Source: Clostridia bacterium
Lineage (GTDB): Bacteria > Bacillota > Clostridia > Oscillospirales > CAG-272
DNA length: 64,000 bases
Assembly (NCBI GenBank): GCA_017621655.1
Contig: JAGASS010000016.1
Coordinates: 1 to 64,000 of the forward strand
Direction of reading: 5' to 3'
Each line of letters begins with the position of its first letter. The stretch's first letter is position 1. The translations under genes were made by a program, and so were the position numbers. This document shows positions 1-64,000 of the stretch, piece by piece. The notes beneath the pieces were generated by a model. The model saw only the letters and a program-made list of their open reading frames with translations. It was not told the DNA's origin and searched no databases.

Positions 1-148
1 CAATGAAACGTCCCTGAACCCATTTATGGGTAGCAAGTATCCAATGCATGGCTGGCAGGCCAATCTGAAGCGCACTGGTGCGCAGCCAGTAGTATTAGGG
101 CTACGCCCGAAAATGAAATACCCCCCGCTATGCGGGGGGATATTTATT
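1..148 (+). ncRNA. 3' end of an unassigned structured transcript
   Basis: No convincing ORF is seen here, but the stretch is dense in inverted repeats on the + strand: ACCCAT/ATGGGT, an outer GGCTG/CAGCC stem enclosing GCGC/GCGC, GGGC/GCCC, and finally a GC-rich terminator hairpin with TATTTATT. This layout is typical of the 3' part of a structured RNA or leader whose 5' part lies outside the window. I could not match it to 6S, RNase P, tmRNA, SRP or a riboswitch I know. Confidence 0.35.
121..148. terminator. bidirectional intrinsic terminator
   Basis: An eight-base-pair stem (CCCCCCGC/GCGGGGGG) is flanked by TATTTATT on the + strand and TATTTCATTTT on the minus strand. It can end both the transcript entering from the left and the minus-strand acetyltransferase gene. 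Confidence 0.8.
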
Positions 149-152
149 CTCA

Positions 153-644
153 TTATAAGCCAAAGACGAGATCATCTCCGTCCTTTTCGTCTAACCTCTT
201 AAAGCCGAGTGAGGCATATAATTTTTGCGCCTTTAAGTTGCTTTCTTCCGTTGCAAGCTTTATCGGCATTTCGGGATTGGCTTCCTTTAATATTTGAATA
301 GCCAAGCGGGCAGCTGCTCTTCCGTAACCCTTACCTTGATGATGCTTGTCGATAAAGTAGCCCCACGTGTAAGCATTACTGCCAAACCACTCACCAAAGT
401 TTATAAAGCCGATACGTTCATCAATTTCATTATGAATGATACATGGAAAAAAGTCTTGAGGGAAGAGATACGCTCTGCCGACGTAAAACCACATGGGGCT
501 TACAAGCTCCCTTTGCTCGTCGGTCAGCTCGCATTCGTATGCCGCGTATATCAGGTCGGCTTCTGTTTCAAGCGGTTTGATTTTGACACGCTCGTTTTCC
601 CAATGATCGGAAGCGACCCTTTCCAAATCGTTGCGCAAAGACAT
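153..644 (-). CDS. GNAT family N-acetyltransferase
   Basis: Probable acetyl-CoA-dependent N-acetyltransferase; the substrate cannot be told. The 163-residue protein has the usual single-domain GNAT size, with the acetyl-CoA pyrophosphate-binding motif A (Q-x-x-G-x-G/A type: Q103-G-K-G-Y-G-R109) followed by a helix, and a C-terminal A-Q-K-L-Y-x-x-L-G-F motif usual for the family. It begins one base after the ftsK stop codon, and its GAGGAG ribosome-binding site lies inside the ftsK end, so it is the last gene of a uppP-ftsK-GNAT operon. Family assignment is firm; the role is unknown. Confidence 0.85.
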   Translation of the reverse strand: MSLRNDLERVASDHWENERVKIKPLETEADLIYAAYECELTDEQRELVSPMWFYVGRAYLFPQDFFPCIIHNEIDERIGFINFGEWFGSNAYTWGYFIDKHHQGKGYGRAAARLAIQILKEANPEMPIKLATEESNLKAQKLYASLGFKRLDEKDGDDLVFGL

Positions 645-645
645 A

Positions 646-3264
646 TTACTGAAGCTCCTCGCTTCGATTAATTACCATTTCCATATACTGCTCACGCGTG
701 ATAAGTATGCGGCGCGGCTTCTGACCCTCTGGGGGAGAAACGTAACCGCGTTTTTCCATTTCGTCGATGAGCTTTGCGGCTCTGCCGTAGCCGAGAGAAA
801 GACGTCTCTGGATAAGAGAGGTCGAAATCTTGTCGCTCTCAAGAGCAAGCTCGATCGCGGCGCGGAGCATCGGGTCTCCGCCCTCGCCTGCGTTGTCGTC
901 GGGAGCGCCGAAGCCGCCCGAGGAACCTTTCTTTCCGCTTCCGCAGGCAGCTGCGGCACGGTCTATACTTGCGATAATATCGGAATTGTACTCGGAAACG
1001 TCGCCGTTTTCCTCCTTAATAAAGGAAACGACGCTTTCGACCTCGCCTTCACTTACGAATGCACCCTGAACTCGTCTCGGCTTGGGCGCGCCAACGGGAG
1101 CGTAGAGCATATCGCCTCGTCCGATAAGCTTTTCAGCGCCTGCCATATCGAGAATGACTCGCGAGTCGGTCTGCGAAGCAACGGTACAAGCGATACGAGA
1201 GGGGACGTTTGCCTTGATAAGACCGGTGATGACGTCGACGGAGGGACGCTGAGTACCGATTATGATGTGCATACCTGCGGCTCTTGCTTTCTGCGCAAGA
1301 CGGCAGATAGACGCTTCAACGTCGTCGGGCGCTGTCATCATAAGGTCAGCAAGCTCGTCTATGATGATTACGATCTGAGGCAGGAATTCCTTTTCGGGAT
1401 CGTCCTTGGTTACAATATTGTAGTTCTTAACGTCACGGACACCGACCTCCTCGATAAGCTCGAAGCGGCGTTCCATTTCGGTAACCGCCCACTGAAGCGT
1501 TCCTGCCGCCTTTTTCGGATCGGAAACGACGGGAACGAGAAGATGCGGAAGCCCATTATAGATATTAAGCTCGACCTTCTTCGGGTCAATAAGTATAAGC
1601 TTGATCTCATCGGGTGTGCCCTTGTAGAGCAGAGAAGTGATGATACTGTTGATACATACCGATTTACCCATACCCGTTGCACCCGCGATGAGCAGGTGAG
1701 GCATCTTTGCAATATCAAGGAACACCGGCTCGCCTGCAACGTCAATACCGAGACAAACGTTCAGCTTGCTCGTTGCCTTAGCGAAGGTTTCGGTTTCGAT
1801 AAGCTCGCGCAGATAAACCGTAGAAACGGTCTTGTTCGGTACCTCAATACCGACAGCCGCTTTACCGGGAATCGGCGCTTCTACACGTACGCCCGTCGTT
1901 GCAAGATTAAGCGCGATATCGTCAACGAGATTCGCTATCTGGCGTACGCGCACACCCTCCTCGGGAGCAAGCTCGTAACGGGTTATCGCAGGTCCGCGCG
2001 AAACATTGACGATCCTCGTTCTTACCTTAAAGCTCTTCAGAGTTTCAACAAGACGAGTTGCGTTTGTCTGAAGCTCGTCGCGAATGTTCTCATTCTTCGG
2101 AGTTTTATCAACCTTTAACAGCGATATCGGCGGGAATTGATATTCCTTTTTCTCAACGGGTTCTTCTTCAACGGGAGTTCTCGTTATTTCAATAGAAGAA
2201 TCGGTATTTTCAAGCGATTTTTCGAGGTTCTTTCTTTCGTGCTCGTCGGCAAAACGGTTGATGACCTCCATATTCGCGCCGTAGCCGAATATTCCCTGAA
2301 GATCCGCCTTGTCGCTGTCACCTTCAAAATCGGGGACAGATTTCTTTACAACTCGGGTAGGAGTGACGGTTTCCGTCTTGACAGCCGAGTCAAATGGCGG
2401 CTCGTCCTCTTCATCGTCGGGAGTAAAGAGATCCTCGCGTACGGGGGTAGATTCATGTTCATTCTCGGGAAGACGCTTACCGCTTTCCTTTTTACCCGTG
2501 CCGTCGATGTCAACGTCCGGCTCAAAGTGATGACGGTCGTATGGATCGGGCTTGACCGTTGCGTAGTTTTCCTCTTCCTCCGTAATGACGGTCGGCTTGC
2601 TTTTCGATTTGAAGGTCGTGACCTTCTCCTCGTTTTCCTTTTCGATCACTTTTCTTGCGTTCTTTTCTCTTGCCTCGTGAATGAAATATCTTATATACAG
2701 ATAGATCGAATAAGGCGTCAGACCGAACATAAGAAGTCCGAAGATTAGTACCGCAGACAGTCCGATAATGTGAACGCCAATAGGACCCGTCAGCTTGTAT
2801 ATACATACACCGAGTAGACCGCCGAGCGCACCGCATCCCTGACGGTCAAGACCTTGACTGAAAAGTGTGATGGGATTGAACGTCATGCTTCCGTTGCTCC
2901 ATATATGAATGAGCGAGGAAAGGAAGACGAAGAATACGGACTGCCATATAGCGAATCTTACGAGCGCACCTACGCTCTTTCGTAGCTGCTTGCGCCAAAA
3001 AAGCGCGAGAACGAAGCTGAGAAACGGCAGTACAAGCGAAGCGCCGCCAAACAGTCCGTTGAAGAACCAACGCAGTCCGACGCCTATAAATCCCGTAAGC
3101 TTAACTGCAACGAAGCAGAAAAGAAGAAATACCGAAATTGCGCCGATTATGTAGGGGAGTATCTGGTGAATCGGGCGGTCGACGTGTTCAACAGCGTCTT
3201 TACTTGGCTTTTTAGGTTTTTCGATCTTCTTTGTTTGCGTCTGATTTTTTCTTTTTTCGGGCAT
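646..3264 (-). CDS. ftsK: DNA translocase FtsK/SpoIIIE
   Basis: Septum-located DNA pump that clears chromosomal DNA from the closing division or sporulation septum. At 872 residues it has the complete family layout: four or so membrane helices (about residues 35-185), a charged low-complexity linker (about 190-400), the RecA-like motor with Walker A G-A-T-G-M-G-K-S near residue 526 and Walker B I-I-I-D-E-L-A-D-L near 640, the family signature G-T-Q-R-P-S-V-D-V-I-T, and a winged-helix gamma domain (about 800-865) that would read KOPS/SRS polarity sequences. It follows uppP by 12 bases and is probably cotranscribed. Whether it serves division (FtsK) or sporulation (SpoIIIE) cannot be told from the sequence. 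Confidence 0.97.
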   Translation of the reverse strand: MPEKRKNQTQTKKIEKPKKPSKDAVEHVDRPIHQILPYIIGAISVFLLFCFVAVKLTGFIGVGLRWFFNGLFGGASLVLPFLSFVLALFWRKQLRKSVGALVRFAIWQSVFFVFLSSLIHIWSNGSMTFNPITLFSQGLDRQGCGALGGLLGVCIYKLTGPIGVHIIGLSAVLIFGLLMFGLTPYSIYLYIRYFIHEAREKNARKVIEKENEEKVTTFKSKSKPTVITEEEENYATVKPDPYDRHHFEPDVDIDGTGKKESGKRLPENEHESTPVREDLFTPDDEEDEPPFDSAVKTETVTPTRVVKKSVPDFEGDSDKADLQGIFGYGANMEVINRFADEHERKNLEKSLENTDSSIEITRTPVEEEPVEKKEYQFPPISLLKVDKTPKNENIRDELQTNATRLVETLKSFKVRTRIVNVSRGPAITRYELAPEEGVRVRQIANLVDDIALNLATTGVRVEAPIPGKAAVGIEVPNKTVSTVYLRELIETETFAKATSKLNVCLGIDVAGEPVFLDIAKMPHLLIAGATGMGKSVCINSIITSLLYKGTPDEIKLILIDPKKVELNIYNGLPHLLVPVVSDPKKAAGTLQWAVTEMERRFELIEEVGVRDVKNYNIVTKDDPEKEFLPQIVIIIDELADLMMTAPDDVEASICRLAQKARAAGMHIIIGTQRPSVDVITGLIKANVPSRIACTVASQTDSRVILDMAGAEKLIGRGDMLYAPVGAPKPRRVQGAFVSEGEVESVVSFIKEENGDVSEYNSDIIASIDRAAAACGSGKKGSSGGFGAPDDNAGEGGDPMLRAAIELALESDKISTSLIQRRLSLGYGRAAKLIDEMEKRGYVSPPEGQKPRRILITREQYMEMVINRSEELQ

Positions 3265-3276
3265 TTTTACACATCC

Positions 3277-4095
3277 TTATTTGAAGAATAAAACGGTAAT
3301 TCCAACCGCGATACAGTAGATGGAAAATAATTTGAAGCTCGATTTTTTGGTCAATGCCTGAATGAGCTTCATCGAGAGTATGCCGATGACTGCGGCAAAA
3401 GCCATACCGATAGCGTAGGGGAGAATGTCACTCTTCGGTACGGGTGTACGCAGTACGTCACCGAGCTTAAATATATTCGCGCCGATAACGGCGGGGATAG
3501 ACATAAGAAATGAGAATTTTACGGCAAAATGCGGGTCAAAGCGAGAAATACGTCCCGCGCTGATGGTTGATCCCGAACGCGAAAGCCCCGGAAAGACGGC
3601 GGCAAGCTGACAAAGACCTACGAAAAAAGCATTTTTCGGCTTGACAGAAGATATATCCTTGCTTCCTTTCGGAATCAAGTCGCTCAAAAACAGAATGATT
3701 CCGTTCAGTATGAGCAGAAACGCCACAGCACCAATACCGATATTTTCGACCTTGTCACCGAAAAGCGGAACGAGCAGTAGTGGTACTGACGCGACAAACA
3801 GTAAAACGATGAGCCGTTCGTCACCGTCGCAGTCGCGGTAACGAAGCTTACCGCAAAACAGCTTTCCAATAACTCTGAACAAGGCAGGGAAGAGAGGCAG
3901 AATGTCTCTTATATAAAAGACCGTTACAGATAACAGCGTTGCAAGGTGCAGAAGAATATCAAATGTAAAATAATCGGCTTCGATATTTCCGCCTAAAAAA
4001 TGCTGTGCAATAATAAGATGCGCCGAGCTTGAGATCGGCAAAAATTCCGACGCTCCCTGTATTATACCGTATATAATGGCAGACAATATGCTCAA
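3277..4095 (-). CDS. uppP: undecaprenyl-diphosphate phosphatase
   Basis: Membrane enzyme (BacA/UppP family) that dephosphorylates C55-PP to C55-P, recycling the lipid carrier for peptidoglycan; overexpression gives bacitracin resistance in known homologues. The family motifs are clear: Q13-G-A-S-E17 followed by P-I-S-S-S-A-H, and P-G-x-S-R-S-G-S-T in the middle. About eight hydrophobic helices, 272 residues. I place the start at a TTG (position 4095) because GGAGGA lies 8 bases before it; an upstream in-frame TTG at 4110 overlaps that site. First gene of a uppP-ftsK-GNAT transcription unit. Confidence 0.93.
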   Translation of the reverse strand: MSILSAIIYGIIQGASEFLPISSSAHLIIAQHFLGGNIEADYFTFDILLHLATLLSVTVFYIRDILPLFPALFRVIGKLFCGKLRYRDCDGDERLIVLLFVASVPLLLVPLFGDKVENIGIGAVAFLLILNGIILFLSDLIPKGSKDISSVKPKNAFFVGLCQLAAVFPGLSRSGSTISAGRISRFDPHFAVKFSFLMSIPAVIGANIFKLGDVLRTPVPKSDILPYAIGMAFAAVIGILSMKLIQALTKKSSFKLFSIYCIAVGITVLFFK

Positions 4096-4128
4096 GGATT
4101 CTTCCTCCAAAATAAGTCTACCATATAT

Positions 4129-4157
4129 ATAATAACAGATTTTTTCTAAAATGACAA
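4129..4157 (-). promoter_or_regulatory. promoter of the uppP-ftsK operon
   Basis: Minus-strand TTGTCA and TATTAT separated by 17 bases lie about 35 bases upstream of the uppP start. Confidence 0.6.
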
Positions 4158-4184
4158 GTACAGAATAAAAAAGGGGATAAAAAG

Positions 4185-4541
4185 GTGAAAAATATACTCA
4201 AATATTTAGCAGTCGGAGCTATTTCGGGATTTGTAAGCGGCTTTTTCGGAGCTGGCGGCGGTGTAGTGCTAATTTTTGCGCTATCGCTTCTTATAAAAAG
4301 CGGTCAAAAAAGAATATTTGCACAGACCTCTCTTATAACTGCGACGTTCGCTATCGTGTCGGCGGTCATATATCAGTTAAAGGGAAACCTTCCTTTTGAA
4401 AGCGCGATAAAATACGTTTTGCCTGCCGCGCTAGGCGGCGCACTTGGCGCGTTTTTGCTCGCAAAGCTAAAGCTGAAGCTCGTGAAGCGCGTTTTTGCGC
4501 TGACTGTAATACTTGGCGGACTAATTATGATATTCCGTTAA
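4185..4541 (+). CDS. TSUP (TauE/SafE) family membrane transporter, half-size
   Basis: Member of the TSUP family of anion (sulfite/organosulfonate type) transporters. Only 118 residues: one repeat unit of the usual two, with the characteristic N-terminal glycine-rich stretch (S-G-F-x-x-G-F-F-G-A-G-G-G) and four hydrophobic helices. Half-size members normally work as pairs or dimers, but no partner gene is adjacent. The start is GTG, 8 bases after AAGGGG. It converges on the BrxD-like gene and overlaps its end by 4 bases. Substrate unknown. Confidence 0.8.
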   Translation: MKNILKYLAVGAISGFVSGFFGAGGGVVLIFALSLLIKSGQKRIFAQTSLITATFAIVSAVIYQLKGNLPFESAIKYVLPAALGGALGAFLLAKLKLKLVKRVFALTVILGGLIMIFR

Positions 4542-5878
4542 AGCTCAATATCGGATAGGGTAAACGTCGGACGCTTTTCGGCGGCAGGAGCTTCTGCCTG
4601 CGACTGCGCTTCGGGTATCTTTCCAATTACGTCGGACGCCTTGATGCTCGGGTTTTGATAAAGAATATTAAGCATCGACATATAGTCGCGTATGATCTCA
4701 CGGGGAGTTATCATAACGTCCGCCCCTGCACGGGAAAGCGAGGACTTAAGGAAGCTTTCGAGGTCCTCATCGGTAACTCTCGGCTCCCAGGAAAAATGCT
4801 GACCGTGAAGCTTCGTTAAGCGCGTGATAAGCGCGTAAAGCTCGTTGTCCGAAAGACGGCGTAAACGTATTACGGGACCCATAAGGTCGCGGTAGCCGTC
4901 GTTACCGAAACGGCTGTCGGTAAGGCGCGAGCGAAGCGCCTCGTAGCTATAAAGCCCACGTCTTGTGTCCTCGAGAAACTGCGGAGTACCGCCCATGATT
5001 ATGTCAAGTCCCTTCGCCTTGCCCTGCAAGGTGTCGTTGAACATTGAAAGTATCTTTTCGTAGTTGTTCTCACGGGAAATGCGATTTGAGATCTTGTAGA
5101 GATTAACGCATTCGTCGATGAACACTACAAGCCCTTCGTATCCGATCTTGCGTCCGAATTCAGCCCAAAGCTTGATGTAATCATACCAGCTGTCATCGTC
5201 GATTATCGAGTTTACCGAAAGATCGCGGCGCGCCTCGGTCTTGGTCTCATATTCACCGCGGAGCCATCTTAGAGCATGGCTCTTTTTCTCGTCGTCGTTA
5301 TCGACTGACGCGCGGTAATATTCGGTTATAACGTAGGCAAAATCAAATCCGCCGACGCTGTTTTCAAGCTCACGCGTTACGTTGTAAACGCGCTTCGTGA
5401 CCTCAACGGTAAAGGACGGATCGTTCGGCGATATACCCTCCGACGCGACCTCGCTCATAAGCGAAGAAAGCCACTTTGATATGATGCCCGAAAGAGCACC
5501 GCCCTCGGGCGATGTCTTTGATGAGAGATTTCGTATCAGCTCACGGTAGGTCGCAATACCTGCGCCCTTACTTCCGCAAATGCGTCTTTCAGGGGAAAGA
5601 TCACAGTCTGCGGTAAGGAATCCGCGCTCAAGCGCGTAACCGCGCATAAGCTGCATAAGGAAGCTTTTACCGCTTCCGTATTTACCGATGAGAAAGCGCA
5701 TAGCGGCTCCGCCCTCGCTGACCTGATTCAGGTCGGAAAGGAGAGCTGCGATCTCGTCGTCGCGTCCTATTGCAATATATGGCGCACCGAGGCGCGGTAC
5801 GACTCCTGCCGAGATCGAGCGTATAAGAGATGATAGGATTCTCTTTGGCACCGTTACTTTTTCCGTGTTTTCAACCAT
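4538..5878 (-). CDS. BrxC/BrxD-like P-loop ATPase (DUF2791 type)
   Basis: P-loop ATPase resembling the BREX-associated BrxD / DUF2791 family. 446 residues; Walker A G65-K-Y-G-S-G-K-S72, Walker B L-V-V-F-I-D-E-C at 250-257, and the family's R-L-R-R-L-S-D-N-E-L-Y motif near residue 340. The start ATG is 8 bases after GGAGG, which lies inside the end of the TerB-N gene (25-base overlap), so the two are translationally coupled. In the family such ATPases sit with a TerB-N protein and commonly a DEAD/DEAH helicase; no helicase is encoded on either side here. A defence or DNA-metabolism role is inference. Confidence 0.8.
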   Translation of the reverse strand: MVENTEKVTVPKRILSSLIRSISAGVVPRLGAPYIAIGRDDEIAALLSDLNQVSEGGAAMRFLIGKYGSGKSFLMQLMRGYALERGFLTADCDLSPERRICGSKGAGIATYRELIRNLSSKTSPEGGALSGIISKWLSSLMSEVASEGISPNDPSFTVEVTKRVYNVTRELENSVGGFDFAYVITEYYRASVDNDDEKKSHALRWLRGEYETKTEARRDLSVNSIIDDDSWYDYIKLWAEFGRKIGYEGLVVFIDECVNLYKISNRISRENNYEKILSMFNDTLQGKAKGLDIIMGGTPQFLEDTRRGLYSYEALRSRLTDSRFGNDGYRDLMGPVIRLRRLSDNELYALITRLTKLHGQHFSWEPRVTDEDLESFLKSSLSRAGADVMITPREIIRDYMSMLNILYQNPSIKASDVIGKIPEAQSQAEAPAAEKRPTFTLSDIEL

Positions 5879-7626
5879 TGATCAATTTCCTCCATATAAT
5901 CGACGACGATATTAAATCCGTCGTCACCGTGCTCGACTGCGATATCGCCGAGCGTATCGTATAAGCGGTCATTGACCGCCTCGCAAAGGGCGTCGGGAAG
6001 TATTCCCATATTGTGTGAAAGCTCTATAAAGCCCTGCTTATCGTTGTTTATAAGACAAATAAGCGCCTTGGCAACCTCGCCGTCTCCGTCGTTTTCTTCA
6101 ACTTCTGTCGTCTTTTCGGGCGTAACTATCGTTTCTTCTTCAAGCTCGTATTCCTCAAGTCCATCGGTCAAAAGCTCGGTTGTTACCCAAGAATGCTCCT
6201 CGATATTCTTCGCATCCGAGAGGGAAAGCTCGTGGCTAATCGGCTCGTAAAGAACGTCGTATTCGGGAGCAGGAGCTTCCTTTGTCTGTTCCTTTTTCAG
6301 CTCCTTCTTATAGGGCGCAAAGTACTCCTCAATAGCGTGACGCAAGGGAAGAGCAAGATTCGGAGTATGGAAACGGCTTCTTATTCCGAGCATCGCGCGG
6401 ATGTTGTTTTCGGCGAACTTGATAGCATCGGTCACCGCGTAACGAAGCTCTGCAGAGCGTGAAACGGAGAGATAAGATACCTCAATTCTCCTCTTCACGC
6501 TATAAGCGCAGAGCGCTCCGACGAATGCGTCGCGCGTGACCTTAATGGGTGTCATTGCAACCTTGCCTATCGGCGCAAAGACCGTAAGGTGTTCGTTTTC
6601 TGCCTTCGTAAATGCGTAAATGAAAGCCGCCTTTATGTGTGTGTCGAAAAGCGCGCGGTTCTCGTCGGTTATGAACTTGCTGTTTCTGTAATCGTATAAT
6701 GACGCATACGAAAAGAGAGCAGTAGCGAACGGCGACCCGTCAATTGCGTCAAGACCTACGTAAAACTCCTTCAGCGAGCAGCTTCTTGCCGCCTCACCTG
6801 TCAAGGTGTAGGGAATATATCTGCCGTCAAGCTTGTGAATAAGGCAGTAGTCGCAGATCCATTCGCTAAGGTGACGGTCAAGCTTCGGAAACGATCTTCT
6901 GTAGCTTTCCCAAATGAAAACGAGAATATCAAGACCATTTTCGGGCGGAAGAAGATCGGGGACGTTAATTATCTCGTAAACGAGAAGAAGAATGTATGAA
7001 TAATCCGCCTTGATCGCTTCACCGCGTCTTATCTTGCTCCTGAAATAGAAGTAAAATTCAAGCTGTTTGCGCGTCATCTGAACGTATTGCGGCGTAAATG
7101 AAAAGAACGGCTCGTGCGGACATTCCTTGCCCTCGCGGTCAAAATATTTTACTGCGTTATTACGGAACTGCTCGTAGAACGAATATTTTGCAGGCCAAAG
7201 GCGGACCGTTACGCTCTCAATAAGCGGATTACGCTTGGGAGAATAGGAGAAAAGCGGCTCGTCGGAGGGGGAAAGCTCGATCGGCTCGTTTTTCTTTTCT
7301 TCCTTGTCTCCGTAAGCGGCGGCTGCAAAGGAAAGATGCTTTGCTTCGGCGGTCTTAAGCGCCGCCTTTGCTCTTTCAAGTCGGTCGGACGGTGGAGCGG
7401 AAGCAGTCGATACGGGGTCGGTATTCCTCATTTCGCTGAGGCGTTGATTCCAGCCGTCGTTTTTCGGTATTGGCGTACCCTTACGCTCGGACCGAGAATT
7501 TACCTGTATTTCGACTGTGTCGGTATCGTTCGAAAACACAGCGCCGAACTTCTTTTTTGGGAGCATTTCGTCGATGTCCCAGAAGTCGTCGTTAAGATCA
7601 AACGTGTTAAATCCCTTTTTCGACAT
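5854..7626 (-). CDS. TerB N-terminal domain protein
   Basis: 590-residue cytoplasmic protein with a TerB_N domain (about residues 140-340, beginning near R-L-W-P-A-K-Y and including the F-F-S-F-T-P-Q-Y-V-Q-M-T-R-K-Q-L-x-F-Y-F stretch), a low-complexity N-terminal 130 residues, and an acidic region before a helical C-terminal end. TerB_N proteins are known from tellurium-resistance-type stress loci and are repeatedly linked to BrxD-like ATPases. First gene of the pair; strong AAGGAGGAG site before ATG and a perfect promoter upstream. Biochemical role unknown. Confidence 0.8.
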   Translation of the reverse strand: MSKKGFNTFDLNDDFWDIDEMLPKKKFGAVFSNDTDTVEIQVNSRSERKGTPIPKNDGWNQRLSEMRNTDPVSTASAPPSDRLERAKAALKTAEAKHLSFAAAAYGDKEEKKNEPIELSPSDEPLFSYSPKRNPLIESVTVRLWPAKYSFYEQFRNNAVKYFDREGKECPHEPFFSFTPQYVQMTRKQLEFYFYFRSKIRRGEAIKADYSYILLLVYEIINVPDLLPPENGLDILVFIWESYRRSFPKLDRHLSEWICDYCLIHKLDGRYIPYTLTGEAARSCSLKEFYVGLDAIDGSPFATALFSYASLYDYRNSKFITDENRALFDTHIKAAFIYAFTKAENEHLTVFAPIGKVAMTPIKVTRDAFVGALCAYSVKRRIEVSYLSVSRSAELRYAVTDAIKFAENNIRAMLGIRSRFHTPNLALPLRHAIEEYFAPYKKELKKEQTKEAPAPEYDVLYEPISHELSLSDAKNIEEHSWVTTELLTDGLEEYELEEETIVTPEKTTEVEENDGDGEVAKALICLINNDKQGFIELSHNMGILPDALCEAVNDRLYDTLGDIAVEHGDDGFNIVVDYMEEIDQWLKTRKK

Positions 7627-7660
7627 ATCTCTCCTCCTTTCCCGTTCTTGGTATCATATA

Positions 7661-7689
7661 ATTATAGCACATAAATTATTGCGTGTCAA
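7661..7689 (-). promoter_or_regulatory. promoter of the TerB-N/BrxD-like pair
   Basis: Consensus TTGACA and TATAAT with a 17-base spacer on the minus strand, about 35 bases upstream of the start codon. No operator-like palindrome is seen, suggesting constitutive expression. Confidence 0.85.
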
Positions 7690-7787
7690 TTATTATGCCG
7701 ACAATTATATTGTTTCGTAAATATGCCATTTCGTAATCCATTTTAACGGATATTTCTACTTATTTCTTTAAGAAAAATGAAAAAGAT

Positions 7788-7811
7788 AAGACCTATCAAA
7801 CGATAGGTCTT
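7788..7811 (-). terminator. terminator of the four-helix membrane protein gene
   Basis: Ten-base-pair stem AAGACCTATC/GATAGGTCTT; on the minus strand it is followed by ATCTTTTTCATTTTT. The rest of the 260-base gap (7627-7887) holds only the TerB-N promoter and AT-rich sequence. Confidence 0.65.
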
Positions 7812-7887
7812 TCGTGTTTGTGATAAGTGTTTTTTGATAAAATGTTTCTTATAAAGGTAAGTGAAGGTGCGGCAAAGTCACACTACA

Positions 7888-8256
7888 TTATCTGCCTGCA
7901 ATCCATCTAATGAGAACGAGCAAGCAAAGTCCAATACCCAAGATAATCGCACCGACTGTTAGAATGGATGTGAGTTTAAGCATATAGCACACAACCGTAG
8001 CAACAAAGATAACAATTGCACTTACCCACCACAGGATAGTTAAATCGCGAAAGAAATTGCTTAATATAATTACTATGACAAATGCAGCAAGGAAACCACA
8101 GAACATAGCAGGGAATAATTGCTCCATAAGTGTGCCATCAAAACTACCTTTTCGCCAAGCAATGCCGCCAATTATAATAAAGAGTAGTGGACCCCATATA
8201 CACGAAACGATTGCAATGTCTTTTATAAGGGATTTTTTCTTATCACCGTTTGCCAT
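7888..8256 (-). CDS. hypothetical four-helix membrane protein
   Basis: 122-residue protein not recognised as a member of a named family. It shows a short charged N-terminus (K-K-K) and four predicted membrane helices at about 13-33, 47-67, 72-92 and 95-117, with W-R-K and F-F-R-D loops. AGGAG precedes the ATG and a plausible promoter lies upstream, so the gene is probably real and monocistronic. No conserved polar residues suggest transport or catalysis. Confidence 0.65.
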   Translation of the reverse strand: MANGDKKKSLIKDIAIVSCIWGPLLFIIIGGIAWRKGSFDGTLMEQLFPAMFCGFLAAFVIVIILSNFFRDLTILWWVSAIVIFVATVVCYMLKLTSILTVGAIILGIGLCLLVLIRWIAGR

Positions 8257-8297
8257 ATTGTTCTCCTAAAAGTAGATTTTGTTATAAAGGCAAACAT

Positions 8298-8326
8298 ATT
8301 GTAGCATATTATATCAATATTTTCAA
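8298..8326 (-). promoter_or_regulatory. promoter of the four-helix membrane protein gene
   Basis: TTGAAA and TACAAT with a 17-base spacer, about 45 bases before the start codon on the minus strand. Confidence 0.55.
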
Positions 8327-8430
8327 TAAGTTTAGCAAAATTTGTTTTATTTAAGAAGAAATAACCACCAATTCGGTAATGGAGTTGGTGCTTTGTTGTT
8401 TATGGGTATAATTATATTCATTAAAAAGAA

Positions 8431-8453
8431 CCGCCGAGCATTACGCTCGGCGG
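8431..8453 (-). terminator. hpf terminator
   Basis: Nine-base-pair GC stem CCGCCGAGC/GCTCGGCGG, followed on the minus strand by TTCTTTTTAATG, 10 bases after the hpf stop. Confidence 0.85.
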
Positions 8454-8463
8454 CAGGTATTAT

Positions 8464-8982
8464 TTATTTTTCGGGATTTATAAGACCGTATCCGCCGTTC
8501 TTTCTCTTATAAACGACAGCGGCATTTCCCGTCTCGGAATTTTCGAACATGAAGAACTCGTGACCGATAAGGTTCATCTGAAGTATTGCTTCCTCGGGGG
8601 TCATCGGCTTCATTACGAAGGTTTTTTCACGAATGTTAAAGGTCTCCTCAAACTCCTCGGGCTGTTCGCCGATCTCACGGAACGCCCCTTCGCGTAGACG
8701 CTTTTCAAGGCGTGTCTTGTTCTTTCTGATCTGGCGCTCGATGGTATCGACGGCGGTATCGAGGGCGTTTACGAAGGTATCAGCGCTTTCCTCGGCGCGG
8801 AAGAGAAGTGCACCGCTGGTCACCGTGACCTCAAGACGCTCGGCGTTCTTTTCCATGCTCATCGTAACGTAAGCCGACGCGTCGTCCTTGAAGTACTTAT
8901 CAAGCTTAGCGAGCTTCTTTTCAACTATTTGCTTGAAGCTTTCTCTTACGTTGATTTTGCGTCCGATAATGTTGATCTTCAT
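8464..8982 (-). CDS. hpf: ribosome hibernation-promoting factor, long form
   Basis: Stationary-phase factor that binds the 30S subunit and pairs 70S ribosomes into inactive 100S dimers. 172 residues with the two expected domains: an N-terminal HPF/YfiA beta-alpha domain (about 1-95, rich in basic residues around K-K-L-A-K-L-D-K-Y-F) and the C-terminal dimerisation domain (about 115-170, containing R-E-K-T-F-V-M-K-P-M-T-P-E-E-A and G-H-E-F-F-M-F). I chose the internal ATG at 8982, 9 bases after AGAGGTGA; the longer GTG start would lie inside that ribosome-binding site. Monocistronic. Confidence 0.95.
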   Translation of the reverse strand: MKINIIGRKINVRESFKQIVEKKLAKLDKYFKDDASAYVTMSMEKNAERLEVTVTSGALLFRAEESADTFVNALDTAVDTIERQIRKNKTRLEKRLREGAFREIGEQPEEFEETFNIREKTFVMKPMTPEEAILQMNLIGHEFFMFENSETGNAAVVYKRKNGGYGLINPEK

Positions 8983-9034
8983 AAAAACTTTCACCTCTTT
9001 ACGGAAATTACAGGGGATTTACCTCTGCAACTAT

Positions 9035-9063
9035 ATTATACCATAAAGATTTAAGCTTGTCAC
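9035..9063 (-). promoter_or_regulatory. hpf promoter
   Basis: GTGACA and TATAAT, 17-base spacer, about 50 bases upstream of the hpf start on the minus strand. Confidence 0.6.
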
Positions 9064-9099
9064 TACTTTTTGTGAAATTTATCTAATATTTTTGTGAAA

Positions 9100-10578
9100 T
9101 TACCGCAAAATTGTCTTTTTGACCGCATTTTGCCAGCCGCTTAGGCATTGATCCCTCGTGTTTTTATCCATCTTCGGCTCAAAAACCGTCGGATTTTTAT
9201 TCAGCGACGTTATTTCCTCGACCGATGAATACATACCGCAGCCGAGTCCGGCAAGGAACGCGGCACCGAGCGAGGTCGTTTCGGTATTCTGCGGACGGAT
9301 TACCGGCTTGCATGAAATGTCAGACTGGAAAGAGCAGAGAAATCCGTTTGCGGACGCTCCTCCGTCAACGCGAAGGGCAGGAATAACGGTACCCGATTCG
9401 CTTTCCATAAGCGTCAGCACGTCGAACGTCTGATATGCCATCGCCTCTAGGGCGGCGCGAACGATATGACGTCGGTCTGTTCCGCGGCTAAGACCGCTGA
9501 TAAGTCCGCGGCATTCGGGATCCCAGTGCGGCGCACCGAGACCTGTAAATGCGGGAACAAAATAAACTCCGTCTGTATTAGGAATATCAAGCGCCATTTT
9601 TTCGCTGTCGGACGAAGAAGCAAGAATGCCTATTCCGTCGCGGAGCCACTGAATTGCCGCGCCTGCGATAAAGACGGACCCTTCAAGGGCGTAGGTGAGC
9701 TTGTCACCGATCTGCCATGCGACCGTTGTAAGCAGTCCGCGCTCTGATAGAACGGCATCATCGCCCGTATTCATAAGCAGGAAGCAACCGGTTCCGTAGG
9801 TGTTTTTCGCGTCACCTCGGCTAAAGCAGCACTGACCGAATAGCGATGCCTGCTGGTCGCCTGCAACGCCGCATATCGGGATCTTAGTGCCGAGGATCTC
9901 GGCATCTCCAATATAACCGCTTGACGGAACGACCTTCGGCAGCATACTTTCGGGAATTCCGAAATGCGAGAGGATCTCGCTGTCCCATTTTCCTTCGTGA
10001 ATATTATACATCATTGTACGGGAAGCGTTGGACGCGTCTGTCGCGTGACACTTGCCGTTTGTGAGCTTATGTATCAGCCAGCTGTCGACGGTACCGAACG
10101 CGAGATTTCCTTCCTCACTTAGATCGCACGCGCTGTCTACGTTATCAAGAATGTATTTAACCTTCGTAAGCGAAAAATACGGGTCAGCAATGAGACCCGT
10201 TTTTTCCTTTAATATTGGCTCGTAGCCGGACCTTTTGATCTCCTCGCAGTAATCGGCGGTACGTCTGCACTGCCATACGATGGCGTTGCAAAGCGCTTTG
10301 CCGGTTCTTTTATCCCAAACGACCGTCGTTTCTCTTTGGTTGGTAATACCGATAGCCGCTATTTCTTTTGGATCAATGCACGCCCTTTTGACAGCTGTCT
10401 CGATAGCGTAAAGCTGAGTAGACCAGATCGCCTCGGGATCGTGCTCGACCCAACCCGAAAGAGGATATATCTGCGGAAGCTCTCTTTGCGCTTCGCCTAC
10501 TTTGTTTCCGTATTTATCGTATACGATACAGCGTGAGCTTGTCGTGCCCTGATCGAGGGCAAGAATGTATTTTTTCAT
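9100..10578 (-). CDS. glpK: glycerol kinase
   Basis: ATP-dependent phosphorylation of glycerol to glycerol 3-phosphate, feeding glycolysis and phospholipid synthesis. 492 residues, full length for the FGGY family; the N-terminal phosphate loop D-Q-G-T-T-S-S-R, the T-N-Q-R-E-T-T-V-V-W-D segment, G-T-V-D-S-W-L-I and the C-terminal G-A-A-F-L-A-G motif are all present. The start is taken at M-K-K-Y-I-L-A (10578), four bases after the stop of the lipid-kinase gene; no strong Shine-Dalgarno is visible, so translation may be coupled to that gene. No glpF or glpD is adjacent. Confidence 0.96.
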   Translation of the reverse strand: MKKYILALDQGTTSSRCIVYDKYGNKVGEAQRELPQIYPLSGWVEHDPEAIWSTQLYAIETAVKRACIDPKEIAAIGITNQRETTVVWDKRTGKALCNAIVWQCRRTADYCEEIKRSGYEPILKEKTGLIADPYFSLTKVKYILDNVDSACDLSEEGNLAFGTVDSWLIHKLTNGKCHATDASNASRTMMYNIHEGKWDSEILSHFGIPESMLPKVVPSSGYIGDAEILGTKIPICGVAGDQQASLFGQCCFSRGDAKNTYGTGCFLLMNTGDDAVLSERGLLTTVAWQIGDKLTYALEGSVFIAGAAIQWLRDGIGILASSSDSEKMALDIPNTDGVYFVPAFTGLGAPHWDPECRGLISGLSRGTDRRHIVRAALEAMAYQTFDVLTLMESESGTVIPALRVDGGASANGFLCSFQSDISCKPVIRPQNTETTSLGAAFLAGLGCGMYSSVEEITSLNKNPTVFEPKMDKNTRDQCLSGWQNAVKKTILR

Positions 10579-10582
10579 TTTA

Positions 10583-11452
10583 TCAGGTAGCGTAGCGAAC
10601 TGCACTCGGAATTACCGTTATGTCAGCATCGCGTCTTTCTTCGATCTCACCGTCTGAGCAAAGAGTTGAAATTCCCTTGATGATAACTCTCTTACAGCGG
10701 CGGTAAATAATATGTTTATCAAATTTCGGACAGGGCTTGCCTGTTTTGGGATCGAGATGTGTGCCCTTTTTGTATGATCCGATAAGGTTTATCAGCGTAG
10801 CTCTGCTGACCTTTTTTATGGCTATGAAGTCAATCAGACCGTCATTATAGGATGCAAGCGGAGCAGAGTAGAAGCCGCCGCCGTAATAACGGCAGTTAGC
10901 GGCAAGCGCAAGAGTGAACGTCTGGTCGAATTTTTCGATGCATCCGTTCGCGTTTTCAAGAATGATGCGCCAATTTTCGCCTATCTTATGGAAGAAGGTA
11001 TCTGCAACGCCTGCAAGGTACGCAGCACTTCCGGGAAACGCCTTTTTATACTTCGCGGTCTTGATAACGACCTTGCTGTCAAAGCCGAAATTAATTATGT
11101 TAACTGCATATTTGTCGCCGTATTTAAGAACGTCAACGTTGTACACGCGATCCTTTTCGGGGAAGGTCTTGACAAAGTCGTTTCCCGTTCCTGCAGGAAC
11201 GACGGAAAAGAGCGCCTTGTCACCTGCGCCTGCGCGAACGATTCCCGACACGACCTCGTTTATCGTACCGTCACCGCCATATACGATAAAATGTGTCTCG
11301 GGGCGTGTTTTACAGGTCTCATATACGAATCTTTCCGCGTCGCCTACGCCGGTAGTTACGTAGCTTTCTTCGCCGTTTGCCGCGCCCTTCGAGAGAAGCT
11401 CGGGGGAATGCTTTACTCCCGACGCAGGGTTAAAAATGTGCAGTCTTTTCAA
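10583..11452 (-). CDS. diacylglycerol/lipid kinase family protein
   Basis: DagK/YegS-type lipid kinase: phosphorylates diacylglycerol or a related lipid to return it to phosphatidate. 289 residues with the nucleotide-binding signature G-G-D-G-T-I-N-E-V and the G-T-G-N-D motif, and the C-terminal beta-sandwich domain containing G-G-G-F-x-x-A-P. Start codon is TTG, 7 bases after GAGGA. Directly upstream of glpK; together they handle glycerol/diacylglycerol phosphorylation. The exact lipid substrate is not proven. Confidence 0.88.
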   Translation of the reverse strand: MKRLHIFNPASGVKHSPELLSKGAANGEESYVTTGVGDAERFVYETCKTRPETHFIVYGGDGTINEVVSGIVRAGAGDKALFSVVPAGTGNDFVKTFPEKDRVYNVDVLKYGDKYAVNIINFGFDSKVVIKTAKYKKAFPGSAAYLAGVADTFFHKIGENWRIILENANGCIEKFDQTFTLALAANCRYYGGGFYSAPLASYNDGLIDFIAIKKVSRATLINLIGSYKKGTHLDPKTGKPCPKFDKHIIYRRCKRVIIKGISTLCSDGEIEERRDADITVIPSAVRYAT

Positions 11453-11497
11453 TGTTATATCCTCGTTTTATCAGAGTTTTTGTATACACGTGTTTCT

Positions 11498-11526
11498 ATT
11501 ATACTATTCTTTCAATGTTTTTTCAA
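11498..11526 (-). promoter_or_regulatory. promoter of the lipid kinase-glpK operon
   Basis: TTGAAA and TATAAT with 17-base spacer on the minus strand, about 45 bases before the TTG start. Confidence 0.65.
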
Positions 11527-11585
11527 TGCTTTTTTGTCGAAAATGATATTTTTTCGACAAATGGCGACTTGTTTGAAATGACTTC

Positions 11586-11614
11586 TTGACAGAATTTAAG
11601 TTTTGTATTATAAT
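11586..11614 (+). promoter_or_regulatory. guaB promoter
   Basis: Consensus TTGACA and TATAAT with exactly 17 bases between; the start codon is 51 bases further on. No purine riboswitch is visible in the short leader. Confidence 0.85.
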
Positions 11615-11647
11615 AATGAGTTAATAAGGGTACTTTTTTGGACATAA

Positions 11648-13135
<1,488 letters not shown>

Positions 13136-13146
13136 AGCATAAAGAA

Positions 13147-13178
13147 AACCCGTTCCGATCCGGAACGGGTTTTGTTTT
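13147..13178 (+). terminator. guaB terminator
   Basis: Eleven-base-pair stem AACCCGTTCCG/CGGAACGGGTT followed by TTGTTTT. The remainder of the 13136-13437 gap holds only the next gene's promoter. Confidence 0.92.
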
Positions 13179-13357
13179 GTATTTATTCTGCGGGATAAGT
13201 TACGGTGTGAGATCTCATCATATCACAGGCGGTAAGATTTGTCAACGAATAAAAGCTGATTATCGAAATGCTCCGCCGAGCTGAAATTTTGTGCTTGTTG
13301 CATAAAAAAACAGTATAATTTTTGACGGATCAACAACCTGTATTAGAAAGTATTCTA

Positions 13358-13387
13358 TTGACAAATTCGTAACAAATCGTTTATAAT
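13358..13387 (+). promoter_or_regulatory. promoter of the repeat surface protein
   Basis: TTGACA and TATAAT with an 18-base spacer, about 50 bases upstream of the start. Confidence 0.75.
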
Positions 13388-13437
13388 ATATATAAGAATA
13401 TAATGCTAGTATTAGCAATAAAATTTGGGAGGTTACC

Positions 13438-15972
13438 ATGACAAACTTTAAGAAAATAGTTTCTATGGTGATCGTGGCGTCGCTTACGCTTGCAATGATC
13501 GTTATGACGGTTTCCGCAGCACCCGCGGCGAACACGAAATACTCGGTCGACCTTTCTCTTGATAAGGTCAGATCGGACCGCTTTGAGTTCAGAGCACTCA
13601 AAAAATCCGATAACAGCGTGGCGGAGCTGGAAGACACTTCAAGAAAGACCTGGAACGATGCTTATCCCGGCTTCTGGGTAAAGGGCGCAACGGGCAGTTC
13701 CGACTATGTCGTAGCTAAAACCGAAAGATATGAAGACGTCCAGAAGTTCGACCTTATGTGCGGAGGCGATTATAAATCGGTTCTCGCATTCAAGGCACCT
13801 GCTGACGGTTATTACGACGTTTATTTCAAGGGTAATAAATACGACGGCAATACCGGATCTTTTATTGACGTTGTTCTTGCGAAGAACAATCTCAGCGAAG
13901 TATACGTTAGCTCTGAGGGTGTCTGCGGTGCAGGCGGCAGAGGCGTAGTTGAATACGACGTAAAGGGTATTCAGCTTTTGGCAGGCGAAGAGGTCTGGAT
14001 AGTAGTTACTCTTGGCGCAGAAAATACTTTCGGAGGCGCATATAACTTCGGAGTTATTGCCTTCGACGTTACCTACGTTGGCGCAGAAGATCCCGGCACG
14101 TTCGTTCCTGCGGAAGGTACTACTTACAAGTTCGACCTTGCTATTGACAAGATCAAGTCGGGCCGTTTCTACGCATCGGCACTCAAGAAGTCCGATGACA
14201 GCGTAGCAAGCGTAGAGCCGGCGTCGAGAGGTACTTGGCATGCCGATTATATCGGACACTGGGTAGAAGGCGCAACGGGTGGTGCAGACTACGTTCTTTA
14301 CGACAGTGAAATTTCCGGTCCTATCCTTGATATGGTCTGCGACGGCGACTATAAGTCCGTTCTCGCATTCAAGGCACCTGCTGACGGCTTCTACGATATT
14401 ACCGTAGATGCAAATAAGTATCAGGGCACTGCAACGTCTATAATTGACGTTACGCTCATAAAGAAGGGCGCAACCGAAGCGCTTGCCACCAAGACCGGCG
14501 TTTGCGGTAAGGACGGCGGCGGACTTGTAGAGTTTGACGTAAAGAACGTCGAGCTTAAGAAGGGCGACGAGGTTTGGCTCGTAGCTACTACTAATACGGA
14601 GAATACCTCGACGGGTAGCTCTAACCTCGGCATTTACGCGTTCGACTTTACTTATCTCGGAACCGAGGCAGCAGTAGAGTACGTTCCTACACCCGGTGAC
14701 GTTTACAAGCTCGACATCGGTATTGAAAAGTTCAGCTCCAAGTTCTTCTATTTCTCGGCACTCAAGAAGTCCGATAACAGCGTAGCGGAGCTTGAAAAGA
14801 CCGCAAAGGCAACCTGGTCATCCGATTACCCCGGCTACTGGGTAAAGGGCGCAACCGGCAAGGAAGACTACGTTATCTTTAAGAGCGAAAACAAGACAGA
14901 CGGTTATCTCTTTGACCAGGCATGTGCAGGTGACTATAAGTCTGTTATCGCGTTCAAGGCACCTACCGAAGGTAAATACAATATTTACTTCAAGGGTAAT
15001 AAGTATCAGTGGAAGGCTGAATCCGTTTTGGATGTTTCTCTTATGAGGACCGGCTCGTCGAAGCCGCTTGCTTCCAAGACCGGTGTAACTCTCGCTGAAG
15101 GCAAGAGCGGTCTTGTAGAATTCAACGTAAAGGACGTTTGGCTCGCTGAGGGCGAAGAGGTTTGGCTCGTTACCACGACAAACGAAAAGAATACTATTGA
15201 CGGTTGCTCCAACTTCGGTATCAATAATTTCGACGTAACCTACGTTGGCGCAGCTGAATATGAGGCGGCTGTAGGCGATATATTCAAGTATGACCTCGCC
15301 CTTGATAAAAAGGCAAATGATTTCTTCAAGCTTGCAGGTATAAAGAGCGACGGTACGGTCGACCTCCTTCAGGACAGCTTGGGAATTGCTTGGGGCGAAT
15401 GGAAGGGCTGGTGGACCTCCGATAGATCCGCTAACATATTCTGCGAAACTCAGGTATCGAATTCCAAGCTTAACTCTAACCCTCACGGTCTGCTTGGCGA
15501 ATTTGCACACATCGATATGCTTCCCAGAGAAGGCGTTTCTGCGGCTGTCATCTTTACCGCGCCTAAGACCGGTACTTATAAGTTCTCGGCACTCTTCTCG
15601 AAGCTTAATATGTCCCTTGCAGCTGGTGAAACTCGCGGATACAAGATCGAAGTGATTGCAAACGGCAAGGTTATCGATTCTTACGACTTTAATACCGTTA
15701 CTCCTGCTGAAAAGCATGATGATGCCGACTTCGGCGGATACATCGCTCTTGAAGAGGGTCAGACGCTTATGTTCGTTGCATCTCACGTATCCGGAAAGTG
15801 TGCGGATATGGAGGTTGCAGTCCGCGACATCGAGATCACGCTCGTTTCCTTCTCGACCACTTATAACCCCAATTCTTCCGATAATACGGTAGTTGCGCTG
15901 ATACTTCTCGTACTCGCATCCCTCGGACTTATGGTAGTTGTAAAAAAGAGAAGAAACAGAAAGACAAAGTAA
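13438..15972 (+). CDS. membrane-anchored surface protein with tandem beta-rich repeats
   Basis: 844-residue secreted protein of unknown function. It has a signal peptide (positive start, hydrophobic core, V-S-A-A-P cleavage region near residue 25), then three similar repeats of about 205 residues (roughly 33-235, 238-440, 443-645). Each opens with Y-x-x-D-L-x-x-D-K-x-x-S-x-x-F and S-A-L-K-K-S-D, contains D-Y-K-S-V-x-A-F-K-A-P and E-V-W-L-V, and ends F-D-x-T-Y-x-G. A fourth, diverged unit follows (about 650-815). A C-terminal membrane helix and basic tail R-R-N-R-K-T-K anchor it. The alternating pattern suggests jelly-roll beta domains, perhaps for carbohydrate binding; that is inference. GGGAGG precedes the ATG; monocistronic. 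Confidence 0.85.
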   Translation: MTNFKKIVSMVIVASLTLAMIVMTVSAAPAANTKYSVDLSLDKVRSDRFEFRALKKSDNSVAELEDTSRKTWNDAYPGFWVKGATGSSDYVVAKTERYEDVQKFDLMCGGDYKSVLAFKAPADGYYDVYFKGNKYDGNTGSFIDVVLAKNNLSEVYVSSEGVCGAGGRGVVEYDVKGIQLLAGEEVWIVVTLGAENTFGGAYNFGVIAFDVTYVGAEDPGTFVPAEGTTYKFDLAIDKIKSGRFYASALKKSDDSVASVEPASRGTWHADYIGHWVEGATGGADYVLYDSEISGPILDMVCDGDYKSVLAFKAPADGFYDITVDANKYQGTATSIIDVTLIKKGATEALATKTGVCGKDGGGLVEFDVKNVELKKGDEVWLVATTNTENTSTGSSNLGIYAFDFTYLGTEAAVEYVPTPGDVYKLDIGIEKFSSKFFYFSALKKSDNSVAELEKTAKATWSSDYPGYWVKGATGKEDYVIFKSENKTDGYLFDQACAGDYKSVIAFKAPTEGKYNIYFKGNKYQWKAESVLDVSLMRTGSSKPLASKTGVTLAEGKSGLVEFNVKDVWLAEGEEVWLVTTTNEKNTIDGCSNFGINNFDVTYVGAAEYEAAVGDIFKYDLALDKKANDFFKLAGIKSDGTVDLLQDSLGIAWGEWKGWWTSDRSANIFCETQVSNSKLNSNPHGLLGEFAHIDMLPREGVSAAVIFTAPKTGTYKFSALFSKLNMSLAAGETRGYKIEVIANGKVIDSYDFNTVTPAEKHDDADFGGYIALEEGQTLMFVASHVSGKCADMEVAVRDIEITLVSFSTTYNPNSSDNTVVALILLVLASLGLMVVVKKRRNRKTK

Positions 15973-15980
15973 TTAGATTA

Positions 15981-16015
15981 AAAAGCACTTGCGGATCTCC
16001 GCAAGTGCTTTTTTT
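15981..16015 (+). terminator. surface-protein terminator
   Basis: Fifteen-base-pair stem around AAAAGCACTTGCGGA/TCCGCAAGTGCTTTT followed by a run of T. Confidence 0.93.
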
Positions 16016-16033
16016 GTTACGCATTTTAAGCAT

Positions 16034-16065
16034 AATAAAACAGCCCCGATCGGGGCTGTTTTATT
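16034..16065 (-). terminator. pepF-operon terminator
   Basis: A perfect 16-base-pair palindrome centred on GATC with AAAACAGCCCC/GGGGCTGTTTT, four bases after the pepF stop on the minus strand. Confidence 0.88.
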
Positions 16066-16068
16066 ATA

Positions 16069-17760
16069 TCAGTTAAACGAATTGATGATAGCGAGAGTCT
16101 TTTCCGCCATCTTATCAAGCGCGCCGTCCTCAAAGGGATTAGATAGACCCGCGTCGGATATAAGGTCGGGGAAGGACTTTTCTCCGCCTGCCTGACAGAA
16201 GTTAACGTAAGCTTCAAGCGCGGAAGCGTAATTATCGCGCGATGCGCAAAGGAAGCCGATAGCGACAGTCTGCGCCAGACAGTAGTCGATATAATAGAAG
16301 GGCGACTCGTAAATGTGCATCTGATACTGCCAACGTGTACCGAGTGAGAGGTAGGGCAGGTTATCATAGTCCATGTACGGGCGGTACTTCTTTTCAAGAT
16401 TGAGCCAAACGTTCTTGCGCTCAGCAGGCGTTAAGGTAGGATTTTCATATATCTCGTGCTGGAACTCATCGACCATGACTCCGTAAGGAATGAAGTCAAG
16501 AGCAGAGATGAGATGCTTTCTGCGGTAACGGTCTCCGTCGTTTCCGAAAAATGCGTTCATCGACGGCCAGGAGAAGAACTCCATGCTCATCGAGTGACAT
16601 TCAGCGGTTTCAGATCCGCCGATGCCAAGCTCGCAGTCGGCTTTGTCAAGCGCCTTCTTCATGGCAAACGCGTGACCGAATTCATGAGTAAGAACGTCGA
16701 CGTCGCCTGTCGTGCCGTTGAAGTTAGCGAGAATAAAGGGCTGCTTGTAATCCTCGAATACCGTGCAGTATCCGCCGCCCCACTTGCCGTCGCGCGACTC
16801 AACGTCAAACGCCTCTGCCTCCTGCATCGACTTCATGAAGGCGCCGATCTCGGGGTTCATAGCGTCGTACATTTTCTGCGCTTCCTTAAACATTCCGTCC
16901 TTGTCGAGTATCGGAACGATAGAGGAGCCGCTTCCGTAAATATCGTTATCGTAGAAGGTGATCGAATCGTAGCCAAGTTCGGATCGAACCTGCTCCTTAA
17001 TTTTACCTACAACGGGAACGAGCGATCTTCTTACGTTTTCTCTGAACGATGCGACCATTTCCGCGTCGTAATCAAGACGTCCCATGCGGTAATATCCAAG
17101 CTCTGTGAAGGTCTTGTAGCCAAGCTTCTTTGCGATTCTGTCACGGATCTTAACGAGACGGTCGTAGATCTCGTCGAGCTTATCTGCGTTCTTTTCAAGT
17201 CCCTCGCCAATAGCGGTAGCGGCTGCCTTTCTTACCGAACGGTCAGCATCCTCAAGCTTTCCGCGGAGAACAGACAGAGGCATTTCCTCGCCGTTATAAA
17301 CGAATACCATAGTCGACATAAGCTGGGAATATTCGGTAACGACGGTATTTTCCTCCTGAAGATCGGTGATGATCTCGGGAGAGAAGGTCTTTCTTGCGAT
17401 CTCCCACATCTTAAACAGACGCGAGCCGAGACGCTTTTCAAGGTCTGCGCGATAGGGGCTATCGAGCATGAGGGCGGCGTAATTCGTTCCAATTTCGCTG
17501 AAAAGAGGACCGACGTTGTCGTAATAGTCCATTTCGCCCTTGTAGAACTCGTCCTTGGTGTTAAGCGTGTAACGGCAATATGCAAGCGAATACTGTGTTT
17601 CATACTTGCGCATTTCGGCTCTGAACGCCTTTCTTGCGCGCATAACACAGTTTGCGCACATCGCTTCCTTCATCGCACTTTCAAATTTTTCAAACGCCGC
17701 TTTGCCTTCCTCTATAGTGTATCTCTTGTAGGGAAGGTCGGCTACCTTAATTACTGCCAT
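16069..17760 (-). CDS. pepF: M3 family oligoendopeptidase (PepF-like)
   Basis: Cytoplasmic zinc metallopeptidase that degrades oligopeptides. 563 residues, typical for clostridial M3B oligoendopeptidases; the zinc site H-E-F-G-H (His, His plus catalytic Glu) is near residue 355, and the third ligand lies in the following E-T-A-E-C-H-S-M-S-M-E-F motif. I start at the ATG at 17760, 7 bases after AAGGAG; another ATG six bases earlier is too close to that site. It overlaps the end of the acyltransferase gene, so it is the last gene of the yqeG operon. It has no obvious functional link with the genes before it. Confidence 0.93.
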   Translation of the reverse strand: MAVIKVADLPYKRYTIEEGKAAFEKFESAMKEAMCANCVMRARKAFRAEMRKYETQYSLAYCRYTLNTKDEFYKGEMDYYDNVGPLFSEIGTNYAALMLDSPYRADLEKRLGSRLFKMWEIARKTFSPEIITDLQEENTVVTEYSQLMSTMVFVYNGEEMPLSVLRGKLEDADRSVRKAAATAIGEGLEKNADKLDEIYDRLVKIRDRIAKKLGYKTFTELGYYRMGRLDYDAEMVASFRENVRRSLVPVVGKIKEQVRSELGYDSITFYDNDIYGSGSSIVPILDKDGMFKEAQKMYDAMNPEIGAFMKSMQEAEAFDVESRDGKWGGGYCTVFEDYKQPFILANFNGTTGDVDVLTHEFGHAFAMKKALDKADCELGIGGSETAECHSMSMEFFSWPSMNAFFGNDGDRYRRKHLISALDFIPYGVMVDEFQHEIYENPTLTPAERKNVWLNLEKKYRPYMDYDNLPYLSLGTRWQYQMHIYESPFYYIDYCLAQTVAIGFLCASRDNYASALEAYVNFCQAGGEKSFPDLISDAGLSNPFEDGALDKMAEKTLAIINSFN

Positions 17761-19057
17761 TTTCATTCTCCTTGTTATTATTTGCTATTGCGAGCTTTTC
17801 CTGCTCGCGCTTTTCTTTTGCGTAAATGTATATTTCTTCGGTCGCGAAAGCAAGCTGAGTTATAACGTCCTTTTTCGTGAGGTAACACCAGAAGCTGTCG
17901 TCGGGGACCGAAATGTCAACACAGTCGCCGTTGCCGAGGTAATCGTACTCGACGTGCATGCTCTCAAGAGCAATTGCGGGCTTTTCGATAGTCATCGGCT
18001 CGCCGTAGCAGGTACACGTAAGCGTCGTTCCCTCGGGTGTCTGAACGAGCTTACCCTCGCCTTGCTTGTAGAACTTATGTGAGTTGGGAAGAGTCTCAAC
18101 GCGAACGGTGTCCTCAAAATAGTATGTACCGTTTCTGATGCGCTCACGCACGATGTCGCGCTCCCATCTAGACCATTCGGGAATCTCAGAAAACTCTGTT
18201 CTGCCGTCGTCTCCCTCAAGCTGACCGTATTCATCCATATACCAGCTCTTGCCGCACTCGGTGCAGGTAAGGGTAGCACCGCTTGCCTCCATTTTGCCTT
18301 CGGTTCCGCACCTCGGACACTTGTATAGAAGTCGGTTCAGTCCCTTTGCTCTTTCGGGATGATCGATCTTTATCTTATTCTCAAGCTGCCAAGCGAAGTC
18401 GTCGTACTTATAAGCTTCCTTGATCTTTTCAAGAAGCTCCTTCGAGGAATAATTTTTGACGTCATCAAGGGTAAAGAGAGGGTACATTTCAGCTTCAACA
18501 TAGGTCTTCTTGTTTATTTTGTTCCACTGCGGACAGGTGACGAAGTTGCCGTGTATCTTAAGCATTACAACTGGCACCTTCAGCATCTTCACAAGCTGAC
18601 CGAGCGAATCGGAAAGGAACGACGTTCTTCCGTCAAGAGAATATCTTGCTTCGGCAAAGAGCGCAAATACTGTCTTTAATTCGTGCAGACAGTATTTCAT
18701 GTTCTTCACGAGATAAACGTCGGACACGTATTTTCTCTTGCCGAGAACGCCCATGTTTCGCATAAGTATCTCGGTGTAATCTCGGAATCCCTCAAGTGTC
18801 ATTACGTTGTTTGCCTTGTATGGATGAGTTGCCATCATCATAACGTTGAGATCGACAATGGATCCGTGGTTTATAAGAAGAAGATAGGGCTTGCCCTCGT
18901 ATTCCTCCATTCCGCGCTTGACTATCTTTGCCTTACGCTTTTTTAAGTCGGGCTTGCAAAGAATGGTCTTTGCAAGAAAATTGAGGAATGAGCTGGGCTT
19001 TTTTGGCTTTTTTGCGAAATCAAATCGCTTTATCTTTTTTGCCACGGCAGGTCTCAC
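17747..19057 (-). CDS. PlsC-like acyltransferase with zinc ribbon and C-terminal extension
   Basis: Probable 1-acylglycerol-3-phosphate O-acyltransferase-type enzyme: residues about 45-215 carry the H-x4-D catalytic motif (N-H64-G-S-I-V-D69) and a later F-A-E-A-R motif where classical PlsC has F-x-E-G-T-R. Unlike ordinary PlsC (about 200-250 residues) it is 436 long; it continues with a C-P-R-C ... C-T-E-C-G zinc ribbon (about 245-268) and a beta-rich region to the end. GTG start overlapping the previous stop by four bases (GTGA). The extra domain may be regulatory or bind a partner; substrate not proven. Confidence 0.78.
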   Translation of the reverse strand: MRPAVAKKIKRFDFAKKPKKPSSFLNFLAKTILCKPDLKKRKAKIVKRGMEEYEGKPYLLLINHGSIVDLNVMMMATHPYKANNVMTLEGFRDYTEILMRNMGVLGKRKYVSDVYLVKNMKYCLHELKTVFALFAEARYSLDGRTSFLSDSLGQLVKMLKVPVVMLKIHGNFVTCPQWNKINKKTYVEAEMYPLFTLDDVKNYSSKELLEKIKEAYKYDDFAWQLENKIKIDHPERAKGLNRLLYKCPRCGTEGKMEASGATLTCTECGKSWYMDEYGQLEGDDGRTEFSEIPEWSRWERDIVRERIRNGTYYFEDTVRVETLPNSHKFYKQGEGKLVQTPEGTTLTCTCYGEPMTIEKPAIALESMHVEYDYLGNGDCVDISVPDDSFWCYLTKKDVITQLAFATEEIYIYAKEKREQEKLAIANNNKENENGSN

Positions 19058-19851
19058 TTTCTGTATATAGAAATTATAAAGTCAAGCTCGGTTTCGAGCT
19101 CATCGGCGTGCTTCAGCTTTTCAGCGTCAGAGACTGATGTTTTCCAATAGTAAGGCGTCATTAAAAAGAGCGATGAAATATGCTCCTTTGAAACGGTAAC
19201 GCTGTATTTTACCCGATCGTCGCGTATCTTTTCAAAACCGTTAAATACAGTGTCTGTCTCCTCGTTGTCGTAAGGGTTATCGTATACAAGCGCCTTAAGC
19301 CCGCTTAAATGATCTTTACCGGGATGGCAGACTATCATTATTCCGCTGTCTTTAAGGATCCTAAGCGCTTCCTTGTCGGGAATCGGTGCGAATACCGAGA
19401 GGAGCGCATCAAAGCTGTTATCGGGAAGAGGCATATCGAAAATACCGCAGACAGCGTAGCTTATCGGGTTTGGTTTGCCCTTTTCTGCCTTTGACGCAAG
19501 CCTGATCGATGTCTTTGCAAGATCAAAGCCGACTATTTCGGCATTTTCATTTTCGCTTTTTATTATACGCGAATAATATCCCTCGCCGCAACCTGCGTCG
19601 CATATCTTAAGAGCAGAAAACTCCTTAATGACGTCGGAAATGCCCTTTGCAAACGGCTCATAATATCCGGCGTTCAGAAAATCGTGACGCGCGCGGCACA
19701 TATCGGGATTATCGCCGCCGCTTACTTTTCCGAGGACGAGATTAACGTATCCCTCTGAGGAAACGTCAAAGCAGTGTCCCTTTTCGCATTTAAGGGAATT
19801 TCCGGTCCGAGCAAGACGGGCGCGGCACTTCGGACAAAGAAAAACGCTCAC
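19054..19851 (-). CDS. RlmA-like 23S rRNA (guanine-N1) methyltransferase
   Basis: SAM-dependent methyltransferase of the RlmA family (methylates a guanine in domain II of 23S rRNA; members include the tylosin-resistance enzyme TlrB). 265 residues. N-terminal zinc finger C6-P-K-C9 ... C22-E-K-G-H26 followed by F-D-V-S-S-E-G-Y-V-N-L, the hallmark of the family, then a Rossmann domain with C-D-A-G-C-G-E-G-Y-Y as SAM motif I. GTG start overlaps the yqeG stop by four bases. Exact target base is inferred from the family only. Confidence 0.85.
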   Translation of the reverse strand: MSVFLCPKCRARLARTGNSLKCEKGHCFDVSSEGYVNLVLGKVSGGDNPDMCRARHDFLNAGYYEPFAKGISDVIKEFSALKICDAGCGEGYYSRIIKSENENAEIVGFDLAKTSIRLASKAEKGKPNPISYAVCGIFDMPLPDNSFDALLSVFAPIPDKEALRILKDSGIMIVCHPGKDHLSGLKALVYDNPYDNEETDTVFNGFEKIRDDRVKYSVTVSKEHISSLFLMTPYYWKTSVSDAEKLKHADELETELDFIISIYRK

Positions 19852-20381
19852 TTTTTCTTTTCTCCGTGCTTTTTTCTGTAACGGCGAAGTATCGGCTTTT
19901 CAAGTGCTCTCTTTGAACGGAAGAAAAGGGAAGTCTTGTCCTTTATCGGCTTGACGAGGATTGCAAAAAGCCCAAGACGCTTTGCGCTCCAGACGTCTGT
20001 AAACACCTGGTCGCCGATAACGGCGGTGTTCGTCGTATCTGTTCCGAGAAATTCCATAGCCGCGCGGTAGCATTTGCCCGACGGCTTATGACTGTCCCAG
20101 GTCGCAAAGAACTTGAGGTCTGAATTGAAAAGCTCAACTCGCTCCTGATGATTATTCGATATAAACGCCGCAGAAATACCGACGTTTTTTAGCGCGCCAA
20201 GCCAATTTAGAACGCTCTCCGTCGGCTTCGGGTCGTCATATGTCACAAGCGTGTTATCAATATCGAGAAGCACGGCCTTGATTCCGCGCTCCTTAAGCAT
20301 TTCGGGGGTGATCTCATATATATCGTTCAGATATATATCGGGCATAAAATATCTGTCGGTAAGCAAAACGGCACACTCCAT
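19848..20381 (-). CDS. yqeG: YqeG family HAD-IIIA phosphatase
   Basis: Member of the YqeG branch of HAD phosphatases, of unknown physiological substrate; in Firmicutes it usually sits near the ribosome-assembly GTPase yqeH. 177 residues from the chosen start. HAD motif I is L-L-D-I-D-N-T-L-V, motif II I-S-N-N, motif III with H-K-P-S-G-K and motif IV V-I-G-D-Q-V-F-T-D-V. The start M-E-C-A-V-L-L is preferred because the next residues align with known YqeG N-termini; the promoter -10 lies only about 17 bases upstream, so the leader is extremely short and no Shine-Dalgarno is visible. First gene of the four-gene operon. Confidence 0.88.
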   Translation of the reverse strand: MECAVLLTDRYFMPDIYLNDIYEITPEMLKERGIKAVLLDIDNTLVTYDDPKPTESVLNWLGALKNVGISAAFISNNHQERVELFNSDLKFFATWDSHKPSGKCYRAAMEFLGTDTTNTAVIGDQVFTDVWSAKRLGLFAILVKPIKDKTSLFFRSKRALEKPILRRYRKKHGEKKK

Positions 20382-20396
20382 ATAGTTAATAAAAAA

Positions 20397-20425
20397 ATTA
20401 TACCACAAAAAGTGTGCCTTTTCAA
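20397..20425 (-). promoter_or_regulatory. promoter of the yqeG operon
   Basis: TTGAAA and TATAAT with 17-base spacer on the minus strand. The -10 box ends only 15 bases before the likely ATG, implying a leader of about 8-10 bases or a leaderless message. Confidence 0.75.
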
Positions 20426-20457
20426 TACTAAAGGAAGGAAATATTTACAATTAATAC

Positions 20458-20486
20458 TTGCATTGGGTGGAATTAACGGGTATAAT
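20458..20486 (+). promoter_or_regulatory. promoter of the MutS-like pair
   Basis: TTGCAT and TATAAT with 17-base spacer; AAGGGA and the start codon follow 20-30 bases later. Divergent from the yqeG promoter. Confidence 0.7.
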
Positions 20487-20518
20487 TGAAGGGAAAGTAA
20501 AAGAAGGGAAAAATCTAA

Positions 20519-21985
20519 ATGGGATACCCCAGTCTGTTATACTATACGAAGCCAAGTAAAAACGCGATTGACATATCGGTTTTTGAGGATCTTCAGCTTC
20601 TTAATTTTATACCGAAAAGAGTTGCGAAAAGCGCATGCGTGCCTTGCGAAAAGGAGAATATTCTCCCGAGGCAGGAGTTTTTTCAGCGCCTGAATGATAA
20701 AGCGTCAAGAGAGAAATTCGCGGAGCTGTATAGGATCGCCTGCGATCTTCACACTCTTAATTCCGCGTTTAACGATGCGTCGACCGACGACGGAAAATGT
20801 ATTATATTCCTTTTCCTTTGCGAATCGGTAAGATGCTTTACGGAGCGTGCTTCGGAGTGTGATCTATCTGACCCGCTTTCGCATAGATTTGCACTTGAGA
20901 TGCAAAAGGAAAAGGCGGACGAAAAGTATATAAAAATGTCGGAATTGCTCTCTGCACTCGTTCCCGAGGCGGAAAAAGCACTGACGAATTCCCTTAAAAT
21001 TTCGGGTAATAGCGTAAAGATGACGGCGGGGGGCGCCGACACATTCCTTGACGGGATCTTGGCTTGCGCGAAGACTCTCGGAACTGATATTCCGAAGCTG
21101 AAAAGCCCCGAGAGCCGCGAGCTTTCCCCCGATATTATAAACGGCGCGGCGTTCCTTCGTTCCGAGCTTATGAAGGAGCTAAAGAGCTTCAAGAGCGAGT
21201 TCCTTTCATACTACCGTTCAAATATTGTTTATTACCGTAAGGAAATCGAGTTTTATCTGACTATGCTCGATTTTACCGACAGGATCAGAGAGGTCGGAAT
21301 ACCGCTTACTTATCCTACGGTTGCCGAGGGGAGAATAATAAATATTACCGAAGCATATGACGTTTCGCTTCTTGCAAAGAATGAAACGAACATCGTCCCC
21401 AACGATATAAGCTTTACGACAGAAGAGCCGTTCTATTTCCTCACAGGTGCAAACGGCGGCGGTAAAACAACGTATCTGCGTACCGTTGGCATCGCGGTCC
21501 TTATGTTTCTTATCGGATGTCCCGTTCCGTGCAGAAGCGCAACGATCTCGGACATCAGTTCAGTATTTGCGCATTTTCCGCGAGACGAACGCTTTGACGG
21601 AAGCGGACGATTCGTTGAGGAAAATAATCGCGTGAACGCTATCCTTGAGAATATGGACGAGAATTCTCTCGTTCTTCTTAACGAGACATATTCGACGACT
21701 AACGAAGAAAACGCCGTAAAGATGACGGAAAAGCTTGCCTCCGAGCTTTGGAGCAAGCGCATTTTCGGCTTGTATATTACGCATCAGCATGGCCTATCTG
21801 AGAGCGAAATACCGTATCTTAACGTCCTTATCGACCTCAACGACGAAAACCGCCGTACCTATAAAATAGCGCGTCAAAAGAGCGTCGGCGGCTCGTACGC
21901 GAAGGATATTCTTATAAGGTGCGGACTTACCTTTGAGGCGCTTGAAAACCGCTTTGGCAAGCTTGACAATGGGGAGGATAGATAA
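20519..21985 (+). CDS. MutS-related ATPase A
   Basis: 488-residue protein with a C-terminal MutS-type ABC ATPase domain but no mismatch-recognition (domain I) region. Walker A is G-A-N-G-G-G-K-T-T (about residue 318); the MutS-specific H-F-P-R-D-E region and S-G-R-F-V-E-E follow, and Walker B reads L-V-L-L-N-E-T-Y-S-T-T, with Asn where most MutS proteins have Asp. The conserved T-H-Q-H (H-loop) is present. Residues 1-300 are helical and resemble the lever/clamp. No Smr nuclease tail, so it is not MutS2. It overlaps the next gene by one base (TAATG) and the two probably form a heterodimer. Role unknown. Confidence 0.85.
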   Translation: MGYPSLLYYTKPSKNAIDISVFEDLQLLNFIPKRVAKSACVPCEKENILPRQEFFQRLNDKASREKFAELYRIACDLHTLNSAFNDASTDDGKCIIFLFLCESVRCFTERASECDLSDPLSHRFALEMQKEKADEKYIKMSELLSALVPEAEKALTNSLKISGNSVKMTAGGADTFLDGILACAKTLGTDIPKLKSPESRELSPDIINGAAFLRSELMKELKSFKSEFLSYYRSNIVYYRKEIEFYLTMLDFTDRIREVGIPLTYPTVAEGRIINITEAYDVSLLAKNETNIVPNDISFTTEEPFYFLTGANGGGKTTYLRTVGIAVLMFLIGCPVPCRSATISDISSVFAHFPRDERFDGSGRFVEENNRVNAILENMDENSLVLLNETYSTTNEENAVKMTEKLASELWSKRIFGLYITHQHGLSESEIPYLNVLIDLNDENRRTYKIARQKSVGGSYAKDILIRCGLTFEALENRFGKLDNGEDR

Positions 21986-23472
21986 TGAAATTCAGTCTTC
22001 TTAATAAGATCCCCGATAATTATGCCGAATGCCGGGTCATATACGATATTTCCGCAGACCGCGCAATAAAAGAAATAGTGAGCGATAAAAGACGCGCAGA
22101 ATACTTTCTTTCGGTGCTCGAAAAACCGCTTACCAAAAAGGAAAATATTATTTTCCGTCAGGAAATCTATTCTGACCTTAAAAATATAGAGGGACTTCTG
22201 CCCGCCCTTAAAACGCTCTTTCTGCGTTACGATAAGATAAAGAGCGACTGGCAGGAAATGAAGCTCGGCGCGGTGAACAGCAACGGCTCGGAGATAAATT
22301 CCGAGGCACTCCTTGAGCATACCTTCGCCTCTCTTAAGGTAACGGCAATATTCCCGTCGACGATCGCGTCCTTTTTTGGAACTATCGGTGATACGCTCGG
22401 AAAGTATCCGATAAAGAGCGAGGGGCTTACCGCAATTCGCGATTGGTGCGTCGGAATGACGGAAAACGAGGCGCTCGGAGAGCTTGTTAACATTTCTCAG
22501 CGCTTCAGATATAAGACCCCCGAGGACTTCGATTTTACGGTAGTATTTACTCTTGACCGCGCTCTGCGCCTTTTCGGCTGTGACCTTTCGGATATTACCG
22601 ACAAGAAGCCCGAGGCAGGCGGTTTATCTAAGCTTTTCGGAAAGAAAAAGGACAGTGGCGGCGTCGAGATAAAGGCGGTCGTGTCGCAGGCGGGCGAAGA
22701 TCCGCTGACAGACGCGCAGTATATACTTAACGAGGCGCTTTTGCGCATTGATTCGGCGCTGACTAAGGTTACGAACGACGTTTACGACGCATTCTTCGGT
22801 CTTTCGAACGAGCTTATGTTCTACGAAGCCGCGCTCCTTTACGCCGAAAAGGCAGAGGAATCGGGCGTACCGCTTACGCTTCCGACGGTGCTTCCGGAGG
22901 AAGATGATTGCTTCTCGCTTACGGGGCTACGTGAGCTTGTGCTTCTGTCAAACGGACTTGGTTCTAAGACCGTGCCGAACGATCTCTCGCTTGAAGGAGA
23001 AACTGCCGGACTGCTCGTCAAGGGTCTTACGGATAGCGGTAAGACAGTATATCTGCGTGCGATTGCCGCAGCTCAGCTCTTTATGCAGGCAGGGCTTCCC
23101 GTTCTTGCCGAGAGCGCGTCTATGAGCATCAGAAGAGGATTTTTCTCGCATTTCTCCTCGGCAGAGGAGGAATTCCTTAAGGGAGACGCAAGAGGAAGAT
23201 TCGACCAGGAGGCAAGGGAGATCGCGGCGATACTCGACAAGCTGACACCGTATTCGCTTCTGCTTCTCAACGAGACCTTCCAGACTACGTCCTATAAAGA
23301 GGGAACGAAGAGTATATACGATATTCTCCGTTTTATGCCTAAGCTAAAAACCAAATACGTGTTCGTCACGCACTTGACGGCGCTTTTCGGATATATGGAG
23401 AGCGAAAAGGTAATTCTTGCTCATACGTCTGATAACGAATCGAGCAAATATAAAATTATTGTTGAAAAATAA
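21985..23472 (+). CDS. MutS-related ATPase B
   Basis: 495-residue paralogue of the gene before it. Walker A is diverged (G-L-T-D-S-G-K-T-V, about residue 351), Walker B again has Asn (L-L-L-L-N-E-T-F-Q-T-T) and the H-loop T-H-L is kept. The N-terminal part is helical, with a lysine-rich insertion (F-G-K-K-K-D) around residue 220. One-base start/stop overlap with gene A gives a fixed translation ratio, fitting an obligate A-B pair as in eukaryotic MSH heterodimers. Not a classical MutS1 (no F-x-E motif) nor MutS2 (no Smr). Confidence 0.83.
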   Translation: MKFSLLNKIPDNYAECRVIYDISADRAIKEIVSDKRRAEYFLSVLEKPLTKKENIIFRQEIYSDLKNIEGLLPALKTLFLRYDKIKSDWQEMKLGAVNSNGSEINSEALLEHTFASLKVTAIFPSTIASFFGTIGDTLGKYPIKSEGLTAIRDWCVGMTENEALGELVNISQRFRYKTPEDFDFTVVFTLDRALRLFGCDLSDITDKKPEAGGLSKLFGKKKDSGGVEIKAVVSQAGEDPLTDAQYILNEALLRIDSALTKVTNDVYDAFFGLSNELMFYEAALLYAEKAEESGVPLTLPTVLPEEDDCFSLTGLRELVLLSNGLGSKTVPNDLSLEGETAGLLVKGLTDSGKTVYLRAIAAAQLFMQAGLPVLAESASMSIRRGFFSHFSSAEEEFLKGDARGRFDQEAREIAAILDKLTPYSLLLLNETFQTTSYKEGTKSIYDILRFMPKLKTKYVFVTHLTALFGYMESEKVILAHTSDNESSKYKIIVEK

Positions 23473-23484
23473 GGAGATCGAACG

Positions 23485-24216
23485 ATGATCAGGGTAACAG
23501 TTTGGAACGAGTACGTTCACGAAAAAACGGAACCTCATATAGCCGAGGTCTATCCGAACGGTATTCACGCGGCTATCGCCGATTTTCTCGGTAAAGAAGA
23601 CGATATTACCGTTCGTACCGCAACGCTTGACGACGAAAACTGCGGTATAACTAAGGAAGTCCTCGATAATACAGACGTTCTTATCTGGTGGGGACATATA
23701 GCACATCATAAGGTTCCCGATGAGATCGCTTATATGGTTCGTGATGCGGTGCTAAGTGGCATGGGACTTATCTGCCTGCATTCCGCACATCACGCAAAGC
23801 CATTCCGTTATCTGCTCGGTACCTCCTGCAACCTTACCTGGCGCGAGACGTACGATGAGGAGATACTCTGGGTCATCGAGCCGTCGCATCCGATCACGAG
23901 AGGCATCGACCGCTATTTCAAGCTTCCGCATGAGGAGACCTACGGCGAGCCGTTCGTTATCCCAACGCCCGATAAGCTCCTTCTTATCGGTAACTATTCA
24001 AGCGGCGAGGTCTTCCGTTCGGGCTGTCTCTACGAGCGCGGAAACGGTAAGATCTTCTACTTCCAGCCGGGACACGAATCCTACCCGACCTTCTACGTTC
24101 CCGAGGTCCAGACGATCATCAAGAACGCCGTTCGCTTCGTTAATCCCATCTATCGCGAAGAGATCGGCTGTCCTCACGTCAGAAAGATAACCGATAATGA
24201 GCCGTACGTAATATAA
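23485..24216 (+). CDS. ThuA-like protein
   Basis: 243-residue cytoplasmic protein of the ThuA family (trehalose-utilisation type, class I glutamine-amidotransferase-like fold); the biochemical activity of the family is poorly defined and linked to disaccharide use. Recognisable segments are [10 protein letters not shown] near residue 73, [10 protein letters not shown] near residue 95, the [10 protein letters not shown] stretch and [13 protein letters not shown] near the end. AAGGAG lies just after the MutS-like B stop, 12 bases before the ATG, so it is the third gene of that operon; why it sits with MutS-like ATPases is not obvious. Confidence 0.85.
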
Positions 24217-24219
24217 GTA

Positions 24220-24255
24220 AAAAAACCGCCCGAGGTTTTCCTCGGGCGGTTTTTT
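24220..24255. terminator. bidirectional terminator
   Basis: Fifteen-base-pair stem AAAAAACCGCCCGAG/CTCGGGCGGTTTTTT between the convergent ThuA-like and LRR genes, with A and T runs on both sides. Confidence 0.95.
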
Positions 24256-24278
24256 ACAAAGATTAGTATAAAATCCGG

Positions 24279-27200
24279 TTATTTCTTTTTTGCTTTTCCG
24301 ATTAGCAATCCGCATCCCAGGCCAAGACCAAGTACCGCTACTCCGCAAACGGCAATAATAATTACTGTTGTGGTATCCATGCCATTGCTGCCCTTATTAT
24401 CCGATCCGATTGTGGTATCGGGAGTTATGACAGGCGGTTCGGTAGTCTGTCCGCCGTCAGTGGTTGAGTCAGGCGTGGTCGTTGTGTCGGGTGGTGTGGT
24501 CTGCTCGGGAGTTGTTTCTACCTGTCTAGTGTGATTACAACTATTACATTCTGCATCATATTCATTGTCGTAATTGTGATTGACCTTTTCGTCTACAGAA
24601 GAACATACCGAGCAGACGTGCCAATGCTGATTTTCATCACTTTCCCAGGTTGATTTATAACTATGACTTATGGATCGGACATATCCGCAGGTATTGCAAG
24701 TCGTATCACATGCATTATCATACTCATGATTCGACTTTGTTTCGGGGGTGCCACAGACAGAGCAGATATGCCAGTGCTGATTGCCGTCACTTTCCCAAGT
24801 GGTTTTATATCTGTGGGTTATAGCACGGACGTGGCCACAAATGTTGCAAGACGTGTCACAAGAGTTATCGTAAACGTGGTTACCTTCGTCTTTTCTGTCT
24901 CCGCAACCAGTGCAAGCGTGCCAGTGCTTGCCTGAGTTCGTTGTCCATTCGGTTTCATATTTGTGGGTGTGACCGAGTGCAGCTTTGATAATATAACCGC
25001 AAGTCGTGCAGGTCTGTGCTGTGTTCTCAGTAGCGACCGCACCGGGGGTATGGGGTTTCTTGTCATCGGATTCTCCACAAACAGAGCACTCGTGCCAGTG
25101 GCCGTCCTTGTCACTCTCCCAATTGGTTTTGAAAGAGTGGGTTATTGTACGAACATATCCACAGGTATTGCAAGTGGTGTCGCAGGCGTTGTCATAACCG
25201 TGAGAGGACTTTGTTCCGGGTGTACTACAAACGGAGCACTCGTGCCAGTGACCATTCTGGTCGCTTTCCCAGGTGGTTTGGTATTTGTGGGTTATAGTGC
25301 GTTCATAACCACAGGCATTGCAGTCTGTATCGCAAGAGTTGTTGTATTTATGTTCTGATTGGCCTTTTCTGTTACCGCAAACGGAGCACTCGTGCCAGTG
25401 TTGGGTAGAGTTCTTGTCCCATACCGTTTTGTAAGAGTGAGTTATCGTGCGAACGTAGCCACAAGTGTTACAAGTTGTATCACAAGAATTGTCATACATA
25501 TGGTTGTCTATATCCTTCTTGTCGCCACAAACGGAGCACTCGTGCCAGTGTTGGATCGAGTCCTTGCTCCATGAAGTCTTGTAGTCGTGGGTTATGGTAC
25601 GAGTATAGCCACACCCATTGCAGTTTGTATCGCATGCGTTGTCGTATTTGTGATTGGGAACTGCGGGAACATAACCACAAACCTTGCAACTAGAGTCGCA
25701 AGCATTTCCAAATGTGTGTTCGGTACCCGTTGGGCGACAATAATTATAATGCCATGTCGCAGAAATTATAACTAGGAAATCACTGGTTTCTGCCATCCCA
25801 ATAGCATCCCTTTCATCAATGTTTCCTGTGTACCATATGTCTTTCAATGAATCACAGCCGTTAAACGCACCACCATAAATCTTTGTTATACTGTTGGGAA
25901 TTATTATGCTCGTAAGGCTTGAACAATTATAGAAAACATTATTGGCAAGTGAGGTAACGCCATCTGGGATGTTTATGCTCGTAAGGCTTTTACAATTGTA
26001 GAAGGCATAACCGCCAATTGAGGTTACGCTATTGGGAATCGTTATGCTAGTTAAACTTGAGCAGCCGAAGAAGGCAGAACTGCCAATTGACGTTACACTA
26101 TTGGAGATCGTTATGCTCGTTATGCTTGAACAACTATAGAAGGTTTCTTTGGGAATTGAGGTGGTTTTTGTAATAACAACTTCCTTTAACGATGAAGGAA
26201 CGTAAGAAGAATAGTCCGAATCACTGCCCGATCCAAAAATATAGCCCAAAGGTTTATCAAAAACATATGGCAAGGTTATTTTTTTTAAGTTTGAGCAACG
26301 CTCAAAAGCCCGACCACTGATTGATGTGACGCTATCGGGAATCGTTAAGCTCGTAAGGCCTGTGCAATTGTAGAAGGCAAAACTGTCAATTGAGATAACA
26401 CTATCGGGGATTGTTATGCTCGTAAGGCTTGTGCAACCATAGAAGGCAGAACTGCCAATTGAGGTTACACCATAAGGGATCGTTATGCTCGTTATGCTTG
26501 AGCAATCCCGGAAGGCATAAGCGGGAATTGAGGTCGCTTTCGTAATAACGACTTTCTTTAATGATGACGGAATGTAGGAAGGATTGTCCTCATACCTGCT
26601 TGCTCCAAAAATATAGCCAAAGTGTTCATTAAAAGCATAAGGCAAGGTTATTTTTTTCAAGTTCGAGCAACCCTCGAAGGTGCTCTGGCTAATCTCGGTT
26701 ACGCTGTCTGGGATCGTTATGCTCGTTAAGCTTGAGCAATTTGAGAAGGCACGGTCGCCAATTGACGTTACGCCATTTGGAATCGTTATGCTCGTTAAGC
26801 TTGAGCAATTTGAGAAGGCACGGTTGCCAATTGACGTTACGCCATAGGGGATGGTTATACTTGTTATGCTGGAGCAATCTCTGAAGGCAGAACTGCCAAT
26901 TGACGTAACGCTGTCAGGTATTGTTATGCTCATCAAGCTTGAGCAATTTAAGAAAGCACAATCGCCAATTGAAGTTACGCTATCGGGGATTGTTATGCTC
27001 GTTAAGCCGGAGCAATCCTGAAAAGCATAATCGCCAATCTCGGTTATGCTGTCGGGCAATATGACCCTCGTTAGGCTTGTGCAATTCCAGAAAGTTTTCT
27101 CGTCAATCTTGGTTACGCTTTTGGGAATGGTTATGCTCGTTAAACTTTTGCAATTGTAGAAAGCCCAACGACCAACTGAGGTTACGCTATCGGGAATGGT

Positions 27201-27836
27201 TATGCTCGTTAAACTTTTGCAATTGTCGAAGGCCCAATTGCCAATTGACGTTACGCCATTTGGAATCGTTATGCTCGTTAAGCTTGAGCAATTTGAGAAG
27301 GCACAATAGCCAATCTCGGTTACGCCATCGGGGATAATAAGCTCTTTTACAAGGCTATCGTTTAGATACAACAACGCACCATAATACAACGGATTCGAAC
27401 GCTCGCCCTGAAATGAAATATTGCACCATGCAGTTAAATCAGTTATGTAAACGCTCGTTAAACTTGTGCAATTAGAGAAGGCACTATCGCCAATCTCGGG
27501 TGAACTGTCCGAGAGCGTTAAGCTCGTAAGGCTTTTGCAATTGTAGAAGGCATACTCGCCAATTGAGGTGACGCCGTCTGGAATCGTAATGCTCGTTATG
27601 AATGAGCAACCTTTGAAGGCCTCACGTCCAATGCTTGTGACAGGATATCCACCTAACGTACTCGGAATGGTGACGGCACCACTAATGGATGTATTTACAT
27701 CTGTAATGGTAGCTTCACCATTAGATACAGTATACGTATAATCCCCATCGGTTGCAGCACTCGCACTTGTCGCACCGAGCATAGCAACAACAGAGATCGT
27801 TGCTATAACAAATAGCGTCATCAAAAACTTTTTCAT
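24279..27836 (-). CDS. BspA-type leucine-rich-repeat surface protein with Cys/His repeats
   Basis: Secreted, membrane-anchored protein of 1185 residues. Signal peptide (M-K-K-F-L-M, cleavage near S-A-S-A); then more than twenty LRR_5 units of about 23 residues (I-T-I-P-x-S-V-T-S-I-G-x-x-A-F-x-x-C-x-S-L) to about residue 690; then a run of Cys/His modules (about 700-1100) alternating C-D-x-x-C-N-x-C-G-Y-x-R-x-I-T-H with W-x-x-x-x-x-x-H-W-H-x-C-S-V-C, seven H-W-H units in all; a Thr/Pro-rich stalk; one membrane helix and a K-A-K-K-K tail. BspA-type LRR proteins bind host or microbial surfaces. AGAGGT precedes the chosen ATG; an upstream in-frame start lacks one. Confidence 0.9.
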   Translation of the reverse strand: MKKFLMTLFVIATISVVAMLGATSASAATDGDYTYTVSNGEATITDVNTSISGAVTIPSTLGGYPVTSIGREAFKGCSFITSITIPDGVTSIGEYAFYNCKSLTSLTLSDSSPEIGDSAFSNCTSLTSVYITDLTAWCNISFQGERSNPLYYGALLYLNDSLVKELIIPDGVTEIGYCAFSNCSSLTSITIPNGVTSIGNWAFDNCKSLTSITIPDSVTSVGRWAFYNCKSLTSITIPKSVTKIDEKTFWNCTSLTRVILPDSITEIGDYAFQDCSGLTSITIPDSVTSIGDCAFLNCSSLMSITIPDSVTSIGSSAFRDCSSITSITIPYGVTSIGNRAFSNCSSLTSITIPNGVTSIGDRAFSNCSSLTSITIPDSVTEISQSTFEGCSNLKKITLPYAFNEHFGYIFGASRYEDNPSYIPSSLKKVVITKATSIPAYAFRDCSSITSITIPYGVTSIGSSAFYGCTSLTSITIPDSVISIDSFAFYNCTGLTSLTIPDSVTSISGRAFERCSNLKKITLPYVFDKPLGYIFGSGSDSDYSSYVPSSLKEVVITKTTSIPKETFYSCSSITSITISNSVTSIGSSAFFGCSSLTSITIPNSVTSIGGYAFYNCKSLTSINIPDGVTSLANNVFYNCSSLTSIIIPNSITKIYGGAFNGCDSLKDIWYTGNIDERDAIGMAETSDFLVIISATWHYNYCRPTGTEHTFGNACDSSCKVCGYVPAVPNHKYDNACDTNCNGCGYTRTITHDYKTSWSKDSIQHWHECSVCGDKKDIDNHMYDNSCDTTCNTCGYVRTITHSYKTVWDKNSTQHWHECSVCGNRKGQSEHKYNNSCDTDCNACGYERTITHKYQTTWESDQNGHWHECSVCSTPGTKSSHGYDNACDTTCNTCGYVRTITHSFKTNWESDKDGHWHECSVCGESDDKKPHTPGAVATENTAQTCTTCGYIIKAALGHTHKYETEWTTNSGKHWHACTGCGDRKDEGNHVYDNSCDTSCNICGHVRAITHRYKTTWESDGNQHWHICSVCGTPETKSNHEYDNACDTTCNTCGYVRSISHSYKSTWESDENQHWHVCSVCSSVDEKVNHNYDNEYDAECNSCNHTRQVETTPEQTTPPDTTTTPDSTTDGGQTTEPPVITPDTTIGSDNKGSNGMDTTTVIIIAVCGVAVLGLGLGCGLLIGKAKKK

Positions 27837-27969
27837 ATGTATTACCTCTATAATACCAAACATATACAGTTATATTTTACCACTTTGTCAGTCTACTTTT
27901 CTATTGACATAATAGCCAAAATAAGCATTCTGTAATTAGCGAATATTAAATGGGCATAGGCGAAACAAA

Positions 27970-27998
27970 AAAAGGCATTTGCCGAGCAAACACCTTTT
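27970..27998 (-). terminator. terminator of the small Cys protein gene
   Basis: Stem AAAAGGCATTTGC/GCAAACACCTTTT (one internal mismatch region), followed on the minus strand by TTTTTTTGTTTC. Confidence 0.7.
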
Positions 27999-28002
27999 AG
28001 TA

Positions 28003-28230
28003 TTATATAAGCAGATCTTCCTCCGTCAGCTTCGGCATCGGAGGCATTTGACGCGGAACGCGCTTGAGCGGATCGTAAATGAATTTCTTGCAACAGTACT
28101 CCTTGTTTACGATTCCGTGCAGAGAGCAGAGAACGTTCTCATCGTCGGCAATTATGGTCGCGTTTTCACAGTATGTACAGATCTTGGAGATCTCTAAATT
28201 ATCGTTTTTCTTATTTTTCTTCTTACCCAT
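28003..28230 (-). CDS. small cysteine-rich protein
   Basis: 75 residues, no named family recognised. A lysine-rich start (G-K-K-K-N-K-K) is followed by C-T-Y-C, a lone Cys-x-x-His (C-S-L-H) and a Cys-Cys pair (E-Y-C-C-K-K-F), which could make a zinc site, then a proline-rich tail. GAGGAT precedes the ATG and the gene has its own terminator, so it is likely real. It stands alone between the LRR gene and the metal ABC genes. Confidence 0.6.
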   Translation of the reverse strand: MGKKKNKKNDNLEISKICTYCENATIIADDENVLCSLHGIVNKEYCCKKFIYDPLKRVPRQMPPMPKLTEEDLLI

Positions 28231-28331
28231 TTTTATATCCTCAAACTATTACTTCCCACATTATACACCATATTGCGTCAAATTTCAAACCTTTTTGCAA
28301 AAAATATTGCAAAATTTTCAGAAAATCGTAA

Positions 28332-28353
28332 ATCCCCTGCCGAAGCAGGGGAA
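28332..28353 (-). terminator. metal ABC operon terminator
   Basis: Stem ATCCCCTGC/GCAGGGGAT with a CGAA/TTCG loop just after the permease stop; the minus-strand T-tract (TTACGATTTTC) is weak. Confidence 0.6.
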
Positions 28354-28356
28354 TTT

Positions 28357-29202
28357 TTAGGTTTTTGCAGGTTTTTTCAGCTTTTTTATCCAAGAAATGA
28401 CAGAAGCAATGATAAACATTATAAGCTCAACGCAGACGACGCTCGCACCGGCAGGAGTTGAGAGAAAATAAGAACCGATAAGTCCGACGGTAAATCCAAG
28501 TACCGGAAGCAGAGCAGAAAGAATAACGACGCCCTTAAAGCTTTTCATCAACCTCATAGCCGTCATAGGCGGAAATACGATGAGCGCGGAAATGAGAAGC
28601 GTTCCCATAAAGCGCATACCGATAACGATAGTAACGGCTGAAAGAAGCGCGAGGACGGTATCGTAAAGGCGAACCTTAACGCCCGTCGCCTTTGCGAAGC
28701 TCGGATCGAAGGTGACGGAGAAAATTCGGTTGTAAACGAGGCAGTATATCGGAATAACGATTGCCGCAAGCGCGATAGACCAGATAAGATCACTTTCCGA
28801 TAGCGCGAGAATCGAGCCGAACATATAACCGTTAAGATCAATGTTCGCGCCCGGAGAAAGGGAAGCGGCAACCGTACCGATGGCGAGCGCGCCCGTCGAA
28901 ATAATAGCAGTAAGCGCGTCACCCTTCATCTTGCCCTTTTCATTCAGACGTAAAAGCCCGAATGCAGAAAGCCCAACCGTCGGTACGGTCAAAGCCATAG
29001 GTGCTATCGACATTGCAGATCCGATAGCAAGAGAGGCGAACGCGACGTGCGAAAGTCCGTCACCGATCATCGAATACCTTTTTAGCACGAGGCAAACGCC
29101 GAGAAGCGCCGCACATAAGGAGATAAGTATTCCGCACACAAGCGCATAGACCATAGAGTCGAGCGAGAACATAAGCCGAAGCTCGTTTATAAAAGCAGTC
29201 AT
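28357..29202 (-). CDS. metal ABC transporter permease (ABC-3 family)
   Basis: ZnuB/MntB-type permease of a divalent metal importer. 281 residues with about eight hydrophobic helices; the ABC-3 family marks are the G-x-x-L-S-H-V-A-F-A region (S-x-G-D-G-L-S-H) near residue 45 and the G-T-L-L-I-S-A-L-I-V-F-P segment. Overlaps the ATPase gene by four bases. No substrate-binding lipoprotein gene is adjacent, which is unusual; it may be encoded elsewhere. Metal not decided by sequence; the Fur-like box upstream points to iron or manganese rather than zinc. Confidence 0.88.
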   Translation of the reverse strand: MTAFINELRLMFSLDSMVYALVCGILISLCAALLGVCLVLKRYSMIGDGLSHVAFASLAIGSAMSIAPMALTVPTVGLSAFGLLRLNEKGKMKGDALTAIISTGALAIGTVAASLSPGANIDLNGYMFGSILALSESDLIWSIALAAIVIPIYCLVYNRIFSVTFDPSFAKATGVKVRLYDTVLALLSAVTIVIGMRFMGTLLISALIVFPPMTAMRLMKSFKGVVILSALLPVLGFTVGLIGSYFLSTPAGASVVCVELIMFIIASVISWIKKLKKPAKT

Positions 29203-29888
29203 ATCTTACAGCCCCCCTCGTGATCGTGCTCGTGCGGCTTTGCATCGGTATAGGAATAGCCGTCGTTACGGAGAATTAGAAGCTTGTCCGCAACGGCAAG
29301 AGCGCAGTGAATATCGTGAGAAACCATTATGACGGTTATGCCCTCGTCCTTAAGACGGTGAATTATCTTGTAAAACTCGGATGTCGCCGTCGGATCGAGA
29401 CCTGCTACCGGCTCGTCAAGAAGTATAAGCTGTGTAGCCGCGCAAAGTGCACGTGCAAGCAGAACTCTTTGCTGCTGACCGCCCGAAAGCTCCGCAAAGC
29501 TTTTGTCTTTAAGGCGCAAAATATCAAGAAGCTCAAGCTTTGCCATCGCTTCTTCCTTGTCTTTTTTTGTGTAAAACGGAAAACGCTTACCGCTTGTCAG
29601 CTTGCCCGAAAGGACAACTTCCCAGACCGACGCAGGAAAATCGCTCTGCGCGTCGCTTCTCTGCGGCAGATACCCGATTCCGTGCTTCTTTTCGCCGTTA
29701 AAAAATACGATCTCGCCGCGAGAGGCATCCTTTAACCCGAGAAGCGCCTTGATAAGCGTACTTTTTCCCGTTCCGTTTTCACCTGCAATACAGAGGCATT
29801 TTCCGTTTTCAAGCGAAAAGGAAAGCCCCTCGATGACCGATGCGCTTCCGTATGAGAGCCATAGGTCCTTACATTCAATTGCCGTCAT
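29199..29888 (-). CDS. metal ABC transporter ATP-binding protein
   Basis: ATPase partner of the permease that follows. 229 residues, Walker A G-E-N-G-T-G-K-S-T, Q-loop Y-L-P-Q-R, signature L-S-G-G-Q-Q-Q-R-V, Walker B L-I-L-L-D-E-P and H-loop V-S-H-D. The Y-L-P-Q-R-S-D segment and the His-rich C-terminal end (H-E-H-D-H-E-G-G) fit zinc/manganese/iron ABC systems. ATG preceded by GAGGT. First gene of the operon and directly behind the Fur-like box. Confidence 0.9.
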   Translation of the reverse strand: MTAIECKDLWLSYGSASVIEGLSFSLENGKCLCIAGENGTGKSTLIKALLGLKDASRGEIVFFNGEKKHGIGYLPQRSDAQSDFPASVWEVVLSGKLTSGKRFPFYTKKDKEEAMAKLELLDILRLKDKSFAELSGGQQQRVLLARALCAATQLILLDEPVAGLDPTATSEFYKIIHRLKDEGITVIMVSHDIHCALAVADKLLILRNDGYSYTDAKPHEHDHEGGCKI

Positions 29889-29901
29889 TCTGACCTCGAT
29901 T

Positions 29902-29916
29902 TGAAAATGATTATCA
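29902..29916 (-). promoter_or_regulatory. Fur-like operator
   Basis: Minus strand TGATAATCATTTTCA matches the 7-1-7 Fur-box TGATAATnATTATCA at all but one position. It lies 8 bases after the -10, over the expected transcription start, a classic repression site. Confidence 0.72.
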
Positions 29917-29923
29917 ATTTCAT

Positions 29924-29952
29924 ATTATACCATCATAAAGCGATTAAATCAA
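29924..29952 (-). promoter_or_regulatory. promoter of the metal ABC operon
   Basis: TTGATT and TATAAT with 17-base spacer on the minus strand; the Fur-like box follows at once. Confidence 0.65.
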
Positions 29953-30003
29953 TAGTATACAACTAAAAAAGAGCAAGTAAATTTAACTTTGTTGAAAAAA
30001 ACA

Positions 30004-30032
30004 TTGAAAAAAGAGGAATAATGTGTTATACT
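30004..30032 (+). promoter_or_regulatory. typA promoter
   Basis: TTGAAA and TATACT with 17-base spacer, about 37 bases upstream of the preferred TTG start. Confidence 0.6.
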
Positions 30033-30068
30033 TAACTGTTAAATTTAATGATAAGGAATGTGAATGTT

Positions 30069-31898
30069 TTGGTAAGAAACGATTTAAGAAACATAGCGAT
30101 CATAGCCCACGTTGACCACGGAAAGACGACTCTCGTCGACCAGATGCTCAAGCAGGGCGGTGTATACCGTGAAAATCAGGCGACGGAAGAGCGAGTAATG
30201 GACTCTAACGCCCTTGAAAAGGAAAGAGGAATTACAATCCTCGCAAAGAACACGGCGGTACACTATAAGGACGTAAAGATCAATATTATAGACACCCCCG
30301 GACACGCAGACTTCTCGGGCGAGGTCGAGCGAATTCTCAAGATGGTTAACGGAGTTATTCTCCTTGTTGACGCCGCAGAGGGACCGATGCCGCAGACGCG
30401 TTTCGTGCTTCAGAAGGCGCTCGAGCTTAACCATAGAGTTATCGTCGTTGTAAATAAGATAGATAAGCCCGACGCACGTATCGAAGAGGTAGAGGACGAG
30501 GTCCTCGAGCTTCTTATGGACCTCGACGCGACCGACGATCAGCTTGATTCCCCGATGCTTTTCTGTTCGGGCAGAGCAGGTACTGCGTCGTTCACTCCCT
30601 ATGAGCCGGGCGTTGACCTTCAGCCGCTTTTTGATACCATTCTCGAATATATTCCTGCTCCCGAGGGAGACGAAAACGGCGAGCTTCAGCTTCTCGTTTC
30701 TTCTATCGACTATAACGAGTACGTCGGAAGAATGGGAATCGGACGAATCGAGCGCGGATCTGTCAAGGTCAATCAGGAAGCTCTTATATGCAACTACCAC
30801 ACGGGCGCAAACCCCGTAAGAACGAGGATCGTCTCGCTTCAGACCTTCGACGGTCTCGGCAGAAGAACGGTTGAAAGTGCAAACGTAGGCGATATCGTCT
30901 GCTTCTCGGGCGCAGAAAATATCACGATCGGTGACACGATAACGTCAATAACTGCCCCCGAGCCGCTTCCTTTCGTTAAGATAAGTGAGCCGACGATCGA
31001 AATGACCTTCGCAGTAAACGACAGCCCGTTTGCAGGACGCGAGGGTAAGTTCGTTACTACAAGACAGATCAGAGAACGCCTTTACCGCGAGCTTCTTAAG
31101 GACGTTTCGCTCCGCGTTGAGGACGGCGAAACGACCGATAGCTTCAAGGTAGCAGGACGAGGAGAGATGCATCTCTCGATACTCGTTGAGACTATGAGAC
31201 GTGAGGGCTACGAGCTTTCGCTGTCGACTCCTCGCGTACTTTATAAGGATATAGACGGCGTAAAGAACGAGCCGTACGAGACCGTGCTTATCGACGTTCC
31301 CGAAATGTATATGGGCTCGGTTATCGAAAAACTCAATATGCGTAAGGGTGAGCTTCTTGAAATGGGAAGCCGCGGAAGCCGTATGGAGCTTCACTATCTT
31401 ATCCCCTCGCGCTGTCTCTTTGGATACAGAAGCGAATTTCTCACTGCAACTCGCGGAGAGGGAATTATGAATACCGTTTTCGAGGGATACCACCCATATA
31501 AGGGCGATATGCCGTCGCGTCAGACAGGTTCGCTTGTCGCGTCCGAAAAGGGAATTACTACCTCTTACGGTCTGTTTAACTCGCAGGAGCGCGGACAGCT
31601 TTTCGTCGGTGTTCAGACAGAGGTATACGAGGGAATGATCGTCGGAGAAAACCCGAAGCAGGGCGATATCGAGATCAACCCCTGTAAGACGAAGCAGCTC
31701 ACCGCGATCCGTTCAAAGGGCGCGGACGAAAAGCTTATTCTTACCCCCCATAAGACGATGTCGCTTGAGGAAGCGATCGAGTTTATCGCTGACGACGAGC
31801 TTATTGAGGTAACTCCTAAGGGACTTCGTCTCCGTAAGGTAATTCTTGATACCCCGACTCGTAAGAAGGCACAGGCGGCAAAGAAAAAACAGCAGTAA
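30069..31898 (+). CDS. typA: translational GTPase TypA/BipA
   Basis: Ribosome-binding GTPase needed for 50S assembly and growth at low temperature or under stress. About 609 residues; G1 [10 protein letters not shown]2 R-G-I-T-I, G3 D-T-P-G-H-A-D-F, G4 N-K-I-D, followed by EF-G-like domains and the BipA-specific C-terminal domain with G-R-G-E-M-H-L and the G-S-R-G-S-R-M-E segment. I prefer TTG at 30069 (M-V-R-N-D-L-R-N, aligning with known TypA N-termini), 11 bases after AAGGA; an ATG 21 bases upstream has no ribosome-binding site. Followed by a DUF2809 gene 20 bases on. Confidence 0.95.
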
Positions 31899-31918
31899 TT
31901 TGCTGAAAAGAGGTAAAG

Positions 31919-32299
31919 ATGAAGCATAAAAAGCTGCGTGCAGCGTACCTAATAGCGTTTCTTGTCTTACTGTTTACAGAGATATTGATAGGCGCATTCG
32001 TACACGACGCATTCGTTCGTCCGTACGTCGGCGACGTCCTCGTCGTTATACTGATATATTGTCTTATCAGAATAGTTAAACCGACGGGAATAAAGCTCAT
32101 GCCGCTTTACGTTTTCATCTTTGCACTCTTGGTCGAGCTTCTCCAACTCGTAAAAATCGTTGACCGGCTCGGAATACCGCGCGATTCGATAGTAGCAATT
32201 ATGGTCGGAACGTCGTTTTCGTTCATTGATATAATCTGCTACGCAGTCGGCTGCGGGATTACCTATGTAACTGAATTAATAATAAAAAAGCGCCCGTGA
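31919..32299 (+). CDS. DUF2809 membrane protein
   Basis: 126-residue membrane protein of the DUF2809 family, function unknown. Four predicted helices and the family's R-P-Y-V-G-D-V-L-V-V motif near residue 35 and the V-E-L-L-Q-L segment near residue 80. AAGAGG precedes the ATG. Placed 20 bases after typA and ending at a shared terminator, so probably cotranscribed. Confidence 0.8.
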   Translation: MKHKKLRAAYLIAFLVLLFTEILIGAFVHDAFVRPYVGDVLVVILIYCLIRIVKPTGIKLMPLYVFIFALLVELLQLVKIVDRLGIPRDSIVAIMVGTSFSFIDIICYAVGCGITYVTELIIKKRP

Positions 32300-32312
32300 G
32301 GGCGCTTTTTTG
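32284..32312 (+). terminator. typA-DUF2809 terminator
   Basis: Twelve-base-pair stem AAAAAAGCGCCC/GGGCGCTTTTTT with a GTGA loop; the stem begins inside the last codons of the DUF2809 gene. Confidence 0.92.
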
Positions 32313-32314
32313 CT

Positions 32315-32447
32315 TGCCTTCCCCTCAGGGGAAGGTGGCAACCGCCCGCTGTCATCCTGAGCGCAGTCGAAGGATCTCGGGCGGTTGTCGGATGAGGTGT
32401 AGGTTGCGTAGCAACCGTTATACCTTCTCCCCCAGCAGAAGGTATAA
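32315..32447. repeat. multi-hairpin intergenic repeat element, nested
   Basis: No ORF. The stretch is a chain of inverted repeats: CCTTCCCC/GGGGAAGG (32317-32335), CAACCGCCCG/CGGGCGGTTG (32339-32387), GGTTGC/GCAACC (32402-32416) and TATACCTTCT/AGAAGGTATA (32419-32446). Inside the second stem's loop lies a separate unit, GTCATCCTGAGCGCAGTCGA and following bases, of a kind often repeated in gut Firmicutes genomes. The two ends resemble each other, like a small non-autonomous palindromic element with an insert. Confidence 0.7.
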
Positions 32448-32462
32448 AAGAAAATTCCGCTA

Positions 32463-32491
32463 TTGACAAAACTTCTTCATCGTGATAAAAT
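32463..32491 (+). promoter_or_regulatory. promoter of structured RNA copy 1
   Basis: TTGACA, 17 bases, TAAAAT; the RNA closing stem begins 8 bases after the -10, at the expected transcription start. Confidence 0.85.
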
Positions 32492-32496
32492 GAAAA

Positions 32497-32656
32497 TGCC
32501 AAACAAACTGAATAAACGTCACTATAAGTGTGTATTTTTATTTTTGTAAAAATGCACGCTCATTTCTGCATACTTGTAGTGATGTTGGAAGTTTGTTTGG
32601 CGACAATTGGAGCTGTGCATTTTTAGTGCGTCAGCTTCGGTTGGCGCACTTTTTAT
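32497..32656 (+). ncRNA. structured RNA, copy 1 (long hairpin plus UUCG terminator)
   Basis: About 160 bases. A long-range closing stem CCAAACAAAC (32499-32508) pairs with GTTTGTTTGG (32591-32600) and encloses a rod with CACTA/TAGTG and inner pairs. A linker with CAATTGGAGC and GTGC follows, then an 11-base-pair terminator hairpin with UUCG loop (32625-32650) and TTTTTATT. Promoter -10, start, stem and terminator lie directly next to each other, so this is a discrete transcript rather than plain leader sequence. A second copy with the same ends is at 41157-41365. The downstream collagen-like gene starts 20 bases after the terminator and could be expressed by read-through. Confidence 0.78.
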
Positions 32657-32675
32657 TATTTGGAGGTAAATTAGA

Positions 32676-36079
<3,404 letters not shown>

Positions 36080-36123
36080 TGGCTCTTAATTATAGATATT
36101 AACACTCTACAAGGAGAAAATAT

Positions 36124-36759
36124 ATGTGTATATTAAAACCGTTATCTACAAATGATTTTAGAAAAAAGAATGATCCTCCGCTACCGACGAACGACAAATA
36201 TTATCAGCGTGACAAGGATGTTCTTAAATATCTTTTCGCTACAATGCCATATAACACAAAAGCTGAAGAGGTTTTTATCAAGGTAGTTATCATTGACTTT
36301 ATTTATTCTACGCAGCTAAAACAGCTTATCGGCGGTGCAGGAGTTCACGAATTGGTTGACCTTATTTTAAGTTTGAATTTTGATGCCCGTGTGAAAAAAG
36401 GAGATCCAGCGCTCGTTACGGATATTGCAAATAATAACGGCGGTGTAAATCTGTTTTCATTCGCAAGTAAATATTGCGCATTGCATAGTATTTATGTACA
36501 TAAGAAAGATGATTACAGTATTTACGACAGTGCTGTTGCAAGATTGTTCCCGAAATATACTGCAGAATATCATAAAAACGATCCCCGAATAACACAGATC
36601 ACCGCGACACAGGTTGAATGCTGGCGTCAAAATAGAGATTATAAGTCATTTAATGATGCCATCGGAACTTTTTTGGACAGTATAGGTATTGACGAGAATA
36701 CATATTCCTGGCGAAGAAGTGATTTTGATAGAATCGTTTGGGAGCAACGAAATAATTAA
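36124..36759 (+). CDS. hypothetical protein
   Basis: 211 residues, mostly helical, no signal peptide or membrane helix. Not assigned to a family; a F-A-S-K-Y-C-A-L-H ... Y-S-I-Y-D-S-A-V stretch (about 115-140) resembles a pattern I have seen in small proteins of phage/defence islands, but I cannot name it. AAGGAG precedes the ATG. It is visibly more AT-rich than the housekeeping genes around it and starts 44 bases after the collagen-like gene, so the two may have arrived together and share a transcript. Confidence 0.6.
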   Translation: MCILKPLSTNDFRKKNDPPLPTNDKYYQRDKDVLKYLFATMPYNTKAEEVFIKVVIIDFIYSTQLKQLIGGAGVHELVDLILSLNFDARVKKGDPALVTDIANNNGGVNLFSFASKYCALHSIYVHKKDDYSIYDSAVARLFPKYTAEYHKNDPRITQITATQVECWRQNRDYKSFNDAIGTFLDSIGIDENTYSWRRSDFDRIVWEQRNN

Positions 36760-36812
36760 GGTCGCCTGTCCTTAATTATCTGATAATTCTATTTTGGCAA
36801 ATTTGAATAACA

Positions 36813-36845
36813 AAAAAGCAAGAACGGATTTCCGTTCTTGCTTTT
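36813..36845. terminator. terminator between convergent genes
   Basis: Fifteen-base-pair stem AAAAGCAAGAACGGA/TCCGTTCTTGCTTTT; serves trpS on the minus strand (TTTTTTGTTATT) and the hypothetical gene on the plus strand. Confidence 0.9.
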
Positions 36846-36856
36846 CATTTTCTCTA

Positions 36857-37867
36857 TCACTTCGGCTGTGTAAATCCAACCTTGCGGTAAACCTTGGAGA
36901 GCGTCTTTCTTGCAAGATAAGAAGCTCTTGAGGAGCCGTCCTTCATTACGCCTTCAAGGTACGCTTTGTCGGCCATAAGACGGTCAAATTCCGTCTTAAC
37001 GGGAGCGAGCGCGTCAGCGACGGTCTCGCCGACTGCGAGCTTGAAGTGTCCGTAACCGAGTCCCTCGAATTCCTTTTCGATCTCGGCGTCGGTTTTGCCC
37101 GTAAACGCGGTGTAGATCGTCATAAGGTTATTTATGCCGTCCTTGCCCTCAGCGCGGCGAACGACGGTATCGGAGTCGGTGACTGCGCGCTTGAACTTTC
37201 TGATTATATCGTCTCTGTTATCGAGTATATAAACCGATGCGTTGGTGTTCGTATCCGACTTACTCATCTTCTTTTCCGGCTCTGCAAGTGACATTACCTT
37301 TGCGCCTGCCTTCGGGATAAATCCCTCGGGAATAGCGAAGGTCTCGCCGTATACCTGGTTAAATCTGTTCGCAATATCGCGCGTAAGCTCGATATGCTGC
37401 ATCTGGTCGATACCGACGGGAACGAGATTCGTCTGATAAAGCAGAATGTCCGATGCCATAAGAACAGGGTAGGTGAAAAGTCCTGCGTTGATGTTCGACG
37501 CGTACTTCTTGCTCTTATCCTTAAACTGCGTCATACGGTTAAGCTCACCGTGCATAGCATAGCAGTTGAGTACCCACGAAAGCTCAGCGTGAGCAGGAAC
37601 GTGGCTCTGCACGAAAAGGGTGTTCTTCTCGGGATCAAGTCCGCTTGCGATATAAAGCGCGAGCGTCTCGTAGGTACGGCGGCGAAGCTCGGCAGGGTCC
37701 TGACGGACGGTTATCGCGTGAAGGTCAACGACGCAGTAAATGCAGTCGTAGCTTTCTTCAAACTCTTTCCAATTCTTTATAGAACCGAGATAGTTGCCGA
37801 TAGTAAGCTTACCGCTCGGCTGAACTCCCGAAAATATTTTCTTTTTGATTACTTCATTGTTTTCCAT
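36857..37867 (-). CDS. trpS: tryptophan--tRNA ligase
   Basis: Charges tRNA-Trp. 336 residues, the normal bacterial size. Class I signatures: the HIGH-equivalent T-I-G-N-Y-L-G near residue 23 and K-M-S-K-S near residue 201, with S-G and G-V-D/G-I-D-Q-M-Q-H contacts for tryptophan between them. AAAGGAG precedes the ATG. No T-box or other leader is visible in the short upstream region; expression from an ordinary promoter. Confidence 0.97.
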   Translation of the reverse strand: MENNEVIKKKIFSGVQPSGKLTIGNYLGSIKNWKEFEESYDCIYCVVDLHAITVRQDPAELRRRTYETLALYIASGLDPEKNTLFVQSHVPAHAELSWVLNCYAMHGELNRMTQFKDKSKKYASNINAGLFTYPVLMASDILLYQTNLVPVGIDQMQHIELTRDIANRFNQVYGETFAIPEGFIPKAGAKVMSLAEPEKKMSKSDTNTNASVYILDNRDDIIRKFKRAVTDSDTVVRRAEGKDGINNLMTIYTAFTGKTDAEIEKEFEGLGYGHFKLAVGETVADALAPVKTEFDRLMADKAYLEGVMKDGSSRASYLARKTLSKVYRKVGFTQPK

Positions 37868-37897
37868 AAATACGGCTCCTTTACGTAGGAATACTCT

Positions 37898-37927
37898 ATT
37901 TTAACACAAAGACATACCGTTTTGCAA
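37898..37927 (-). promoter_or_regulatory. trpS promoter
   Basis: TTGCAA and TAAAAT with 18-base spacer, about 30 bases before the trpS start on the minus strand. Confidence 0.5.
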
Positions 37928-37977
37928 GTCCTAAACGCTTTTTTATCTTAAAAACACGATTTTTCTTTATATTTATC

Positions 37978-38006
37978 TTGAATGAAGGCAATTTTTGTGC
38001 TACAAT
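37978..38006 (+). promoter_or_regulatory. promoter of the two-gene unknown operon
   Basis: TTGAAT and TACAAT with 17-base spacer, about 31 bases before the start codon. Confidence 0.6.
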
Positions 38007-38037
38007 AATATAAATAATTCAATTTAAGGAACGTAAA

Positions 38038-38688
38038 ATGAAAAAACCTTTTGATCCCGTTGAGGATTCTGTCACGCCGAAGTCGCTTAAAACACTCGGA
38101 CTTATAATAAAAGTAACGCTTGTGGTCGGGCTAATTATTTCGCTCGGCTGGCTTACGTTGCGCGCGTGTCTGCAGGACGGCACGGGTAAGATGAAGAAGT
38201 ATATCTGGACCGAAGCAGCCATCGAGCAAAAAGAAAACGGAACTCTGACGGTAAACCGCCTTACCGAGTATAACGATCCCGATCTGAGCCGCCTTTTCTA
38301 TATAGGAAGGATATATCATACCGAAGAGATCGGTCAGCTTCAGTTTATGCTTCGATACAACGTGCTCAGCCGCGAGTATGAAGATTATGCAAGCGGCGAA
38401 GGAAAATTCGTTTTCGAGCTTGTAACGGAAGCCGACGGAGAAGTGAAGGGCAGATATACTAAGTACTGCTACGTTACCGATAAAGCTATGATGTACCGAT
38501 ATTACAGGATCGCGTTTGATAACGTTGACCTTGAGGGCGTCGACGGCGCGCAGGTAATTATATACTATGAATACGGCGAAAAGCATGAGATAGGCAGATG
38601 TATCGTTTACGATAAGGATGCCGCGAGAGAAGCTTTCAAGCCGTCGTCAAGTAAAAAGCCAACGGCAGGACTTAAATACGAGGGATAA
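38038..38688 (+). CDS. hypothetical membrane-anchored protein
   Basis: 216 residues: a cytoplasmic start of about 22 residues, one membrane helix (about 23-44, L-G-L-I-I-K-V-T-L-V-V-G-L-I-I-S), then an extracellular domain of about 165 residues rich in beta-type patterning and tyrosine, ending in a lysine-rich tail. No family recognised. AAGGA precedes the ATG. Followed after 3 bases by the Cys-rich gene, so the two form an operon. Confidence 0.65.
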   Translation: MKKPFDPVEDSVTPKSLKTLGLIIKVTLVVGLIISLGWLTLRACLQDGTGKMKKYIWTEAAIEQKENGTLTVNRLTEYNDPDLSRLFYIGRIYHTEEIGQLQFMLRYNVLSREYEDYASGEGKFVFELVTEADGEVKGRYTKYCYVTDKAMMYRYYRIAFDNVDLEGVDGAQVIIYYEYGEKHEIGRCIVYDKDAAREAFKPSSSKKPTAGLKYEG

Positions 38689-38691
38689 TTT

Positions 38692-39378
38692 ATGATACTC
38701 AATTCAAAGGAAACTACAATAGCATACCGTTGTCCGACCTGCGGAAAGTTTATTTTCGGCATCGTTGGAATATTTACGCTATCAGGCGACCTTATAAAGC
38801 TGAAATGCGACTGCGGCGGCTCGGAGCTTAAGATAACTTATACGGGCGACGATAAGCTCCGCATAACGGTTCCGTGCCTTTTCTGTCCGAATCCGCATAG
38901 CTATCTTCTGACCTCGGGCGCGTTTTTTGACCGCGAGATCCTTGCGCTGAACTGCACCTATTCGGGGCTTGACACCTGCTTTATAGGCGAAAAGGATAAG
39001 GTAATTGAAGCCGCAAAGGAATCGGATTTTCACCTTATTGAGCTTCTCGAGGAAGCGGGATTTGACGACCTTGAGGCGTTTATGAAGGGTAAAAATTCCG
39101 TTGACGGCGAGGATAACGTCGACGAGGAATACCGCCTTGATTACGCGCAGATCGAGGACGTCGTGCGCTTCATGCTCGCAGAGCTTCGCGAGGACGGCGA
39201 TATAAAGTGCGGCTGTGAGGACGGCGAGCCGGAATGTGACTTCGAGTTCAAGGGAGATTGCGTGCATATATTCTGCCGTAAATGCGGATACGAGAAGTTT
39301 ATTCCTATGTCAAGCACACTTGCGGCAAACGCATTTCTTCATACCGATATTCTTGAACTCGAAAAAGGTCAAAAATGA
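38692..39378 (+). CDS. hypothetical protein with several zinc-type CxxC knuckles
   Basis: 228-residue cytoplasmic protein, family not recognised. It has a N-terminal C-P-T-C-G knuckle (residue 14), C-D-C-G-G, C-L-F-C-P-N-P-H-S, then an acidic helical middle (E-E-A-G-F-D-D-L-E-A-F), and two late Cys sites (C-G-C-E-D ... C and C-R-K-C-G-Y-E-K-F). This looks like two zinc ribbons around a helical core. Possibly an anti-sigma-like or nucleic-acid-binding protein, but nothing in the sequence decides this. Second gene of the operon; mscL follows from its own promoter. Confidence 0.65.
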   Translation: MILNSKETTIAYRCPTCGKFIFGIVGIFTLSGDLIKLKCDCGGSELKITYTGDDKLRITVPCLFCPNPHSYLLTSGAFFDREILALNCTYSGLDTCFIGEKDKVIEAAKESDFHLIELLEEAGFDDLEAFMKGKNSVDGEDNVDEEYRLDYAQIEDVVRFMLAELREDGDIKCGCEDGEPECDFEFKGDCVHIFCRKCGYEKFIPMSSTLAANAFLHTDILELEKGQK

Positions 39379-39398
39379 CGTATTTGAGCCGTTTTGTA

Positions 39399-39428
39399 TT
39401 GACAAACAGGTAACGGCTGAGATATAAT
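39399..39428 (+). promoter_or_regulatory. mscL promoter
   Basis: TTGACA and TATAAT with 18-base spacer, 37 bases before the start. Confidence 0.75.
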
Positions 39429-39465
39429 AAATTCATGAAAAAACAAATTTTTGGAGGACACTATA

Positions 39466-39987
39466 ATGAAATTGGTAAAAGAATTTAAAAAGTTTATTTC
39501 CAAGGGTAACGTAATTGACATGGCAGTCGGTGTTGTCATCGGCGGCTCGTTCGGTAAGATCGTAACAGGTCTTGTTAATTACATAATCAATCCGTTTGTA
39601 GGTATTTTCGTAAAGCAGGGAAGTCTTGACTCTCTTAAGACTGTTATCCATAAGGCAACGTACGTTGTCGACGAAGCAACAGGTCTTGCTACCGATACCG
39701 TAGCAACTCCCGAGGTGGCTATCCTTTGGGGAACTTGGCTCCAGACGATAATCGACTTCCTTATCACAGCGATCTGCATCTTCATAGTTATCACTGTCAT
39801 CTCCCGCGGCAGAGCACGCCTTGAGGCGAAGAAGCTCGCTGAGGAAGCCGCAAAGAAGGCGGAAGCAGACGCAAAGGCGAAGGAAGCAGCAGACGTACTT
39901 GCCGCAAAGCAGGCACAGCTTGACGCAAGCGTTCTTCAGCAGGAGGCGCTCCTTGCTGAGATCCGCGACCTTCTCAAGAACAAGTAA
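39466..39987 (+). CDS. mscL: large-conductance mechanosensitive channel MscL, copy 1
   Basis: Homopentameric pore that opens under membrane tension to release solutes on osmotic downshock. 173 residues. N-terminal amphipathic helix K-E-F-K-K-F-I-S-K-G-N-V-I-D-M-A-V-G-V, first helix with the gate glycines, a periplasmic loop, the second helix (about 85-110) and an unusually long charged, alanine/glutamate-rich coiled-coil tail (about 115-173). Start ATG at 39466, 8 bases after GGAGG. A second copy lies at 62844-63464. Confidence 0.95.
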   Translation: MKLVKEFKKFISKGNVIDMAVGVVIGGSFGKIVTGLVNYIINPFVGIFVKQGSLDSLKTVIHKATYVVDEATGLATDTVATPEVAILWGTWLQTIIDFLITAICIFIVITVISRGRARLEAKKLAEEAAKKAEADAKAKEAADVLAAKQAQLDASVLQQEALLAEIRDLLKNK

Positions 39988-40001
39988 TAAAGGACGCAGA
40001 T

Positions 40002-40952
40002 ATGTATTATCTTGGCATTGACCTTGGCGGTACGAACATCGCCATCGGAATAGTAGACGAAGATTATAAGATAGTCAAAAAGGGAAGCACCCCGACGCTT
40101 TCCGAGCGCGATCTTGAAGAGGTAGTAAAGGATATTGCTTCTCTTTCGATGAAGCTTCTTGAGGAAGCAAATATTGACGTTTCCGAGATCGCTCACGCAG
40201 GAATCGGATCTCCCGGATCTATCGACCCCGTAAACGGCGTTGTAATCTCGTCGAATAATATCAGAATGTATAATTATCCGATCGTAGACGTGCTTAAAAA
40301 GTATCTCCCGATCGAGAATATCTACATCGACAACGACGCAAATGCGGCTGCGCTCGGCGAAGCAATGGGCGGCGCGGCGAAGGGCGCGGAAACCGCCGTA
40401 ATGGTAACGCTCGGCACGGGTGTCGGAAGCGGAATTATCATTAACGGTAAGATCTTCGGCGGCTTCAACCACGCAGGCGGCGAGATAGGTCATATGGTTA
40501 TCGAGTATGACGGCGAACAGTGTACCTGCGGTCGTAAGGGCTGCTGGGAAGCATATTCGTCCGCTACGGCTCTCGGCAGAATGACGAGAGAAAAGCTTGC
40601 AGAGACCAAAGACACCCTTATGTGGGAGCTTGTCGGAGGCAACATCAATAAGGCAAGCGCACGCACACCCTTTGCGGCAATGAAGCAGGGCGATAAGGCA
40701 GGCAAGGAAGTTGTTGATAAGTACATAAGCTACCTGGCTTGCGGTATTACGAATATTATCAACATATTCCAGCCGAACGTACTCTGTATCGGCGGCGGCG
40801 TCGCAAACGAGGGTCATTACCTTCTTGACCCCGTTATCGAAATTGCCGAAAGAGATCAGTTTACCGCAGGCTGCGAGCTTAAGACCAAGATATGCGTTGC
40901 AGAGCTTGGAAACGATGCAGGCATAATCGGTGCCGCGGCAATAACTCATTAA
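40002..40952 (+). CDS. ROK family kinase, probable glucokinase
   Basis: ATP-dependent sugar kinase, most likely glucokinase, for entry of glucose into glycolysis. 316 residues: N-terminal phosphate loop G-I-D-L-G-G-T-N-I-A, catalytic D-N-D-A-N-A-A-A-L-G-E, V-T-L-G-T-G-V-G-S-G and the ROK zinc motif C-T-C-G-R-K-G-C-W-E-A-Y with the preceding G-H-M-V. AAAGGA precedes the ATG. It lies 14 bases behind mscL and is probably cotranscribed. N-acetylhexosamine or mannose as substrate cannot be excluded. Confidence 0.93.
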   Translation: MYYLGIDLGGTNIAIGIVDEDYKIVKKGSTPTLSERDLEEVVKDIASLSMKLLEEANIDVSEIAHAGIGSPGSIDPVNGVVISSNNIRMYNYPIVDVLKKYLPIENIYIDNDANAAALGEAMGGAAKGAETAVMVTLGTGVGSGIIINGKIFGGFNHAGGEIGHMVIEYDGEQCTCGRKGCWEAYSSATALGRMTREKLAETKDTLMWELVGGNINKASARTPFAAMKQGDKAGKEVVDKYISYLACGITNIINIFQPNVLCIGGGVANEGHYLLDPVIEIAERDQFTAGCELKTKICVAELGNDAGIIGAAAITH

Positions 40953-41000
40953 AATCAAAAACGCTGACGATAAAGCAGTGCTCTAAAGGACGTTTTTAAG

Positions 41001-41045
41001 AATACGGTATATCTCAATAAGAGGTATACCGTATTTTGCTTTTTT
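41001..41045 (+). terminator. mscL-ROK terminator
   Basis: Long stem AATACGGTATA-CTC/GAG-TATACCGTATT followed by TTGCTTTTTT. Confidence 0.8.
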
Positions 41046-41123
41046 GAACGCAAATGCAGTGCTTTTCAGAAATATGATGTTATTGTTTTCGTAAGACAAC
41101 CTTATATAAACACTCTGAAAGTA

Positions 41124-41152
41124 TTTACAAATATCGAAATCTATGATATAAT
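41124..41152 (+). promoter_or_regulatory. promoter of structured RNA copy 2
   Basis: TTTACA, 17 bases, TATAAT; the RNA's closing stem begins 9 bases after the -10, the same spacing as in copy 1. Confidence 0.82.
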
Positions 41153-41156
41153 AAAA

Positions 41157-41365
41157 ATGCGAAACAAACCGAATATGGCATTTAGGAGTATTTTTCTGTA
41201 TAGGGATACTCTGCCTTTTTGCGTCCGCGAAGATTTGAATTTGGTAAAAAGTACAAGTTCCGTCTTTGCGGATATGGAATAATCTCCTATTTGTCAAAGG
41301 TTTGTTTCGCAGCAATAGGGGCTTGTGCTTTTTCGGGTGCGTAGCTTCGGTTGCGCACCTTTTTA
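41157..41365 (+). ncRNA. structured RNA, copy 2 (long hairpin plus UUCG terminator)
   Basis: About 209 bases with the same plan as copy 1. Closing stem GAAACAAACC (41161-41170) pairs with GGTTTGTTTC (41299-41308); the enclosed rod is longer and different in sequence, for example ATTTAGGAG against CTCCTATTTG and CCGCGAAGA against TCTTTGCGG. After the stem come CAATAGGGGCT and GTGC, then a ten-base-pair terminator with UUCG loop (41336-41359) and TTTTTA, with the AGCTTCGGTTG core shared base for base with copy 1. The variable interior between conserved ends indicates selection on structure. A small Cys protein gene starts 20 bases after the terminator. Confidence 0.78.
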
Positions 41366-41384
41366 TATGCTGATAGGGGGATAT

Positions 41385-41585
41385 ATGAGTAAGAACATTC
41401 AAAAGAAGTTAATAGATACTACCGGTATAGAGCTTATGCCGGGAGAGCCGGTCGTTTGCCTTGGAAACGGAGAGCAAGGTTTTGAGTGTTGTTGCGACAA
41501 ATGTGATTACTATTTGCTTTGTTTTACCGAATTTGATCCAAAAAACAAAAAACAGATTGCCGCTGATGATAAAGGAGACATATAA
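41385..41585 (+). CDS. small cysteine-rich hypothetical protein
   Basis: 66 residues, unrecognised. The middle contains C-C-C-D-K-C-D-Y-Y-L-L-C, six cysteines counting the earlier one, which could hold a zinc ion or disulfides; no signal peptide. I place the start at the ATG at 41385, shortly after AGGGGG; a longer reading would begin inside the terminator of the upstream RNA. Situated like the collagen-like gene directly behind a copy of the structured RNA, but the two proteins are unrelated. Confidence 0.5.
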   Translation: MSKNIQKKLIDTTGIELMPGEPVVCLGNGEQGFECCCDKCDYYLLCFTEFDPKNKKQIAADDKGDI

Positions 41586-41608
41586 TGTTTCTATTTGATG
41601 ATATATAA

Positions 41609-41644
41609 AAAATGACGAAGAATTTTTTAATCCTTCGTCATTTT
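41609..41644. terminator. bidirectional terminator
   Basis: Twelve-base-pair stem AAAATGACGAAG/CTTCGTCATTTT between convergent small genes. Confidence 0.85.
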
Positions 41645-41658
41645 ACTGAGCGTTTTTA

Positions 41659-42012
41659 TTATTCCTTTTCAAACTCAATTATCTCTCTTAACCTATCGGG
41701 TGCTTTTTGCGGATCGGAAATGTCGATATCGCCGTAGGGCGTTTCGAGTGAGGTTGCATCACTTTTTCGAATAAAAAATGCAACTCTTGTCGGAGAATAC
41801 TGCTCCTCCGGCTCGTCCCAGGCATCGCATAGCTTGTCAGTGCCGTCCTCGGTAAGATACTGCTCCATGTGCGGCACGATCCTGTCAAATTCGTCAACGC
41901 CCTCTTCAGGCACCGAAAAACCGAACCAGTCGATCTCGTCGGGCGTCATATCAAGCGTAAGCTCAACAAGTAGATGTGTTTTGCAAAAATTATATATACC
42001 GTGTATCTTCAT
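41659..42012 (-). CDS. hypothetical protein
   Basis: 117-residue acidic cytoplasmic protein not assigned to a family. A beta-alpha-beta pattern is suggested (M-K-I-H-G-I-Y-N-F then D-E-I-D-W-F-G-F-S-V-P), and the C-terminal half is rich in Asp/Glu and Pro. The ATG at 42012 follows AGGAAGGA; upstream in-frame ATGs lie within the mgsA-like terminator. It is probably transcribed from read-through or a weak promoter, since the region before it is that terminator. Confidence 0.6.
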   Translation of the reverse strand: MKIHGIYNFCKTHLLVELTLDMTPDEIDWFGFSVPEEGVDEFDRIVPHMEQYLTEDGTDKLCDAWDEPEEQYSPTRVAFFIRKSDATSLETPYGDIDISDPQKAPDRLREIIEFEKE

Positions 42013-42029
42013 AAATCCTTCCTCAAAAA

Positions 42030-42057
42030 TATCTCGGCACAAAAATGCGCCGAGATA
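42030..42057 (-). terminator. terminator of the MGS-like gene
   Basis: Stem TATCTCGGC(G/A)C/G(C)GCCGAGATA with an A/T loop, then TTTTTG on the minus strand. It lies directly before the ribosome-binding site of the next gene. Confidence 0.75.
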
Positions 42058-42063
42058 CTTTAT

Positions 42064-42510
42064 TTATCTAGAATAGTTTTGACTCTTTTTGCGAAGATTG
42101 TACTCCGAACGTGGATTTACGATCTCGCGCCAGTCAATATCGCCGCGCTCAAGTGCGCGAACGAGGATCTCTGCGGTTGCGATGTTCGTAGCAACAGGAA
42201 CGTTATGAAGATCGCAGAGCTTAAGAAGATTAAGATTGTTTCTTTCAGCCAAAGAATCGGTCTCGGCGTAGTCGCGGAAGAAGAGAACGAGGTCGATCTC
42301 GTCATATGCGACGCGCGTCGTTATCTGCTCAACACCGCCGTGTGAGCCGGCAAGGAGCTTTTCAATGCGAAGTCCGGTTGCTTCGGTGATATGCTTGTGT
42401 GTCGTGCCCGTGGCGCAGAGATTGTGATTTGCGAGAATCCCGCAATATGCGATACAGAACTGAGTCATAAGTTCTTTTTTGCTTTCACCTGCGATGATGG
42501 CTATTTCCAT
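42064..42510 (-). CDS. methylglyoxal-synthase-fold protein lacking catalytic residues
   Basis: 148 residues, clearly homologous to bacterial MgsA (dihydroxyacetone phosphate to methylglyoxal): the phosphate-binding C-A-T-G-T-T segment (32-37), the H-N-V-P-V-A-T-N-I-A-T-A-E block (102-114) and overall length are preserved. But residues that carry out catalysis in E. coli MgsA are missing: His19 is Gly8 (A-G-E instead of A-H-D), Asp71 is Val60 (G-G-V-E-Q instead of G-G-D-Q-Q), and the P-H-D/E-P-D segment with His98 is replaced. The E. coli numbering is from memory. It may be a non-enzymatic phosphate-ligand sensor. Gene order minD then mgsA is usual in Clostridia. Confidence 0.82.
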   Translation of the reverse strand: MEIAIIAGESKKELMTQFCIAYCGILANHNLCATGTTHKHITEATGLRIEKLLAGSHGGVEQITTRVAYDEIDLVLFFRDYAETDSLAERNNLNLLKLCDLHNVPVATNIATAEILVRALERGDIDWREIVNPRSEYNLRKKSQNYSR

Positions 42511-42538
42511 AGTGTAACCGTCCTTTCCTTTGGTCAGA

Positions 42539-43333
42539 TCACTGAATTTTCTTAATAAGCTCGGCTCTCTTTATTTTCTTGAAACCTGTAAAGAGAGGAA
42601 CTGTTCTTCCTGTCAAGCGGATAGCGATATTGGTAAACGCTTCTGCGGCGTTGCAGGAGGGAATAGTAAATACGTCCTCGCCCTGCGCCTGCCTGTCGGA
42701 AAGACGCGAATCAAAGGGAATGATACCGAGAAGCTGTATTGACGTCTTGTCGATAACCTCAAGAAGTCCCGGCTGTCCTTCAAATTCTTTTCCGTCAGCA
42801 TGGAAGCAGTTTATTATTAGCTTTCTTGTTTTAACGCCCGATTCTTCAAGCAGAATGCCGGTGCGCTCTGCCGCACGAATAGACGCGGGCTGATAGGTAG
42901 AGACGACGAGCGCCTCGTCGGACGCCGCGGCGGCAAGACGAAGGGGACTTCCCGTGTCGCCGGGGGTGTCGATAATGATGTAATCGAAATTCATCTGCGC
43001 GCCTATATTGCGGAGAGCCGTCTTGAAGTCATCGTGATTAAGATCCGTCTCGTAATCATACGGTGCGGCACAGAAATAAAGGTTTTCCGAACGCGAATCC
43101 TGAATGATCGCCTTTTCGGGAGCAATACCGTGCAGGATAATATCGGTAATATCAAAAATAACACGGTCCTCAAGACCCATAATAAGATCAAGCGAGCGCA
43201 CGCCGAAATCGCAGTCGATAAGGAGCGTTCGCCAACCGTCGAGAGCGAGCTTTATGGCAAGATTAGCAGAAACTGTAGACTTACCTACGCCGCCCTTGCA
43301 GGAGGTGACCATAATTATTTTCGTACTGTTCAT
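42539..43333 (-). CDS. minD: MinD-like septum-site ATPase
   Basis: ParA-superfamily ATPase that normally recruits MinC to block division away from mid-cell. 264 residues; deviant Walker A C-K-G-G-V-G-K-S-T (residues 12-20), switch I D-C-D-F-G-V-R-S-L-D, switch II I-I-I-D-T-P-G-D, and a C-terminal basic amphipathic stretch F-K-K-I-K-R-A-E-L-I-K-K-I that fits the membrane-targeting helix. No minC or minE is present in the window. Preceded by its own leader; 28 bases ahead of the MGS-like gene, likely one transcript. Confidence 0.88.
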   Translation of the reverse strand: MNSTKIIMVTSCKGGVGKSTVSANLAIKLALDGWRTLLIDCDFGVRSLDLIMGLEDRVIFDITDIILHGIAPEKAIIQDSRSENLYFCAAPYDYETDLNHDDFKTALRNIGAQMNFDYIIIDTPGDTGSPLRLAAAASDEALVVSTYQPASIRAAERTGILLEESGVKTRKLIINCFHADGKEFEGQPGLLEVIDKTSIQLLGIIPFDSRLSDRQAQGEDVFTIPSCNAAEAFTNIAIRLTGRTVPLFTGFKKIKRAELIKKIQ

Positions 43334-43465
43334 ATAAATCCTCGGTAAGTAAAAAATATACCTTAACTATTTTACCATATAAATTTTAGGTTGTCAATAT
43401 GCAGTTTGGCAAAAATAGATAAAATAACGAAATTTTTATCGACTTTTATTTTCTGAAGCCGGTTA

Positions 43466-44122
43466 TTATTCTCCCTTGAGTGCTTTAACAGCGGCGGAGG
43501 GGTCGGGAGCGCGGAAAACTGCGGATCCCGCAACGATAACGTTTGCGCCTGCTTCGATTATCGACGCAACGTTCTTGAGATTAACGCCACCGTCGACTTC
43601 GAGATCAATGTCGTATCCCGACTTGTCTATCATTTCTCTTGCCTCGCGGAGCTTGTCAAGCGCGATAGGCATAAAGGACTGACCGCCAAATCCCGGCTCG
43701 ACCGACATAATGAGTATCATGTCAATGATAGGCAGATATTCCTCAAGGACGGAAACGGGAGTCTTCGGTTTGATGACGACACCGCATTTGATTCCCTTGC
43801 TCTTGATATATTCAAGGGTCTCTCTTACGTTGTCACAGCTTTCGACGTGAATTGTAATAATATCAGATCCGGCATCGACAAATGCGTCAATAAAGCGAAG
43901 AGGATCGTTTATCATAAGGTGAGTATCAAACACCGCCTTGGTGTGAGGACGGAGCGCCTTTATAAAGTCGGGACCGAAGGAAAGATTTGGTACGAATGCG
44001 CCATCCATAATGTCAAGATGGAGATACTCGGCACCTGCGTCAACGACTGCCTTAAGACTGTCTGCAGCGTAAGCGTAATCACATGCGAGAACGGAAGGGG
44101 ATACGATAATATTTTTTTTCAT
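43466..44122 (-). CDS. rpe: ribulose-phosphate 3-epimerase
   Basis: Interconverts ribulose 5-phosphate and xylulose 5-phosphate in the pentose phosphate pathway. 218 residues, a complete TIM barrel: S-P-S-V-L-A-C-D-Y start, H-L-D-I-M-D-G-A-F-V-P-N, F-D-T-H-L-M-I, M-S-V-E-P-G-F-G-G-Q-S-F-M and the C-terminal D-G-G-V-N, A-G-A-N-V-I-V-A-G-S-A-V-F phosphate loop. GAGGT precedes the ATG. Monocistronic as far as can be seen. Confidence 0.97.
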   Translation of the reverse strand: MKKNIIVSPSVLACDYAYAADSLKAVVDAGAEYLHLDIMDGAFVPNLSFGPDFIKALRPHTKAVFDTHLMINDPLRFIDAFVDAGSDIITIHVESCDNVRETLEYIKSKGIKCGVVIKPKTPVSVLEEYLPIIDMILIMSVEPGFGGQSFMPIALDKLREAREMIDKSGYDIDLEVDGGVNLKNVASIIEAGANVIVAGSAVFRAPDPSAAVKALKGE

Positions 44123-44149
44123 AGCTGACCTCGAAAAATCAATTTGTTT

Positions 44150-44390
44150 TTGTTTTATTTGTTAATAAGTTTGCTCAAAGGGGGATTCGCCCGCCTACAT
44201 GCGCCGCTGTGGAACGTGTCACGGAAGCGAAAGCAACATAAGATATTAGAGGACGGCAACGCCGTCTGACTTCCCGAAAAATACGGGAAGAAAAATAGGA
44301 CGGCGAAGGTCTTAAAGGACGTCAAAATACAGGATGTAAAGGGAAGAGTAAGACGGTAGCCGTCAAATATACTGCCTGATGGCTCTGCCG
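44150..44390. repeat. cluster of small inverted repeats, no gene
   Basis: The 268 bases between ispF and rpe hold no supported gene. They contain several short hairpins close together: GACGGC/GCCGTC, CTTCCCG/CGGGAAG, GACGG/CCGTC and CTGCCTGA/TCAGGCAG, the last overlapping the ispF stop codon. It looks like a decayed palindromic repeat element that supplies the ispF 3' end. Confidence 0.45.
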
Positions 44391-44882
44391 TCAGGCAGAT
44401 TTGATTATAAGGCAAACAGCGTGCGCGGAGATGCCCTCACCGCTACCCGTAAAGCCGAGCTTTTCCTCGGTCGTTGCCTTGATATTTACTCTGTCGGGCG
44501 TGACACCGAACACCTTTGCGATATTTGCTCTCATATCCTCAATATAAGGCGAAAGCTTCGGGCGCTGTGCGACGACTGTCGCGTCGATGTTTCCAACGGT
44601 ATATCCCTTACTTGAAAGGAGCGAAGCGACGTTTTCGGCGAGAAGCATACTGTTTATGCCCTTGAAGCGCTCGTCGGTATCGGGAAAATGCTTACCGATG
44701 TCACCCTCACCGAGCGCGCCTAAGATCGCATCAAGGATCGCGTGAACAAGTACGTCGGCATCTGAATGACCGAGAAGCCCTTTTTCATAGGGGATCTTAA
44801 CACCGCCAATTATCAGGTCGCGGTCTTCTGTAAGACGGTGAACGTCGTAGCCGTGACCGATGCGAATATCGGAAAAATTCAT
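44391..44882 (-). CDS. ispF: 2-C-methyl-D-erythritol 2,4-cyclodiphosphate synthase
   Basis: MEP-pathway enzyme that cyclises CDP-ME 2-phosphate with loss of CMP. 163 residues, normal size; the zinc-site G-Y-D-V-H-R-L (Asp and His), the second His in [10 protein letters not shown], and the [10 protein letters not shown] loop are intact. Overlaps ispD by four bases. Its last codons run into a hairpin of the repeat region, so the C-terminus may differ by a few residues from the ancestral end. Confidence 0.97.
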
Positions 44883-45631
44883 TTCTTTTCCTCGCTTTCG
44901 CGGAATTTGAGTATCGCTTCTGCAATAGCGAAATCGCAGGGCGAAGTGATCTTCATATTTTCCTTTCCGCAGTCAACGGGGACGACTTCAAAGCCGAGCG
45001 CCTCAACGAGCGAAGCGTCGTCGGTTGCGACGGTGCCGCTAGTCTTTGCTGTATAAACTGCGGCGCGGTACATTTCGGTCATAAATACCTGCGGTGTCTG
45101 CGCGAGCCAGACGTTGTTTCTGTCGATCGTAGAAAGCTTTTTACCGTCGATGACCTTAACGGTATCCGTTGCTTTCTGCGCGGCTATTGCCGCACCGTGT
45201 ATACATGCAGCGTGTCCGACGTTTTTTATCATCTCTTCGGTGACAAGGCATCTTGCGCCGTCGTGAATATAAACGTATTCAGACTTGTCCGATATGCTCT
45301 TGAAGCCGTTCAGCACAGATGCTTGTCTGTCGCTTCCGCCAAGAACGATCTTCTTGACCTTTTTCCAGCCGTATTCAATTTTCCAATTGTCGTAGAGCGC
45401 CATTTCGCTGCTCTTTGCGACGATGATTACCTCGTTTATGAACTTGCATTTTTCAAAAACCGAGACGGTGCGTACGACGGTAGGAACACCCATAACGGGG
45501 ACAAGCTGTTTAGTCTTGTTACCGCCTATGCGAGTAGAAGAGCCGCCTGCGAGAATTATTGCGGAATTATATTTTGTATATATGCCGTTTATTCTGTCGG
45601 TAATGCCGTTAAGAACTGAAGAAAAACTCAT
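44879..45631 (-). CDS. ispD: 2-C-methyl-D-erythritol 4-phosphate cytidylyltransferase
   Basis: MEP-pathway enzyme joining MEP to CTP. 250 residues; the nucleotide-binding [19 protein letters not shown] motif, [15 protein letters not shown] and A-Q-T-P-Q-V-F are present. The protein has an extra N-terminal segment of about 20 residues before the catalytic core compared with usual IspD. AAAGGA precedes the ATG. First gene of ispD-ispF. Confidence 0.96.
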
Positions 45632-45656
45632 GCGAGTGTCCTTTCAAATACAAAAT

Positions 45657-45681
45657 ACCGAGGGCAATATACCCTCGGTAC
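45657..45681 (-). terminator. hairpin between the ABC operon and ispD
   Basis: Stem ACCGAGGG/CCCTCGGT followed by TTTTGTATTTG on the minus strand. It follows the ABC ATPase gene but also lies just downstream of the ispD promoter, so it may partly attenuate ispD-ispF. Confidence 0.65.
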
Positions 45682-45683
45682 TG

Positions 45684-45712
45684 ATTATAGCACATTTTAC
45701 AGAAAAGTGCAA
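45684..45712 (-). promoter_or_regulatory. ispD-ispF promoter
   Basis: TTGCAC and TATAAT with 17-base spacer on the minus strand, squeezed between the ABC ATPase stop and the hairpin. Confidence 0.6.
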
Positions 45713-45714
45713 TA

Positions 45715-46323
45715 TTAAATCTCGGTATTTGATCCCAAAAGAGAGGAAAATTCGACGGTTTTTCCGCCTAAAAGCTCGCATTCTTCTTCGTCATGGGTTA
45801 TGACGAGAACGGCTCTGTCTGAAAGAAATTCCTTGAGTATATCTGCCGCAATCCTTCTCGTATCGGGGTCAAGACCCGTAAACGGCTCGTCAAGGAGGGC
45901 AAAGCTTCCCTTGTTCTCAAAAGCGAAAACGACGGCACGAACGATCGCGACTCTGCGCTCCATACCGCCCGAAAGCTCGCTTGGACGCTTTTTCATATCC
46001 TCATCGGCGAACAACAAACGCGCAAGAAGCTCGCGTCCGAGAAGCTTTCCCGCCTCCGTGCGACAAACCGCGGTTACGTTGCCGTAAGCGGTAAGAGAAG
46101 GCAGAAGCCGCGATTCCTGAAAGAGAACGGCAGACGAGCCGTCAACGCCGCGAATCTTGCCGCTATCAGCTTTTTCAAGACCGCAAATAATACGCCCGAG
46201 AGTCGTTTTGCCGCAACCGGACGCGCCAGTAAGACAGGTAAAGCCCATGTCAAGTGACAACGAGAAGATCTCGAACAAAAGCTTACCTGAAAAGGATTTT
46301 CTAACGTTTTCAAGCTGTACCAT
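45715..46323 (-). CDS. ABC transporter ATP-binding protein
   Basis: Short ATPase (203 residues) of an SsuB/TauB-like importer. Walker A G-A-S-G-C-G-K-T-T, Q-loop L-F-Q-E-S-R-L-L-P, signature L-S-G-G-M-E-R-R-V-A, Walker B F-A-L-L-D-E-P-F-T-G-L-D, H-loop I-T-H-D-E-E-E. AGGAG gives the start M-V-Q-L-E-N-V; an upstream ATG is disfavoured. Overlaps the permease end. Last gene of the four-gene regulator-SBP-permease-ATPase operon. Substrate unknown. Confidence 0.88.
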   Translation of the reverse strand: MVQLENVRKSFSGKLLFEIFSLSLDMGFTCLTGASGCGKTTLGRIICGLEKADSGKIRGVDGSSAVLFQESRLLPSLTAYGNVTAVCRTEAGKLLGRELLARLLFADEDMKKRPSELSGGMERRVAIVRAVVFAFENKGSFALLDEPFTGLDPDTRRIAADILKEFLSDRAVLVITHDEEECELLGGKTVEFSSLLGSNTEI

Positions 46324-47095
46324 TTCGTCTCTCCTTTCCCGAAACACACTTGACCACAGCCGAGAAGATCAGCTCCATTATTACCGAAAGGATGATTATC
46401 GCGGCAGTATAAGCAAACATATCGACCGTCTCAAGATAAGTCTTTGCGGTAAGAAGTCCGTTTCCGAGCGTGTCGTTCGTTCCGCAAAGCACCTCTGCGG
46501 CGATCCCCGCCTTCCAGCCGAGTCCCATAGCGGTGACGAGCGCGGTCAGATAAGAGGGAAGGACCGACGGCAGATAAAGCGACGTTATGCGCTTGAAAAA
46601 CGGGATCTTGTATGTATTCGCCATCTCTATAAGCTCGCGGTCAACGTTCTGAAGCGCGTTTTTCAGCGCGCTCCAAACGATAGGCGTGATCATAAGAACG
46701 GATATAAGAACCGGAATGTCGGAATTGTCCATCCAGATAAAGGCGAGAATGATGAACGAAGCAACGGGAGTTGCCTTAATAACTGTATTAAGTGGGGAAA
46801 ACAGAATATCCGCGCTCTTTAAGAATGCGCTCAACGTGCCGAGGAGCGTACCGATAAGCGCACCGCCGATAAATCCCTTCAAAATGCTCAAAAGAGAGTT
46901 TCCCGCGTATTCGTAAAAGGTCTTTTCACCCATCATTTCAAAAAGGCGCTTGAAGGTATCGGCAGGAGAGGGAAGAACATATTTCATTCCGACCTTATGG
47001 GATATAAAGTCCCAAAGCGCCGTCCAAAAGACGGCGCTGATAAGAACGTATATTATTTTTTTGATCGGATTACCTCTTGTAGTAGAGCGACTCAT
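46310..47095 (-). CDS. ABC transporter permease
   Basis: 261 residues, BPD_transp_1 family of the nitrate/sulfonate/taurine branch. Six predicted helices; the EAA-type loop is in the segment after G-S/N-T-Y-K-I-P-F-F-K-R-I-T-S-L-Y-L-P-S-V-L-P. Starts inside the end of the binding-protein gene (26-base overlap), 10 bases after GGAGGA. Works with the preceding lipoprotein and the following ATPase. Confidence 0.88.
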   Translation of the reverse strand: MSRSTTRGNPIKKIIYVLISAVFWTALWDFISHKVGMKYVLPSPADTFKRLFEMMGEKTFYEYAGNSLLSILKGFIGGALIGTLLGTLSAFLKSADILFSPLNTVIKATPVASFIILAFIWMDNSDIPVLISVLMITPIVWSALKNALQNVDRELIEMANTYKIPFFKRITSLYLPSVLPSYLTALVTAMGLGWKAGIAAEVLCGTNDTLGNGLLTAKTYLETVDMFAYTAAIIILSVIMELIFSAVVKCVSGKERRNGTA

Positions 47096-48047
47096 TCGGC
47101 ATCGTTCCTCCGACAGATTGCGGATTTGCGTTAAAGAGAACGGTATAGAAGGCGTTGAGATCTGAGATCATCTCGTCTCCCTCGATAAACACGATATTGC
47201 ATCTCGGAATTGCGAGAGCCGCAACGGGCGCGGCAGGAATGATCTCGTTTGCCGCGATCATGACGGACGCCTCTGCGGGGTTTTCGTTTACGTACTTAAC
47301 CGACGCCTTATATTCGTCAAGGAACTGCGAGATCTTCTCGGGATACTTTCTAGCAATTTCCTTTTTGACTACGATACATCCCTGAACTGCCTTGTTTTCG
47401 CTGACCTTATCCCATTCCTTTGTTATATCGATAGCAACGCGGAGGTTTGCGTTTTTGGTAAGCGACGCGGTTATCTGCGGCTCGGGAAGCATGATAAGAT
47501 CGACCTTGTTTTCAGCCGCGAGAGTTGCAAGCTCTGCAGGCGTGGGATACCACTGTACGTTGACCTTGTCCTTAAGACCGTTCTTCTCAAGAATGTAAGC
47601 GAGCATATATTCGGGAGTTGCGCCCTGTCCGTAAGCGTGAATGGTTTTTCCTTCAAGGTCGGATACGGAATTAACAGCCGTGCCGTTTTCCATGATATAG
47701 AGAACGCCGAGAGTATTGATCGCCGCAACGACGTACGCTCCCTCTGTCTTCTTGTTTACGACAGCCGCGAGGTTTACGGGAACAGCCGCAATATCAAGCT
47801 GCTGACCGAGAAGCTTAGCGGAGATCGCAGACGCATCGTTGAAAAGCTCAAAGGTGTATTTTTCATCGGTAAGATTGTCGTTTATTATCTTAGCCATGCC
47901 CATTCCCGTCGGTCCCTTTATCGTTCCGACCTTAAGGGAATAGTTATCTCCGCTGCCGCCGTCCTTTTTGGGCGAGCAGGAAGCGAAGGCGAAGAGAAGC
48001 ATCGAAAGAGCCAAGATAGAAGAAATAATTTTTACTGTTTTTTTCAT
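47070..48047 (-). CDS. ABC transporter substrate-binding lipoprotein (NMT1/THI5-like)
   Basis: 325 residues. Lipobox F-A-S-C24 after a hydrophobic signal, a short Gly/Ser linker, then an NMT1/THI5/SsuA-type two-lobed binding domain with G-P-T-G-M-G-M-A near the ligand cleft and L-D-I-A-A-V-P-V-N-L-A-A. Such proteins bind small organosulfur, nitrate, pyrimidine or aromatic ligands; the ligand is not decided. AAAGGA precedes the ATG, 35 bases after the Crp/Fnr-type gene, with no promoter between, so they are cotranscribed. Confidence 0.88.
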   Translation of the reverse strand: MKKTVKIISSILALSMLLFAFASCSPKKDGGSGDNYSLKVGTIKGPTGMGMAKIINDNLTDEKYTFELFNDASAISAKLLGQQLDIAAVPVNLAAVVNKKTEGAYVVAAINTLGVLYIMENGTAVNSVSDLEGKTIHAYGQGATPEYMLAYILEKNGLKDKVNVQWYPTPAELATLAAENKVDLIMLPEPQITASLTKNANLRVAIDITKEWDKVSENKAVQGCIVVKKEIARKYPEKISQFLDEYKASVKYVNENPAEASVMIAANEIIPAAPVAALAIPRCNIVFIEGDEMISDLNAFYTVLFNANPQSVGGTMPNESLYYKR

Positions 48048-48081
48048 TGTAGTTTATCCTTTGCTATACGGTGTATTTATG

Positions 48082-48732
48082 TCAAATGATGCTTGATAGT
48101 CCTTCTGGATCAATAACGGTAACGCTTCTTCCGTCGACCGAAATGAGTCCCAGCTCGGTAAGCTCGTCGAGTGCGCGGTAAAGGGAAGCGCGTCCGATCC
48201 CGAGGGCGGATGCGAGCTTTACCTTCGTTTGTGCGATGCTGTTTTCCTCGCGCGTTAGATACGCGGCAAGCTTTTGCGTAACGGACGGGGCAGAAAGCTC
48301 GGATATTCTCTTATTCAGAAAGCGTATCTTCCCCGAAAGGAAGGTGACGTATGAAAGAGCAAACGCGCTGTTATCGCGGATAAGCCCGGTAATAAGCCCG
48401 ATGGGCATAAAGAATGCCGAGGCGTCACCGTCCGCGCGCAGTATCGTTACCGCCTCGTTTTCCTCGCTGAAAAGAGAAGCGGCGCCGAAGACCTTGCCTT
48501 TTTCAAGCCGTTGCAGAAGCACGGGAAGCCCGTTGCCCTTACGGAAAACAAGGACACTGCCCGTCAGTATCAGAAACAGACCGAGTCCGTTTGCCGATAT
48601 TTCCTCGCCGTCGGAAGCTGAAACCGTTTTACAGCGGCTGTCCGAAACAATATCGGAAAGCTTAACGTCGGAAAGGGAACGGAATATAGGGTGCTTTTTA
48701 AGCAAAGCCGTAATTTCGCCTTTATCAAACAT
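48082..48732 (-). CDS. Crp/Fnr family transcriptional regulator
   Basis: 216 residues: cyclic-nucleotide-type beta-roll (about 15-115), long dimer helix (about 115-140) and a winged HTH (about 145-205) with K-V-K-L-A-S-A-L-G-I-G-R-A-S-L-Y-R-A-L as recognition region. No cysteine cluster for a 4Fe-4S centre, so not a canonical FNR. Start chosen at the ATG 6 bases after GGAG; a TTG 12 bases upstream covers that site. Leads the ABC importer operon and has a perfect palindrome across its own transcription start, so autoregulation is likely. Confidence 0.88.
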   Translation of the reverse strand: MFDKGEITALLKKHPIFRSLSDVKLSDIVSDSRCKTVSASDGEEISANGLGLFLILTGSVLVFRKGNGLPVLLQRLEKGKVFGAASLFSEENEAVTILRADGDASAFFMPIGLITGLIRDNSAFALSYVTFLSGKIRFLNKRISELSAPSVTQKLAAYLTREENSIAQTKVKLASALGIGRASLYRALDELTELGLISVDGRSVTVIDPEGLSSII

Positions 48733-48745
48733 ATCATTCTCCAAA

Positions 48746-48763
48746 GTGTCTCATTTGAGACAC
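48746..48763 (-). promoter_or_regulatory. palindromic operator of the Crp/Fnr-ABC operon
   Basis: Perfect 18-base palindrome GTGTCTCAAATGAGACAC beginning 4 bases after the -10 and covering the expected transcription start. The position predicts repression by the encoded regulator. It differs from the classical TGTGA-N6-TCACA Crp site. Confidence 0.75.
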
Positions 48764-48767
48764 CTAC

Positions 48768-48796
48768 ATTATATCACCGCCAAGAATAATTGTCAA
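48768..48796 (-). promoter_or_regulatory. promoter of the Crp/Fnr-ABC operon
   Basis: Perfect TTGACA and TATAAT with a 17-base spacer on the minus strand, followed by the palindromic operator. Confidence 0.88.
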
Positions 48797-48824
48797 TAGT
48801 TTTGAAAAAAATATACAGTAATTA

Positions 48825-49781
48825 TCAGTATACTTTGTTGATACCCTCACCGCAGTGTATAAACGATCTGATGTTATCGCAAAGAATGCCGATCATACGG
48901 TGTCTTGCCTCGATCGATATCCATGCGGCGTGAGGAGTTATAATACAGTTATCAAGAGTGAGCAGAGGATTGTCTTTCTCGGGCGGCTCCTTGACCATTA
49001 CGTCGATAGCCGCGCCTGCAAGCGTACCGTCCTTAAGTGCCGTATACAGATCGGATTCGTTAATGACCGCACCGCGAGAGGTGTTGATAAGATACGCGCC
49101 CTTTTTCATTTTTGAAAGGAATTCCGAATTGACCATTCCTCTCGTTTCGTCGGTGAGAGGGCAGTGAATCGATATAAAATCGGACTCTGAAAGAAGCGTT
49201 TCCTTATCGGTGAATTCGATTCCGTCAATAACCTCATTTTTTACGCTTCTGCGGTAGGCAAGAACTCTCATACCGAAGGCAGAGCAGAGCTTTGCGAATC
49301 TCATGCCGATAGCGCCGCAGCCGTAAACGCCGACGGTCTTGTTTTCAAGCTCAACGTAGGGGATGGATTGATAAGCAAAATCGGCGCGTCCCGTCCAGGT
49401 TCCGCTGAGGACCGCCTTGCGGTATAGATCGATTCTTGTCGACACGGCAAGCATAAGAGAAAACGCAAACTGCGATACCGACGAGGTCGAATAACCCGGG
49501 ATGTTGCAGACTTCAACACCTCGTGCGCGGCAGGCAGGAACGTCTATCATGTCATATCCCGTACCGAAAGCCGATATAAATTTAAGGTTGGGACACTTAT
49601 TTAGGACCTCCTCCGTTATGTGCATACGGTTGGTTATTACGATGTCCGCGTCACCGATTCGCTCGGCAACCTCGCTTTCCAAGCTGCGGTCATAGATCGT
49701 GTAGGTGCCGAATTCGCTTAAAAAGCTCCAATCAAGGTCACCGGGATTCACGGCAAAGCCGTCCAGGATAACAGTTTTCAT
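48825..49781 (-). CDS. D-2-hydroxyacid dehydrogenase
   Basis: NAD-dependent oxidoreductase of the D-isomer-specific 2-hydroxyacid family (glycerate dehydrogenase/hydroxypyruvate reductase type). 318 residues; nucleotide motif V-G-V-Y-G-C-G-A-I-G, catalytic Arg in N-T-S-R-G-A-V, Glu in D-V-M-V-K-E-P-P and His in T-P-H-A-A-W. Start M-K-T-V-I-L is 5 bases after GGAGG. Reads out divergently from the LCP gene. Natural substrate not decided. Confidence 0.92.
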   Translation of the reverse strand: MKTVILDGFAVNPGDLDWSFLSEFGTYTIYDRSLESEVAERIGDADIVITNRMHITEEVLNKCPNLKFISAFGTGYDMIDVPACRARGVEVCNIPGYSTSSVSQFAFSLMLAVSTRIDLYRKAVLSGTWTGRADFAYQSIPYVELENKTVGVYGCGAIGMRFAKLCSAFGMRVLAYRRSVKNEVIDGIEFTDKETLLSESDFISIHCPLTDETRGMVNSEFLSKMKKGAYLINTSRGAVINESDLYTALKDGTLAGAAIDVMVKEPPEKDNPLLTLDNCIITPHAAWISIEARHRMIGILCDNIRSFIHCGEGINKVY

Positions 49782-49845
49782 AAATACCTCCAATATTTTT
49801 CAACAAAATTTTACAGTGTATAAATAAATGCGACACCAATAGGTC

Positions 49846-49874
49846 TTGACATTTGTCGAATAAAATGATACCAT
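49846..49874 (+). promoter_or_regulatory. promoter of the LCP gene
   Basis: TTGACA and TACCAT with 17-base spacer, about 47 bases before the start codon. Confidence 0.6.
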
Positions 49875-49920
49875 AGTACGGAATGATTATGTAACCGTAC
49901 TTGTAAGAAAGGTCAATATA

Positions 49921-51318
49921 ATGAATAATCAAGGAAAAACTACAGCGACGGGATTTGGCTCGTCTCTGGGTACGAAAGTGAGAAGAGTCAAAACGCGTAA
50001 AGCTCTCAAGGTGATACTCGTTTCCCTTATATCTCTGCTTCTCGTAATAACCTGCGCCGGAGTAGCGATCGTTATGCCGCTTCTTCAGGCGTACAATAAA
50101 AGCTATACCAATGTTCCGATAATTACTACTCCTCCCGGATACAGCTTCGTGATTCCTCCGATAATGGGTGACAGTACAGAGGGAAAGCCGTTTGTAGGTG
50201 AAAACGGTAACTGGTGGATAGGTGATTTTGATACCGGCATCGCGGTTAAATACGGCAACGTCGAGACTGACGAAAACGGTGATGAGTATGCTCCTATCGC
50301 AAACGAGCCGATCATCGGTGAAAACGGAAACTGGCTGATAGGAGACAATGATACAGGGGTCAAGGCGGATATAACTACGGGACTCCCCGAGCCGCCTCCC
50401 GTAACGACGGGACCCGACGGTGGCAGCAGCTCTACGGGAACGGGTAAGCCCGTTACCGTAAACGGTATCTATAAGGTCGAAAAGAAGGACCCCGATATAG
50501 AGAATATACTTCTCGTCGGTACCGACAGCCGTAATATGTCTTCCCTCAAGGGACGTTCTGATACAATGATCGTTTGCTCTTACAATAAGAGAACGGGCAA
50601 GGCGAAGCTCATATCCTTTATGAGAGATACCCTCGTTCCTATCGAGGGACTCGGTAAAAACGGCGGAATCCTCTGGCAGCGTCTTAACGCAACCTTCTCG
50701 CTCAGCGGAATCGCCTGCACGGTAAATACGATAAATCAGCTCTTCGGACTTGATATTCAAAGATTCGTAATAGTGAACTTTGAGGGAACGAAAAACCTTA
50801 TCGACTCGTGCGGCGGCGTAAACGTCAAGCTGACGGATACTCCCGGTGACCCGAGAGGTGAGGTCCAGTGGATACAGAACTCAGGATACAAGGTAATCAA
50901 AAACAGTGACGGAACTTATCATCTCGACGGAGACGCGGCTCTCATACACATGCGTCAAAGATACGGAAGCTCCGACGTTACCCGTACAAACAGACAGAGA
51001 AAGGTGCTTATGGCACTTTTCCAGCAGGTAGTTGCATCGCGCGATATAACCGAGATATACGACCTTGTGCGTAACGCATTTAACTCAAAAATGTTCCAGA
51101 CGAACATTCCGCTTACCGAGATGCTCGACCTCGCGGCAAGCGTCGCTTCGAACGGTGCAAATATGAGCATTGGCTCTCACCGAATACCGACGTCATATTG
51201 GAACATACGCTTTAATATGAGCACGCAGCAGCAGGTAACCTCGGGAGGCGCACAGGTGCTTCAGATCAACTTTAACGAGCAGAAAGCAAAGGTCCAGGAA
51301 TTCGTATACGGTAAATAA
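49921..51318 (+). CDS. LytR-CpsA-Psr (LCP) family cell-wall glycopolymer ligase
   Basis: Membrane enzyme that transfers undecaprenyl-linked glycopolymers (teichoic acid or capsule type) to peptidoglycan. 465 residues: cytoplasmic basic start, one membrane helix (about 37-60), an extracellular linker (about 65-185), then the LCP domain (about 195-440) with L-L-V-G-T-D-S-R near its start, G-R-S-D-T-M-I, M-R-D-T and H-M-R-Q-R-Y-G. The linker holds two copies of a G-E-N-G-N-W-x-I-G-D-x-D-T-G motif (near residues 97 and 137), not usual in LCP proteins. AAGGTC is a weak ribosome-binding site. Monocistronic. Confidence 0.92.
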   Translation: MNNQGKTTATGFGSSLGTKVRRVKTRKALKVILVSLISLLLVITCAGVAIVMPLLQAYNKSYTNVPIITTPPGYSFVIPPIMGDSTEGKPFVGENGNWWIGDFDTGIAVKYGNVETDENGDEYAPIANEPIIGENGNWLIGDNDTGVKADITTGLPEPPPVTTGPDGGSSSTGTGKPVTVNGIYKVEKKDPDIENILLVGTDSRNMSSLKGRSDTMIVCSYNKRTGKAKLISFMRDTLVPIEGLGKNGGILWQRLNATFSLSGIACTVNTINQLFGLDIQRFVIVNFEGTKNLIDSCGGVNVKLTDTPGDPRGEVQWIQNSGYKVIKNSDGTYHLDGDAALIHMRQRYGSSDVTRTNRQRKVLMALFQQVVASRDITEIYDLVRNAFNSKMFQTNIPLTEMLDLAASVASNGANMSIGSHRIPTSYWNIRFNMSTQQQVTSGGAQVLQINFNEQKAKVQEFVYGK

Positions 51319-51325
51319 AAACAGG

Positions 51326-51357
51326 TGGGCGCCACGTAAAGTGGCGCTCATTTTTTT
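51326..51357. terminator. terminator between LCP and queT genes
   Basis: Stem TGGGCGCCAC/GTGGCGCTCA followed by TTTTTTT on the plus strand. Confidence 0.85.
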
Positions 51358-51358
51358 G

Positions 51359-51847
51359 CTATTTTAACTGTTCTCTTAAATGCTTCGGCATTGCATTCAT
51401 AAGCAGTAAACCGAGCACTCCGCAGGAAAGCATCTCGCCGATAAATACCGTGAGAGCAAAGAAGGGAACACCGCCCTCAAAGCAGTAAACGTACTTTAAG
51501 ACAAGCGGAACGATCACGGTGTTTGCAAGTATCGGCGGTATGGGTGCAAGATATTTCGAAACGCGTCCGATATAATACGTACCGAAAGCGCCGATAAGCG
51601 TTGCAATGCTACCGAACAGAACGTCAAGGGGAAGCGCGCCGTATAAAAAATTTGAAAGCGCACAGCCGATAAACAGCCCGGGGATCGCCGCAGGTGTAAA
51701 CAGCGGCAGTATCGTCAGCGCCTCGGAAAGCCGAAGCTGGATCACTCCTCGGTCAAGGTTGAGCATCGCGCTGACTCCCGTCAGCACTACGTAAAGCGCG
51801 GCGATCAGAGCCGCCTTTGTGATAAATTGGGTCTTTTGCCTTTTCAT
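51359..51847 (-). CDS. queT: QueT family queuosine-precursor transporter
   Basis: Small integral membrane S-component type transporter thought to import queuosine precursors such as preQ1 or preQ0, working with an ECF module encoded elsewhere. 162 residues, five to six helices; conserved G-V-I-Q-L-R-L-S-E-A-L-T-I-L-P and P-A-I-P-G-L-F-I-G-C motifs. Directly controlled by a preQ1-I riboswitch in its leader, which strongly supports the substrate class. AAAGGAG lies 10 bases before the ATG. Confidence 0.95.
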   Translation of the reverse strand: MKRQKTQFITKAALIAALYVVLTGVSAMLNLDRGVIQLRLSEALTILPLFTPAAIPGLFIGCALSNFLYGALPLDVLFGSIATLIGAFGTYYIGRVSKYLAPIPPILANTVIVPLVLKYVYCFEGGVPFFALTVFIGEMLSCGVLGLLLMNAMPKHLREQLK

Positions 51848-51860
51848 GGTTATAAAACTC

Positions 51861-51899
51861 CTTTAGTTTTGTTTTAAGTGAGGAAGGTCTCGAACTCAC
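51861..51899 (-). promoter_or_regulatory. preQ1-I riboswitch
   Basis: Minus strand: P1 stem GTGAG/CTCAC closes a 12-base loop containing GAGACC, followed by an A-rich tail (TTAAAACAAAACTAA) that forms the H-type pseudoknot with the loop (GA/TC and G-C pairs through ACTA). It runs straight into AAAGGAG, the queT ribosome-binding site, so ligand binding would hide it and stop translation. Layout and loop/tail lengths match the class I aptamer of B. subtilis queC. Confidence 0.9.
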
Positions 51900-51907
51900 T
51901 GCTAAAT

Positions 51908-51936
51908 ATTTTAGCATAAAAACCGAGTATTTTCAA
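51908..51936 (-). promoter_or_regulatory. queT promoter
   Basis: TTGAAA and TAAAAT with 17-base spacer on the minus strand; transcription would start about 51900, at the first base of the aptamer. Confidence 0.65.
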
Positions 51937-51971
51937 TATATAAATATAATTTTTCAAAAGAGCTAAAAATA

Positions 51972-52000
51972 TTGACAGTTTCGGCAATATGTGATATAAT
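51972..52000 (+). promoter_or_regulatory. aspS promoter
   Basis: Perfect TTGACA, 17 bases, TATAAT; start codon 39 bases on. No T-box is present. Confidence 0.9.
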
Positions 52001-52038
52001 TCCAAGATGAATAAATATTTTCGGAAAGAGTGAAAAAT

Positions 52039-53829
52039 ATGTCACAGCTACTTACAGTTAACGACAAAAGAACAAAATACTGCGGGCAGTTTAGAGAATC
52101 AGACGTCGGCTCGCGCGCTTGCGTTATGGGATGGGTGCAGAGAGCAAGAGACCTCGGCAGTCTTATCTTCATAGACCTGCGCGACCGTACAGGTATCGTA
52201 CAGCTCGCTTTTGACGACAATACCGCACGAGAGGTATTTGACCTTGCGTTCTCGGTACGCTCTGAATTCGTCCTTTGTGCAAAGGGCGTCGTAAGAGAGC
52301 GTTCGTCGGTAAACGATACCATCCCGACAGGACACGTTGAGATCGCAGTCGACGAGCTTAAGATCCTCTCCGCTTCGCAGACGCCTCCCTTCGAGATCGT
52401 CGAGAACAGCAACGTCAAGCCCGAGCTTCGCCTGAAGCACCGTTACCTTGACCTTCGCCGTCCCGACCTTCAGCAGCATATTATCGACCGTGCAAAGATA
52501 ACCCGTATCGCAAGAGAATACTTTGCAGATCAGGGCTTTATCGATATTGAAACTCCTAACCTGATAGCTCCTACTCCCGAGGGAGCAAGAGACTATCTTG
52601 TTCCTTCCCGTGTTCACCACGGCAAGTTCTACGCGCTCCCACAGTCTCCTCAGCTCTATAAGCAGCTTCTTATGCTTTCGGGCTTCGACCGCTATATTCA
52701 GATCGCGCGTTGCTTCCGTGACGAGGACCTCCGTGCTGACCGTCAGCCCGAGTTCACGCAGATAGACCTTGAAATGTCCTTCGTAACGCAGGACGACGTT
52801 ATCTCGGTAACCGAGGGCTTCCTCAAAAAGGTGTTCAAGGAATTCAAGGGTATAGACCTTGAATTGCCCCTCCTCCGTATGACTTACGACGAGGCAATGA
52901 ACCGCTTCGGATCCGATAAGCCCGACCTCCGCTTCGGCTTTGAGCTTACCGACCTTTCATCCGTTCTTTCGGGATGCGGCTTCAAGGTATTTGCAGGCGC
53001 GATCGAGAACGGCGGAAGCGTCCGCGGTATCAATATCAAGGGCGGCGCAAAGTTCTCGCGTAAGGAGATCGACTCTCTTACCGAGTTCGTTAAGAGCTAT
53101 AAGGCAAAGGGTCTTGCGTGGTATAAGAATAACGCAGGCGAAGTTTCCTCCTCCTACGCAAAGTTCCTGACCGACGAAGAAAACGCGGCAGTCGTAAACA
53201 CTCTCGGAATCGAGGAGGGCGACCTTGCGCTCATCGTTGCCGATAAGAATAAGGTCGTATTTGATTCTCTCGGCGCACTCCGCTGCGAGGTAGCTAAGAG
53301 AATGGGACTTCTTGATCCTAACGACTATAAGCTCCTTTGGGTAACCGAGTTCCCGCTGTTTGAATACGACGAGGACGACGGACGCTACTATGCAAAGCAT
53401 CACCCCTTCACGATGCCCTTTGCAGAGGACATTGAGTACCTCACGTCCGACCCCGGAAGAGTTCGTTCTATCGCATACGACATCGTTATCAACGGTACAG
53501 AGGCAGGCGGTGGCTCTATCCGTATCCATGACGGCGAGATCCAGAACAAGATGTTCGAGGCACTTGGCTTCACTCCCGAGGAAGCGCATGCGAAGTTCGG
53601 CTTCCTGCTTGAAGCATTCAAGTACGGCACGCCTCCTCACGGCGGTCTCGCATTCGGTCTTGACCGACTTGTAACTCTCCTTCTCGGTCTTGAGGATATA
53701 AGAGACGTTATCGCATTCCCGAAGGTGCAGAACGCATCCGAGCTTATGACGAAGTGTCCTTCGCTCCCCGACCCGAAAGCACTCTCCGAGCTTGCGATCG
53801 CGGTTATCGAAACCGAAGACGAAGAATAA
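52039..53829 (+). CDS. aspS: aspartate--tRNA ligase
   Basis: Charges tRNA-Asp (and possibly tRNA-Asn in non-discriminating versions). 596 residues, the normal bacterial type with the GAD insertion domain. OB-fold anticodon domain (about 15-105), class II motif 2 (R-C-F-R-D-E-D-L-R) and motif 3 (G-G-L-A-F-G-L-D-R-L) are intact, with Q-S-P-Q-L-Y-K-Q near 195. The start is the ATG at 52039 (M-S-Q-L-L), 9 bases after AAAGAG; a GTG 9 bases earlier overlaps it. Whether it is discriminating cannot be told. Confidence 0.97.
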   Translation: MSQLLTVNDKRTKYCGQFRESDVGSRACVMGWVQRARDLGSLIFIDLRDRTGIVQLAFDDNTAREVFDLAFSVRSEFVLCAKGVVRERSSVNDTIPTGHVEIAVDELKILSASQTPPFEIVENSNVKPELRLKHRYLDLRRPDLQQHIIDRAKITRIAREYFADQGFIDIETPNLIAPTPEGARDYLVPSRVHHGKFYALPQSPQLYKQLLMLSGFDRYIQIARCFRDEDLRADRQPEFTQIDLEMSFVTQDDVISVTEGFLKKVFKEFKGIDLELPLLRMTYDEAMNRFGSDKPDLRFGFELTDLSSVLSGCGFKVFAGAIENGGSVRGINIKGGAKFSRKEIDSLTEFVKSYKAKGLAWYKNNAGEVSSSYAKFLTDEENAAVVNTLGIEEGDLALIVADKNKVVFDSLGALRCEVAKRMGLLDPNDYKLLWVTEFPLFEYDEDDGRYYAKHHPFTMPFAEDIEYLTSDPGRVRSIAYDIVINGTEAGGGSIRIHDGEIQNKMFEALGFTPEEAHAKFGFLLEAFKYGTPPHGGLAFGLDRLVTLLLGLEDIRDVIAFPKVQNASELMTKCPSLPDPKALSELAIAVIETEDEE

Positions 53830-53833
53830 TATT

Positions 53834-53868
53834 AAGATCCCCGACGGGGCGCCGTCGGGGATCTTTGA
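53834..53868 (+). terminator. aspS terminator
   Basis: Fourteen-base-pair stem AAGATCCCCGACGG/CCGTCGGGGATCTT; the T-tract is short (TTTG). Confidence 0.75.
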
Positions 53869-53877
53869 TGAAATGTC

Positions 53878-53906
53878 TTGACATTCAGCACAGCGTGTGC
53901 TATAAT
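53878..53906 (+). promoter_or_regulatory. promoter of the tetR-acyl-CoA synthetase operon
   Basis: Perfect TTGACA, 17 bases, TATAAT. One operator copy lies in the spacer and another just past the start. Confidence 0.9.
53887..53901 (+). promoter_or_regulatory. TetR operator 1
   Basis: AGCACAGCGTGTGCT, a near-perfect palindrome between the -35 and -10 boxes, where bound repressor would block RNA polymerase. Confidence 0.75.
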
Positions 53907-53913
53907 GCTCCTC

Positions 53914-53928
53914 GGCACACAGTGTGCT
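53914..53928 (+). promoter_or_regulatory. TetR operator 2
   Basis: GGCACACAGTGTGCT, same pattern (RGCACAnnGTGTGCT) as operator 1, centred 27 bases further on and just behind the -10. Confidence 0.75.
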
Positions 53929-53943
53929 GGGAGGAGGAAAGCT

Positions 53944-54525
53944 ATGACGCGAAGCCAGAATAACGGACTTATCCGCGACGAAATGTCGGACAGAATAATA
54001 GACGTAGCGGAAGAGATCGCTATCGAAAACGGCACGGAAGACCTGACCGTCAGAAAGATCCTCCGTTCGCTCGGAATAACGAACAGAGTTTTTTATAACC
54101 GATTCCATAATATCGGGGAAGTGCTTGAGCGCGTCTATGAAAAGACGGTGCTCAAAGCAAGAAACTGCATAATGGCTCGTTCGGATGCGAAAAAAGACTT
54201 TTTCGAAAACGTTTATGACCTCGTTTCAGAGATCATCTCGATGTCGTACGAAAGCCGCAAGCAAATGAGTGGCTTCGTCTTCGAGACGGATTCTATCGAG
54301 ACCGAAAACCGCCTCTGGTGGACGGGTGAGATCAAAAAAATGGTCGAATATGCGATGGAAAACGGATATATAAAAAAGGTCGATTCCGACGTGCTCAGTC
54401 ATTCAATATGGTGCTTCTGCCGCGGATATAATGCTGACGTTATAGCGCAAAACATACCGAAAGAGGAAGCGGTAGCGAATTTCAGATACTCATTCTCCTT
54501 CATGATCGAAGGATTAAAAAAGTAA
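53944..54525 (+). CDS. TetR/AcrR family transcriptional regulator
   Basis: 193 residues; N-terminal HTH (about 15-60) with V-R-K-I-L-R-S-L-G-I-T-N-R-V-F-Y-N-R-F as the recognition region, the rest a helical ligand-binding and dimer domain. GGGAGGAGG gives the ATG at 53944; longer readings run into the operator. Two matching palindromes at its own promoter predict autorepression. Because the next gene makes acyl-CoA, the ligand may be a fatty acid or acyl-CoA (as in FadR-type TetR proteins); this is inference. Confidence 0.9.
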   Translation: MTRSQNNGLIRDEMSDRIIDVAEEIAIENGTEDLTVRKILRSLGITNRVFYNRFHNIGEVLERVYEKTVLKARNCIMARSDAKKDFFENVYDLVSEIISMSYESRKQMSGFVFETDSIETENRLWWTGEIKKMVEYAMENGYIKKVDSDVLSHSIWCFCRGYNADVIAQNIPKEEAVANFRYSFSFMIEGLKK

Positions 54526-54548
54526 ATTATATTGAGAGGAATATAAAA

Positions 54549-56237
54549 ATGAAAAAAGAACAGCTTCATGAAAAACAGTCCTGGACAGATTTAAGACATC
54601 TCGTAGAATGGGCTGCAGACACCTTCCCGACGCGCAACGCATATTCGTACAGAATAAAGCCGATGGATAAGGGAATTCAGACGGTGACCTTTACCGAGCT
54701 TCGCGACGACGTTCGCGCACTTGCTTCAACGTTCCTTAAAATGGGCGTAACGGGTAAGCACTGCACGGTTATCGGTAAGTTCAGCTACGACTGGGTCGTA
54801 ACCTATTTCTCGGTTCTCTCGGCAGGCGGTGTTCTCGTTCCGCTTGACCGCGATTGGGGCGAAAAGGAGCTTTGCGAAACGGCAGTAAGAGCCGACGTGT
54901 CGTTCGTTTTCTGCGATAGCGACATCGCAGAAAAAGGACAGTATATCTGCGAAAACGGTGTAAATGCTACTCCCGTTCTTCTTCTTACTGACGGCGAAAA
55001 TTCTCTTAAAGCACTCAAAGAAGAGGGCAAAAAGTACTTTGAAGCTGACTCAAATCCCTATTTCGATACCGAGCTTGATCCCGATAAGCTCGCGCTTCTT
55101 GTGTTCACTTCGGGAACGACGGGCAAGGGCAAGGGTGTTATGCTCAGTCAGAAGGCAGTTCTTTCCGATCTCGCTTCGATAATTCCGTATATCGACTTCT
55201 CGCAGAAGACGGTCGGTGTTCTTCCTCCTCATCATACCTACGGCTCGTCGGTAATGCTGATAGGTCACGCAATGATCGGCTCGGAAATATACATTTCCTC
55301 GGGTATCCGCTACATAACGAAGGAGCTTAAGGAGCAGAAGCCGGGACATCTTTGCCTTGTTCCGCTCTATCTTGAAACCTTCTACCGTAAGATAAAGGCG
55401 AACATAAAAGAGCAGGGCAAGGAAAAGCTCGTAGCAAGAATGATGAAGATATCGAACGGACTTCTTAAGATCGGTATCGATATGCGTTCAAAGTTCTTCG
55501 GAGCTATTCGCGCGGCATTCGGCGGCGAGGTCAAGATGATAATTTCCGGCGGCGCACCGATCAACCCCGATATTCTTCACTTCTTCGAGGGAATCGGAAT
55601 CTCTACTCTTAATGGCTACGGTATAACCGAGTGCGCACCGATCGTTGCGGTCAACAGAAGCCGTAGATCGGTTGAAGGAAGCGTCGGACCGATCCTTGAT
55701 ATCGACGAGATCAAGATCGACGATCCCAACGAGGACGGCGAGGGCGAGATCTGCGTCAAGGGCTCGAACGTAATGCTCGGCTATTATCAGGACGACGAAG
55801 CAACTGCAAACGCAATGACCGAGGACGGATATTTCCGTACAGGCGACTACGGTAAGATGGAGGGCGACGTGCTCTTTATCACAGGCCGTAAGAAGAATCT
55901 CATCATTCTCTCTAACGGTAAGAACGTATATCCCGAGGAGATCGAGAGTGAGTTCATGGCAACGCCCGGCGTGCTTGAAATAATCGTATATGAGGGACAG
56001 AGCAAGCGCGGCATGGAGCATAACCAGATCGTTGCAGAGATCTATCCCGATAAGGAATACCTTGAAAAGAACGGTATCGAGGACGCTTACGCACACCTCA
56101 AGCCCTACGTTGATAACTATAACCGCACCGCAGTTCCCTATAAGAAGATAGGTGTTCTCAAGGTGCGTACCGAGGAGTTCCCGAAGAATACACTCCGTAA
56201 GATCATGCGCTTCAAGCTTGATATGTCTATAGACTGA
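54549..56237 (+). CDS. AMP-dependent acyl-CoA synthetase
   Basis: ANL-superfamily ligase that activates a carboxylic acid, probably a long-chain fatty acid, to acyl-AMP and then acyl-CoA. 562 residues; motif A5-like phosphate loop F-T-S-G-T-T-G-K-G-K-G near residue 190, the adenine motif N-G-Y-G-I-T-E-C-A-P, the hinge-region F-R-T-G-D-Y-G and G-R-K-K-N-L-I-I-L-S-N-G-K-N-V-Y-P-E-E. GAGAGGA precedes the ATG; 23 bases behind the tetR gene, ending in a shared terminator. Chain-length preference is inferred from overall similarity to FadD-type enzymes. Confidence 0.92.
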   Translation: MKKEQLHEKQSWTDLRHLVEWAADTFPTRNAYSYRIKPMDKGIQTVTFTELRDDVRALASTFLKMGVTGKHCTVIGKFSYDWVVTYFSVLSAGGVLVPLDRDWGEKELCETAVRADVSFVFCDSDIAEKGQYICENGVNATPVLLLTDGENSLKALKEEGKKYFEADSNPYFDTELDPDKLALLVFTSGTTGKGKGVMLSQKAVLSDLASIIPYIDFSQKTVGVLPPHHTYGSSVMLIGHAMIGSEIYISSGIRYITKELKEQKPGHLCLVPLYLETFYRKIKANIKEQGKEKLVARMMKISNGLLKIGIDMRSKFFGAIRAAFGGEVKMIISGGAPINPDILHFFEGIGISTLNGYGITECAPIVAVNRSRRSVEGSVGPILDIDEIKIDDPNEDGEGEICVKGSNVMLGYYQDDEATANAMTEDGYFRTGDYGKMEGDVLFITGRKKNLIILSNGKNVYPEEIESEFMATPGVLEIIVYEGQSKRGMEHNQIVAEIYPDKEYLEKNGIEDAYAHLKPYVDNYNRTAVPYKKIGVLKVRTEEFPKNTLRKIMRFKLDMSID

Positions 56238-56238
56238 T

Positions 56239-56272
56239 AAAAAGAAGACCACCGATCGGTGGTCTTCTTTTT
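56239..56272. terminator. bidirectional terminator
   Basis: Perfect palindrome AAAAAGAAGACCACCGA and its complement, with A and T runs on both sides, between convergent genes. Confidence 0.95.
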
Positions 56273-56933
56273 ATACTCTTTTTACAATAGTATTCCGATC
56301 CTTGACTATACATCCGCTTTCAATAATCCCTCTCAAAGCAGTCAGCGGATATACAGACGTGCTTTTTCCGATCACGACACCGGGGTTAAGCACGCATCCG
56401 CAACCAACGTCAGCGCCGTCGCCGAGAAACGCTCCAACCTTACGTAGCCCCGTGTCGTAGCTTTCCTTACCGCGAATTACTACGTTCTTTCCGTCGGATT
56501 TAAGGTTTGAGCAGATAGAGCCGGCACCCATGTGCGAGTGATTTCCGAGGATCGAATCTCCGACGTAATTATAATGAGGGACCTGAACCTTATTTAAGAG
56601 AATACAGTTCTTAAGCTCTGAGGAATTTCCAATCACGCAGTTGCTTCCCGTTATCACGTTTCCTCTTAAATATGCGCCCGGACGTATCTCGGTACCGTGA
56701 CCGATTATTGCAGGACCGTTGATCTCCGCTGTCGGATGGATCGTTACGTTTTGTCCGATCAGGACGTTATCGGAATATAGGGTGAAACCCTCTATCCCGT
56801 CGCGAATAAGCTCAGATATATGCTCCTTTATCAATGGCAAAAGCTCCCAAGGATATTCGTGTGAATCAAAAAGCTCGCTAAGATACGGTGGGTAACAGTC
56901 GTAAAGATCCGATATTTTGATTTTATCTGTCAA
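56271..56933 (-). CDS. left-handed beta-helix acyltransferase-like protein
   Basis: 220 residues: about 45 residues of helix, then hexapeptide repeats ([LIV]-G-x-x-x-x) forming a left-handed beta-helix, similar to the C-terminal acetyltransferase part of GlmU and its paralogues; N-x-x-H-M-G-A-G and R-x-x-V-G-A-F-L-G-D-G-A-D-V-G-C-G occur at the places used for acetyl-CoA and sugar binding. There is no N-terminal pyrophosphorylase domain. It starts inside the end of the phosphohexomutase gene (11-base overlap). A GlcN-1-P acetyltransferase role, next to a phosphoglucosamine-mutase-like enzyme, is plausible but not proven. Confidence 0.82.
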   Translation of the reverse strand: MTDKIKISDLYDCYPPYLSELFDSHEYPWELLPLIKEHISELIRDGIEGFTLYSDNVLIGQNVTIHPTAEINGPAIIGHGTEIRPGAYLRGNVITGSNCVIGNSSELKNCILLNKVQVPHYNYVGDSILGNHSHMGAGSICSNLKSDGKNVVIRGKESYDTGLRKVGAFLGDGADVGCGCVLNPGVVIGKSTSVYPLTALRGIIESGCIVKDRNTIVKRV

Positions 56934-58545
56934 GAGCGTACCCTCTTTCCTTAATAAGCTCGATAAGCTCAGATGCGTATTTCTTGCAATCCTCCGCCGC
57001 TTCGCATTCGGCCATGATTCTGATAAGCGGCTCAGTTCCGCTTTTTCTCAGTATTATTCTTTCGGACGGAAGCATACGCGCCCTTATCGAATCAAGAAGA
57101 GCCAGTACGCTTGGGTCGTTAAGAACCGCATCCTTATCTGCAACACGTACGTTTTCGATTATTTGCGGATAATATCTCATATCCTCGGTGAGCTTTGACA
57201 GCGTAGATTTGCGGTCGCATATTTCTTCGGTTATCATTATCGCGGTCAAAATGCCGTCACCCGTCGTAGCGTACTTTTTAACGATGATATGTCCCGAATG
57301 CTCACCGCCGAGCGCGTAATCGTTCTTTTGCATACATTCGTAAACGAATCTGTCGCCGACGTCGGTCTGAACGCAGCTTATTCCAAGCTCCGATAGGGAA
57401 GAGATCAGTCCGCCGTTCGACATTGTCGTGGCAACGACGGTATCTCCTTTAAGCATGCCGCGATCCTTTAGGCGTTTTCCGAGAAGATATATTATCGCAT
57501 CACCGTCAACGGTATTTCCGTTTTCGTCAACCGCAATACATCTGTCGGCATCACCGTCAAAGGCAAATCCTACGTCGAGATGCTTTTCGCGCACGGCGTT
57601 TGCAAGATTTTCAATGTGAGTAGAGCCGCAGCCGTCGTTAATATTAAGTCCGTTCGGCTCGGTTCCGAGCATCGTGACGTTTGCGCCCAATGCGGCGAAT
57701 ACCGATCTCGCTATCATCCACGAAGCTCCGTTTGCACAGTCAAGTCCGATCTTGAGATTTTTGTAGGAATGGGATGCAAGCGAGATAAGATATCCGACGT
57801 AACGGTTTCTTCCCGCGACGTAATCGACGATACATCCTATCTTTTCCTTGTGTGCAAGCGGTATGTCGTCCGATTTTACGTTAAGCTTGCCCATATCACC
57901 GTCGAGGTAACTCTCAATAAGAGAAACTGTGTAATCGTCAAGCTTTTCGCCGTGCCTATTAATTACCTTGATTCCGTTATCGCTGAACGGATTGTGGGAC
58001 GCGGTTATCATTATTCCGCAGTCAAATTCGTCCTGACGCGTAACGTAAGAAACGCTCGGAGTTGTAGTTACGTGAAGCATATAAGCGTCTGCTCCCGAAG
58101 CCGTTATACCGGCAACGATAGCATATTCAAGCATATAGCTTGATCTTCTCGTATCCTTTCCGATAACGATCCTCGGACGCTTACCGTGCTTTTCACCGTT
58201 GTATAGGGGAGAGGCGTAATACCAGCCGAGGAATCTGCCGATCTTGTATGCGTGCATGGAGGTAAGCCCGACGTTTGCTTCGCCTCTGAAGCCGTCAGTG
58301 CCGAAGTATTTGCCGGACGGAGAGAGGACGGGCGGAGCGGCGTATTTTTGGTTAACCTTCAAAAGCTCGTCAACGGTGATACCGAATATCTCCGACATCA
58401 GAATTACCTTGTCTATTTGCGGAAACGACTGATTCGTTTCCCATTTTGAAATTGATTGCCTTGAAACCGAACATTTTTCAGCGAGTGCTTCCTGAGAAAG
58501 ACCTGCTTTCTCGCGAAGAAATACAATATTTTCACCGATCGTCAT
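56923..58545 (-). CDS. XRE helix-turn-helix fused to phosphoglucosamine/phosphomanno-mutase
   Basis: 540 residues in one uninterrupted frame. Residues 3-60 are an XRE/Cro HTH (N-I-V-F-L-R-E-K-A-G-L-S-Q-E-A-L-A, recognition helix S-V-S-R-Q-S-I-S-K-W-E). After a 15-residue linker comes a whole alpha-D-phosphohexomutase: F-G-T-D-G-F-R-G (81-88), phosphoserine loop T-A-S183-H-N-P, metal loop D-G-D-A-D-R (330-335), sugar loop G-E-H-S-G-H (414-419) and phosphate loop R-K-S-G-T-E-P-L (500-507). All catalytic parts are intact, so it may be both enzyme and DNA-binding regulator. AAGGGA precedes the ATG. Heads a two-gene operon with the beta-helix transferase. Confidence 0.9.
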   Translation of the reverse strand: MTIGENIVFLREKAGLSQEALAEKCSVSRQSISKWETNQSFPQIDKVILMSEIFGITVDELLKVNQKYAAPPVLSPSGKYFGTDGFRGEANVGLTSMHAYKIGRFLGWYYASPLYNGEKHGKRPRIVIGKDTRRSSYMLEYAIVAGITASGADAYMLHVTTTPSVSYVTRQDEFDCGIMITASHNPFSDNGIKVINRHGEKLDDYTVSLIESYLDGDMGKLNVKSDDIPLAHKEKIGCIVDYVAGRNRYVGYLISLASHSYKNLKIGLDCANGASWMIARSVFAALGANVTMLGTEPNGLNINDGCGSTHIENLANAVREKHLDVGFAFDGDADRCIAVDENGNTVDGDAIIYLLGKRLKDRGMLKGDTVVATTMSNGGLISSLSELGISCVQTDVGDRFVYECMQKNDYALGGEHSGHIIVKKYATTGDGILTAIMITEEICDRKSTLSKLTEDMRYYPQIIENVRVADKDAVLNDPSVLALLDSIRARMLPSERIILRKSGTEPLIRIMAECEAAEDCKKYASELIELIKERGYALDR

Positions 58546-58567
58546 AAAAGTCCCTTTCAATATTTCG

Positions 58568-58596
58568 ATTTTACACTATTAATATGCTAATGTTAC
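58568..58596 (-). promoter_or_regulatory. candidate promoter of the HTH-mutase operon
   Basis: GTAACA and TAAAAT with 17-base spacer on the minus strand. The -35 is weak and lies in a direct repeat. Confidence 0.45.
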
Positions 58597-58612
58597 CATA
58601 TGCGTTACCATA
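58592..58612 (-). promoter_or_regulatory. tandem direct repeat, possible operator
   Basis: Two copies of TATGGTAAC (GTTACCATA on the plus strand, 58592-58600 and 58604-58612), 12 bases apart, close to one helical turn, and overlapping the -35. A likely target for the HTH of the encoded protein; inference. Confidence 0.5.
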
Positions 58613-58719
58613 AATCAAGCAACACAAGTTGGAAGTTTATCCGCAACCGTTGGTTGCGGAGGAAATTTCACACGATAAGTATATGAAATATTATGTGTTT
58701 TAATAGTTTTGGAAACAAA

Positions 58720-58753
58720 AATCTTCCCTTGCCTAAGTAGGCGAGGGAAGATT
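58720..58753 (-). terminator. M18 peptidase terminator
   Basis: Stem AATCTTCCCTTGCCT/AGGCGAGGGAAGATT followed by TTTTTGTTTCC on the minus strand. The upstream gap 58546-58719 also holds a GCAACC/GGTTGC hairpin at about 58641-58661. Confidence 0.88.
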
Positions 58754-58772
58754 CTCAAAATATATAGCGAAG

Positions 58773-60083
58773 TTATTTTATCTCATACTCACCGTCGGCA
58801 GTCATATTAACTGACGAGGTAAAGAGCATTTTCAAAGCGGAAATTAGGTAATCGGTGTCCTTAACGCCTGCGGTTTCGTATGAAGAATGCATAGCAAGCT
58901 GCGGTAGACCTATATCAACGGTGTTTATCGAAACGTGAGTACCCGAAATATTACCGAGCGTAGATCCGCCGCGCATATCGGAGCGGTTTACGAAATGCTG
59001 AAGCGGAACGTCCGCCTTCTTGCAGAGAGCGGTGAAGATCGCGCTCGAAACAGCGTCGGTCGTGTAGGTCTGCGACGAGGCGTGCTTGATGACGATACCG
59101 CCGTTCATTACGGGACGGTGGCTTCCGTCGGCATATTCGGGATGATTCGGATGAACTGCGTGCGCGTTGTCAGCCGAAACCATAAAGGACGAGGCAAGCG
59201 CCTGCCTGAGTCCGTTCTCGTCGTTACCGAAGCAAACATTGATGCGCGACAGAGTATCGTAAAGGAATGTGGAATCGGCACCCTGCTTCGTGCCCGAGCC
59301 GACCTCCTCGTTATCCGAAACGTAAGCGACTGCAACTGCATCTGCGGTCTTCGACTCGGTAAGCGCGCGGAGCGACGCGTATGCACACTGCAGATCGTCA
59401 AGACGGGGTGAGGAAATAAACTCGTCATTAGCTCCCCAAACAGTGCCGTTATCTACGGGATAAAGGAACAGCTCGTGACCGATAATGTCATTTTCCGCAA
59501 TACCGATGCTCTCGGAAATAAGCTTCATGAGCGAGCCCTTCGCACTCGAAGTTCCCGTTATCGGCTGCATATCGGTTGCGAGGTTGTACGATGCGTTTTC
59601 GTTCGCGTTTCTGTTCATGTGAATAGCAACGGATGGAATCATAAACAGCGGCTTTTTAAGGTCGATGAGCTTGCTTACGACCTTGTTTCCCTCTGTATAA
59701 GTGACTCTGCCGCTTGCCGAAAGCGGACGGTCGAGCCAGGTCGAGCGAAGCATTCCGCCGTACGCCTCAACGTTTATCTTCGTGTAACCCGAAGCGTCGG
59801 TCTCGGGGCTGTGCTTGACCTTGAAGCAGGGCGAATCGGAATGAGACGCCGAGATCATAAAGGATAGGGAAGAGATGCTTTCCGGAATATTGAAGGCGAT
59901 GATAGCGGACTGATTCCTCGTAACGTAATAACGTCCGCCCGGGATAAGCTCCCATTTTTCATTTTCGCCGAGCTTTTTGTAGCCGCACTCGTTCAGAAGC
60001 TCCGACGCGGTCTTGACCGCGAGAAACGAGCAGGTCGAGCTTGAAATGAAGCTCAAAAGCTGATCAGAAGTAGAATCATTCAT
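58773..60083 (-). CDS. M18 family aminopeptidase
   Basis: Zinc aminopeptidase that releases N-terminal residues (aspartyl or other) from peptides in the cytoplasm; forms dodecamers in known members. 436 residues; metal ligands recognisable in S-A-S-H-S-D-S-P (His), S-S-P-R-L-D-D-L (bridging Asp), D-N-E-E-V-G-S (catalytic Glu), S-A-D-N-A-H-A-V-H-P-N and the final M-H-S-S-Y-E-T-A-G (His). Full length. No strong Shine-Dalgarno but GAGGTAAA lies before the ATG. Monocistronic. Confidence 0.95.
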   Translation of the reverse strand: MNDSTSDQLLSFISSSTCSFLAVKTASELLNECGYKKLGENEKWELIPGGRYYVTRNQSAIIAFNIPESISSLSFMISASHSDSPCFKVKHSPETDASGYTKINVEAYGGMLRSTWLDRPLSASGRVTYTEGNKVVSKLIDLKKPLFMIPSVAIHMNRNANENASYNLATDMQPITGTSSAKGSLMKLISESIGIAENDIIGHELFLYPVDNGTVWGANDEFISSPRLDDLQCAYASLRALTESKTADAVAVAYVSDNEEVGSGTKQGADSTFLYDTLSRINVCFGNDENGLRQALASSFMVSADNAHAVHPNHPEYADGSHRPVMNGGIVIKHASSQTYTTDAVSSAIFTALCKKADVPLQHFVNRSDMRGGSTLGNISGTHVSINTVDIGLPQLAMHSSYETAGVKDTDYLISALKMLFTSSVNMTADGEYEIK

Positions 60084-60185
60084 AAAATTTACCTCGAAAA
60101 AGTAGTGAAAACATTATAACACATAAGGAAAAATAAAGCAATAGCGAATTGAATTGTAAATAATTTGTAAATCCTGAAAAATCGC

Positions 60186-60214
60186 TTGCAATTGGTAATT
60201 ATATATGTTATACT
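60186..60214 (+). promoter_or_regulatory. rpsB-tsf promoter
   Basis: TTGCAA and TATACT with 17-base spacer, about 92 bases before rpsB. Confidence 0.75.
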
Positions 60215-60220
60215 GTCGTT

Positions 60221-60305
60221 TGGTTAAAAAATACACACACGGCACGCTCTTCGGTGAATAACCTGTGTAGCCGTGGTGGGAAAACCGAAGAAAGGAAGAC
60301 ATAAA
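60221..60305 (+). promoter_or_regulatory. structured rpsB leader, candidate S2 autoregulatory element
   Basis: The leader between promoter and rpsB start holds a stem CACGGC/GCCGTG (60238-60243 with 60270-60275), an internal GCTCTTCGGTGAATAACC region and GGTGGGAAAACC. Ribosomal-protein leaders of this size commonly bind the encoded protein and repress translation; no terminator is seen, so control would be translational. Class not proven. Confidence 0.5.
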
Positions 60306-61049
60306 ATGTCAGTAGTAACCATTAAACAGCTGCTCGAAGCAGGCGTCCATTTCGGACATCAGACCAGAAGATGGTGCCCCAAGATGGCAGAGTACATCTT
60401 CACAGAAAGAAACGGCATCTATATCATCGACCTTCAGAAGACCGTCAAGAAGTTTGACGAAGCTTACATGTTCGTTCGTGATGTAGCTACCGAAGGCGGA
60501 AACATTCTCTTCGTTGGTACGAAGAAGCAGGCCGCTGACGCGATCAAGGAAGAGGCAATTCGTTGCGGACAGTACTATGTAAATATGCGCTGGCCCGGCG
60601 GTATGCTCACTAACTTCAAGACTATCAAGAAGTCTATCGCTCGTCTTAACGCTCTTAACAAGATGCAGGAAGACGGAACCTTCGACCTCCTTCCCAAGAA
60701 GGAAGTTGCAGCTCTTCAGAAGGAGATCTCCGACCTTGAGAAGTCCTACGGCGGTATCAAGCACATGGAAGGCCTCCCCTCTGCAATTTTCGTTGTAGAC
60801 CCCAGAAAAGAAAAGAACGCAATCGCAGAAGCTAAGAAGCTCGGCATTCCGGTTGTAGGTATCATCGATACCAACTGCGATCCTGACGACGCTGATTACG
60901 TTATCCCCGGTAACGACGACGCTATCCGCGCTATCAAGCTCATCTCCTCCGTAATTGCAGACGCAGTTATCGAAGGTAAGCAGGGCGAGCAGACCGAAGC
61001 TACCGTTGAAGCATCAGAGGAAGCTACCGAGGAAACCGAGAACGCTTAA
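60306..61049 (+). CDS. rpsB: 30S ribosomal protein S2
   Basis: Structural protein of the small subunit. 247 residues; family marks [32 protein letters not shown] and [10 protein letters not shown]. Start M-S-V-V-T-I follows AAAGGAAG; an in-frame ATG or GTG 33 bases earlier lies in the leader. Acidic Glu/Thr-rich C-terminal end. First gene of rpsB-tsf. Confidence 0.98.
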
Positions 61050-61086
61050 TTCTCATAAAATTTAATATTGAAAGGAATTGACCACA

Positions 61087-62007
61087 ATGGCTAATATAAC
61101 CGCTAAAGACGTTGCAGATCTCCGCGCAAAGACCGGTATCGGTATGATGGAGTGCAAGAAGGCACTTGTTGAGGCAGAGGGCGACGTAGAAAAGGCAATA
61201 AAGATCCTTCGTGAGAAGGGTGAGCTTAAGGCAGAGTCCAAGATGGCTACCAGAATCGCTGCTGACGGTATCGTTGACGTCCTCAAGGAAGGCAACAAGA
61301 CCGCTATCATCGAGGTAAACACCGAGACTGACTTCGTTGCTAAGAACGAGATCTTCAAGACCTTCGTTAAGAACCTTCTTAAGTGCATCATCGACACTAA
61401 CCCCGCAAGCGTTGAAGCACTCCTCGCTTCCGAGTACGAGGGCAACACCGTTGACGCAAAGCTTAAGGAGCTTATATTCCAGATCGGTGAGAAGATCACC
61501 GTTCGCCGTTTTGAGCTTGTTGAGGGCGTAACCAGCACTTATATTCACGGTGCAGGTTCCATCGGCGTTATCGTAAACTTCGAGACCGACTGTGCAGAGA
61601 AGGACGGCTTCGATGAGTTCGCTAAGAACATTGCTCTCCAGGTCGGCGCATATCCTACTCCTTACCTCGACAGAACCTGCGTTCCCGCAGAAGTTCTCAA
61701 CAGCGAGAAGGAGATCATCAAGGCGCAGCTCGCAAACGATCCTAAGATGGCAGGCAAGCCCGAGAAGGTTCTCGAGGGAATCATCAACGGTAAGATCGGT
61801 AAGTTCTACGATAACAACTGCCTCGTTGATATGGAATACGTAAAGAGCGACGATCATGAGAAGGTTTCTAAGTACGTTGAGAACACCGCAAAGGCACTCG
61901 GCGGAAACATCTCCATCAAGGGCTTCGTTCGTTTCGAAAAGGGCGAAGGAATCCAGAAGAGAGAAGAGAACTTCGCAGACGAGATCGCAAAGCTCGTTAA
62001 CAACTAA
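61087..62007 (+). CDS. tsf: elongation factor Ts
   Basis: Guanine-nucleotide exchange factor for EF-Tu. 306 residues: N-terminal UBA-like helices with V-A-D-L-R-A-K-T-G-I-G-M-M-E-C-K-K-A-L, the T-D-F-V-A-K-N motif near residue 82 and two core subdomains. Start ATG at 61087 follows AAAGGA by 11 bases. Cotranscribed with rpsB and ended by a terminator. Confidence 0.98.
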   Translation: MANITAKDVADLRAKTGIGMMECKKALVEAEGDVEKAIKILREKGELKAESKMATRIAADGIVDVLKEGNKTAIIEVNTETDFVAKNEIFKTFVKNLLKCIIDTNPASVEALLASEYEGNTVDAKLKELIFQIGEKITVRRFELVEGVTSTYIHGAGSIGVIVNFETDCAEKDGFDEFAKNIALQVGAYPTPYLDRTCVPAEVLNSEKEIIKAQLANDPKMAGKPEKVLEGIINGKIGKFYDNNCLVDMEYVKSDDHEKVSKYVENTAKALGGNISIKGFVRFEKGEGIQKREENFADEIAKLVNN

Positions 62008-62011
62008 TATT

Positions 62012-62037
62012 AAACGGGGTGCATTGCACCCCGTTTT
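62012..62037 (+). terminator. rpsB-tsf terminator
   Basis: Twelve-base-pair stem AAACGGGGTGCA/TGCACCCCGTTT with TTTTCT. Confidence 0.88.
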
Positions 62038-62055
62038 CTCATAAGGAGAACTGTT

Positions 62056-62766
62056 ATGTTACTGTTTTACGTTAGACACGGAGATCCGATATACAATCCC
62101 GACAGCTTGACGGAGCTGGGTGAAAAGCAGGCGGAAGCGCTTGTAAGCAGAATGAAGGTTTGTAATCCCGAGAAGATATACGCTTCAAGCTCAAATCGCG
62201 CGATAATGACCGCGACGCCGACCGCAAAGGCGCTCGGTAAGGAGATAGAAATACTTGATTGGTGTAACGAAAGCTATTCGGGCAAGGCACTTTTCTATAC
62301 GGGAAGCGACGGAAGCCGCGACTGGATCTTCCGTCACCGAGAATCGCGTCCCGTTCTCGTTTCCGATGAGGTGCGCAAGCTCGATTATGAATGGTACAAG
62401 CATCCGTTTTTCGATAAGATGCCGTGGTTATGCGACGAGATGGCGAGAATCAGACGTGAGACCGACGCGTTTATGCTCTCGCTCGGCTACCGTCACGAGG
62501 GTAACGGATATATCGCTGAACGTCCGAATGACGATAGAGTCGCACTGTTTGCACACCAGGGCTTCGGTCTTGAATTTCTCAGTACACTACTTGATATACC
62601 GTATTCGCAGTTCGCAACGCGCTTCGATATGGGACATTCGGGAATGACTGTAATTGAGTTTGCAGGTGACGGATTCGTCGTTCCGAAGGTGCTTCAGCTC
62701 TCTAACGACTCGCATCTTTTTGCTTCGAATATCGAAACGAAATACAATAACGAAATACTCTTTTGA
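62056..62766 (+). CDS. histidine phosphatase family protein
   Basis: 236 residues of the phosphoglycerate-mutase-like histidine phosphatase family: catalytic F-Y-V-R-H-G-D at the start (His8), S-S-N-R-A-I-M-T-A second Arg region, and F-A-H-Q-G-F for the second His. The substrate may be a small phosphorylated metabolite or nucleotide. ATAAGGAG precedes the ATG. It begins just after the tsf terminator and may be expressed by read-through. Confidence 0.85.
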   Translation: MLLFYVRHGDPIYNPDSLTELGEKQAEALVSRMKVCNPEKIYASSSNRAIMTATPTAKALGKEIEILDWCNESYSGKALFYTGSDGSRDWIFRHRESRPVLVSDEVRKLDYEWYKHPFFDKMPWLCDEMARIRRETDAFMLSLGYRHEGNGYIAERPNDDRVALFAHQGFGLEFLSTLLDIPYSQFATRFDMGHSGMTVIEFAGDGFVVPKVLQLSNDSHLFASNIETKYNNEILF

Positions 62767-62787
62767 TGTGTTTTCTAATCAAACCAA

Positions 62788-62824
62788 AATACCCCCGACA
62801 GATCTCAGATCGGTCGGGGGTATT
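62788..62824. terminator. bidirectional terminator
   Basis: Stem AATACCCCCGAC-GATC/GATC-GTCGGGGGTATT between convergent genes. Confidence 0.88.
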
Positions 62825-62843
62825 ATAGTTCTTATAAGGATTA

Positions 62844-63464
62844 TTATTTATTTTGCAGAACATCAAGGATTTTCTTCAGAAGATCCTCGGTAGTTGGATT
62901 AAGCTCGCGTTCAATACGCGCCTTTTCTTCTGCTTCAAGCTTTGCCGCCTCAGCCGCTTTGGCTTCTTTCTCCTCGAAATATTTTAGTGCTCTTTTTCTG
63001 TCTCGCGGTTTGATTCCGTTTTCGCGGAGCTCTTTTCTTTCTTTGCGGTTAAAGGTGTTTTTTGCAATGACTTCAGCAAACTCCTTTTGCTCCTCGCGGA
63101 ATTTGTTGATAAGCTTGACAATAGTAAAAAGAACGATCGCAATCAAAAAGAAGCTGAGTATGGCGTTAATCAACGCGCCCCAATCAATGTAAATAGACTG
63201 CGCAAGGTCAATCTCCTGACCGATTATTATTCCCTCGTCATTGACAACGTCTATGTATGCCTTTTTCAAAAAGGTATACAATTCGGTGAGCGACTCCGCA
63301 TCAAATATTACAGCTAAAAGATAATTTACGATCGGCTTCAACACATTATTTGAAAGAGCAGTGACTATAGCGGAAAAAGCACTACCGACAATAACACCGA
63401 CAGCCATGTCAACAACGTTTCCGCGGCTGATAAATTTCTTGAATTCTCCAAAGTAACGATTCAT
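62844..63464 (-). CDS. mscL: large-conductance mechanosensitive channel MscL, copy 2
   Basis: 206 residues. The N-terminal E-F-K-K-F-I-S-R-G-N-V-V-D-M-A-V-G-V block is near-identical to copy 1, followed by two membrane helices and a long, very charged coiled-coil tail (about 120-206) rich in Lys/Arg/Glu; both copies end with a short amphipathic L-L-x-x-I-x-D-L-L/V-L-x-N-K segment. The chosen ATG follows AGAGG; a longer reading to 63530 runs into the promoter. The periplasmic loop is longer than in copy 1. Two MscL genes in a window this small is unusual. Confidence 0.9.
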   Translation of the reverse strand: MNRYFGEFKKFISRGNVVDMAVGVIVGSAFSAIVTALSNNVLKPIVNYLLAVIFDAESLTELYTFLKKAYIDVVNDEGIIIGQEIDLAQSIYIDWGALINAILSFFLIAIVLFTIVKLINKFREEQKEFAEVIAKNTFNRKERKELRENGIKPRDRKRALKYFEEKEAKAAEAAKLEAEEKARIERELNPTTEDLLKKILDVLQNK

Positions 63465-63501
63465 GAGTAAAACCTCTTGATCATATTTAACATACAGATT
63501 A

Positions 63502-63530
63502 ATTATAAATTTGTATGCGAATTTTGTCAA
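63502..63530 (-). promoter_or_regulatory. promoter of mscL copy 2
   Basis: TTGACA and TATAAT with 17-base spacer on the minus strand, about 38 bases before the start. Confidence 0.8.
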
Positions 63531-63733
63531 TAGTAATAATGAGGATGTATCAAATACAGAAGAAATGATCTAATCAAATATTGACGTTTTTATCGGCAAA
63601 ATGGTAATTATAAATTTCAAAATATACATAAAATAGCGTTCTAAAAATAGTAAAGGAGTCAAATATTGTCAAAAATGCACAAAAAACGCTTTATTATTTT
63701 TATGTTCTCACATCACTTTTTTCTTTGCACCTA

Positions 63734-63762
63734 TTGAAAATTACCAAAAAGTGTTATATAAT
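63734..63762 (+). promoter_or_regulatory. promoter of the EF-G-like gene
   Basis: TTGAAA and TATAAT with 17-base spacer. The rest of the 63465-63825 gap is AT-rich with no gene; apart from this and the mscL promoter I see nothing in it. Confidence 0.7.
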
Positions 63763-63825
63763 TAAAAAGGTGATGTTTTTTAGAACGAAGAGCATCATGT
63801 ATTTTACACAAGGAGAATTAAACCT

Positions 63826-64000
63826 ATGAACAAGTTCACAACAGCACAAATTCGCAATGTCTGCCTTCTCGGTCACGGCGGTTCCGGAAAGACCTCCCTC
63901 GCCGAGGCAATGCTTTATCTTTCAAAGGCGACCGACCGTCTCGGAAAGACCCCTGACGGAAATACTGTCTGTGACTTTGATTCCGAAGAGATCAAGAGAG
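63826..64000 (+). CDS. elongation factor G-like GTPase (partial)
   Basis: Only the first 58 codons are inside the window. The P-loop G16-H-G-G-S-G-K-T-S, the R-N-V-C-L-L-G-H start and the following D-R-L-G-K-T-P-D-G-N-T-V-C-D-F-D-S-E-E-I-K-R stretch fit the clostridial second EF-G paralogue (FusA2/EF-G-like) rather than the str-operon fusA. AAGGAG is 10 bases before the ATG. Translocase activity versus another ribosome-linked role cannot be judged from this part. Confidence 0.85.
   Translation, partial: MNKFTTAQIRNVCLLGHGGSGKTSLAEAMLYLSKATDRLGKTPDGNTVCDFDSEEIKR

Follow-up and report, generated by a model that had tools for sequence, protein, structure and literature searches.

The closest described relative of the genes studied here is Shango, a three-gene system made of a TerB protein, an ATPase and a helicase, with a 10-100-fold anti-phage effect in Pseudomonas (PMC10250203). 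Shango has been tested in Pseudomonas aeruginosa PA14 and in E. coli (PMC10250203 and an earlier report cited there); its three genes are contiguous in one operon, and its typical setting is a defence island. Defence catalogues depend on gene neighbourhood and take solitary components as decay or as non-defence genes. For example, a survey of defence genes in metagenome-assembled genomes read solitary genes as erosion or as non-defence roles (PMC10924106). Here we analysed a 64,000-nucleotide stretch of a Clostridia bacterium genome (the window; genome G000), in which a TerB protein and an ATPase gene lie together with no helicase gene adjoining them. Judged from their profile matches, these are the first two genes of the Shango trio, sngA and sngB.

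The sngA-sngB locus

Both genes lie on the reverse strand and were defined by their open reading frames and profile matches. The first, sngA (5854-7626), encodes a TerB_N/TerB_C protein of 590 aa, and the second, sngB (4538-5878), a BrxC/BrxD-type AAA+ ATPase of 446 aa. SngA scored 145 bits with the PADLOC SngA profile and matched TerB_N and TerB_C above their curated cutoffs, as expected for the TerB protein of Shango. SngB scored 582 bits with PADLOC SngB and 532 bits with the Pfam family BrxC_BrxD (cutoff 22), and carries intact Walker A (residues 65-72) and Walker B (residues 253-256) motifs, as expected for the Shango ATPase. It did not classify as the BrxD of BREX, since the equivalog NF033438 gave 164.9 bits, below its cutoff of 350, and PglZ and PglX were not among the neighbours identified at the locus. 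The original prediction, made from the DNA alone, had named both protein families correctly but had not recognised that they belong to the published Shango trio.

The two genes overlap by 25 nt (5854-5878, reverse strand). A Shine-Dalgarno sequence, AGGAGG, precedes sngA (7633-7638, reverse strand), and sngB has its own GGAGG site (5889-5893, reverse strand) inside the 3' end of sngA, 10 nt 5' of the sngB ATG. The translational coupling that had been claimed for the pair is plausible, because both the overlap and the internal site are present. The pair is preceded by a sigma-70 type promoter (7661-7689, reverse strand) with a perfect TTGACA-N17-TATAAT and an extended TG, as strong as had been claimed. 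A perfect or near-perfect copy occupies the same position in the five congeners compared upstream of sngA (G001, G004, G005, G006 and G007), among which the flanking DNA differs. Note that such a promoter is ordinary for this genome, since the window holds eight perfect ones against 0.01 expected.

The flanks, which lie outside the system, are also as first described, with a TSUP gene facing the pair on one side and a putative membrane-protein gene on the other. The TSUP (TauE/SafE) gene (4185-4541, forward strand) is convergent with sngB and overlaps it by 4 bp. Its 118-aa product covers only the C-terminal half of PF01925. As G006, the sister genome, encodes an equally short product, this is probably a half-size TSUP and not a broken gene. 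TSUP also adjoins sngB in G004, G006 and G007. The second flanking gene, a 122-aa open reading frame (7888-8256, reverse strand), had no Pfam match. It is carried by an insertion of about 700 bp (7720-8430) that separates the S30AE terminator from the sngA promoter; G006 lacks this insertion, and there the terminator abuts the promoter.

A distant helicase gene and the arrangement in relatives

The original prediction had left two options, a stripped-down system or a helicase encoded elsewhere, and the second was borne out: 'without a helicase' is true of the locus, not of the genome. A search of G000 returned one strong, full-length SngC (G000:C15:26622-28793) on a different contig from the pair. 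This protein scored 792 bits as SngC against 407 bits as BrxHI, so the genome does hold the superfamily 2 helicase of Shango, with intact helicase motifs (TASGKT, DEVH, SAT and QRLGRSGRRG). With relaxed motif patterns, all four were present in 47/47 full-length SngC proteins. The three genes are single copies in G000. Since sngC lies outside the operon, and the three genes are not contiguous in G000, we file the system as a dispersed variant and not as canonical Shango.

Two side observations concern sngC itself. In the genus of the window it adjoins an FkbM-type methyltransferase gene at six compared loci (L105, L106, L107, L109, L110 and L111), in some of them lying directly downstream of that gene on the same strand. 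In G022 (L117:8913-11867) the open frame is 984 aa long, about 230 residues longer than in relatives, and its start is uncertain.

The source is a draft genome of 57 contigs, and a helicase gene truly located behind sngB could have been misassembled or binned away. This explanation has next to nothing left in its favour, however, because the order sngB, TSUP, uppP, ftsK lies inside a 165-kb contig and is common to G004, G006 and G007. Moreover, in G006, whose SngB is 97% identical to that of the window, the pair (at about 142 kb) and the helicase (at about 247 kb) lie about 102 kb apart along one 384,531-bp contig, so that assembly can hardly account for the separation. The loci are also separated in nearly complete chromosomes of cyanobacteria: Calothrix NIES-22 has sngA-sngB at 4.01 Mb and sngC at 1.54 Mb, and about 105 kb separates the two loci in Cylindrospermum NIES-4074. 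More generally, among the cyanobacteria (L096-L104) the Shango genes were linked in Cylindrospermum FACHB-282 and separated in Calothrix NIES-22, NIES-4074 and Scytonematopsis.

We compared two samples, 298 other genomes from across the phylum and 60 genomes of the family of the window. In the phylum sample SngB occurred in 17/298 genomes and SngC in the identical 17, with both genes adjacent on one strand in 17/17, which agrees with the earlier statement that such pairs commonly occur with a superfamily 2 helicase. In the family, SngB was present in 43/60 genomes; 40 had both proteins, and the genes were adjacent in 23 and separate in 17 (separate arrangement, family versus phylum sample, p=0.001). 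The original prediction had also named two findings that would speak against it, pairs always found with a helicase together with inactivity of this one, and a housekeeping position conserved across all relatives. The neighbourhood comparison gave neither: some pairs have no helicase beside them, and conservation of the position near ftsK and uppP stops at the genus.

In five split genomes alaS lies directly 3' of sngB, with gaps of about 9-113 bp. A replacement helicase behind sngB in the unlinked genomes was considered and rejected, the recurring gene of about 876 aa being alanyl-tRNA synthetase. The arrangement with alaS directly behind sngB and sngC elsewhere was seen in five genera (L129:10339-14442, L128, L130, L132 and L136). 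All three genes lie on different contigs in five relatives (L065, L066, L069, L072 and L094), with flanks long enough to rule out adjacency, and in G025 and L091 sngA is separate from sngB-sngC; L070 is ambiguous, with sngB and sngC at contig ends. The sisters G019 (linked) and G021 (split), together with the other scattered cases, indicate that the separation arose several times. A literature search of limited coverage returned no earlier report of a dispersed or split Shango. Note that L071, whose record is titled 'Candidatus Colimorpha enterica' (Bacteroidales at NCBI), falls in the clostridial genus of the window, perhaps through a mix-up of names. The sngA gene of L071 is broken into two open reading frames.

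Co-retention and selection

Among 98 relatives, 47 carried both SngB and SngC, three SngB only and two SngC only. Three of these five exceptions (G002, G003 and G008) are just 71-82% complete, whereas G028 and G047 are both 96% complete and carry, respectively, SngC without A/B and A/B without SngC. Linked genomes were then left out so that linkage could not account for the co-occurrence. In the family this left 17 genomes with both, three with SngB only (two of them 71-76% complete), two with SngC only and 15 with neither (Fisher p=1e-5). In support of this, a Pagel test on the alanyl-tRNA synthetase (AlaRS) tree favoured dependent over independent gain and loss (LR 19.3, p=7e-4), an outcome that also held when the less complete genomes were dropped.

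The SngB and SngC distance matrices of 14 unlinked family genomes correlated at 0.71, while the correlations with AlaRS were 0.63 for SngB and 0.32 for SngC; the partial correlation between SngB and SngC was 0.69 (p=0.0015). This agreement of the trees would back the reading of the genes as one system, in a supportive role only, because the species marker is a single gene, AlaRS, whose agreement with all three sng genes is modest. GuaB was tried as a second marker and rejected, since many relatives gave only a match of about 38% identity; close GuaB relatives (>70% identical) of the guaB gene in the window (11666-13132) occur only in part of the family.

The possibility that the pair and the helicase are each kept for unrelated reasons is suggested by the distance between the loci and by G028 and G047, which carry one part without the other. 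We regard it as very improbable, because gain and loss are coupled even with the linked genomes excluded, the SngB and SngC trees match in the unlinked genomes, and the phylum sample combines perfect coupling with adjacency.

Comparison of G000 with its two near relatives gave dN/dS values of 0.080-0.095 for SngA, 0.044-0.057 for SngB and 0.025-0.048 for SngC, alongside 0.074-0.086 for FtsK and 0.023 for GuaB. The three genes are under strong purifying selection, and the parts are therefore being maintained. This result, with the retention of the helicase alongside the pair across the family, counts against the 'stripped-down system' that the original prediction had allowed for. It also bears on the idea of an eroded remnant, with a pair that is decaying after the loss of its operon helicase and a distant helicase that is unrelated to it. 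The broken operon at the sngA-sngB locus and the published reading of solitary defence genes (PMC10924106) point that way, yet we give this idea almost no credence: the distant gene is SngC at 792 bits, the ATPase and helicase motifs are intact, all parts are under purifying selection, the promoter is kept across the genus, and co-retention contradicts decay.

Possible function and comparison with known systems

SngB was modelled (pLDDT 86) with an AAA+ fold, and its best structural match was archaeal ORC/Cdc6 (Z 16.8, 3.3 Å over 262 residues), with TnsC and HslU scoring lower. Sequence searches of the PDB with SngA and with SngB returned no significant relatives. Walker A is invariant in 31 SngB relatives save for one substitution. 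The protein ends in a variable linker followed by a short acidic-hydrophobic tail (SDIEL in the window), and 41/47 full-length proteins of relatives fit one tail pattern, which could represent a docking peptide. This C-terminus (window 4538-4560) is conserved in Clostridia, Paenibacillus and cyanobacteria, and is reminiscent of SSB C-terminal tips. The N-terminus of SngA is linker-rich and contains the peptide DDFWDI, and with a strict pattern an FWDI-like peptide was present in 33/43 family proteins. The last 80 or so residues of SngA were modelled as a winged-helix-like fold. Foldseek with the SngA model gave nothing below E 0.001; a second structure comparison listed winged-helix regulators on residues 506-590 with Z up to 7, a likeness that is weak on its own and may reflect merely a common arrangement.

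We consider it likely that these genes form a functional, dispersed Shango, in which the SngA-SngB pair encoded here acts with the distantly encoded helicase SngC in trans. SngA, with its TerB domains and a possible C-terminal winged helix, and the ORC/Cdc6/TnsC-like SngB would form a recognition and loading module that recruits or activates SngC on invading or aberrant DNA. SngC would then unwind or remodel this DNA, so that phage replication fails, and the tail peptides may serve as docking sites. The loader step and the joint action of the three proteins are what we infer from the computed features, and the anti-phage outcome would follow by analogy with the Shango systems tested in Pseudomonas and E. 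coli. That there is a functional three-part system is a firmer claim than what this system does.

We rank defence above housekeeping since these proteins resemble those of Shango most closely; the setting points the other way. The PADLOC profiles matched none of ten neighbouring proteins scanned around the two loci, so the typical defence-island setting was not seen; among the genes nearby are ftsK, uppP, guaB, pnp and one for a P-type ATPase. These core-type neighbours, the vegetative promoter and a prevalence far above that usual for Shango count against a defence reading. A resident role would be consistent with the high prevalence, the strong constraint and the core neighbours. In one version, which we entertain tentatively, the proteins constitute a near-core surveillance complex and not a mobile immunity cassette: two or three loci would evolve as one unit, and the ORC/Cdc6-like SngA-SngB would recruit SngC in trans through acidic-hydrophobic peptides such as the SngB tail.

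In another version the Shango proteins were co-opted in this family as a genome-maintenance machine, serving repair, replication-transcription conflicts or the control of integrated elements, and are not an immune system; such a machine would explain the core-gene setting and would have no need of an operon. It draws on the contrast between 43/60 family genomes and 17/298 others in the phylum, on dN/dS values like or below that of FtsK, on the ftsK-uppP neighbourhood seen in the genus, on alaS as the gene immediately following sngB in five other genomes, on the lack of PADLOC matches around the two loci, and on the conserved vegetative promoter. In addition, among solved structures YprA is nearest to SngC in sequence, and its family has a DNA-repair branch (PMC12458937). 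Nevertheless, we judge this co-option unlikely, though to be taken seriously. SngB is absent from 10/44 family genomes that are at least 90% complete; the AlaRS tree suggests repeated joint loss of unlinked copies; the gene trees agree poorly with that tree, which suggests horizontal transfer; and in genomes beyond the family these genes have the look of an accessory operon of sporadic occurrence. Such absences, coupled losses and discordant trees fit an accessory defence role, and a functional dispersed Shango remains the reading we prefer.

This Shango looks incomplete by neighbourhood, yet the genome contains every part, and the scattered genes are still kept and lost together. It gives a concrete example of a system that detection by neighbourhood would undercount. 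The results support SngC as a separable client of SngA-SngB, and the split lineages offer a natural genetic test of the parts of Shango that have to work together. In this family one can also ask whether an immune complex became resident core machinery.

Several known systems share parts with this one. YprA/MrfA and Lhr-type superfamily 2 helicases resemble SngC, through YprA as its best solved sequence relative and a weak WH_Lhr match, but the similarity is partial and concerns the helicase core. ORC/Cdc6 and TnsC share the fold of the SngB model (Z 13-17), suggesting a role as a DNA-bound loader or regulator, although only the fold is common to them and SngB, which has no significant sequence relatives in the PDB. 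With BREX there is common ground as well, since SngB belongs to the Pfam family of BrxC/BrxD and SngC is related to BrxHI; however, the SngB and SngC profiles give clearly better scores for both proteins, and the BrxD equivalog reached 165 bits against a cutoff of 350. Shango is the closest: all three protein families are present, with high scores for SngB and SngC, and sngA lies directly upstream of sngB. Unlike Shango as described, here sngC lies outside the operon, on a different contig in G000 and about 102 kb distant in G006; the loci sit in core-type neighbourhoods and not in a defence hotspot, and the system occurs in most members of the family and not sporadically. The arrangement thus appears to be a variant of the known Shango system, scattered rather than stripped down.
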